A DNA stretch of 35,226 bases from assembly GCA_011524995.1 (NCBI GenBank), contig WTJA01000027.1:33519-68744 (forward strand), written 5' to 3'. The notes under the pieces are model-generated. The model was given only the letters and a program-made list of their open reading frames with translations, had not been told where the DNA came from and did no database searches. The position numbers and the translations under genes were made by a program. Position 1 is the stretch's first letter. Each line of letters begins with the position of its first letter. The DNA is from Alphaproteobacteria bacterium. Its GTDB lineage: Bacteria > Pseudomonadota > Alphaproteobacteria > Puniceispirillales > Puniceispirillaceae. Below, piece after piece: positions 1 to 35,226 of this stretch.

Positions 1-327
1 GAGCATGCGGATGTCGCAGGCGCGGTGGGGGCTGCAGCTGGCTCCGTGCGTCAGCGTGTGATGATCACCGTCACCCAGCCAAGTGAAGGCCGCTTCCGCG
101 TGCATTTGCCAGAGGGGCCGAAGGATGTGAACCTGCAGGATGAAGCCTTGCAAATCGCAAGAGAGGCGGCCGATGCCATCGCGCGCAAACGAGCCGAGGC
201 AGCCGGGGCAGAGGAGATTAGCCTCACCCAGCATGAAACCATCAAGGAAGTGGATCTCGGCGATGGTAATATGATGTTCATCGAAGCCCAGATCCAGAGC
301 CAAGCCGCGGGTATGCCGTCCGCGTAA
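1..327 (+). CDS. Hydantoinase/oxoprolinase family protein, C-terminal end (partial)
   Basis: The frame is open from the first base of the window, so this is the 3' end of a gene that begins upstream. The visible 108 residues begin EHADVAGAVGAAAGSVRQRV and end near MFIEAQIQSQAAGMPSA. That resembles the C-terminus of the roughly 650-700 residue HyuA-like ATP-dependent hydantoinase/oxoprolinase family, where a 'vaNAiGA' segment is followed by a small alpha/beta tail ending in 'EArv.AtatGrPr'. The family hydrolyses cyclic amides such as hydantoins or 5-oxoproline using ATP, but no active-site part is visible here. A strong terminator follows the stop codon. The family call rests on the tail alone; the substrate cannot be inferred. 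Confidence 0.65.
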   Translation, partial: EHADVAGAVGAAAGSVRQRVMITVTQPSEGRFRVHLPEGPKDVNLQDEALQIAREAADAIARKRAEAAGAEEISLTQHETIKEVDLGDGNMMFIEAQIQSQAAGMPSA

Positions 328-358
328 GGACAGCCCGTTGGGTGATAATGCAGATAAC

Positions 359-383
359 AAAAAGGGGCTGCGGCCCCTTTTTT
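359..383. terminator. Bidirectional rho-independent terminator
   Basis: The arm aaaggggc (361-368) pairs with gccccttt (373-380) around a TGCG loop (369-372). A T run follows on the plus strand and an A run precedes it, so the hairpin can end both the hydantoinase transcript and the convergent DUF1761 transcript whose stop codon begins at 387. Confidence 0.85.
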
Positions 384-386
384 AAT

Positions 387-803
387 TTAAGATAGTAACA
401 GGGCGGTGAGGAGACCGGCTGCCATCGCGCCGCCGACAATATCATAGCCATGATCAATCACCATCAAACGCAGATTCCGCGCCTCGTAAAAATGAGAGCG
501 CACGGCCGACAGCAAGCCAAAGGCAAGCGCAATCATCGCGCCAATGATCATGCTATAGATGACCGATTGCACTTTGAGATGAGTGACAACCATCGCCATC
601 ACAAAGACCTGGGCAAGACAAACAAGATAAGAGACACTCATCGCGGCGAGCATATTATGGCCGTCTTTCAGATCAGCTGGCGTCTTATTGATGGTTTTCA
701 TCCAGAGATTGCCAAATAGAACAGGGCTATACCAAAGCGCCCCTAAGATAAAATACAGCGCGGCTGTGCCGCCCAAGATTACCGCATCTGTTGCTGAGAC
801 CAT
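387..803 (-). CDS. DUF1761 family integral membrane protein
   Basis: A 138-residue protein of unknown function. It has four hydrophobic segments (about residues 7-25, 52-74, 80-100 and 118-137), so it is an inner-membrane protein. An early aromatic 'ALWYSPVLFGNLWMK' segment (about residues 22-36) matches the conserved W-YSP-lFG--W pattern of the DUF1761 family. The start at 803 is supported by a GGGGGA Shine-Dalgarno about seven bases upstream (minus strand). It stands alone: the gene before it in the window converges on the same terminator, and msrP is divergent. No catalytic motif is seen and no role is proposed. Confidence 0.8.
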   Translation of the reverse strand: MVSATDAVILGGTAALYFILGALWYSPVLFGNLWMKTINKTPADLKDGHNMLAAMSVSYLVCLAQVFVMAMVVTHLKVQSVIYSMIIGAMIALAFGLLSAVRSHFYEARNLRLMVIDHGYDIVGGAMAAGLLTALLLS

Positions 804-996
804 GTCTTTTCCCCCTATTTGATCACGGCCTTATTGTAACGGGCGCGCCCGCTTCACGCAAATGTGAAAGCCGCATCATGATTTGCCCTTTTTTTGGCCA
901 TAGTTTCCCCGTTAGAGTAATGACGAAGGCCGTCATCATGCTAGGTAATAGATATGGTAGGGTCAAACGCCCTGATAGGAGAGAGAGGATAGCGCA

Positions 997-1959
997 ATGT
1001 TACTCAAACGCACCCCCAGCTGGCATATGAAAGAGTCATTGGCCACAGATGAACATATTTATCATAATCGCCGCCAGTTTCTGAAAGCCGCTGGCCTGAG
1101 CGGTGTGGGATTAATGGCTGCCTCCACAGGCTTATCATCACTGGCAGAGGCCGCGCCTATCACAGGCTTTCCGGCGATGCGCAATCAAGCCTATCAGCTC
1201 GATCGTGATATCACCCCTGAAGATGAGGCGACAACCTATACCAATTTTTATGAATTTGGCTCGAATAAGAATATTTGGCGCAAAGCGCAAAAACTCGTCA
1301 CCGACCCGTGGATGGTGACGATTGATGGGCTCTGTCAAAACCCGATGGAACTTGATGCGGCGGACCTGATTAAAAAGACAGGCCCGATGGAAGAGCGTCT
1401 ATATCGTCATCGCTGTGTGGAAGCGTGGGCTATGGCTGTGCCATGGACAGGTGTGCCGCTGGCAAAATTAGTGGCGTTGGCCGACCCGAAACCAGAGGCA
1501 CGCTATCTGGTGATGGAAACCTTCCTTGACCCGAAAGTCGCACCAGGGCAAAGCCAATCATGGTTCCCATGGCCCTATGTGGAAGCGCTGCGGCTAGATG
1601 AAGCCACGCATGAGCTGGCCTTCCTCGCAACAGGGCTTTATGGCAAGGAAATGCCCAAGCAAAATGGCGCGCCTATCCGTTTGGTTGTGCCGTGGAAATA
1701 TGGGTTTAAATCAATCAAATCTATCACACGCTTTTCCTTTGCCGCCGAAGCGCCATTGAGCTTCTGGCAAGAATCAAACGGCAATGAATATGGCTTTTTT
1801 GCCAATGTAAACCCTGAGGTGCCGCATCGCAGATGGTCACAAGCCACCGAGCGGCTGCTTGGGACGAATGAGCGTGTGCCAACCCAGCTTTATAATGGCT
1901 ATGGTGATTTGGTGGCAGGGCTCTATCAGAATGATAATCCCAAAGAGCTTTTCTTCTAG
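997..1959 (+). CDS. msrP: Protein-methionine-sulfoxide reductase catalytic subunit MsrP (YedY)
   Basis: A 320-residue periplasmic molybdopterin enzyme that reduces methionine sulfoxide in envelope proteins. The N-terminus has a twin-arginine signal (NRRQFLKAAGLSG, residues 24-36) with an Ala-rich cleavage region near residue 50. The segment YRHRCVEAWAMAVPW contains Cys140, the predicted molybdenum ligand. VVPWKYGFKSIKSI and YGFFANVNPEVPHRRWSQAT are near-identical to E. coli MsrP. Length is close to the 334 residues of the E. coli protein. The start at 997 follows an AGGAGAGAGAGG tract (976-987). The usual partner, the heme membrane subunit MsrQ, is not adjacent: the next gene is on the opposite strand and unrelated, so the electron donor must be encoded elsewhere or differ. 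Confidence 0.95.
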   Translation: MLLKRTPSWHMKESLATDEHIYHNRRQFLKAAGLSGVGLMAASTGLSSLAEAAPITGFPAMRNQAYQLDRDITPEDEATTYTNFYEFGSNKNIWRKAQKLVTDPWMVTIDGLCQNPMELDAADLIKKTGPMEERLYRHRCVEAWAMAVPWTGVPLAKLVALADPKPEARYLVMETFLDPKVAPGQSQSWFPWPYVEALRLDEATHELAFLATGLYGKEMPKQNGAPIRLVVPWKYGFKSIKSITRFSFAAEAPLSFWQESNGNEYGFFANVNPEVPHRRWSQATERLLGTNERVPTQLYNGYGDLVAGLYQNDNPKELFF

Positions 1960-1975
1960 GGCATCAATATTATGA

Positions 1976-2007
1976 GAGGCAGGGAAATCCTTGCCTCCGC
2001 CACTTTT
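1976..2007. terminator. Probable terminator between convergent msrP and ELM1-like gene
   Basis: A hairpin pairs GAGGCAGGG (1976-1984) with CCTTGCCTC (1989-1997), including one G-U pair, around an AAAT loop. Only a weak T stretch (cacttttc) follows on the plus strand. It lies in the 58-base gap between two convergent genes. Confidence 0.55.
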
Positions 2008-2017
2008 CTGTACGCCC

Positions 2018-3046
2018 TTAGCGTCCTAAGAGGGCCATGACCTGATGCGCGATATCATTGGTTTGATCCAATTTACGCGGCGCACTGGTAAAAGGCGTGC
2101 CGAAAGGCTTGCTATAGCCGCCCTCTTGCATCTGGCGATGAAAGAGCGCGAGCCGTCCCTCTTCTGGTTGTAGCTCATAGCTATAGAGGGGATGGCCTGT
2201 CATCGCGGCTTCTGACATCATATTCACCGAATCAGAGGTGACCACCATCTCTGTCGCAAGGCCTAATAAGCCTGGATAGGGATTGCCGTCATCTTGGCCC
2301 GTCCATAAGCGATGCGGAATAGATTGCAAGGCGTCAGCCAAAATACGCGCGCCTTCTTTGGAGGTGCGGCGTGAGGTGGCCACGACCAAAAACCGGCCTT
2401 GTGACGTGGCATAAGAGACAAGATCAGCGGCAAATTTTTCATAATCTTGGCGGCGCGGGCGATAGCGTCGATTGGTACCACCTACCATCACCCCTGTGAT
2501 AGGTGTGGCAATGGTGCCAAGCCTGTCTGAGAGAATTTGCGCTTCTTGGGCTATGACATCAGGTGTGAGGCGATTGAGCGCCCCAAGCGAGGGAATGACA
2601 TGCGCATGACCGGCTGAGGCAAGCGCATCATGACGCGGGACAACCATCGCATCAAAATAGCGGGGATTGATATGGGGATCTTGAATATGGACCAATTTGG
2701 TCCGCCCCCGATTGAGCCGTTTAATGGCAAGCGCCGCCCCAGCCATGCGTTTGCCACAGGCAATGACAAGATCTGGCCAAGGCGGGCCTAATTTACGGTC
2801 ACTGCGGCGCGGGCTAATCGGCATAAAGGGCACCGCGCCCAATTGCGGAAAGAGACGATAGATCGGGCTGGGATAAATTTGCACCTGTTTGAAGGGAATA
2901 CCCATCGCTTGCACCAACGCCAGCGATTGCGAGACCATGCCTGCGGTCCCATCTGAAATCACCCAAGTCTTCATGGCTTCTTTTAATAGGGCCTCTTCTT
3001 GGGCCAATTCGTCCATGATAGATGCAGAAGATGGGGCGTGCGACAT
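2018..3046 (-). CDS. ELM1-like (DUF1022) family protein
   Basis: A protein of up to 342 residues in the family named after the plant mitochondrial-fission factor ELM1. Visible hallmarks are WVISDGTAGMVSQSLALV (residues 28-45), KLVHIQDPHINPRYFD, VMVGGTNRRYR and VTSDSVNMMSEAAMTGHPLY. The layout resembles a GT-B-like glycosyltransferase fold, but the bacterial function is not established. The start is uncertain: 3046 has a modest GAGG upstream, while Met25 at 2974 begins exactly where family members usually start (MKTWVISDG) but has a weak ribosome site. It converges on msrP and diverges from the Lrp-type regulator across an AT-rich gap. Confidence 0.85.
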   Translation of the reverse strand: MSHAPSSASIMDELAQEEALLKEAMKTWVISDGTAGMVSQSLALVQAMGIPFKQVQIYPSPIYRLFPQLGAVPFMPISPRRSDRKLGPPWPDLVIACGKRMAGAALAIKRLNRGRTKLVHIQDPHINPRYFDAMVVPRHDALASAGHAHVIPSLGALNRLTPDVIAQEAQILSDRLGTIATPITGVMVGGTNRRYRPRRQDYEKFAADLVSYATSQGRFLVVATSRRTSKEGARILADALQSIPHRLWTGQDDGNPYPGLLGLATEMVVTSDSVNMMSEAAMTGHPLYSYELQPEEGRLALFHRQMQEGGYSKPFGTPFTSAPRKLDQTNDIAHQVMALLGR

Positions 3047-3064
3047 AACAGAGACCTCGGGCTT

Positions 3065-3145
3065 TTGGTATTATTTGAAAAAAATGACGCGATGAAATCG
3101 ATAGTATTTTGAAAATTATCTTAAAAATTGTAATATTATTACCAA
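3065..3145. promoter_or_regulatory. AT-rich divergent promoter region with spaced inverted repeat
   Basis: The gap between the ELM1-like gene and the Lrp/AsnC gene is very AT-rich. TTGGTATTATT (3065-3075) is mirrored by ATTATTACCAA (3135-3145), matching at 9 of 11 positions as an inverted repeat with centres about 70 bases apart. Lrp-family proteins often bind well-spaced sites next to their own gene, so this is a candidate autoregulatory operator. Inference only. Confidence 0.3.
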
Positions 3146-3210
3146 GACAAGCTAAGAATACTCTACCATGTAATCCCTCTTGGGCGCAAAAACTATAGGT
3201 TCGAACGACG

Positions 3211-3696
3211 ATGACAAAGAAAATCAAACTGGATGCGGTTGATAAGCAGATTTTGTCTGATCTGCAAGAGAATGGCCGGATTACAAATGTTGAGCTTGCC
3301 CAAAATGCTGGTATTTCAGCGCCGCCTTGTTTGCGCCGCATGCGCACCTTGGAAACCGAAGGTGTGATTAAGGGCTATCATGCGGATGTCGATGCCGAAG
3401 CGCTCGGCTATAGCGTGACAATTTTTGCCTTTGTTGGGCTGACATCGCAGGCGGAAGCTGATTTGCGCGAGTTTGAAGAGATGGTTGGCAGCTGGGAGAC
3501 GGTGCGCGAATGCCATATGTTGATGGGAGAAACTGATTTTCTGTTGAAAATCGTGGCCAAAGATTGGGATGATTTCCAGGTCTTCCTCACCAGTAAATTA
3601 ACACCTGCGCCAAATGTGAGCCATGTGAAAACCGCGCTTGCCATTCGCAGCCATAAGGATTTGCCAGGTGTGCCAATCGCGCTTGATGAGGGATAA
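3211..3696 (+). CDS. Lrp/AsnC family transcriptional regulator
   Basis: A 161-residue feast/famine regulator. The N-terminal helix-turn-helix covers about residues 8-60 (LDAVDKQILSDLQENGRITN, then AGISAPPCLRRMRTLETEG). The C-terminal RAM/AsnC ligand-binding domain covers about residues 68-150, with GSWETVRECHMLMGETDFLL as its core. Such proteins assemble into dimers or octamers and respond to amino acids. It is transcribed alone, divergent from the ELM1-like gene and facing greA across a shared terminator. The ribosome site before ATG 3211 is weak, but the N-terminus fits the family exactly. The ligand and target genes cannot be read from the sequence; autoregulation is likely from family behaviour. 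Confidence 0.93.
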   Translation: MTKKIKLDAVDKQILSDLQENGRITNVELAQNAGISAPPCLRRMRTLETEGVIKGYHADVDAEALGYSVTIFAFVGLTSQAEADLREFEEMVGSWETVRECHMLMGETDFLLKIVAKDWDDFQVFLTSKLTPAPNVSHVKTALAIRSHKDLPGVPIALDEG

Positions 3697-3711
3697 ACCA
3701 TCCCCCAAACA

Positions 3712-3744
3712 ACAAAAAGGCGGCTAGGAGCCGCCATTTTTTTT
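3712..3744. terminator. Bidirectional rho-independent terminator
   Basis: GGCGGCT (3719-3725) pairs perfectly with AGCCGCC (3729-3735). An A run precedes the hairpin (3714-3718) and eight T follow (3737-3744). It serves the Lrp-type gene on the plus strand and greA, the end of the carAB-greA unit, on the minus strand. Confidence 0.9.
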
Positions 3745-3762
3745 ATGTGAAGGGCCGGTTTG

Positions 3763-4242
3763 TTAGGCGCCAATAATCTCAATCGAGAGGATTTCATAAG
3801 GATGCGGGCCACGCGGGGTTTGCACCTCAGCGCTGTCACCGACCTTTTTGCCGATCAAAGCCTTGGCAATCGGAGACGAGGTTGAAATCCGCCCTAATTC
3901 GATATCTGCCTCATACGGGCCGACAATATGATAGGTTGATTCTTCATCTGTCTCTTCATCGGCGACAACAACCTGGGCGCCAAATGTCACTGTCTCGCCT
4001 GTTAATTTGGCCAGATCAATCACCTCAGCGCGGCTTGTCACATCTTCGAGCTCTTTGATACGGCCCTCGATGAAAGATTGACGTTCACGCGCCGCATGAT
4101 ATTCCGCATTTTCAGACAAATCGCCATGCTCTCTTGCCTCAGCGATGGCACGAATCACGGCCTGCCGCTCTGCATTTTTGAGATGGTTCAATTCAGCCTT
4201 TAATGTTTCAAGCCCTTGCGGGGTAAATGGAATCTTTTCCAT
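3763..4242 (-). CDS. greA: Transcription elongation factor GreA
   Basis: A 159-residue factor that binds the RNA polymerase secondary channel and stimulates cleavage of backtracked transcripts. The N-terminal coiled coil (about residues 1-75) contains [18 protein letters not shown], which carries the acidic D/E tip residues that act at the polymerase active site. The C-terminal FKBP-like domain has [21 protein letters not shown] 4242 ([10 protein letters not shown]) is preferred over an upstream in-frame GTG at 4254, because AAGGTGAG lies seven bases before the ATG and the length then matches E. coli GreA (158 residues). It lies downstream of carB on the same strand, and the 93-base gap is filled by a hairpin-forming repeat. 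Confidence 0.97.
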
Positions 4243-4266
4243 AGCAACACTCACCTTGCTTGTTCT

Positions 4267-4325
4267 GAGCCTATGAGCCTGTCATAATTAACTGTTTTTG
4301 TCATTATGAATCAGCACATAGGCTC
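4267..4325 (-). repeat. Nested inverted repeat filling the carB-greA gap
   Basis: The outer arms GAGCCTATG (4267-4275) and CATAGGCTC (4317-4325) are perfectly complementary. The inner arms TCATAAT (4282-4288) and ATTATGA (4303-4309) are also perfect. No T run follows in the direction of transcription (minus), so it is not a classical terminator. It would form a long, internally looped hairpin in the carAB-greA mRNA, which may affect processing, stability or partial read-through. Confidence 0.65.
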
Positions 4326-4335
4326 GGTATTTTGC

Positions 4336-7300
4336 TTAGGATGCGGGGAGAAAATCCTGCAGTGATTTCACTTCTAATGTCGCATTTTGCATCGCTTTGA
4401 TAGCCGCGACGGCGGCCCGGCTTCCGGCTACGGTGGTGTAGTATGGAATTTTGTTGGTCAAAGCGGTTTGACGAAGTGAGAGGCTATCTCTGATTGAGGC
4501 GGCGCCATGCGCGGTGTTAAAGACAAGGTCAATCTCACCAGAGAGCATCGCATCAACGGCGTGAGGCCGGCCTTCCATCACCTTATTGATTTTCGTCGCT
4601 GGTACATTAGCAGCCGCAAGAGCCGCATGTGTCCCGCCGGTAGCGACAATGGTGAAGCCCAGAGAGACAAGCTCTGCACAAATCGGCACATAGGCCGCTT
4701 TATCCGCATCTTTGATAGAGATAAAGACGGTGCCTTTCAGTGGCAGATGCGTGCCTGCCCCCATTTGTGATTTGGCAAAGGCGCGACCGAAATCTTTATC
4801 GATCCCCATGACCTCGCCTGTTGATTTCATCTCTGGGCCAAGGAACACATCAACGCCTGGGAAACGTTCAAACGGGAAGACCGCTTCTTTGACCGCGATA
4901 TGGTCAAGTGGCTTATCTTCGAGCGCAAAGCTGCTCAGCTTTTCGCCAGCCATAATCCGTGAGGCAATTTTGGCCACTGGCACGCCTGTGGCTTTGGCCA
5001 CAAATGGCACCGTCCGAGAACCGCGCGGGTTCACTTCCAGAAGATAAACCTCTTCATCTTTGACTGCGAATTGGACATTCATCAAACCGATAACATTCAA
5101 AGCGCGGGCTAGGGAATCGGTTTGGGCTCTGATGGTTGCGAGTACCGCATCTGATAGATTTTGCGGCGGCAATGAACAGGCTGAGTCACCGGAATGGATA
5201 CCAGCTTCTTCAATATGTTCCATGATACCAGCGATAAAGACATCCGTGCCATCACATAAGGCATCGACATCCACCTCAACCGCATTATCCAAGAAGCGGT
5301 CAATCAGCACAGGGTTGTCACCAGAGACAATCACCGCATCACGCATATAACGCTCTAACTCTTCGGTCTGATGTACCACTTCCATCGCGCGGCCACCCAG
5401 AACATATGACGGGCGGATGACGACAGGCAGGCCAATCTCATCCACAATAGCGCGTGCTTCAGGCGCCGATGTGGCGATGCCATTGGCTGGCTGTTTGAGG
5501 TCAAGCTTCATCAATAATTGCTGGAAGCGCTCTCTATCTTCGGCCAAATCAATCGCATCTGGGCTTGTGCCAAGGATAGGAATGCCAGCGGCTTCAATCG
5601 CAGCTGCAATTTTCAGCGGTGTCTGACCACCAAGCTGGACAATCACCCCTTTGACGGTGCCTGTTTCTTGCTCCTTGCGGATGATAGAAATCACAGTCTC
5701 AGCCGTCAGTGGCTCAAAATAAAGGCGATCTGAGGTATCATAGTCAGTTGAGACTGTTTCAGGGTTACAATTGACCATGATGGTCTCATAACCCGCCTCA
5801 GTCAGAGCATAAGCGGCATGCACACAGCAATAATCAAACTCAATGCCCTGACCGATGCGGTTTGGTCCCCCCCCGAGGATAACCACTTTCTCACGATCCG
5901 AGGTGCGCGCTTCACACATCGCCCCTGCGGTATTTTCAAATGAGGAATAAAGATAGGCGGTGGCTGATGAGAATTCAGCCGCGCAAGTGTCAATCCGCTT
6001 GAACACCGGTGTGATGTTATGCGCCAAGCGCGCCTCTGTCACAGCGGCTTCGGTCATGCCGGCTAGTTGGCCCAAACGCTCATCTGAGAAGCCAAGCGAT
6101 TTCAGCTGGCGCAAGCCGTATTCTGATTGCGGCAAGCCATCTTCTTGCACGGCTTTTTCATGGGCAATGATATTGGCCATACGCTCTAAGAACCAGGTAT
6201 CCCATTTGGTGATGGCATGCAGCTCATCAATTGATAGGCCGGCGCGCATCGCCTGTGCAATCCGCAAGATACGGTTCGGTGTTTGGCCGGAGAGCCAGCC
6301 GCGCATCGCATCCTCTGAAGAGGCGTCATCTGTGTCTGGCAGGTCGATTTCATTCAAGCCACATAAGCCTGTTTCCATCGAACGCAGGGCTTTTTGCAAT
6401 GATTCTTCAAATGAGCGGCCGACTGACATCGCCTCACCCACTGATTTCATGGAAGTCGATAGCTCCGCCACGGCACCAGAGAATTTTTCAAAGGTAAAGC
6501 GCGGGATTTTAGTCACAACATAGTCAATGGTTGGCTCAAAGCTGGCTGGTGTGACTTTGGTGATGTCATTATCAAGCTCATCAAGCGTGTAGCCAATGGC
6601 GAGCTTTGCCGCGACTTTTGCAATCGGGAAGCCTGTTGCCTTTGAGGCCAACGCAGAAGAGCGAGACACGCGTGGGTTCATTTCAATCACAATCACGCGG
6701 CCATCATCTGGGCTGACAGCGAACTGGACGTTTGAGCCGCCTGTATCAACGCCAATCTCGCGCAACACCGCCAAAGAGGCATCACGCAACACCTGATATT
6801 CTTTGTCAGTCAATGTGAGAGCAGGCGCGACCGTGATAGAGTCACCGGTGTGAACGCCCATCGGATCAACATTCTCAATCGAGCAGACAATGATGCAATT
6901 ATCAGCCTTGTCACGCACGACTTCCATCTCAAATTCTTTCCAGCCAAGCAAAGATTCTTCGATGAGGATTTCGGTCACAGGCGAGAGGCGCAGACCATCT
7001 TGTACAATTTTTTCAAACTCAGCGCGGTTATAAGCAACACCGCCCCCTTCGCCGCCAAGGGTAAAGGAAGGACGAATAATCGCAGGCAGCCCGACCACAT
7101 CGAGGGCCGCAATCGCATCATCAAAATTATTCACAGTGCGAGAGCGGGCTGATTCCAACCCGATTTTATCCATCGCATCACGGAATAATTTTCTGTCTTC
7201 GGCTTTTTCAATCGAAGCCGGACGCGCGCCAATCAGCTCAACATCATATTTTTCAAGCACGCCTCTTTCATGCAAGGCCAAGGCTGTGTTCAAAGCAGTC

Positions 7301-7578
7301 TGACCACCCATCGTTGGCAACAGCGCATCAGGGCGCTCTTTGGCAATGATTTTTTCCACCATATCAGGGGTAATCGGCTCCACATAAGTGGCATCTGCCA
7401 TCACCGGGTCAGTCATAATGGTCGCTGGGTTGGAATTGACCAGAATCACACGGTAGCCTTCTTCTTTGAGGGCTTTACAGGCTTGCGCGCCTGAATAGTC
7501 AAATTCACATGCCTGGCCAATGATGATAGGCCCTGCACCAATGATCATAATGGAAGATAAATCGTCTCTGCGTGGCAT
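4336..7578 (-). CDS. carB: Carbamoyl-phosphate synthase large subunit
   Basis: A 1080-residue subunit that makes carbamoyl phosphate from ammonia (delivered by CarA), bicarbonate and two ATP, feeding pyrimidine and arginine synthesis. Two homologous halves are visible. The first has [20 protein letters not shown] and the ATP-grasp motifs [12 protein letters not shown] and [20 protein letters not shown]. The second starts near residue 555 ([20 protein letters not shown]) with [14 protein letters not shown] and [20 protein letters not shown]. The C-terminal MGS-like allosteric domain (from about residue 935) contains [10 protein letters not shown]. Length equals the usual 1070-1080 residues. 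It lies 64 bases downstream of carA on the same strand, so co-transcription is likely. Confidence 0.98.
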
Positions 7579-7642
7579 TTTCGGGCGTTCCCTTTTAACG
7601 TCGTTAGACTGTGTTCAAACTCTTGCTTATGATTGTGACAGC

Positions 7643-8833
7643 TTATTTCTGTGCTGCCATCATATCAGTGAATCGCGTGAATAGATGGCGTGAATCATGC
7701 GGGCCAGGTGATGATTCTGGGTGATATTGCACGCAGAACATCGGCTTTGTCTTATGACGCACCCCTTCGACAGACCCATCAAATAAGGAGCGATGCGTCA
7801 CCTCTAAATGAGATGGCAAGCTGTCTTCATCCACCATAAAGCCGTGATTCTGGCTCGTGATTTCAATCTGGCCTGTGGTCAAATCTTTCACCGGATGGTT
7901 CGCGCCACGATGGCCCTTATCCATCTTCACTGTCTTGCCCCCTTGAGAGAGAACCAACAGCTGATGACCGATACAAATCCCAAAGACAGGAATGTCAGCC
8001 TCTACGATCTTGGCAATCTCAGCACCGGCATAGGCAGCCGTTGCCGCTGGATCGCCTGGGCCATTTGATAAAAAGACCCCATCAGGCTTATGGGCCATAA
8101 TTTCATCAGCGCTCGCATTGGCTGGCAAGGTTGTGACCTGACAGCCCGCATCAATCAAACAGCGCAGAATGTTATGCTTAATCCCGAAATCAAGCGCCAC
8201 CACATGATAGGCGCCCTCGGTTGTGGTAAAAGCTTGCGCGTCCAAATCATAGACACCTTGCTCCCAGCTAGCAGCAGCCTCTGCGGTGACTTCTTTGGCG
8301 AGATCCATGCCGTTTAGGCCTGGCCAGCTGCGGGCCATCTCTTGCAAGGCTGGAATATCAAATTGGCCGTCAGCGCGGTGGCAAATCACACCCTTTGGTG
8401 CGCCATTATCGCGGATATATTGTGTCAGCGCCCGTGTATCCACCCCTGAAATACCAGGGAGATTATGATGGTTAAGCCAGGCTTCGAGGCGGCTATGAGA
8501 GCGCCAGTTAGACGGGCTTGTGACGTCATTGCGGACAATCATACCAAGACAGGCTGGTGTGACAGTCTCGACATCAACATCATTGGTGCCAATATTACCG
8601 ATATGAGGGAATGTGAAATTGATGATTTGCCCGGCATAGGACGGGTCTGTCATGATTTCCTGGTAGCCTGTCATAGAGGTGTTAAAGCAGACTTCGCCGA
8701 CATTTGTGGTCTCTGCCCCAAATCCCGTGCCGGTAAAAACTTGGCCATCCTCAAGAACAAGAATGGCCGTTGGCTGAAACGATATTACTGCTTTTTCGAC
8801 AGGTTTATTGTGAAGAAGGTTGCTCTGTGCCAT
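7643..8833 (-). CDS. carA: Carbamoyl-phosphate synthase small (glutamine amidotransferase) subunit
   Basis: A 396-residue class I glutamine amidotransferase that hydrolyses glutamine and channels ammonia to CarB. The N-terminal CPSase_sm domain is recognisable from FTGTGFGAETTNVGEVCFNT. The amidotransferase domain has FLSNGPGDP, the nucleophile Cys287 in FGICIGHQLL, and the catalytic His and Glu in QYHPESSPGPHDS near the C-terminus. The start is set at ATG 8833, with GAGG 11 bases upstream; a TTG at 8842 would add three residues but sits almost on that same GAGG. It is divergent from yqeY across 274 bases, and carB follows. No attenuator or PyrR-type structure was recognised in the leader. 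Confidence 0.97.
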   Translation of the reverse strand: MAQSNLLHNKPVEKAVISFQPTAILVLEDGQVFTGTGFGAETTNVGEVCFNTSMTGYQEIMTDPSYAGQIINFTFPHIGNIGTNDVDVETVTPACLGMIVRNDVTSPSNWRSHSRLEAWLNHHNLPGISGVDTRALTQYIRDNGAPKGVICHRADGQFDIPALQEMARSWPGLNGMDLAKEVTAEAAASWEQGVYDLDAQAFTTTEGAYHVVALDFGIKHNILRCLIDAGCQVTTLPANASADEIMAHKPDGVFLSNGPGDPAATAAYAGAEIAKIVEADIPVFGICIGHQLLVLSQGGKTVKMDKGHRGANHPVKDLTTGQIEITSQNHGFMVDEDSLPSHLEVTHRSLFDGSVEGVRHKTKPMFCVQYHPESSPGPHDSRHLFTRFTDMMAAQK

Positions 8834-9107
8834 GCGTGCCAAAACCTCGACGTCAAAAAATCTACAAATACGGTCATTTTTCGCAGTCTACCCAGCGCTT
8901 TTCCAAGCACTTTGGGGAGGAGTGGGCAAAATCTGCGCAAAATTGCCATTTGATACAGTGAAAGCAGGGTAAAGGTCAAGGGCTGGCAGCCCCCAAAATA
9001 CGATATTTTTCTTGTCTGGTGAAAATTCCTGCTATAAAAGGCCCCTCCGGTCTGATGGCGGCCAATGCCTCATCAGTCCCCCACGGAACAAACTCAAGGA
9101 GGCTATG
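8834..9107. promoter_or_regulatory. Divergent carA / yqeY control region
   Basis: A 274-base gap with no gene. Towards yqeY there is a possible promoter, TTGTCT (9012-9017) and TATAAA (9033-9038), with a rather short 15-base spacer. Just upstream is a small dyad, AAAATA-CGA-TATTTT (8995-9009). Another short hairpin, GGGCT-GGC-AGCCC, lies near 8980-8992. No clear carA promoter was recognised. Confidence 0.35.
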
Positions 9108-9569
9108 ATGCGTGAGGCCATTAGCAAAGCGCAGAAAGACGCCCTGAAAGATAAAGATAAGACCGCGCTGGCAACAATCCGCTTGATTACAGCTGCGATC
9201 AAAGACCGTGATATTGCCGCTCGTAGCAAAGGCAATACTGACGGCATCTCAGATGATGAGATTCTCTCTTTATTACAGACGATGATTAAACAACGCACCG
9301 AATCGGCAAAATTATACACCGAAGGCAACCGCCTTGACCTTGCCGCCTCTGAACAAGAGGAAATTCGTGTCATCCAAAAATTCTTACCCACACAATTAAG
9401 TGACGAAGAAACAAAAGCAGCGATTGAAGACGCGATTACCGAATCAGGTGCGGCGTCTGTTCGTGATATGGGCAAGGTGATGGGCATCATGAAGGTCAAA
9501 TATGCTGGCCAGATTGATTTTGGCGCGGCAAGCGGCCTTGTCAAAGCGCGGTTGATGCAAGCGGAATAA
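9108..9569 (+). CDS. yqeY: GatB/YqeY domain-containing protein
   Basis: A 153-residue stand-alone YqeY protein, related to the tRNA-binding tail of the GatB amidotransferase subunit. The whole length is the helical YqeY domain: LATIRLITAAIKDRDIAAR, then DEILSLLQTMIKQRTESAKL, then IQKFLPTQLSDEETKAAI. Its exact role is unsettled, though tRNA-related. ATG 9108 is chosen because AAGGAGG (9096-9102) lies five bases before it; the adjacent ATG 9105 would be only two bases away. Immediate proximity to dnaG-rpoD is a common arrangement in alphaproteobacteria, but a hairpin between yqeY and dnaG suggests at least partly separate transcripts. Confidence 0.93.
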   Translation: MREAISKAQKDALKDKDKTALATIRLITAAIKDRDIAARSKGNTDGISDDEILSLLQTMIKQRTESAKLYTEGNRLDLAASEQEEIRVIQKFLPTQLSDEETKAAIEDAITESGAASVRDMGKVMGIMKVKYAGQIDFGAASGLVKARLMQAE

Positions 9570-9610
9570 TCAGCCGCTTAATCAATCCATTATAATAAGT
9601 GATGATAGCG

Positions 9611-9640
9611 CAAAGAGGGGGTCACCCCTCTTTGTCATTT
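9611..9640 (+). terminator. Probable terminator after yqeY
   Basis: A perfect 10-bp stem pairs CAAAGAGGGG (9611-9620) with CCCCTCTTTG (9625-9634) around a GTCA tetraloop. A modest T stretch (tcattt) follows. It would attenuate or end yqeY transcription before dnaG. Confidence 0.65.
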
Positions 9641-9759
9641 GCAGATGGCAATGGGCTAGCAGTGGTGATCCGTAGGCTTGCTTGTTTTTCATCGCAGCTT
9701 TGCGCTAGGATGACAGCATCATAACAGGCACGCCAGGCGTGAGAGAAAAAGGGTAGAGC

Positions 9760-11427
9760 ATGGCATTCACGCCTGATTTCATTGATGATGTGAGATCACG
9801 AATCACGCTATCGGCTGTGATTGGCAAACGTGTGAAATTAACGCGCAAAGGCCGTCGCCATTCTGGCCTTTGCCCCTTTCATAATGAAAAGACCCCCTCT
9901 TTTTCAGTCAATGATGATGAGGGCTATTATTATTGCTTTGGCTGTGGGGCGGGCGGTGATGCGATTTCCTATTTGCGGGAAAGTGAAGGGCTAGATTTCA
10001 CCGAAGCTGTTAAAAGGCTAGCTGAGATGGCGGGGGTGCCAATCCCTGACCAGCGCCCGATTGACCCTGTGAAACAAAAGCGCCGGCAATCCGTGATGGA
10101 AGCGCTGGAAGCCGCCTCGCATTTTTATCGCCAGCAATTAGAGACAGATGCCGCAGGGGCGGCCCGTCGCTATCTGGCGCAGCGTGGCCTCTCGGCCGCG
10201 ACATTGGCCGATTTTCAGATTGGCTATGCGCCGCGTCAAGGCTTGCGCGCGCATCTGTTGGCCCGCGGCTTTGATGAAGAGACATTGGTGACAGCGGGGC
10301 TTTGTGGCCGGTCTGATCGCGACAATAGCCTCTATGATTATTTCCGTGACCGCATCATCTATCCGATTTGCAACCGCCAGGGGGCTGTCATTGCCTTTGG
10401 GGCGCGGGCAATGGGTGATGCGATGCCGAAATATCTAAACTCGCCTGATGGGCCGACTTTTGCGAAAAAAGCGGTGCTTTATGGCTGGGGACAAGCGCGT
10501 GAGCGTGTGCGGCGGAACCTGCCATTATTGGTGGTAGAAGGCTATATGGATGTGATTGCGGTGAGCGCTGCCCATGCCGGCGCGGCCCTCGCCCCGCTTG
10601 GTACCGCTTTGACCGAACAGCAAATCGCGCTTGTTTGGAAATTACATGATGAGCCTGTGTTATGTTTTGACGGGGATAAGGCGGGGCAGCAAGCGGCCTT
10701 GCGTGCCATTGAACGGATCCTGCCGGTGCTTGAGCCTGGGAAATCTGTACGGATTGCCGTCATGCCAACGGGCAAAGACCCTGATGATATTCTAGCTGAT
10801 GAGGGTGTTGAAGCCTTTAAAGCCATTATTGCGTCAGCCGCGAGCCTGACAGAGGCCTTATGGACGCAGATGGCCCAACAATATAATGTGGGCGATCCTG
10901 CCGGACGCACCGCCTTTTTCCAGCAGCTCCGTGATTTGGTGAAAACCATCAGCCATACCCAAACGCGCCAATCCTATGGGGATGAGATTGAATATCGCAT
11001 TGCCGGCTTGCGCGCCCAATTACGCAGCGGGGGGGCGAGTGCTGGCAGAGAGCCGATGATGCGGCCTGCACGGCGTCCGCAAACGGGGGCACGGATGCGG
11101 CTGGTGGCGATGTTGGCACTGCTGACTGCCCATCCTAGCCGAATCGCAGACCATTATGAAGAGCTCTCTTTGGCCGATTTTGCGCAATTAGGCGGCGATA
11201 AACGGCTCGAAGATGCAAAAAAAGAGATATTAGATGCGGTGATTCGCGATGCTGACCTTGACGGTGATGCCCTCAGGCACCATTTACAAGAGACAGGCCA
11301 TAGCCAGATATTGTCTGAATGTTTCGGGAATGATATGGTGTCGCGTCTGGGAGCGCCGCCCCAATCGCTCGCCAATGAGAAAGTTGATCGCTTGATCGCT
11401 GATCTGATGGCGCGATTACCGAAGTAG
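9760..11427 (+). CDS. dnaG: DNA primase DnaG
   Basis: A 555-residue primase that makes RNA primers for replication. The N-terminal CHC2 zinc ribbon has Cys38, His41, Cys59 and Cys62 (CPFHNEKTPSF then YCFGCGAGGDAI). The RNA polymerase/TOPRIM core includes VVEGYMDVIA (about residues 257-266) and CFDGDKAGQQAALRAIERIL, which carries the metal-binding DGD motif. The C-terminal region (about 415-555) should be the DnaB helicase-binding domain; it is weakly conserved and a little short, so the protein is at the small end of the family (usually 580-650). It lies 68 bases upstream of rpoD on the same strand, the core of the classic macromolecular-synthesis operon; rpsU is not present. Confidence 0.97.
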   Translation: MAFTPDFIDDVRSRITLSAVIGKRVKLTRKGRRHSGLCPFHNEKTPSFSVNDDEGYYYCFGCGAGGDAISYLRESEGLDFTEAVKRLAEMAGVPIPDQRPIDPVKQKRRQSVMEALEAASHFYRQQLETDAAGAARRYLAQRGLSAATLADFQIGYAPRQGLRAHLLARGFDEETLVTAGLCGRSDRDNSLYDYFRDRIIYPICNRQGAVIAFGARAMGDAMPKYLNSPDGPTFAKKAVLYGWGQARERVRRNLPLLVVEGYMDVIAVSAAHAGAALAPLGTALTEQQIALVWKLHDEPVLCFDGDKAGQQAALRAIERILPVLEPGKSVRIAVMPTGKDPDDILADEGVEAFKAIIASAASLTEALWTQMAQQYNVGDPAGRTAFFQQLRDLVKTISHTQTRQSYGDEIEYRIAGLRAQLRSGGASAGREPMMRPARRPQTGARMRLVAMLALLTAHPSRIADHYEELSLADFAQLGGDKRLEDAKKEILDAVIRDADLDGDALRHHLQETGHSQILSECFGNDMVSRLGAPPQSLANEKVDRLIADLMARLPK

Positions 11428-11495
11428 GATACACGGTTTGGCCTCGCCCTCAGCATTGTGGGTAGATTTTTTGACAAGCGGGAGACCATAGATAT

Positions 11496-13496
11496 ATGGC
11501 ACGTAAAGCAGCAACAACAGCAGCAGACACCCCTGAAACTAAAGGCGATGCGCCCGTCCTTGATACAAGCAGCTCAGCGATTAAAAAGCTGATCAAGCTT
11601 GGCAAGGAACGCGGCTATGTCACGCATGATGAGTTGAATGCTGCTCTGCCGCAAGATGAGTTATCATCAGAGCAAATTGAAGATGTGATGGCCGCCCTCT
11701 CAGAGATGGGCGTGAATGTTGTTGATTCAGCCGATGATGACAGCGCGTCTGATGATAGCAGCAATAGTGAAGGCGATAGCCCATCCGGGAATTTGTCTGA
11801 TTCAGATGTATCGGGGTCTGATGATCCGGTGCGGATGTATTTGCGCGAAATGGGCACAGTTGAATTGCTGTCACGTGAAGGCGAGATTGCGATTGCCAAG
11901 CGTATTGAAGCGGGCCGCGAGATGATGATTGGCGGCCTGTATGAAAGCCCGCTGACGATCCGCGCTTTATTGCAATGGGCCAAACAAGTGGAAGAAGGCA
12001 TCGTGCCGCTTCGTGATATCATTGATTTGGATACCACCTATACCAAGCTTAATGGCACACCGCTGGTTGATCAGAATGAGATTAACCTCGAAGGTGACGA
12101 TGAGGCAGAGATGTCTGATCTCACTGATGAGGAAGATGAAGAGGCTGATGACGACGCTGAAGAGGACCAGGATGATGAAGCGGGTGACGGCGCAGAGGCC
12201 AGCAGCACAGATGATGATGACTATGATGATCTGAATATGTCGCTCGCGGCGATGGAAGAAGCCATCTATGATGATGTGTTTGCCAGCTTCAAAGAAGTTG
12301 ATAGCGCCTTTGCCGCCTTTAACAAGTTACAGCAAGCCAAATTGAAATTGATGGCCGCTGACAAGCCTGTGGCCGCAGCTGATGAGCAGGCTTTATTGAT
12401 GGCGCGCATCACCTTGGCCGAAAAGATGGAAGCGGTGCATTTGAATGCGGGCCGCTTGGAAGCTTTGTCAGAACAACTCTTTGAGCTCAATCGTCATGTC
12501 ACAGCCTTAGAAGGGCAGATGCTGCGCTTTGCGACTGATTGCAAAGTGAACCGTGCGCAGTTCATCGAAGCCTGGACCGGGCGTGAAATTGTCAAAAATT
12601 GGCCAGGTGATAGCTACAGCACCGCTGCTTGGCGCAAAATGACTGACAAGCATAGCGAGGCGATTGCCCAAACGCAGGAAAAGATGAGCTTGATGATCGA
12701 AGATGTCGGTCTGTCTATCCCTGAGTTCAGAGAAGTTATCCAAACAGTTCAGCGTGGCCAGCGGGAAGCCGCACGCGCCAAGAAAGAAATGGTCGAAGCC
12801 AATCTGCGTTTGGTGATTTCAATCGCCAAGAAATATACCAATCGCGGGCTGCAATTCTTGGATCTCATCCAAGAAGGGAATATCGGTTTGATGAAAGCGG
12901 TTGATAAATTTGAATATCGCCGTGGGTATAAATTCTCAACCTATGCCACCTGGTGGATTAGACAGGCGATCACACGCTCAATTGCGGACCAGGCTCGTAC
13001 CATCCGTATCCCAGTTCATATGATTGAGACGATCAATAAATTGATTCGTACCTCGCGTCATATGTTGCATGAAATTGGACGTGAGCCGACCCCTGAGGAA
13101 TTGGCCGATAAGCTATCTATGCCGCTTGATAAGGTGCGCAAGGTCCTAAAAATCGCGAAAGAGCCGATTTCTCTGGAAACACCAATTGGTGATGAAGAAG
13201 ATAGCCAGCTAGGTGATTTCATCGAAGATAAGAATGCCGTGCAGCCTTTGGATGCGGCCATTCAATCAAATCTACGTGAGACCACAACAAGAGTGCTAGC
13301 AAGCCTCACTCCGCGTGAAGAGAGAGTCTTGCGTATGCGCTTTGGCATTGGTATGAATACCGACCACACATTAGAAGAAGTTGGTCAGCAATTCTCTGTT
13401 ACCAGAGAGCGTATCAGACAGATCGAAGCCAAAGCCCTGCGGAAACTCAAACATCCGTCACGGTCTCGGAAATTGCGGAGCTTCCTCGAACATTAA
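11496..13496 (+). CDS. rpoD: RNA polymerase primary sigma factor RpoD (sigma-70)
   Basis: A 666-residue housekeeping sigma factor. Region 1.1 covers about residues 25-78 and region 1.2 about 108-145 ([19 protein letters not shown]). A non-conserved segment holds a very acidic stretch at about 198-248, runs of D/E. Region 2 (about 433-505) contains [20 protein letters not shown] and [20 protein letters not shown], which bind and melt the -10 element. Region 3 follows, and region 4.2 is [20 protein letters not shown] near the end, which reads the -35 element. The start at ATG 11496 has GGGAG upstream. It is co-directional with dnaG and followed after 44 bases by a tRNA gene. Confidence 0.98.
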
Positions 13497-13540
13497 GCCA
13501 TCTAACGGATAGCTGGTTTGATGGAGCGCTAAGGGCAAAG

Positions 13541-13617
13541 GGGCCTGTAGTTCAATTGGTTAGAACCCACGGCTCATAACCGTGTTGTTGCAGGTTCGAG
13601 TCCTGCCGGGCCCACCA
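13541..13617 (+). tRNA. tRNA with CAU anticodon, probably tRNA-Ile2 (k2CAU)
   Basis: A 77-base cloverleaf with encoded CCA. The acceptor stem is GGGCCTG/CGGGCCC with a T6-G67 wobble. The D stem is GTTC/GAAC, the anticodon stem CACGG/CCGTG with loop CTCATAA, and the T stem GCAGG/CCTGC. The anticodon CAT would be called Met by default. However, C4-G69 and C5-G68 match the acceptor-stem determinants that TilS uses on E. coli tRNA-Ile2, and differ from elongator tRNA-Met. The first pair G1-C72 and U11-A24 argue against an initiator. I therefore favour the isoleucine AUA decoder, needing lysidine at C34. Confidence 0.9.
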
Positions 13618-13632
13618 CCCTTCCCCCTCTTC

Positions 13633-13809
13633 TTATTGCGGCTCATTCGCTGGTAGTGATGTGCTAGCGGGATGCATTTCGCCAGTCACCGCTTGGTCTG
13701 GCGTCTCGTTAAAGCCGAAAATCACCCAGATTAACAGCAGCATCACAATCACTAAAAATGAGAGAAGCTGTGTTGAGCTTGGTGTTGGCCGTGCCTCTTT
13801 CGGTATCAT
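13633..13809 (-). CDS. Small single-pass membrane protein, 58 residues, unknown function
   Basis: A short reading frame that looks real because AGGAGGG (minus strand of 13814-13820) lies four bases before ATG 13809. The peptide starts MIPKEARPTPSSTQ, has one strongly hydrophobic segment (LLSFLVIVMLLLIWVIFGF, about residues 15-33) and ends in a polar tail of about 25 residues. Positive charges lie before the segment, predicting N-in topology. No family is recognised. A perfect CtrA-type box (13861-13876) sits about 52 bases upstream in the correct orientation, which suggests cell-cycle control. It lies between the tRNA gene and aatA's terminator, alone on its strand. Confidence 0.6.
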   Translation of the reverse strand: MIPKEARPTPSSTQLLSFLVIVMLLLIWVIFGFNETPDQAVTGEMHPASTSLPANEPQ

Positions 13810-13860
13810 TATACCCTCCTGACTTGGTAGCATTGCGAATTGCTAGCCTATCAGGCAAAG

Positions 13861-13876
13861 GTTAATTTTTCGTTAA
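13861..13876 (-). promoter_or_regulatory. CtrA-type binding site (TTAA-N7-TTAAC)
   Basis: On the minus strand the sequence reads TTAACGAAAAATTAAC, which fits the full TTAA-N7-TTAAC consensus of the alphaproteobacterial cell-cycle regulator CtrA. It lies about 52 bases upstream of the start codon of the 58-residue membrane protein, a plausible promoter position. The match is seen directly; binding is inferred. Confidence 0.5.
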
Positions 13877-13897
13877 TGACAGCCGCAGACGTGCTAT

Positions 13898-13937
13898 AAA
13901 AAAAGCCCCTACCCTATGTGATAGGGCAGAGGCTTTT
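13898..13937 (-). terminator. Rho-independent terminator of aatA
   Basis: The outer arms AAAAGCC (13901-13907) and GGCTTTT (13931-13937) and the inner arms CCCTAT (13912-13917) and ATAGGG (13921-13926) are separated by a symmetric internal loop. The A run at 13898-13904 is a T run on the minus strand, just after the aatA stop codon. Confidence 0.85.
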
Positions 13938-13960
13938 GAAAGATTTATATCAGTGCGCGG

Positions 13961-15190
<1,230 letters not shown>

Positions 15191-15306
15191 TTATTTTGAA
15201 AAGTGGTGCAAAAATACGCCTCAATCTGCGCGCTGTCCAATAAAAAGCTGAAAAAGATTGCGCCTTGCTTATGGTCAAATGGCCGCAGGCGAACTAGATT
15301 TGCATC

Positions 15307-17448
15307 ATGTCTATAGAAACACGCGATGAGCTTTTAGCTACTTTATTTGCCGAGAGAGATACCGGCCCTGCCGCCTATGAGCTGCAAACTAATTTTGCGC
15401 CCAATGGTGACCAGCCTGCTGCGATTGCTGAATTGCTATCTGGCGTGGCCGCAGAGGAGCGTGATCAGGTGCTGCTCGGTGTCACAGGGTCAGGTAAGAC
15501 CTTTACCATAGCCCATGTGATTAATGAGACCAAGCGTCCGGCCCTTATCCTGGCGCCGAATAAGACATTGGCAGCCCAGCTTTATGGCGAGATGAAAAGC
15601 TTATTCCCGAATAATGCGGTTGAATATTTCGTCTCTTATTATGATTATTATCAGCCAGAAGCCTATGTGCCGCGCTCTGATACCTATATCGAAAAAGAAT
15701 CATCCATTAATGAGCAGATTGACCGGATGCGGCACTCAGCCACGCGCGCCTTGCTGGAGCGTAAAGATGTGATCATTGTGGCGTCTGTGTCTTGTATCTA
15801 TGGTATTGGGTCCGTTGAAACCTATTCCACCATGACGCAGAAAATCCGTGTTGAAGAGGAATATGAGCGTCAAACTTTGTTGCGGCGCCTCACAGAATTA
15901 CAATATCGGCGCAATGATTTGAACTTTGTCAGAGGCACATTCCGTGTGCGCGGTGATAATGTTGAATTATTCCCTGCCCACCTCGAAGATAGGGCGTGGC
16001 GAATCTCGCTCTTTGGTGATGAGGTGGAAAGCTTGCATGAATTTGACCCGCTAACAGGGGAAAAGACAGCAGCGCTTGATAGCATTACCATTTTTGCAAA
16101 CTCGCACTATGTGACGCCGCGTCCGACCTTACAACAAGCGGTCAAGCAGATTGGCGCAGAGTTAAAAGGACGGCTGGCTGAACTCACAGAGGCTGGCAAA
16201 TTGCTCGAAGCGCAAAGGCTGGAACAACGCACACGCTTTGATTTAGAGATGATTGAAGCGACGGGCAGCTGTAATGGGATTGAGAATTATTCCCGCTATT
16301 TATCAGGTCGCCAACCAGGTGAGCCGCCGCCAACCTTATTTGAATATTTGCCGCAAGATGCATTGTTGGTCATTGATGAAAGCCATGTCACTGTGCCGCA
16401 AATTGGCGCCATGTATAAAGGTGACTTTGCGCGGAAATCGACCCTGTCTGATTATGGATTCCGCTTGCCCTCTTGCTTGGATAACCGGCCGTTAAAATTT
16501 GAAGAATGGGAGCAATTCCGCCCGCAAACTATCTTTGTTTCAGCGACGCCTGGCACCTGGGAATTAGAGCGGACAGGCGGTGTCTTTACCGAACAAATTG
16601 TGCGCCCAACTGGATTGATTGACCCGATTTGTATCGTGCGCCCCACCGAAAATCAGGTCGATGATATCATCGCTGAATCACGGGATGCCGCGGCCAATGG
16701 CACACGTGTCCTCATCACCACCCTCACCAAGAAAATGGCAGAGGCGCTCACCGAATATATGCATGAAGCTGGCATCAAGGTGCGCTATGTGCATTCCGAT
16801 GTCGATACGCTAGAGCGGATTGAAATTCTGCGTGATTTGCGCCTCGGTGTGTTTGATGTGCTGATTGGGATCAACTTGCTCCGCGAGGGGATCGATATCC
16901 CGGAATGTGCGCTTGTTGGGATTTTGGATGCTGATAAGGAAGGCTATTTGCGATCGCGTACCTCGCTTGTGCAGACCATTGGCCGTGCGGCGCGTAATGC
17001 CGAAGGGCGTGTTATCCTCTATGCTGATAAGATGACAGATTCGCTCACTTATGCGCTGGATGAAACCAAGCGCCGGCGGGAAAAACAACAGGCCTGGAAC
17101 GAGGCGCATGGCATTACGCCTGAGACAGTGAAAAAAGATATCGCCGATATTCTGGATTCTGTTTATGAGCGGGCGGACCATGTGACTGTGCGTACAGGCG
17201 TCAAAGATGCAAGCCTGCAAGGTAAGGATCTCAAAGCCATCATCGCTGATATCGAACAGCAAATGCGTGATGCGGCTGCGAATTTGGAATTTGAAGAAGC
17301 CGCTCGTCTGCGCGATGAGTTACGCCGGCTGGAAGCCAAAGATCTCGGCCTTGATGCGCCAGGCATGCCGCCAGTGGCACCGGCGCGTCGCTCCGCGGAG
17401 ATTGATGCCCCGATCCAACCGCCCTCGGGACGCCGCCCGAAACGGTGA
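15307..17448 (+). CDS. uvrB: Excinuclease ABC subunit B
   Basis: A 713-residue damage-verification helicase of nucleotide excision repair. The Walker A motif GVTGSGKT is at residues 58-65. The damage-probing beta-hairpin lies around [20 protein letters not shown]. The Walker B box is DESH at about 357-360, and the second helicase domain contains [17 protein letters not shown] and [14 protein letters not shown]-terminal UVR motif (about residues 638-672, with [18 protein letters not shown]) docks UvrC. Length is slightly above the usual 660-680 because of a basic Pro-rich tail. It is divergent from aatA. I looked for an alphaproteobacterial LexA box (GTTC-N7-GTTC) in the 137-base upstream region and found only half-sites. 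Confidence 0.98.
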
Positions 17449-17457
17449 TAGCTAGGC

Positions 17458-18390
17458 CTAGGCTGATTTGCGTTGTGAGACGAGATAGAGGCCAGGCAAA
17501 ATCAAACCACCGCCCAGAAGATGGAAGGGGGCAATCACCTCACCCAAAAGGAGCACGCCCCCCAAGGCAGCATAGATAGGCGAAAGATATAAGGTCGCGC
17601 CTGCTATCGTGGCCCCAAGGCGCGAGACGATATAGCCATAAGAAAGATAGGCGGCCAAAGAAGCACTTAAGACCAAAATCGCCAAGGCACCAATGATCGC
17701 GCTTGTATAATCTGGCAAAGGGCCCCGATAGGAGATTTCCGCTAACATAGCCGGCACATGCCAGAGGCTGCCCCCCAGCGCCATCGCGCCAAATCTTTCA
17801 AATTGGGTGAGCTGTGTCGGGATATAGCGCAAACCAAGCGAATAGACCGCAAAGGCAATCGTCGCCATCACAATCAGCAAATCCCCCTCATTAAAGGTGA
17901 GGCTCGCCAAACGAGAGAGTTCGCCTTTGATGATGATGGTGACAACCCCTATTAAACCAAGGAAGAGGCCCAGAATTTGGCGCCGGCGCAAGGCTTCGTT
18001 AAATTTCAGATAGGCCAGCAACGCAATGACAAGCGGCGCGGCACTATAGATAAGGCCGATATTGGTCGCGCTGGTATATTCCCCCGCTAGATAGACTGGC
18101 CCGCCACATAGACCCATTCCCAGCGCGGCTAAAAACAACACAGATCGCCATTCTGCGAGCAGCTTCGGTAGGGAAAGCCGGCGTAAAAGAGCAAGCGCGA
18201 TGATGACGATCAAGCCCACAAAAAACCAGCGGTGAAAAGCCATGGCAAAAGGCGGGAAGACCCCTGCCATCGCGCGCGCTAACACCATATTTGAGGCAAA
18301 GAAAGCTGGGCACAAAAATAACAAGACCCACGCCAGCCTATCTTGGAATGATGCGGTTGAAACCCATGAAAGACGGGAGGGGCGTGTCAT
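17458..18390 (-). CDS. EamA/DMT family transporter
   Basis: A 310-residue inner-membrane protein with about ten hydrophobic segments forming two EamA repeats. The first runs from about residue 18 (LAWVLLFLCPAFFASNMVLA) and the second from about residue 170. Motifs such as ALLAYLKFNEALRRRQILGL and LYLSPIYAALGGVLLLGE, each at the end of a repeat, are typical of drug/metabolite exporters of the DMT superfamily. The substrate cannot be inferred. The start at 18390 has AAAGG about nine bases upstream. It ends nine bases from the uvrB stop codon on the opposite strand, with only a CTAGGCCTAG palindrome and no obvious terminator between them, and is divergent from the CaCA antiporter. Confidence 0.92.
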   Translation of the reverse strand: MTRPSRLSWVSTASFQDRLAWVLLFLCPAFFASNMVLARAMAGVFPPFAMAFHRWFFVGLIVIIALALLRRLSLPKLLAEWRSVLFLAALGMGLCGGPVYLAGEYTSATNIGLIYSAAPLVIALLAYLKFNEALRRRQILGLFLGLIGVVTIIIKGELSRLASLTFNEGDLLIVMATIAFAVYSLGLRYIPTQLTQFERFGAMALGGSLWHVPAMLAEISYRGPLPDYTSAIIGALAILVLSASLAAYLSYGYIVSRLGATIAGATLYLSPIYAALGGVLLLGEVIAPFHLLGGGLILPGLYLVSQRKSA

Positions 18391-18510
18391 GCAAATAACC
18401 TTTGCGGAATGAAGAGAGCTTGCCCCCTATGCCTGCTCTTTGATATAGCTGGATGTTGGGGGCATTTAGGATTGTCCTATCGCTATTACAGACAGGACGC
18501 AAGTAGGAAA

Positions 18511-19473
18511 ATGGCACCATCAGACCTCTTATCACTCATCGTGACAGCACCCTCTTATCAGGCGCCTTTGGCATTGATGATCGGCCTTGTGGGGCTGGCA
18601 TATGGTGGCAATTTGCTTGTGCCTGCGACTTTGTCCCTTGCCAAACAGCTTCATATCTCGCCTGCTTTGGTCGCTGTGATTGTGCTGGCTGGCGGCACCT
18701 CTATGCCAGAATTGCTCGTCTCTGTGCAGGCGGCGTTTCAAGACAGCCCTGCGATTGCGCTTGGCAATGTGGTCGGCTCCAATCTCGCTAATAGCTGGTT
18801 GGTGCTTGGCTTAGGCGGGCTGATAGCCCCTATTTTAATCGCCGGTGGGCAGATCAAACGAGATGCGCTTGTGATGGTGTTGCTCACCGCGCTTGTGATT
18901 ATTGGCCTTGTGCCGCTTGGCGGCCTGGGGGTGGGTATGGCGCTTATCATGCTGGCAATCCTGACCGCCTATTTGATTGTTAGTATCCGCGCGGATGAGG
19001 TTGATACCGAAGAGGAAGAGATGCTAGAAGGCGGGCTTGCCCGCGCGAGTGTGATGACAGCTTTGTCTCTTATCTGTTTGGTGGCTGGGGCGGAGCTCAT
19101 TGTCTCTGGTGGCCAAGGTCTGGCGCGTCAGGCCGGCATCTCCGAAGGGGTGATTGGGCTGACCATCATCGCGATTGGCACCTCACTTCCGGAAATTGCT
19201 GCTGTGATCGCGAGCCAGTTGCGGGGCCGCTCTGATATCGCGCTTGGCAATGTGCTTGGCTCAAACATTTTTAATATCGGTATGATTTTGGGCGTGACAG
19301 GCTTGATCTCGCCCCTCACCTTAGGCGATGGTGTGACACTGACCAGCCTCGGATTTTTGGCGGCAAGTGCGTTGCTTCTAGCAGGGCTTGTGGCACGCAA
19401 AGCCCCTATGCAAAAGGCAATATCTTTAGGGTTTCTAGGGCTTTACGTCATTTTCATTTGGCATCAAATCTAG
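18511..19473 (+). CDS. Calcium/sodium antiporter, CaCA (YrbG-like) family
   Basis: A 320-residue membrane antiporter with about ten hydrophobic segments and two alpha-repeats that form the ion site. Repeat 1 contains GGTSMPELLVSVQAAF and ALGNVVGSNLANSWL; repeat 2 contains GTSLPEIAAVIASQ and ALGNVLGSNIFNIGM. The two are inverted-topology copies, as in NCX/YrbG proteins. An acidic cytoplasmic loop (EVDTEEEEMLEG) separates the halves. ATG 18511 (MAPSDLL) is chosen, with TAGGA just upstream; an in-frame ATG at 18409 would add 34 non-family residues with no ribosome site. It is divergent from the EamA gene, and its 3' side opens onto the 367-base gap before uvrC. Confidence 0.92.
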   Translation: MAPSDLLSLIVTAPSYQAPLALMIGLVGLAYGGNLLVPATLSLAKQLHISPALVAVIVLAGGTSMPELLVSVQAAFQDSPAIALGNVVGSNLANSWLVLGLGGLIAPILIAGGQIKRDALVMVLLTALVIIGLVPLGGLGVGMALIMLAILTAYLIVSIRADEVDTEEEEMLEGGLARASVMTALSLICLVAGAELIVSGGQGLARQAGISEGVIGLTIIAIGTSLPEIAAVIASQLRGRSDIALGNVLGSNIFNIGMILGVTGLISPLTLGDGVTLTSLGFLAASALLLAGLVARKAPMQKAISLGFLGLYVIFIWHQI

Positions 19474-19840
19474 CCGTTACAACTAGTAGTTTTACACACC
19501 CCCTCTTTATTCGTCTGAAATCTGGGCATTTTTGCCTTATTTCTAAAGTTTTTTTATCTGAGAGGGGGTTGATTTAGTTCAACTATCTGTTTTTATTGCC
19601 TTTTTACATTTTGCCTATCTTTTAGGCACTTTGTGACTCTTTGGCAGTTTTACGGGCCTTTTCTCAAATGTTAGGCCAGTTACCCACAAAGTTATCCACA
19701 GGAATCGGGGATAAGTGTGAGCGGCAAATTACCCAAGTGAGTCGGCTTATTTAGCGAATCCTAATGAGACTGCCCTTTTTTGTAAGTGAGTCCCTCGCCT
19801 AGGGTTGGCGGGGCTGTGTTGTTGCATTAGATTAGGGCGC
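19474..19840. other. Gene-free T-rich region with DnaA boxes and GANTC cluster (candidate origin or DnaA/CcrM control region)
   Basis: There is no gene in these 367 bases. The left half (about 19505-19660) is T-rich, with repeated TTGCC blocks and ATCT-plus-T-run elements resembling a duplex-unwinding zone. It is followed by TTACCCACA (19680-19688), a perfect DnaA box TTATCCACA (19692-19700), and a reverse near-match read as TTATCCCCG (19706-19714). Five GANTC sites fall at 19635, 19702, 19739, 19756 and 19788; chance expectation in 158 bases is about 0.6. AAGTGAGTC occurs twice (19735-19743 and 19784-19792). The arrangement resembles an alphaproteobacterial replication origin, but origin-linked genes such as parAB, hemE or dnaA are absent nearby. 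Confidence 0.4.
19499..19568. repeat. 8-bp inverted repeat flanking a T-rich segment
   Basis: CCCCCTCT (19499-19506) and AGAGGGGG (19561-19568) are perfect complements separated by 54 T-rich bases, just after the CaCA gene. They could bound an unwinding element or form a long-loop hairpin. No T tract sits directly after it in a terminator-like position. Confidence 0.45.
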
Positions 19841-21745
19841 ATGACAGAGCTTGACCTAACGCCCGTTGAGACAGCCGACGAGATCGATTTTGCCCGCGGT
19901 CTTGCCTATCTCAAGAGCCAATTAAAACATCTGCCGGCCAAACCAGGTGTCTATCGCATGTTAGATGCGAAAGGTGATGCGTTATATGTAGGCAAAGCGC
20001 GCGATATTTCAAAAAGAGTGCCAAGCTATACGCGCCCAACCAATTTGAATGGGCGGCTGATGCGGATGGTATCAGAGACCATCAGCCTTGAGATCATCGT
20101 CACCGCGACTGAGGTGGAAGCGCTGTTACTTGAATCGAATCTGATTAAGAAATTACGCCCGCGTTTTAATATTTTGCTGCGAGACGATAAAAGCTTTGCG
20201 CATATTTTATTATCGAAAGACCATCCCTTTGGGCGGTTGATGAAACATCGCGGCCCGCAAAAACAAAGAGGGGATTATTTCGGCCCCTTTGCCTCTGCGG
20301 GGGCGGTCAACCGAACGATCACCTCACTCCAACGGGCTTTTTTACTGCGCACCTGTTCTGATTCCGATTTTGCCACGCGCTCGCGGCCTTGCCTGCAATA
20401 TCAGATTAAGAGATGCACCGCCCCTTGTGTTGGCCATGTGACTGAGGCTGAGTATCAGCATCAGATTACGGCAGCCAAAGCCTTTCTATCTGGGAAGTCT
20501 GATCAGGTGCAAAAATCCTATGCCGCAGAAATGCATGAGGCCGCCGAAGCGCTTGATTTTGAAACCGCCGCCCTCTGGCGCAACCGTATCAGGGCGCTGA
20601 CCTCGATTCAGGCCAATCAAGATATTCATATTGAAGGCATGAAAGATGCCGATGTAATTGCGCTTGCCAAAGAGGGCGGGCAAGTGTGCATTCAGGTCTT
20701 TTTCATTCGCCAAGGCACCAATTATGGGAATAAGGCCTATTTCCCAACGCATGTGGGTGATGCCGATAATCAGGCGATCTTAGCTGCTTTTATCGGCCAA
20801 TTTTATAGTGATAAAGACCCGGCCCCTATTTTGCTTGTCTCTGCGCTACCGGAAGGGGAAGCGTTGTTGCGTGCCGCGCTATCAGAAGCCGCTGGCAAAC
20901 AAATCCAAATCGCCCATCCGCAGCGTGGCGGGCGGCGAAAATTGCTTGATATGGCGGTGCGGAATGCCGAGGAAGCCTTGGCCCGCAAATTGTCTGAATC
21001 AGCCAGCCAAAGACGGCTATTAGAGGCGGTGGCAGATGTGTTTGGTATGGATGAGGCGCCGCAACGTGTTGAGATTTATGATAACTCGCATATTCAGGGA
21101 CGCCATGCGATCGGCGCGATGGTTTGTGCAGGACCAGAGGGTTTTATCAAATCGGCCTATCGTAAATTTAATATGAAAGAGAGCGGCAAATATGCCGTCA
21201 CAGATGGTGATGATTTTGCGATGATGCGCCAGATGATCCATCGCCGGTTTGAACGCGCCTTGCGCGAAGATCCCGATAGGGAAAGCGGCCAATGGCCTGA
21301 TTTATTATTGATTGATGGTGGACGTGGCCAGCTCAATGTTGTGCGCGAGGTGCTGACAGAATTGGGGCTTGATGATTTGATGGTGGTGGGTGTCTCAAAA
21401 GGCCCTGACCGGAATGCGGGCCGTGAGCAGTTCCATATTGAGGGACAAGACAGCTTTACGCTTGCGCCTGATAGCCCAGCGATGCATTTCCTACAAAGGC
21501 TGCGTGATGAATCGCACCGCTTTGCGATTGGCACGCATCGTGCGAAACGCACCAAAGCCACCTTGAAAAACCCATTGGATGAGATTGCCGGTATTGGGCC
21601 TAAACGGAAGAAGGCGCTATTATCGCATTTTGGGTCCGCGCGGTCTATCTCGCGGGCGGCGGTGGCTGATTTGATGGTGGTTGACGGGATCTCAGAAGCG
21701 GTTGCCACTGATATCTATAATCATTTTCATCATCACCAAAAATAG
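19841..21745 (+). CDS. uvrC: Excinuclease ABC subunit C
   Basis: A 634-residue nuclease that makes both incisions around a DNA lesion bound by UvrB. The N-terminal GIY-YIG nuclease (3' incision) shows PGVYRML and ALYVGKARDISKRV at residues 35-60. A UVR motif near 217-250 (HEAAEALDFETAALWRNRI) contacts UvrB. The RNase H-like domain (5' incision) contains EIYDNSHIQGRHAIGAMVC and LLLIDGGRGQLNVVREVL. Tandem helix-hairpin-helix motifs end the protein (IAGIGPKRKKALLSHFG, VVDGISEAVA). ATG 19841 is used; an upstream in-frame TTG at 19805 adds a Cys-rich stretch unlike the family. pgsA follows after 78 bases, a common uvrC-pgsA pairing. Confidence 0.98.
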   Translation: MTELDLTPVETADEIDFARGLAYLKSQLKHLPAKPGVYRMLDAKGDALYVGKARDISKRVPSYTRPTNLNGRLMRMVSETISLEIIVTATEVEALLLESNLIKKLRPRFNILLRDDKSFAHILLSKDHPFGRLMKHRGPQKQRGDYFGPFASAGAVNRTITSLQRAFLLRTCSDSDFATRSRPCLQYQIKRCTAPCVGHVTEAEYQHQITAAKAFLSGKSDQVQKSYAAEMHEAAEALDFETAALWRNRIRALTSIQANQDIHIEGMKDADVIALAKEGGQVCIQVFFIRQGTNYGNKAYFPTHVGDADNQAILAAFIGQFYSDKDPAPILLVSALPEGEALLRAALSEAAGKQIQIAHPQRGGRRKLLDMAVRNAEEALARKLSESASQRRLLEAVADVFGMDEAPQRVEIYDNSHIQGRHAIGAMVCAGPEGFIKSAYRKFNMKESGKYAVTDGDDFAMMRQMIHRRFERALREDPDRESGQWPDLLLIDGGRGQLNVVREVLTELGLDDLMVVGVSKGPDRNAGREQFHIEGQDSFTLAPDSPAMHFLQRLRDESHRFAIGTHRAKRTKATLKNPLDEIAGIGPKRKKALLSHFGSARSISRAAVADLMVVDGISEAVATDIYNHFHHHQK

Positions 21746-21823
21746 CGCCCTGCCCCTATGGACAGCGCCCTATCAGACCAGCTAGAAGGGTAGAGGTGGG
21801 GACAGACGGCGAAAAGGCATCTC

Positions 21824-22396
21824 ATGTATCGACATATTCCGAACATTTTGACCAGCCTGCGCTTGATTGCGGCGCCTGTAATTGCGCTTTTGCTGCTTGG
21901 TATGTCGGGGCCCATTGCCGCGTGGGCAGCCTTGCTCATTTTCATTGTGGCCGCTGTAACAGACTGGCTTGATGGCTTTTTGGCACGACGCTGGCAGTCT
22001 GTGTCAAATTTTGGCCGTATGCTTGATCCGATCGCTGATAAATTAATGGTGATCGTATTGCTAGTCGCACTAATGGGCACAGAGCTTGGCGGGATGGGAT
22101 TACTTGTCCCGGCTGTGGTGATTGTCACAAGAGAGATTCTCGTTTCTGGCTTGCGTGAATTTATGGGCAAATATGATGTTATCGTCGCCGTAACGATGAC
22201 CGCCAAGTTTAAAACAACCTTTCAGCTTATTGCGCTTGGCTTCCTCTTGGCCAGCTTTGCCTTTGCCAAAGGCACACCGCTTTACCAGCTTGCCTATCAG
22301 GGCGGCTTTACGCTGATATGGCTCGCTGCCGCCTTAACAGCCTGGACAGGTGTCAGCTATTTCACACAAGCGTTGGCGCAAATCCCGCGCGCCTAG
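21824..22396 (+). CDS. pgsA: CDP-diacylglycerol--glycerol-3-phosphate 3-phosphatidyltransferase
   Basis: A 190-residue inner-membrane enzyme that makes phosphatidylglycerol phosphate, the committed step to phosphatidylglycerol and cardiolipin. The CDP-alcohol phosphatidyltransferase motif D-x2-D-G-x2-A-R-x8-G-x3-D-x3-D is visible at about residues 47-70 (DWLDGFLARRWQ, then FGRMLDPIADKL). Several hydrophobic segments follow, and the N-terminus NILTSLRLIAAPVIALLLLG is typical. AAAAGG lies six bases before the ATG. It is downstream of uvrC on the same strand and ends at a terminator shared with ilvE. Length matches E. coli PgsA (182 residues) well. Confidence 0.96.
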   Translation: MYRHIPNILTSLRLIAAPVIALLLLGMSGPIAAWAALLIFIVAAVTDWLDGFLARRWQSVSNFGRMLDPIADKLMVIVLLVALMGTELGGMGLLVPAVVIVTREILVSGLREFMGKYDVIVAVTMTAKFKTTFQLIALGFLLASFAFAKGTPLYQLAYQGGFTLIWLAAALTAWTGVSYFTQALAQIPRA

Positions 22397-22401
22397 GCCA
22401 T

Positions 22402-22432
22402 AAAAAAACCCTGCCATAGGACAGGGTTCTTT
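22402..22432. terminator. Bidirectional terminator between pgsA and ilvE
   Basis: AACCCTG (22407-22413) pairs with CAGGGTT (22422-22428) around an eight-base loop. Seven A precede the stem and C-TTTT follows it. It suits both pgsA (plus) and ilvE (minus), which converge here. Confidence 0.85.
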
Positions 22433-22454
22433 TGTCGTCTATGATATGGCTGGC

Positions 22455-23336
22455 CTAGCGGCGACCATTCACCAAATCATCATAGCCTTGAACCAATGAT
22501 TTCGTCAGATTACCAGGAGTAAAGTGATAATCGCCAATACGTGAGACAGGTGTGACCTCAGCGGCGGTACCTGTTAGGAAACATTCACGAGCCTTTGCCA
22601 TTTCTTCTGGCATCATGTGACGTTCAATCACCTCTAGCCCTTCTTCACGAGCAAGATCAATCACTGTGCGGCGTGTGATCCCATTCAGGAAACAATCAGC
22701 TTCAGGCGTATGTAATTTGCCATCATCCATGAGGAAGAACACATTAGCGCCAGTGGCCTCTGCGATATATCCGCGATAATCAAGCATCAGCGCATCATTA
22801 AAGCCATTACGCTCTGCTTTATGCTTTGAAAGCGTACAAATCATATAGAGACCTGCGGCTTTGGCATGGACGGGTGCTGATTCCGTTGAAGGACGCTTCC
22901 ATTCAGCAATATCAAGCGTGATGCCCTTCATCTTGGTCTCTGGGTCAAAATAGCTCGGCCAGGCCCAGGCAGCGACAGCTACATGGGTGGTTGTCTGTTG
23001 GGCAGAGATAGCCATCATCTCTGAGCCACGCCAGCAAAAGGCACGAATATAGCCATCAGTGATGTTGTTTTCTGCCAAAACCTGTTGCTTCACAGCTTCA
23101 AATTCATCATCTGAATAAGGCATATCAAAATCAAGATATTGGCATGATTGACGCAAACGCTCTGTATGTTCGCGTGATTTAAAGATCGTGCCGCCATAAG
23201 CGCGCTCGCCTTCAAACACCATTGAGGCATAATGCAAGCCATGCGTCAGCGTATGGGTTTTGGCATCGCGCCATGGCACCATTTCACCATCTAGCCAGAT
23301 TGTACCATCTCTATCATCAAAGGGAATGATCGACAT
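22455..23336 (-). CDS. ilvE: Branched-chain amino acid aminotransferase
   Basis: A 293-residue class IV PLP aminotransferase that performs the last step of leucine, isoleucine and valine synthesis, or the first of their breakdown. Motifs are THTLTHGLHYASMVFEGERA near the N-terminus, Lys159 in the HAKAAGLYMICTLSKHKAE segment as the Schiff-base lysine, and GYIAEATGANVFFL, the class IV signature (E--G-N-F). ATG 23336 (MSIIPFDDRDG) is used; a GTG at 23345 would add three residues, and AGGTGAGG lies directly upstream of the ATG. The gene is divergent from the MarR-type regulator, and a paired operator-like repeat lies between them. Confidence 0.96.
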   Translation of the reverse strand: MSIIPFDDRDGTIWLDGEMVPWRDAKTHTLTHGLHYASMVFEGERAYGGTIFKSREHTERLRQSCQYLDFDMPYSDDEFEAVKQQVLAENNITDGYIRAFCWRGSEMMAISAQQTTTHVAVAAWAWPSYFDPETKMKGITLDIAEWKRPSTESAPVHAKAAGLYMICTLSKHKAERNGFNDALMLDYRGYIAEATGANVFFLMDDGKLHTPEADCFLNGITRRTVIDLAREEGLEVIERHMMPEEMAKARECFLTGTAAEVTPVSRIGDYHFTPGNLTKSLVQGYDDLVNGRR

Positions 23337-23369
23337 TTTCCTCACCTCATATCACATCGTCTCGGCTTA

Positions 23370-23408
23370 TGACTTGTCACATAGCGCATCATCACCTAAG
23401 ACAAGTCA
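23370..23408. promoter_or_regulatory. Paired inverted-repeat operator between ilvE and marR-type gene
   Basis: TGACTTGTC (23370-23378) and GACAAGTCA (23400-23408) form a perfect 9-bp inverted repeat. The spacing places the centres 30 bases apart, about three helical turns. Each arm is itself a short TGAC-N2-GTC near-palindrome. The site lies between divergent genes, one encoding a MarR-family repressor, so autoregulation plus control of ilvE is a reasonable inference. Confidence 0.5.
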
Positions 23409-23460
23409 GAACCGATAAATTCCTTTAGTTTGGGTATCAGCTTTGCTAAGATAGGTCAAC

Positions 23461-23928
23461 ATGGCTGACATAAAACACTTAAATAAAGCACTCTTTCTCA
23501 CGGAAGATGAATTGCGCCGCGGCATTGAGCTGATGTTTTTTGCGTATCGCGACTTTACAGGCGAGGCTGATGCGCTGCTAGAAGGCTATGGGTTAGGACG
23601 CGCGCATCACCGCGCTATCTATTTTATTGGCCGTCATCCCGATATGACTGTCTCTGATTTATTAGATATTTTGAATATAACAAAACAATCTTTGAGCCGT
23701 GTCTTATCGCATCTGATTAGCGAGGGTTATGTCGCGCAAAAAGCTGGTGAGACAGATAAACGGCAAAGGCTATTGCGCCTCACGGAAAAAGGCCGCACAC
23801 TTGAAAAACAAGTGACAGATCTGCAAGCTACACGCTTTGCCAGAGCCTATAAGGAATGCGGCCTTGAGGCTGTTGATGGATTCCAGCGCGTGTTGCAGCA
23901 TTTGTTGAATGATAAGACGGTCCCTTAA
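23461..23928 (+). CDS. MarR family winged-helix transcriptional regulator (PetP-like)
   Basis: A 155-residue dimeric repressor-type protein. A helical N-terminus is followed by the winged helix at about residues 50-115: DMTVSDLLDILNITKQSLSR is the helix-turn-helix, and the wing contains the conserved DKRQRLLRLTEKG. It is followed after 15 bases or less by an OmpR-type response regulator and an EnvZ-type kinase on the same strand, and is divergent from ilvE. The MarR-plus-OmpR pairing resembles PetP/PetR of Rhodobacter capsulatus, described there in connection with cytochrome bc1 expression. That is established for Rhodobacter only; the same role here is inference. The ligand is unknown. Confidence 0.92.
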   Translation: MADIKHLNKALFLTEDELRRGIELMFFAYRDFTGEADALLEGYGLGRAHHRAIYFIGRHPDMTVSDLLDILNITKQSLSRVLSHLISEGYVAQKAGETDKRQRLLRLTEKGRTLEKQVTDLQATRFARAYKECGLEAVDGFQRVLQHLLNDKTVP

Positions 23929-23943
23929 GCGAAAGTGCCAGCG

Positions 23944-24663
23944 ATGAGCGAGCCCGCGCATATTTTAATCATTGATGATGATGACCGGCTGCGTGACTTA
24001 TTACGCCGCTTTTTATCAGAAAGCGGGTTTCGGGTCACTGATGCGAGTGATGCGAACCAAGCGCGCCACCTCTTATCTGTGATGCGTTTTGATTTGTTGG
24101 TCATTGATGTGATGATGCCAGGTCAAACAGGGGTCGAGTTCCTTGCAGAGCTGCGCCAAGATGGCGGCGCATTGGCCTGTAATGTGCCCGCCCTATTCCT
24201 GACAGCCATGGCAGAAACCGAGCATCGGATTGAAGGGCTAGAAGCAGGCGCTGATGATTATATTGGCAAGCCCTTTGAGCCGCGTGAATTAATCTTGCGG
24301 ATTGAGCGGATTCTGGCCCGTCAGCCGCAAGCCACAACCAGCGATGAGGTTAGTTTTGGCAGTTATCAGTTCACGCCTGATACGGGGCGGCTTGCTGGCC
24401 CTGAGGGAGATGTGCATCTGACAACCGCGGAACGAGACCTGCTTCGTATTTTTGCCCAAGCCGCAAACCAGACCTTGTCACGTGATGATATTGCCAGCCA
24501 TCTGACAACCAAGATGGAAGGGCGTTCAATTGATGTGGCGATTGCAAGGCTGCGCCGCAAATTTGAACAAGACCCGAAAAAACCACATCACCTTGTCACA
24601 GTGCGCGGGGCGGGCTGGCAATTGCGGACGGGCCATTATGCGAGTGCAGAGGCCGGGCGATGA
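23944..24663 (+). CDS. OmpR-family DNA-binding response regulator (PetR-like)
   Basis: A 239-residue two-component regulator. The receiver domain (about 1-125) has the acidic pocket DDDD at 11-14, the phospho-acceptor Asp55 in VIDVMMPGQTG, Thr87 in LFLTAMA and Lys109 in YIGKPFEPREL. The C-terminal winged helix (about 140-235) has LTTAERDLLRIFAQAANQTL and SIDVAIARLRRKFEQDP, ending with the VTVRGAGWQL wing. ATG 23944 is chosen; a GTG at 23935 would add three residues, and neither has a good ribosome site, so translational coupling to marR is likely. Its stop codon overlaps the kinase start (ATGA), showing a tightly coupled pair. Confidence 0.95.
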   Translation: MSEPAHILIIDDDDRLRDLLRRFLSESGFRVTDASDANQARHLLSVMRFDLLVIDVMMPGQTGVEFLAELRQDGGALACNVPALFLTAMAETEHRIEGLEAGADDYIGKPFEPRELILRIERILARQPQATTSDEVSFGSYQFTPDTGRLAGPEGDVHLTTAERDLLRIFAQAANQTLSRDDIASHLTTKMEGRSIDVAIARLRRKFEQDPKKPHHLVTVRGAGWQLRTGHYASAEAGR

Positions 24664-25979
24664 AGCTGCGCAATATTATGCCAAAATCGCTCTTTGGGCG
24701 CATGCTTGCCATTATCCTTGTGCCGATGATTTTGGTGCAGGTCATCACCGTCTTTGTGTTTTATGAACGCCACTGGGATACGGTGACGCGCTATATGGCG
24801 ACTTCGCTCGCCTCAGAAATTAGTCTGATTGTTGATGAAGTGGGGGCGCGCACTGATGAAGAGAATTTGGCCCGCACGATTGATCGCGGCGCTAAATATT
24901 TCAATTTTGCGCTATCTTTCCAAGCAGGCGCTATTCTTGAAAAACCACCGCAGCTTCATAGCCCGACCCATGCCGAAGAGGTGCTTGGGCGATCGCTTGA
25001 TGCGCGGCTTAGTTTTCCCTGGGAATTTGACCTTATCTCGCACCCTGATTTGATCTTTATCTATGTGCAATTAGGCGATGGGGTGCTGGAAATTGCAGCT
25101 GGTCGTAAACGCCTTTTCTCGTCAACCAGCTGGACGTTCCTTGGTTGGACGATTGCCACCTCTATCTTATTATTCTTTATTGCGCTTGGGTTTCTGCGTG
25201 GTCAAATCCGCCCGATCAGGCGGCTTGCCAATGCCGCGCGTCAATTGGGGTTGGGGCGTGAAATTGAAGATTTCAGATTAGAAGGTGCCAAGGAAATTCG
25301 CCTTGCGGGGCGTGCCTTTCAAGCGATGCGCCACCGCATTGACCGCCAGATGAAAGAGCGCACCACCATGCTGGCTGGTGTGAGCCATGATCTGCGCACA
25401 CCGCTGACACGGATGCGGCTCCAAACCGCGCTTGCACCTGCGAATGAGGATTTGCAAGCGATGGATAGAGAAATCTCTGAGATGGAAGGGATGATTGAAG
25501 GCTATCTCTCTTTTGCCAAAGGGGAAGGGGCGGAAAGCTCGCAAATGGCGCGCTTTGATAAGATTGTGAAGCAAATTGTTGATAGCTATAGCGCGACAAA
25601 ACCAGGGACGTTGCGGCTGTTGCTGCCATCGGCCCATTATCCGGCCTTTCCGATGCGTGTCCAAGCGATGCGCCGCGCGGTTGATAACCTGATTTCAAAC
25701 GCGCTTCGCTATGCGAATTGTGCAGAATTACGCCTTAAAATCGCAGAAGATGAATTATATTTATTCATCGATGATGATGGGCCAGGGATTGCTGAGGCTG
25801 ATTATGCGGAAGCTGTGAAACCGTTTGTGCGGCTGGAACAATCACGCAACCGGCAGACAGGCGGCACAGGGCTTGGCCTGTCGATTGCCTCTGATGTGAT
25901 CTTATCGCATGGCGGTGAGCTGACCCTTGATAAATCGCCGCTTGGCGGTCTGCGTGTGACCATCAAACTGCCGATCTAG
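24660..25979 (+). CDS. EnvZ-type sensor histidine kinase
   Basis: A 439-residue inner-membrane kinase that should phosphorylate the regulator just upstream, whose stop codon it overlaps by four bases. It has a transmembrane segment at about residues 10-35, a periplasmic domain of about 120 residues, and a second segment near 158-180. A HAMP linker follows, then the dimerisation box with phospho-acceptor His243 (LAGVSHDLRTPLTRMRLQ). The ATPase domain shows the N box DNLISNALRYA, the G1 box DDDGPGI and the G2 box GGTGLGLSIA. The domain order matches EnvZ. The signal is not deducible. It ends nine bases before the convergent csaA stop codon. Confidence 0.95.
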   Translation: MKLRNIMPKSLFGRMLAIILVPMILVQVITVFVFYERHWDTVTRYMATSLASEISLIVDEVGARTDEENLARTIDRGAKYFNFALSFQAGAILEKPPQLHSPTHAEEVLGRSLDARLSFPWEFDLISHPDLIFIYVQLGDGVLEIAAGRKRLFSSTSWTFLGWTIATSILLFFIALGFLRGQIRPIRRLANAARQLGLGREIEDFRLEGAKEIRLAGRAFQAMRHRIDRQMKERTTMLAGVSHDLRTPLTRMRLQTALAPANEDLQAMDREISEMEGMIEGYLSFAKGEGAESSQMARFDKIVKQIVDSYSATKPGTLRLLLPSAHYPAFPMRVQAMRRAVDNLISNALRYANCAELRLKIAEDELYLFIDDDGPGIAEADYAEAVKPFVRLEQSRNRQTGGTGLGLSIASDVILSHGGELTLDKSPLGGLRVTIKLPI

Positions 25980-25988
25980 GCGGGGTGG

Positions 25989-26330
25989 TTAATAGAGGCG
26001 TCCGCCCTTTGGCACATCGCATGTTGGCGCAATCAACGCCACCTCACCTGTCGCATCAGGCACGCCCAGCGTAAGGACCTCAGACATAAAGGGGCCGATT
26101 TGCCGCGGCGGAAAATTCACCACCGCCATGACTTGCTTGCCCACCAAATCAGCTGGCTGATAATTCGCGGTAATCTGGGCAGAGGATTTCTTGATCCCTA
26201 GCTCATCCCCAAAATCAATGAGCAATTTATAGGCGGGCTTGCGGGCTTCTGGAAAGGGGTTCACTTCGCAAATCGTGCCAACACGAATATCTAATTTGAG
26301 GAAATCATCAAAAGTTACCTGGTCAGTCAT
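25989..26330 (-). CDS. csaA: CsaA-like tRNA-binding domain protein
   Basis: A 113-residue stand-alone OB-fold protein of the EMAP/MetRS-C tRNA-binding type. The whole length is the domain: FLKLDIRVGTICEVNPFPEA, then KLLIDFGDELGIKKSSAQIT, then LVGKQVMAVVNFPPRQIGPF and a C-terminal SEVLTLG segment. CsaA homologues bind tRNA as dimers and have been linked to protein export/chaperone activity in Bacillus; the role in this organism is not known. The start codon overlaps the end of the upstream TetR/COQ9-like gene by eight bases, so the two are translationally coupled. Confidence 0.92.
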   Translation of the reverse strand: MTDQVTFDDFLKLDIRVGTICEVNPFPEARKPAYKLLIDFGDELGIKKSSAQITANYQPADLVGKQVMAVVNFPPRQIGPFMSEVLTLGVPDATGEVALIAPTCDVPKGGRLY

Positions 26331-26946
26331 TTGTGGCCTGCTGCGTCATATCTGAGGGGGAAAGAATGCGAAATGTGACAGCCCATTCACAGGCTTTTTT
26401 CAATTCCTCATCCAAGGCTTTGATGGTGAGGCCCATATCAGCGCTGTCATCATCAAGCCAAGTGCTACGAACGCGCAATAACACGCCAATCACGCCGAGG
26501 ATGCGGGCTTGCTTCAACGGGCCGGTGCTATCATCTCCTGCGAGGGAGAGATATTTGCCGACCGTCTCCCCTAATTGGTGCGAGAGCTGCAGCGCCAAAA
26601 GCGGGTTGCGTGTCGCCGCTTGATGAAGATTGCGGATTTGCGGCTTGCTTTCTTGCAAGGTTTCAAACCGCATGATCAGCCCTTCTAGCAATTTTTCATA
26701 AATGCTCGCCTCTGGATCATCGGCAAAATCAGCTTGTGAGGTTTGCAAGGCTTCTAAATCATGATGGCACAAAGCATGCAGGATGAGGCTTGCGACATCT
26801 GTTGCCACAAGCTGAGCCGTCACAGGGTCAATGCCCGCCTGTTCGGCAATATCATCAAGATGAAGACTAGGAAAGCCGGCCTCACCGAGCTGGCGCCACG
26901 CATGCGCGCTCAGCGTCTCTATGATGGTTGAAGAAGAATCAGACAT
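26323..26946 (-). CDS. TetR-like / COQ9-like helical protein
   Basis: A 207-residue, mostly helical protein. Residues about 10-50 resemble a TetR-type DNA-binding helix-turn-helix (AGFPSLHLDDIAEQAGIDPV). The C-terminal segment with STWLDDDSADMGLTIKALDE is like the family that links alphaproteobacterial TetR-like regulators and the ubiquinone-synthesis lipid-binding protein COQ9. I cannot decide between DNA-binding regulator and COQ9-type function. ATG 26946 (MSDSSSTI) is preferred over an upstream start at 26976, with AAAGGCGG nearby. The gene overlaps csaA by eight bases. It is 100 bases downstream of proC and three genes from ubiK, a ubiquinone-synthesis accessory factor, which mildly favours the COQ9 idea. 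Confidence 0.75.
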   Translation of the reverse strand: MSDSSSTIIETLSAHAWRQLGEAGFPSLHLDDIAEQAGIDPVTAQLVATDVASLILHALCHHDLEALQTSQADFADDPEASIYEKLLEGLIMRFETLQESKPQIRNLHQAATRNPLLALQLSHQLGETVGKYLSLAGDDSTGPLKQARILGVIGVLLRVRSTWLDDDSADMGLTIKALDEELKKACEWAVTFRILSPSDMTQQATND

Positions 26947-27046
26947 GACGCCGCCTTTTACCAGAACAAGGAACACGCCCTAAAGATAAGACAATTAGCC
27001 TGTGATGCAAGCCTTGTCAGCATCATGCGCGTGAGAGGCGCTGCCG

Positions 27047-27874
27047 CTAGCTACCAAGGCTGCGTGACCGGTCATAGGCGGCTTGCATCGCGCGCGTCAT
27101 CAAGTCAGTGAGCCCGTCATCTGCTTGCAGGACCGCAAGCGCCGCCGCGGTCGTGCCGCCTTTTGATGTCACATTCTCACGCAAGGTGGCAGGGGCATCA
27201 TCAGAATCTGTCATGAGATGTGCAGCACCCAAAATGGTTTGTTGCGCCAAGGTGGCCGCCATCTCTGGCGAGAGGCCGAGCGTCGTACCTGCCTCTGTCA
27301 TCGCTTCGGCCATCAAAAAGAGATAGGCCGGCCCGGAGCCTGAGAGCGCGGTGACCGCATCCATCTGGGCTTCATCAGTAAGGCGCACAACCCTGCCAGA
27401 GACAGCGAGCATCTCTTCTGCCATTGCCATCTGCGCTGGTGTCGCTGCCTCATTACCAATCAGGGCTGTCATGCCTTTGCCAATGGCAGCCGGTGTATTT
27501 GGCATGGTGCGAATAATCGCCGGCGCGGTGGCATGGGGGATAAGCGAGGCAAGCTGTGCCAAAGACAGGCCTGCGGCGATCGAAATGAAACAACAAGATG
27601 AGACATCAAGCGCAGAGGCGGCGGCCAAGGCCTCTGCCATCATTTGCGGTTTAACCGATAACAGCATGATATCGGCAGTGTGATGTCCTGCGGCGGCGGC
27701 GCTCGCACAATCCGCATAGACAGACACACGCGCATCAGCCGCAAGAGCGCTGTCTTTATCAAAAAAGGGGTCAATGATGATGTAATGGCGCGGTGATGTG
27801 CCGGCAGTAAGCCAGCCTTGTAATAAGGCGGAACCCATCTTGCCACAACCTAAGATGAAACAGCTTTCACTCAT
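27047..27874 (-). CDS. proC: Pyrroline-5-carboxylate reductase
   Basis: A 275-residue cytosolic enzyme performing the last step of proline synthesis, NAD(P)H reduction of pyrroline-5-carboxylate. The N-terminal Rossmann motif is FILGCGKMGSALLQGW. IIRTMPNTPAAIGKGMTAL lies mid-protein, and the C-terminal family signature is ALSGSGPAYLFLMAEAMTEA followed by LRENVTSKGGTTAAAL. ATG 27874 is preferred over GTG 27880, as GAGG lies five bases before the ATG. It lies downstream of the ybjN-like gene on the same strand (48-base gap), an arrangement common in alphaproteobacteria. The function of the neighbouring ybjN gene does not obviously relate to proline. Confidence 0.97.
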   Translation of the reverse strand: MSESCFILGCGKMGSALLQGWLTAGTSPRHYIIIDPFFDKDSALAADARVSVYADCASAAAAGHHTADIMLLSVKPQMMAEALAAASALDVSSCCFISIAAGLSLAQLASLIPHATAPAIIRTMPNTPAAIGKGMTALIGNEAATPAQMAMAEEMLAVSGRVVRLTDEAQMDAVTALSGSGPAYLFLMAEAMTEAGTTLGLSPEMAATLAQQTILGAAHLMTDSDDAPATLRENVTSKGGTTAAALAVLQADDGLTDLMTRAMQAAYDRSRSLGS

Positions 27875-27922
27875 ACCCACCTCATTTCGTTTTTGGGGTG
27901 ATGGCCTGACCAGATAGGCGCG

Positions 27923-28426
27923 CTAGGCTTCGCCTTGATGCGCAATCAGCGATAATTTGCTGGCCTCGCTTGGCATAATCTCACCCATCGCAGTTTGATA
28001 AAGCACAGGATAGGCCAGCTCGCTCTCGCCCAAAATGATATCAACCACATCTTCGATCTGCTCAGGTGTCGCCCCACCCGCACCGCGCAATGGCAATGTA
28101 AGACGCAACGTAATCCGGTCAGCCTCCGCATCATGAATGAAATGGCCGAGCCATAATTCTTGGTTCAGGCTCGTGCAGACATCCAAGACAGCGGTGCGGT
28201 TATCATCATGAAGCGGCACATCAAGATGGCAATTCACCACCAGCGCTTCGGCATCATCGCGCCATGTCACATTTAATTGGTAATGCGACCATTCCCCTGG
28301 CACATCAGCTAGGATCGCATTGCGAGCGGATTGGCGAACATACCAATCATGCTGCATGACAAAGCGTGAGACTAATTCAATCGGATGTTGCACCGCTGAG
28401 CTCTCATCTATCCGCCGTTCTGCCAT
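27923..28426 (-). CDS. YbjN domain-containing protein (type III secretion chaperone-like fold)
   Basis: A 167-residue protein of the YbjN family. The domain spans about residues 14-155: HPIELVSRFVMQHDWYVRQS, then WSHYQLNVTWRDDAEALVVN, then PEQIEDVVDIILGESELAYP. Related folds occur in secretion chaperones, but the function of the bacterial YbjN proteins is not settled. ATG 28426 is selected because AGGA lies four bases upstream and the 31 residues added by the longest frame are unlike the family. It sits between ubiK and proC, all leftward. Its 188-base upstream region contains a direct repeat, a perfect DnaA box and a GANTC site. Confidence 0.85.
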   Translation of the reverse strand: MAERRIDESSAVQHPIELVSRFVMQHDWYVRQSARNAILADVPGEWSHYQLNVTWRDDAEALVVNCHLDVPLHDDNRTAVLDVCTSLNQELWLGHFIHDAEADRITLRLTLPLRGAGGATPEQIEDVVDIILGESELAYPVLYQTAMGEIMPSEASKLSLIAHQGEA

Positions 28427-28522
28427 TTTGTCCTGCATCCTTACCCATAACAAACGCAGCCGTGAAACACGCTGCTTGTTCCCTAGTCTTGGCAAGGGCC
28501 AGAGGGAGATGCAACACAATAT

Positions 28523-28563
28523 TTAGTGGTTGGCAGGCCCCTCACCTACGAGGGTTAGTGGTT
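28523..28563. repeat. Direct repeat upstream of the ybjN-like gene
   Basis: TTAGTGGTT occurs at 28523-28531 and again at 28555-28563, 32 bases apart, about three helical turns. Between them CCCTC and GAGGG can pair. The position, 97-137 bases before the ybjN-like start, suits a regulator-binding region. No regulator is assigned. Confidence 0.4.
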
Positions 28564-28580
28564 TTTTGATGGTAAGAGGT

Positions 28581-28601
28581 GATTCGCGCCGCTTATCCAC
28601 A
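28581..28601. promoter_or_regulatory. Perfect DnaA box next to a GANTC site
   Basis: GATTC (28581-28585), a CcrM-type methylation site, lies eight bases from TTATCCACA (28593-28601), a consensus DnaA box. They are in the gap between the ubiK stop codon and the ybjN-like gene. Only one box is present, so DnaA-dependent transcription control is more likely than an origin. Confidence 0.35.
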
Positions 28602-28614
28602 GGGCCATTTTTTG

Positions 28615-28902
28615 TTATTTTTTTGCCGCTTTACTGACCTTTTTGGCAGGTTTTGCCGCCGCGGCCTCAGCCAAGCGCGACTCAAGCTCTTCGATTCTCA
28701 CAATGGCTTTGGCAAGGCGGGCTTCGAGCGCATCAAAATCTTCACGTGCCACAAGCCCGCGTTTGGCGAGCGCTTTTTCAATTTGGCTTTGCATCATGGT
28801 CCGCATCTCACCTCGCACATCCCCCAACGCAGAGGCTGCGCCTGAGGCCATTTGCGTCAGATCAGATAAGGGCAATAAATCAGCAAGTGATGGTTTTTTC
28901 AT
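28615..28902 (-). CDS. ubiK: Ubiquinone biosynthesis accessory factor UbiK (BMFP domain)
   Basis: A 95-residue BMFP-family (formerly DUF526) protein. After a short amphipathic N-terminus (LADLLPLSDLTQMASGAASA), a coiled-coil helix carries the family motif KALAKRGLVAREDFDALEAR and continues to about residue 83. It ends in a Lys/Ala-rich tail. UbiK homologues assist the soluble Ubi complex in making ubiquinone and interact with membranes. AAAGGAG lies seven bases before ATG 28902. It heads the leftward ubiK-ybjN-proC series and is divergent from lgt. Confidence 0.9.
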   Translation of the reverse strand: MKKPSLADLLPLSDLTQMASGAASALGDVRGEMRTMMQSQIEKALAKRGLVAREDFDALEARLAKAIVRIEELESRLAEAAAAKPAKKVSKAAKK

Positions 28903-28997
28903 CTGGCGGCTCCTTTATTTTGCGCTTGAGGCCTAACGCCCCTCCTTTGACATAGGGTGAAGGGCCGCACCCTGCAATGGGCAAAATGGGGAAATGA

Positions 28998-29091
28998 GGC
29001 GCATGATGTGATAGTTCATGATAGGGGCAAGTTATGATATGACACTGACAGGCGGCCCGTGCCACATTAAGATAGGGCGCATGAGATGATA
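28998..29091. repeat. Direct repeat in the ubiK-lgt divergent region
   Basis: GGCGCATGATGTGATA (28998-29013) and GGCGCATGAGATGATA (29076-29091) match at 14 of 16 positions and are 78 bases apart. They lie in the 222-base gap between the divergent ubiK and lgt genes. They may be regulator sites or remnants of a local duplication. Confidence 0.4.
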
Positions 29092-29124
29092 AGACGTTCA
29101 CAGGCAGAGGATAGCACAAGATAG

Positions 29125-29946
29125 ATGACTGAAAGCTGGTTTACCTTTCCCGTGATTGACCCGGTTGCCTTTGCCATTGGGCCGCTTGCCATCAGATGGT
29201 ATGCGCTGGCTTATATGGCGGGGCTGTTATGTGGCTGGCAGATTTTGCGCCATTTGGCAAAACGCCCTGGCGCCATCATGCAGCCCGTGCAGGTTGATCA
29301 GCTGTTAAATTATATCATCATTGGGGTGATTGTCGGCGGACGGCTTGGCTATGTGGTGTTTTATCAGCCGCTGTTATACTGGCAGGACCCGATGGCGGTA
29401 TGGCGTGTGTGGGAAGGCGGCATGGCGTTTCATGGCGGCTTTTTAGGCGTTGTCGTCGCTGTCTTCTTATTTGCGAGACGCCATCACATCCCCTTATTAC
29501 GGCTGAGTGATCATGTGGGGCTTGTCGCACCGCTAGGGTTGTTATTTGGGCGCCTTGCCAATTTTATCAATGGCGAATTATTTGGCCGCATCACAACACA
29601 TCCAATTGGGATGGTCTTTCCCACCGGTGGGCCACTGCCACGCCATCCCTCACAGCTTTACGAAGCGGGGCTGGAAGGCTTACTACTTGGGGTAATATTC
29701 GCACTTTGTTGGCGGGCGGGCTTGTCACAAAAACAGCCGGGCAGTTTCATTGCCCTATTCCTCATCGGCTATGGATTAGCGCGATTTGTCGTTGAATTCT
29801 TCCGCGAACCTGATGCGCATATTGGGCTGTATGAGTGGGGTAGTGTGGCACTCTCGCAAGGCCAGCTCTTATCGCTGCCTATGATCCTAATTGGCGGTGC
29901 GTTGCTGGTCTATTTGCCACGCAACCATGGCACGCGAAAGGCGTAA
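29125..29946 (+). CDS. lgt: Phosphatidylglycerol--prolipoprotein diacylglyceryl transferase
   Basis: A 273-residue inner-membrane enzyme that attaches diacylglycerol from phosphatidylglycerol to the lipobox cysteine, the first step of lipoprotein maturation. About seven hydrophobic segments are present. Key residues align with E. coli Lgt: His103 in AFHGGFLG and Arg143 in FGRLANFINGELFGR, the Lgt signature. The N-terminal IGPLAIRWYALAYMAGLL is also typical. It leads a compact rightward group, lgt-midA-pgeF, with gaps of six bases or less, and a predicted micro-lipoprotein lies at the end of that group. A GCAGAGG upstream may serve as a ribosome site, though at long spacing. Confidence 0.97.
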   Translation: MTESWFTFPVIDPVAFAIGPLAIRWYALAYMAGLLCGWQILRHLAKRPGAIMQPVQVDQLLNYIIIGVIVGGRLGYVVFYQPLLYWQDPMAVWRVWEGGMAFHGGFLGVVVAVFLFARRHHIPLLRLSDHVGLVAPLGLLFGRLANFINGELFGRITTHPIGMVFPTGGPLPRHPSQLYEAGLEGLLLGVIFALCWRAGLSQKQPGSFIALFLIGYGLARFVVEFFREPDAHIGLYEWGSVALSQGQLLSLPMILIGGALLVYLPRNHGTRKA

Positions 29947-29952
29947 CGCATT

Positions 29953-31065
29953 ATGACACACCCCGCTGCTAGCCTGACAGATCGTTTGCGCGATGAGATT
30001 GATACAACAGGGCCGATTTCTGTCTCGCGCTTTATGCAAGCCTGTCTGTTTGATGATACGGACGGCTATTACCACAAGGGCGAGGCGATTGGGGCATCAG
30101 GTGATTTTATCACTGCGCCAGAGGTCAGCCAAATCTTTGGCGAGATGCTAGCTGCAATGCTCGCTTATATCGCGCCCTATTTTGCCGGGTCTGAGGCAGC
30201 TATTCGCTTTGAAGCAGGCCCTGGCCGCGGGACATTGGCGGCTGATATGCAGCGCGGCTATGAGATGTGTGGCAGTGCGCTAGCAAATCGGCCGCTATAT
30301 TTGCTGGAGAAAAGTGATGGCTTTCGAGACCAGCAAAAAGCGCGCCTGTCGGAGGCGCCGCTTGTGATGATAGAGGATATGGCAGATTTGCCAGCTGCGC
30401 CCTTATTTGGGGTAGCGAATGAGTTTTTTGATGCGCTTGGTGTGGATCAAGTCATCTGGCAAAATGGGCAATGGCATCACCGGCTTGTTGGGCTATCAGG
30501 TGAGGAATTTGCGTTTGTCATAGGGCCGGTCTGCACATCAGAGGACCTCATACCCTATGCCCCGCTACCAGAGGCACCGGCAGAAGGGGATATCTGTGAG
30601 ACCTCGCCGCAGAGCGCGGCCATCATGGCACAGATGGCACAGCATATTGCGCATCATGGGGGCGCGCTTTTGGTCATTGACTACGGCAAGTCAGATCAGC
30701 TTGGTGATACGTTGCAGGCGGTGGCCAACCATCGTCCTGTCCCGCCATTGAGCGTATGTGGGATGGCGGATATCACCCATTGGGTCGATTTCAGACAGCT
30801 GGCGCAGGTGGCAGAGGCGGCACAAGCCCGCCTCATTGGGCCGGTACCACAGGGTCGGTTCTTGCTTGAGCTTGGCATTGCTGAACGGGCCGAAGCCTTG
30901 CGGCACCCTGATATGCCAGAGCAGGATAGACAGCTACTTGCGGCGATTGATAGGCTCGTCTCACCAGCGCAGATGGGCCACGCCTTTAAGGTCGCACTGC
31001 TTGTCCCGCAAGGTGACGGCGTGCCACCAGGCTTTGCCTCTTACCAGACTGAGGAAGGCGGCTGA
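29953..31065 (+). CDS. SAM-dependent methyltransferase, MidA/NDUFAF7 family
   Basis: A 370-residue methyltransferase. The SAM-binding loop is FEAGPGRGTLAADM at about residues 87-99; earlier there is DGYYHKGEAIGASGDFITAPEVSQ, and later FGVANEFFDALGVDQVIW, the NEFFDAL hallmark of the family. Mitochondrial NDUFAF7 methylates an arginine of a complex I subunit during assembly; bacterial members are assumed to act similarly, but this is not proven here. It begins six bases after the lgt stop codon, and its own stop codon is one base from the pgeF ATG, so all three are probably co-translated. The lgt-midA-pgeF order is frequent in alphaproteobacteria. Confidence 0.93.
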   Translation: MTHPAASLTDRLRDEIDTTGPISVSRFMQACLFDDTDGYYHKGEAIGASGDFITAPEVSQIFGEMLAAMLAYIAPYFAGSEAAIRFEAGPGRGTLAADMQRGYEMCGSALANRPLYLLEKSDGFRDQQKARLSEAPLVMIEDMADLPAAPLFGVANEFFDALGVDQVIWQNGQWHHRLVGLSGEEFAFVIGPVCTSEDLIPYAPLPEAPAEGDICETSPQSAAIMAQMAQHIAHHGGALLVIDYGKSDQLGDTLQAVANHRPVPPLSVCGMADITHWVDFRQLAQVAEAAQARLIGPVPQGRFLLELGIAERAEALRHPDMPEQDRQLLAAIDRLVSPAQMGHAFKVALLVPQGDGVPPGFASYQTEEGG

Positions 31066-31066
31066 G

Positions 31067-31846
31067 ATGAGACTATCCTTTGCCACAGATGATCGCTTTG
31101 ACCATGAGGGGCTCGCTTATGGGTTTTTTGGGCGAGCGGGCGGTGTCTCCACTGGCTTGTATGACAGCTTAAATTGCGGCTATGGCTCGCAAGATGACCG
31201 CGCCCTTGTCAGTCAGAACCGGGCGCTTGTGGCGGATGCTATCGGATGCGCGCCTGAAAAGATGGCAGGCTTATATCAAATTCATAGCGGTGATGTGGTG
31301 ACCATCACAAAAGAGAGTGACCTTGGCGCACGCCCCAAAGCGGATGGGCTTGTGACGAGCCAGCGCGGGGTGGGATTAGCGATCCTAACCGCTGATTGCA
31401 CGCCTGTCTTATTTCATGCGCCAGAGGCAGGGGTCATTGGGGCCTGTCATGCCGGATGGCGCGGCGCTGCGCAGGGCATCATCGCAGAGACCATTGCGGC
31501 CATGTGTGCGCTTGGGGCCAAGCGGCAGGAGATCAAAGCCCTCATTGGGCCAACCATCGCACAACCCTCTTATCAAGTGGGCGCTGATATGAGAGATGAG
31601 GTGCTGCGCCTCGCGCCTGAGGCGGCGCCTTGCTTTGCCCCTGACCCTGCGGATGAGACAAAATATCTTTTTGATTTACCGGGTCTTGTCGCCTTACAAT
31701 GTGACGCGCAAACGATTGCACAAACCAGTGATGTGAGACGTGATACCTATGACGAATCACAAGGCTTTTTTTCACATCGCCGCGCCACACATCGCCAAGA
31801 GGCCGATACAGGCCGGCAAATTAGTGTGATTATGATGCCACAATAG
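31067..31846 (+). CDS. pgeF: Peptidoglycan editing factor PgeF / YfiH-family polyphenol oxidase-like protein
   Basis: A 259-residue YfiH-family protein (formerly 'laccase domain', DUF152). The zinc/copper ligand triad is visible as His73 (YQIHSGDVV), Cys111 (LTADCTPVLF) and His128 (ACHAGWRG), and the N-terminus has GFFGRAGGVSTGLYDSLNCG. E. coli YfiH removes wrongly inserted serine from peptidoglycan precursors; other members act on purine nucleosides, so the substrate here is open. ATG 31067 starts one base after the midA stop codon and fits the family length (about 245-260). A longer in-frame extension from 30758 lies wholly inside midA and is rejected. Confidence 0.95.
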   Translation: MRLSFATDDRFDHEGLAYGFFGRAGGVSTGLYDSLNCGYGSQDDRALVSQNRALVADAIGCAPEKMAGLYQIHSGDVVTITKESDLGARPKADGLVTSQRGVGLAILTADCTPVLFHAPEAGVIGACHAGWRGAAQGIIAETIAAMCALGAKRQEIKALIGPTIAQPSYQVGADMRDEVLRLAPEAAPCFAPDPADETKYLFDLPGLVALQCDAQTIAQTSDVRRDTYDESQGFFSHRRATHRQEADTGRQISVIMMPQ

Positions 31847-31860
31847 GAAACGAGGATTTT

Positions 31861-31926
31861 ATGCCGCATCTCTTGATATTCTTAGGTCTCTGCTTCCTTG
31901 GTATGCTTGCCTCTTGCATCATCTAG
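31861..31926 (+). CDS. Putative 21-residue micro-lipoprotein
   Basis: A tiny frame 14 bases after pgeF, with GAGG five bases before ATG. The peptide MPHLLIFLGLCFLGMLASC plus two isoleucines is a bare lipoprotein signal: short n-region, hydrophobic core, and lipobox L-A-S-C with the cysteine at residue 19. If processed by Lgt and LspA, the mature product would be a lipidated tripeptide. There is no family match that I know of. It could instead be a leader peptide for prs, which begins 102 bases downstream. It is supported only by its ribosome site and composition. Confidence 0.45.
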   Translation: MPHLLIFLGLCFLGMLASCII

Positions 31927-31933
31927 AGGAAAA

Positions 31934-31951
31934 CTTCACAAAATTGTCACA
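31934..31951 (+). promoter_or_regulatory. Pho-box-like direct repeat upstream of prs
   Basis: CTTCACA (31934-31940), a four-base AAAT spacer, and TGTCACA (31945-31951) give 11-base periodicity like the PhoB site, whose repeats are CTGTCAT/C separated by A/T-rich four-mers. A third, weaker TCA follows at 31956. It lies about 80-95 bases before the prs start. The match is imperfect, and PhoB control is inferred only. Confidence 0.35.
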
Positions 31952-32028
31952 AAAGTCATTGCCGTTAGGCCTGCTGATTGGTAGGTAGAGGCGTGTGTGA
32001 CCCCATAAATAATGGTTGAGACTGGCTC

Positions 32029-32958
32029 ATGAAGATTCTCTCATGTAACTCAAATCGTCCTCTAGCAGAGGCGATTGCCACCTACCTCAATGTTCCTATT
32101 ACAAAAGCTGATGTACGACGCTTTGCCGATATGGAAGTGTTCGTTGAGATTCACGAAAATGTGCGTGGTGAAGATGTGTTTGTGGTGCAATCCACATCCT
32201 ATCCTGCCAATGATAATGTGATGGAATTATTGGTCACATTAGATGCGCTTCGCCGCGGTTCCGCGCGACGCATCACAGCGGTGTTGCCTTATTATGGCTA
32301 TGCCCGCCAAGATAGAAAGTCTGGTCCTCGGACACCTATTTCAGCAAAATTGCTAGCCAATCTGATTACCAAAGCAGGCGCTGACCGTGTGCTAACGATT
32401 GATTTGCATGCTGGCCAAATCCAAGGCTTTTTCGATATTCCGGCTGATAACCTATTTGCAGCCCCTGTATTCCGCGATGATATTAAAGAGCGTTATCAAG
32501 ATAAGTTGATGATTGTCTCGCCTGATGTGGGTGGTGTGGTTCGTGCCCGCTCACTTGCGAATCGCCTTGATGCGGATTTGGCCATCATTGATAAGCGTCG
32601 TCCGCAAGCGGGTGTCTCAGAAGTGATGAACATCATCGGTGATGTCTCTGACCGTCATTGTATTATGGTAGATGATATTGTCGATTCAGGTGGCACCTTA
32701 TGCAACGCGGCAAAAGCCCTGATGGATGCGGGTGCGATTTCAGTTGATGCCTATGTCACTCATGGTGTGTTATCAGGTGGCGCGGTGAGCCGTGTGGTCT
32801 CTAGCCCGTTGAATTCGCTTGTGATCACTGATTCTATTCAAGCGACAGAAGCGGTGGCTGCCGCCCCGAATATCAAGCAATTATCAATTGCGCCGCTTCT
32901 TGGGGAAGCGATTTTGCGTGTGAATGAAGAACGGTCTGTTTCATCTTTGTTTGCCTAA
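32029..32958 (+). CDS. prs: Ribose-phosphate pyrophosphokinase
   Basis: A 309-residue enzyme that makes PRPP from ribose 5-phosphate and ATP for purine, pyrimidine, NAD, histidine and tryptophan synthesis. N-terminal features are the catalytic-loop region [20 protein letters not shown] and the metal/ribose-phosphate segment [13 protein letters not shown]. The PRPP-binding loop DDIVDSGGT is at residues 215-223. [16 protein letters not shown] lies between them. Length equals the bacterial class I family (about 310-315). The ribosome site is weak. A Pho-box-like repeat and the micro-lipoprotein frame lie upstream, and a strong terminator follows. rplY, pth and ychF come next in the order common to many proteobacteria. 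Confidence 0.98.
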
Positions 32959-32986
32959 GATAAAAGCAGCTATCATGATTTCTGTG

Positions 32987-33012
32987 AAACCCTCGCATTT
33001 GCGGGGGTTTTT
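32987..33012 (+). terminator. Rho-independent terminator of prs
   Basis: AAACCCTCGC (32987-32996) pairs with GCGGGGGTTT (33001-33010), including one T-G pair, around an ATTT loop. The pairing T bases run on into TTTTT (33008-33012). It separates prs from rplY. Confidence 0.9.
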
Positions 33013-33052
33013 GCTTGTCTTTTCCCCGAAAACCCGATAGGTATCACGCACA

Positions 33053-33076
33053 TCCATGCACCCCTGGAGGCATGGA
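33053..33076 (+). promoter_or_regulatory. Leader inverted repeat upstream of rplY
   Basis: TCCATGC (33053-33059) and GCATGGA (33070-33076) are perfect complements with a ten-base loop, ending 14 bases before the AGGAGA ribosome site at 33091-33096. A possible promoter (TTGTCT at 33015, -10 near 33038) would place the hairpin in the 5' untranslated RNA. It is a candidate for feedback control by L25 or for a transcription factor. Confidence 0.4.
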
Positions 33077-33101
33077 GGCTAGCAATATTTAGGAGAATGC
33101 T

Positions 33102-33725
33102 ATGTCAGATGTGACAACTGTAAGCGCGAAATTGCGTGATAGGGTCGGTAAGGGGTCCGCCCGTGCGGCTCGCCGCGCAGGTATGGTTCCTGCCGTTATT
33201 TATGGTAACAAACAGCCAGCTTTGGGTATTGAGCTTGAAGCCCGCGTGATTCGTAAGATTATCCACGAGCCAGGCATTTTTAGCCGCTTGTTGGACATTG
33301 ATGTAGATGGCAAAGCCATCACTGTCTTGACCAGAGACATTCAATTCCACCCTGTTTCAGATGAAGCGTTGCATTTTGACTTCTTGCGTGTGTCAAAATC
33401 ATCAACCATCTCTGTGGCTATCGGTGTTGAGTTTATCAATGAAGATAAGTGCCCTGGCCTTCGTATCGGCGGCGTCTTGAACGTTGTTCGTCACGAAGTT
33501 GAATTGAACTGCCCAGCCAATGCTATCCCTGAAAAGATCACAGTTGATCTGGAAGGTGTGAAGGTTGGTGATTCAATCCATATTAGCTCAATTGCCCTCC
33601 CAGAAGGTGTTGAGCCAACCATTACAGATCGTGACTTCACTGTTGCGACGCTTCAGTCACCAGGTGGCGGCGTCAAGAATGAAGATGATGAAGATGAAGC
33701 AGCAGAAGGCGAAACAGAAGAATAA
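33102..33725 (+). CDS. rplY: 50S ribosomal protein L25, Ctc (long) form
   Basis: A 207-residue protein that binds 5S rRNA in the large subunit. The N-terminal L25 domain (about residues 1-95) shows the beta-barrel segment GSARAARRAGMVPAVIYGNK and DIQFHPVSDEALHFDFLRV. The C-terminal TL5/Ctc domain (about 96-185) has GLRIGGVLNVVRHEVELNCP and GDSIHISSIALPEG. It ends in an acidic tail (NEDDEDEAAEGETEE). This two-domain form is usual outside the enteric bacteria, whose L25 is only about 94 residues. AGGAGA precedes the ATG. A leader hairpin and a 3' terminator bound it as its own transcription unit. Confidence 0.97.
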   Translation: MSDVTTVSAKLRDRVGKGSARAARRAGMVPAVIYGNKQPALGIELEARVIRKIIHEPGIFSRLLDIDVDGKAITVLTRDIQFHPVSDEALHFDFLRVSKSSTISVAIGVEFINEDKCPGLRIGGVLNVVRHEVELNCPANAIPEKITVDLEGVKVGDSIHISSIALPEGVEPTITDRDFTVATLQSPGGGVKNEDDEDEAAEGETEE

Positions 33726-33756
33726 GTCTGTGGCAGCATTTTGTTGTTAAATTTTG

Positions 33757-33792
33757 AAGACGTGTCTGATAGCTATTAGGCACGTCTTTTTG
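33757..33792 (+). terminator. Rho-independent terminator of rplY
   Basis: AAGACGTG (33757-33764) pairs perfectly with CACGTCTT (33781-33788) around a 16-base loop. A T run (TTTTT then GTTTG) follows. pth begins 30 bases later, so pth must rely on read-through or a promoter overlapping the terminator. Confidence 0.85.
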
Positions 33793-33821
33793 TTTGTTAC
33801 TGATAAGCGGACACCACTGTG

Positions 33822-34430
33822 ATGAAGCTGTTTGTGGGGCTAGGAAATCCTGGCACGAAATATCAAGGCAATCGCCATAATATCGGCTTTATGATGGTCG
33901 ATTTATTAGCGCGTGATTATGGCTTTGATGGCTGGAAGGCCAAAGCAGGGGCGCAGATGGCAACCGGGCGCATTGGCATGACCAAAATCGCGCTGTTAAA
34001 GCCGCAATCTTTTATGAATAAATCAGGGCTGCCAGTCGCCGAAGCTGCCCGTTTCTTTAAAATCGATCCTGAGAATATCATCGTCTTTCATGATGAGATT
34101 GATTTAGGCGAAGGCCGGTTGCGCGTCAAACAAGGCGGTGGTCATGGCGGTCATAATGGCTTGCGTGATATTGACCGTCATATTGGCAAAGATTATTGGC
34201 GCGTGCGTATGGGTGTGGGACGTCCCGACACCAAAGAAGATGTGCATAAATGGGTCTTAAATGATTTTTCACGCCATGATATGAACACATGGCTGCCTGC
34301 CTTTATGGAGGCATTATCACGAGAAGCGGGCTTGTGTGCCGAAGGTGATATGGCAAGCTATATGAGCCGTGTGGCACATTTAGCGCCTGCGCCAGGTAAA
34401 GCGTCACAAGCTGAGACAAATGACGAATAG
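33822..34430 (+). CDS. pth: Peptidyl-tRNA hydrolase
   Basis: A 202-residue enzyme that frees tRNA from peptidyl-tRNAs dropped by the ribosome. Catalytic residues align with E. coli Pth: Asn9 and His19 in GLGNPGTKYQGNRHNIGF, Asn66 in PQSFMNKSGLPV, and Asp91 in VFHDEIDLGEG. KQGGGHGGHNGLRDI is the glycine-rich substrate loop. ATG 33822 is chosen over the GTG immediately before it (33819), giving MKLFVGLGNPG as in the family. The ribosome site is poor. ychF follows after 11 bases, and the pth-ychF pair is widely conserved. Confidence 0.97.
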   Translation: MKLFVGLGNPGTKYQGNRHNIGFMMVDLLARDYGFDGWKAKAGAQMATGRIGMTKIALLKPQSFMNKSGLPVAEAARFFKIDPENIIVFHDEIDLGEGRLRVKQGGGHGGHNGLRDIDRHIGKDYWRVRMGVGRPDTKEDVHKWVLNDFSRHDMNTWLPAFMEALSREAGLCAEGDMASYMSRVAHLAPAPGKASQAETNDE

Positions 34431-34441
34431 GGAGTGTCATT

Positions 34442-35226
34442 ATGGGGTTTAATTGCGGAATTGTCGGGCTACCAAATGTGGGGAAATCCACCTTATTTAA
34501 CGCCTTAACACGCACCGCAGCTGCGGAGGCTGCGAATTATCCGTTCTGTACGATTGAGCCAAATACAGGCCGTGTTGCCGTGCCAGACCCACGCCTTGAT
34601 GAGCTTGCTGCCTTAGCGCAATCCGCCAATATCATCCCCACACAGCTGGAATTTGTTGATATTGCCGGCTTGGTGAGAGGCGCTGCAAAAGGTGAAGGAT
34701 TGGGGAACCAGTTCCTCGCTAATATTCGTGAGGTTGATGCCATTGCCCATATGCTGCGTTGTTTCGAAGATGATGATATCACGCATGTCGAAGGCGATGT
34801 GAACCCTGTCAGAGATGCTGAGACGGTTGAGACAGAATTGATGCTGGCCGACCTGGAATCACTAGAAAAGCGCACCACAGGCCTGACCAAAAAAGTGCGC
34901 GGTGGTGATAAGCAAGCTGCCTTTGATCTGAAGTTGAGTGAAAAGCTGATTGCGCATTTGGCTGATGGTCAGATGGCGCGCACATGCGATAGCCTCACCC
35001 CTGAAGAAGAGGCCCGCCTGCCCTATCTGCAGCTTTTGACAGCGAAGCCTATTTTATATGTCTGTAATGTATCTGAAGATGATGTGAAAGACGGCAATGA
35101 CTACACGAAGCAGGTGGCGGAACGCGCCGCCTCTGTCGGGGCCAGCCATGTGATTATCTCCGCCGCGATTGAGGCTGAGATTTCTACATTAGAGGCCGAA
35201 GATGCCGCTGAGTTCCTCGGTGATTT
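34442..35226 (+). CDS. ychF: Ribosome-associated P-loop ATPase YchF/OLA1 (3' end outside window)
   Basis: The first 261 residues of a protein normally about 365 long; the frame is open to the end of the window. The P-loop GLPNVGKS is at residues 9-16, with switch I TAAAEAANYPFCTIEPN. The G3 region is FVDIAGLVRGAAKGEGLGNQ. The G4 position reads NVSE (from Asn209) rather than the GTPase NKxD, which is the family feature linked to ATP preference. A coiled coil lies around residues 130-160. The C-terminal TGS domain is beyond the window. GGGAG lies seven bases before the ATG. It is probably co-transcribed with pth. Confidence 0.97.
   Translation, partial: MGFNCGIVGLPNVGKSTLFNALTRTAAAEAANYPFCTIEPNTGRVAVPDPRLDELAALAQSANIIPTQLEFVDIAGLVRGAAKGEGLGNQFLANIREVDAIAHMLRCFEDDDITHVEGDVNPVRDAETVETELMLADLESLEKRTTGLTKKVRGGDKQAAFDLKLSEKLIAHLADGQMARTCDSLTPEEEARLPYLQLLTAKPILYVCNVSEDDVKDGNDYTKQVAERAASVGASHVIISAAIEAEISTLEAEDAAEFLGD

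Follow-up and report, generated by a model that had tools for sequence, protein, structure and literature searches.

A conserved three-box DnaA element, usually upstream of uvrC in Alphaproteobacteria, as a candidate DARS-type site

The core of the DARS sites consists of three DnaA boxes that are equally spaced in DARS1 and DARS2, with box I opposed to boxes II and III (PMC5742627), and it provides a head-to-head DnaA contact (PMC5742627; PMC8682772). However, E. coli carries 52 similarly arranged box pairs, only two of which have been identified as DARS (PMC5835720), so that geometry alone is no proof of such a site. A review reports DARS-like sequences from many species of proteobacteria (PMC10380432). 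The DARS work that we found concerns E. coli and its gamma- and betaproteobacterial relatives; our literature search found no paper naming an alphaproteobacterial DARS site, and the original 2009 survey may already list cases.

Here we describe an element in a stretch of 35,226 nucleotides (the window) from an alphaproteobacterial genome of 1.96 Mb in 132 contigs. Its order-level group is called SAR116 here, since the named relatives include SAR116-cluster assemblies. The element lies in a gap before uvrC, with the following features:

18409-19473: Na/Ca-exchanger ORF, left of the gap
19474-19840: gap between the Na/Ca-exchanger ORF and uvrC
19575..19717, plus strand: whole conserved element, ~143 bp (scored at 82.9 bits by sequence model R1)
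19580..19592, plus strand: outermost, IHF-like block CAACTATCTGTTT, three mismatches to TAAnnnnTTGATW
19612..19628, no strand: palindrome TGCCTATCTTTTAGGCA (TGCCTA-N5-TAGGCA), of which 19613-19627 fits the Fis consensus GnnYAnnnnnTRnnC exactly
19629..19679, no strand: spacer, nearly fixed in length and little conserved in sequence
19680..19688, plus strand: DnaA box III-equivalent TTACCCACA
19692..19700, plus strand: DnaA box II-equivalent TTATCCACA
19706..19714, minus strand: DnaA box I-equivalent TTATCCCCG, facing box II head-to-head
19739..19743, no strand: GANTC site (GAGTC) at +47 from box II, within the interval conserved in SAR116
19635, 19702, 19756 and 19788 (range 19635..19792), no strand: further GANTC sites, not individually conserved
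19841..21745, plus strand: uvrC, with its ATG at 19841, the usual right-hand neighbour of the element

The original prediction had reported the three boxes and all five GANTC sites at exactly these positions. It had also called the gap the only gene-free stretch over 300 bases in the window: the gap is indeed gene-free, but 13497-13960 holds only a tRNA. An RNA gene in the gap was rejected, as Rfam matches were absent from it. When every position of the window was scored for the triple of box, 3 bp, box, 5 bp and inverted box, the gap reached 24 of 27 and the next best position 20. Furthermore, DNA upstream of uvrC in 30 relatives revealed a longer module extending beyond the boxes, which reads in the family, from its outer end, TAACTTATTGWTTTTATT, TGCCTA-N5-TAGGCA, ~50 bp and NNNTCCACA-NNN-TTATCCACA-GGNNN-CGGGGATAA. 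Its box spacing is close to invariant: 3 bp between III and II in 88 of 91 copies, and 5 bp between II and I in 81 of 91. Elsewhere in the window, at 28520-29124, a second intergenic place combines a perfect TTATCCACA (28593) with three GANTC sites in 120 bp; it surrounds a BMFP/UbiK-like gene before lgt and does not match the element model.

The model R1, built from the sequences of 19 copies, was run on 61 whole genomes of the SAR116 order and gave a single strong match (E 1e-27 to 1e-7) in 43 of them, from three families; none of the 43 carried a second strong copy, and some families (e.g., f4) lacked the element. The window genome itself holds one copy at E<=0.1. In 40 of the 43 genomes the element is directly upstream of uvrC, while in the other three (G006, G007 and G034) the contigs break between the two. 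The gene order in most relatives is uvrB, (EamA), Na/Ca exchanger, element, uvrC and pgsA, and in G008, G015, G037 and G043 it is uvrB, element and uvrC. The position of pgsA, a gene of acidic phospholipid synthesis that follows uvrC in the window (19841-22396), may be coincidental; acidic phospholipids, too, reactivate DnaA in vitro (PMC3535390).

Beyond the order, R1 detected the element, as a rule in one copy, in 179 of the 289 alphaproteobacterial genomes, and R2, a class-wide model from 45 copies with E. coli excluded, gave full-length matches in many genomes of other Pseudomonadota classes (1 to 8 per genome). The element is an ancient, single-copy, putative control element conserved across Alphaproteobacteria. 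Multiple copies were also observed: up to eight per genome in genus g303 of family f164 in another class, repeatedly beside an FAD amine-oxidase gene (in genomes of f164: L187, L193-L196, L198-L200, L202, L206 and L210); two in tandem between hemE and priA in G481, of another class (L192 1036-1168 and 1501-1633); and, in the 1.4-Mb genome G154, three matches clustered in 2.7 kb close to murB and a GNAT gene (L226 4267-6965), against the usual single copy.

Linkage to uvrC was counted in the 90 alphaproteobacterial genomes for which both coordinates were listed. The element is directly upstream of uvrC and on the same strand in 83 of these, at a median distance of 170 bp, which argues for the main rival of a DARS reading, namely that the element is a large operator in a uvrC promoter controlled by DnaA (and in SAR116 also by CcrM/GcrA) that ties excision repair to the cell cycle. 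The GANTC site conserved between boxes and gene in SAR116 points the same way, as does the location of E. coli DARS1 and DARS2 themselves within the uvrB and mutH promoter regions (PMC5835720), by which the two readings are compatible. Several observations, however, speak against the promoter: i) the gap between element and uvrC ranges from 58 to 1241 bp; ii) seven of the 90 genomes keep the element away from uvrC, four of them beside a short-chain dehydrogenase (SDR) gene and others beside rplM, xseA, hisZ, an MFS transporter or infC; iii) in other classes the element adjoins priA, hemE, xseA, an amine oxidase and other genes; iv) these alternative neighbours have no single pathway in common with uvrC. 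A promoter serving uvrC only is weakened by the relocated copies, and we consider the operator reading unlikely, if still the strongest competitor.

GANTC is depleted across the window (67 sites found vs. 130 in shuffles), which makes five of them within 158 bp notable. Occurrence at half the shuffled expectation would be expected if CcrM-type methylation matters in this bacterium. When the 67 sites were placed at random 3000 times, five such sites came together somewhere in the window in 38 cases. The claimed enrichment is real and stronger than had been stated: local density predicts 0.30 sites, against the 0.6 given in the original prediction. Among the genomes read, only the window genome has the dense cluster of five, and the 9-mer AAGTGAGTC is repeated as described but its repeat is not retained in relatives. 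Between +46 and +64 from box II, a GANTC is present in 14 of 19 SAR116 copies (0 of 2000 shuffles) and in three of 26 other alphaproteobacterial copies, by which the cluster was rejected as a class-wide feature. Of the proposed DnaA/CcrM control region, the DnaA part is strongly supported, with boxes conserved far beyond the genus; a link to CcrM is plausible only within SAR116, where a single GANTC site is conserved.

The gap had originally been proposed as a chromosomal replication origin; its dense GANTC sites and its DnaA boxes next to a T-rich stretch do speak for one. The usual origin neighbours (hemE, gidA, parAB and dnaA) are absent here, as the original prediction had conceded. Sampled GC skew of three complete relatives placed the minimum 0.2-0.8 Mb from the element: at ~1.81 Mb in G008 (element at 2.417 Mb), at ~1.49 Mb in G015 (element at 0.730 Mb) and at ~0.87 Mb in G043 (element at 0.642 Mb); the skew of G083 was flat and uninformative. 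By the skew of these three relatives, the origin reading fails a test that the original prediction had itself proposed. At the G015 minimum, several DnaA boxes lie between hemE and a run of kinase-PPPase, maf, coaE and dnaQ-like genes, and the opposite side holds rho, mnmE and gidA; this is the classical alphaproteobacterial origin neighbourhood. Within the window, skew is mostly positive on both sides of the gap, and E. coli oriC received the lowest model score (see below). With the skew minimum elsewhere in three complete relatives and a hemE-type origin elsewhere in one of them, the element is not the origin; gene context and skew reject that role for the relatives, and we regard it as extremely improbable overall. 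The hemE contig of the window genome ends at the hemE start (G000:C15:11954-11964), so that its likely oriC is missing from this contig.

Both accessory sites are enriched at the family level. Of 45 alphaproteobacterial copies, 40 have a palindrome that fits the Fis consensus, where 1.9 would be expected. It mostly precedes box II by 78 bp; in a smaller group the distance came out as 64-66 bp, probably because it was measured to box III, which the search caught first. The IHF-like block (family consensus TAACTTATTGWTT) fits TAAnnnnTTGATW, and sites with at most one mismatch occur in 14 of these 45 copies, against 1.45 expected, and in 12 of 24 copies of a second set, mostly from other classes, against 0.65 expected. 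Despite this enrichment, the site in the window copy is weak. As for candidate binding proteins, the window genome encodes three HU/IHF-family genes, while an HTH_8 search of it found no stand-alone Fis: the matches to this Fis-type helix-turn-helix were two long NtrC-type frames and a RegA/ActR-like regulator. The strict palindrome points to a protein partner.

Read on its reverse complement, the window element is TTATCCCCG-ATTCC-TGTGGATAA-CTT-TGTGGGTAA, to be compared with TTATCCACT-ATTCC-TGTGGATAA-CCA-TGTGTATTA in E. coli DARS1 and TTATTCACC-TTTTC-TGTGGATAG-AGT-TGTGAAGAA in the DARS2 core. The three sites share a three-box core with box I opposite II and III, and the spacing of 5 bp (I-II) and 3 bp (II-III), where the E. 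coli boxes were assigned to I-III by inference from published text and sequence. Over boxes II-I, the 23-mer TTATCCACAGGAATCGGGGATAA shares 21 of its 23 bases with the DARS1 core, which reads TTATCCACAGGAATAGTGGATAA on the minus strand. Among the four E. coli regions scored with R2, the element's sequence model is nearest to the DARS sites (DARS1 31.0, DARS2 core with IBS1-2 21.9 and DARS2 right half 18.9 bits), followed by datA (17.9 bits) and oriC (13.1 bits), and a second scoring run with models built without E. coli gave a similar ranking. E. coli DARS2 carries two IHF-consensus sites 3 bp apart (L137 1229-1257), in agreement with the published IBS1-2 (PMC4245941).

The rank of datA next after DARS, together with DnaA boxes and an IHF-like site outside oriC, could suggest a datA-type site, at which ATP hydrolysis is promoted by IHF-dependent loading of ATP-DnaA, or a site that simply titrates DnaA. 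However, in the comparison with datA, where boxes 2, 3 and 7 surround one IHF site, the model matched only partially, over boxes III-II, and the head-to-head box I was absent; moreover, three boxes in one copy can titrate little DnaA. Either role appears quite improbable to us.

We therefore return to DARS as the preferred reading: the element is probably an alphaproteobacterial DARS-type site, a candidate converter of ADP-DnaA to ATP-DnaA. Several lines of evidence speak for this at the level of the DNA: i) its anatomy; ii) its fixed spacing; iii) its single copy; iv) its deep conservation; v) its location apart from oriC; vi) its being nearest to DARS among the E. coli loci tested. In the mechanism that we propose, of which DnaA binding, nucleotide exchange, the bending proteins and the methylation link are all predicted, ADP-DnaA would bind boxes I and II head-to-head, and box III would bring in another protomer. 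Bending of the DNA by IHF at the outer site, together with a dimer on the palindrome (possibly Fis in bacteria that have it, and another factor in this bacterium), would cause the DnaA complex to release ADP. The apo-DnaA would then take up ATP, permitting the next round of initiation at a separate hemE-type oriC. In SAR116, the nearby GANTC could tie this switch to CcrM methylation and hence to passage of the replication fork.

More tentatively, and with less confidence than in the DARS assignment itself, Alphaproteobacteria may possess one ancestral, usually uvrC-linked DnaA-reactivating site with an architecture of its own (the core, a TGCCTA palindrome for a non-Fis factor, and IHF), coupled to CcrM methylation in SAR116; it might represent both the missing ADP- to ATP-DnaA step in the cell cycle of the class and the ancestral DARS form of the phylum. 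As a single, class-wide and precisely built element at a predictable address, it allows the regeneration of ATP-DnaA after regulatory inactivation to be tested directly in those relatives that can be cultured.

Compared with known systems, the element shares with the hemE-type alphaproteobacterial oriC the presence of DnaA boxes in an AT-rich intergenic region, but that origin has another locus and other neighbours and, in G015, sits at the skew minimum. With datA it shares DnaA boxes with an IHF-type site outside oriC, but not the head-to-head box pair, which the matched part of datA lacks. DARS1, in the bioD-uvrB intergenic region, has three boxes in identical orientation and spacing, shows the near-identity in sequence given above and likewise precedes a uvr gene; it differs in that, at the conserved distance, it carries neither a palindrome nor an IHF-like block, and the model matches it over the core half only. 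DARS2, upstream of mutH, resembles the element in core geometry, in a nearly full-length model match and, as far as consensus sequences go, in Fis-type sites and in IHF-type sites on the box III side. On the other hand, its order is core-IHF-Fis while that of the element is core-palindrome-IHF, and Fis is not evident in the window genome.
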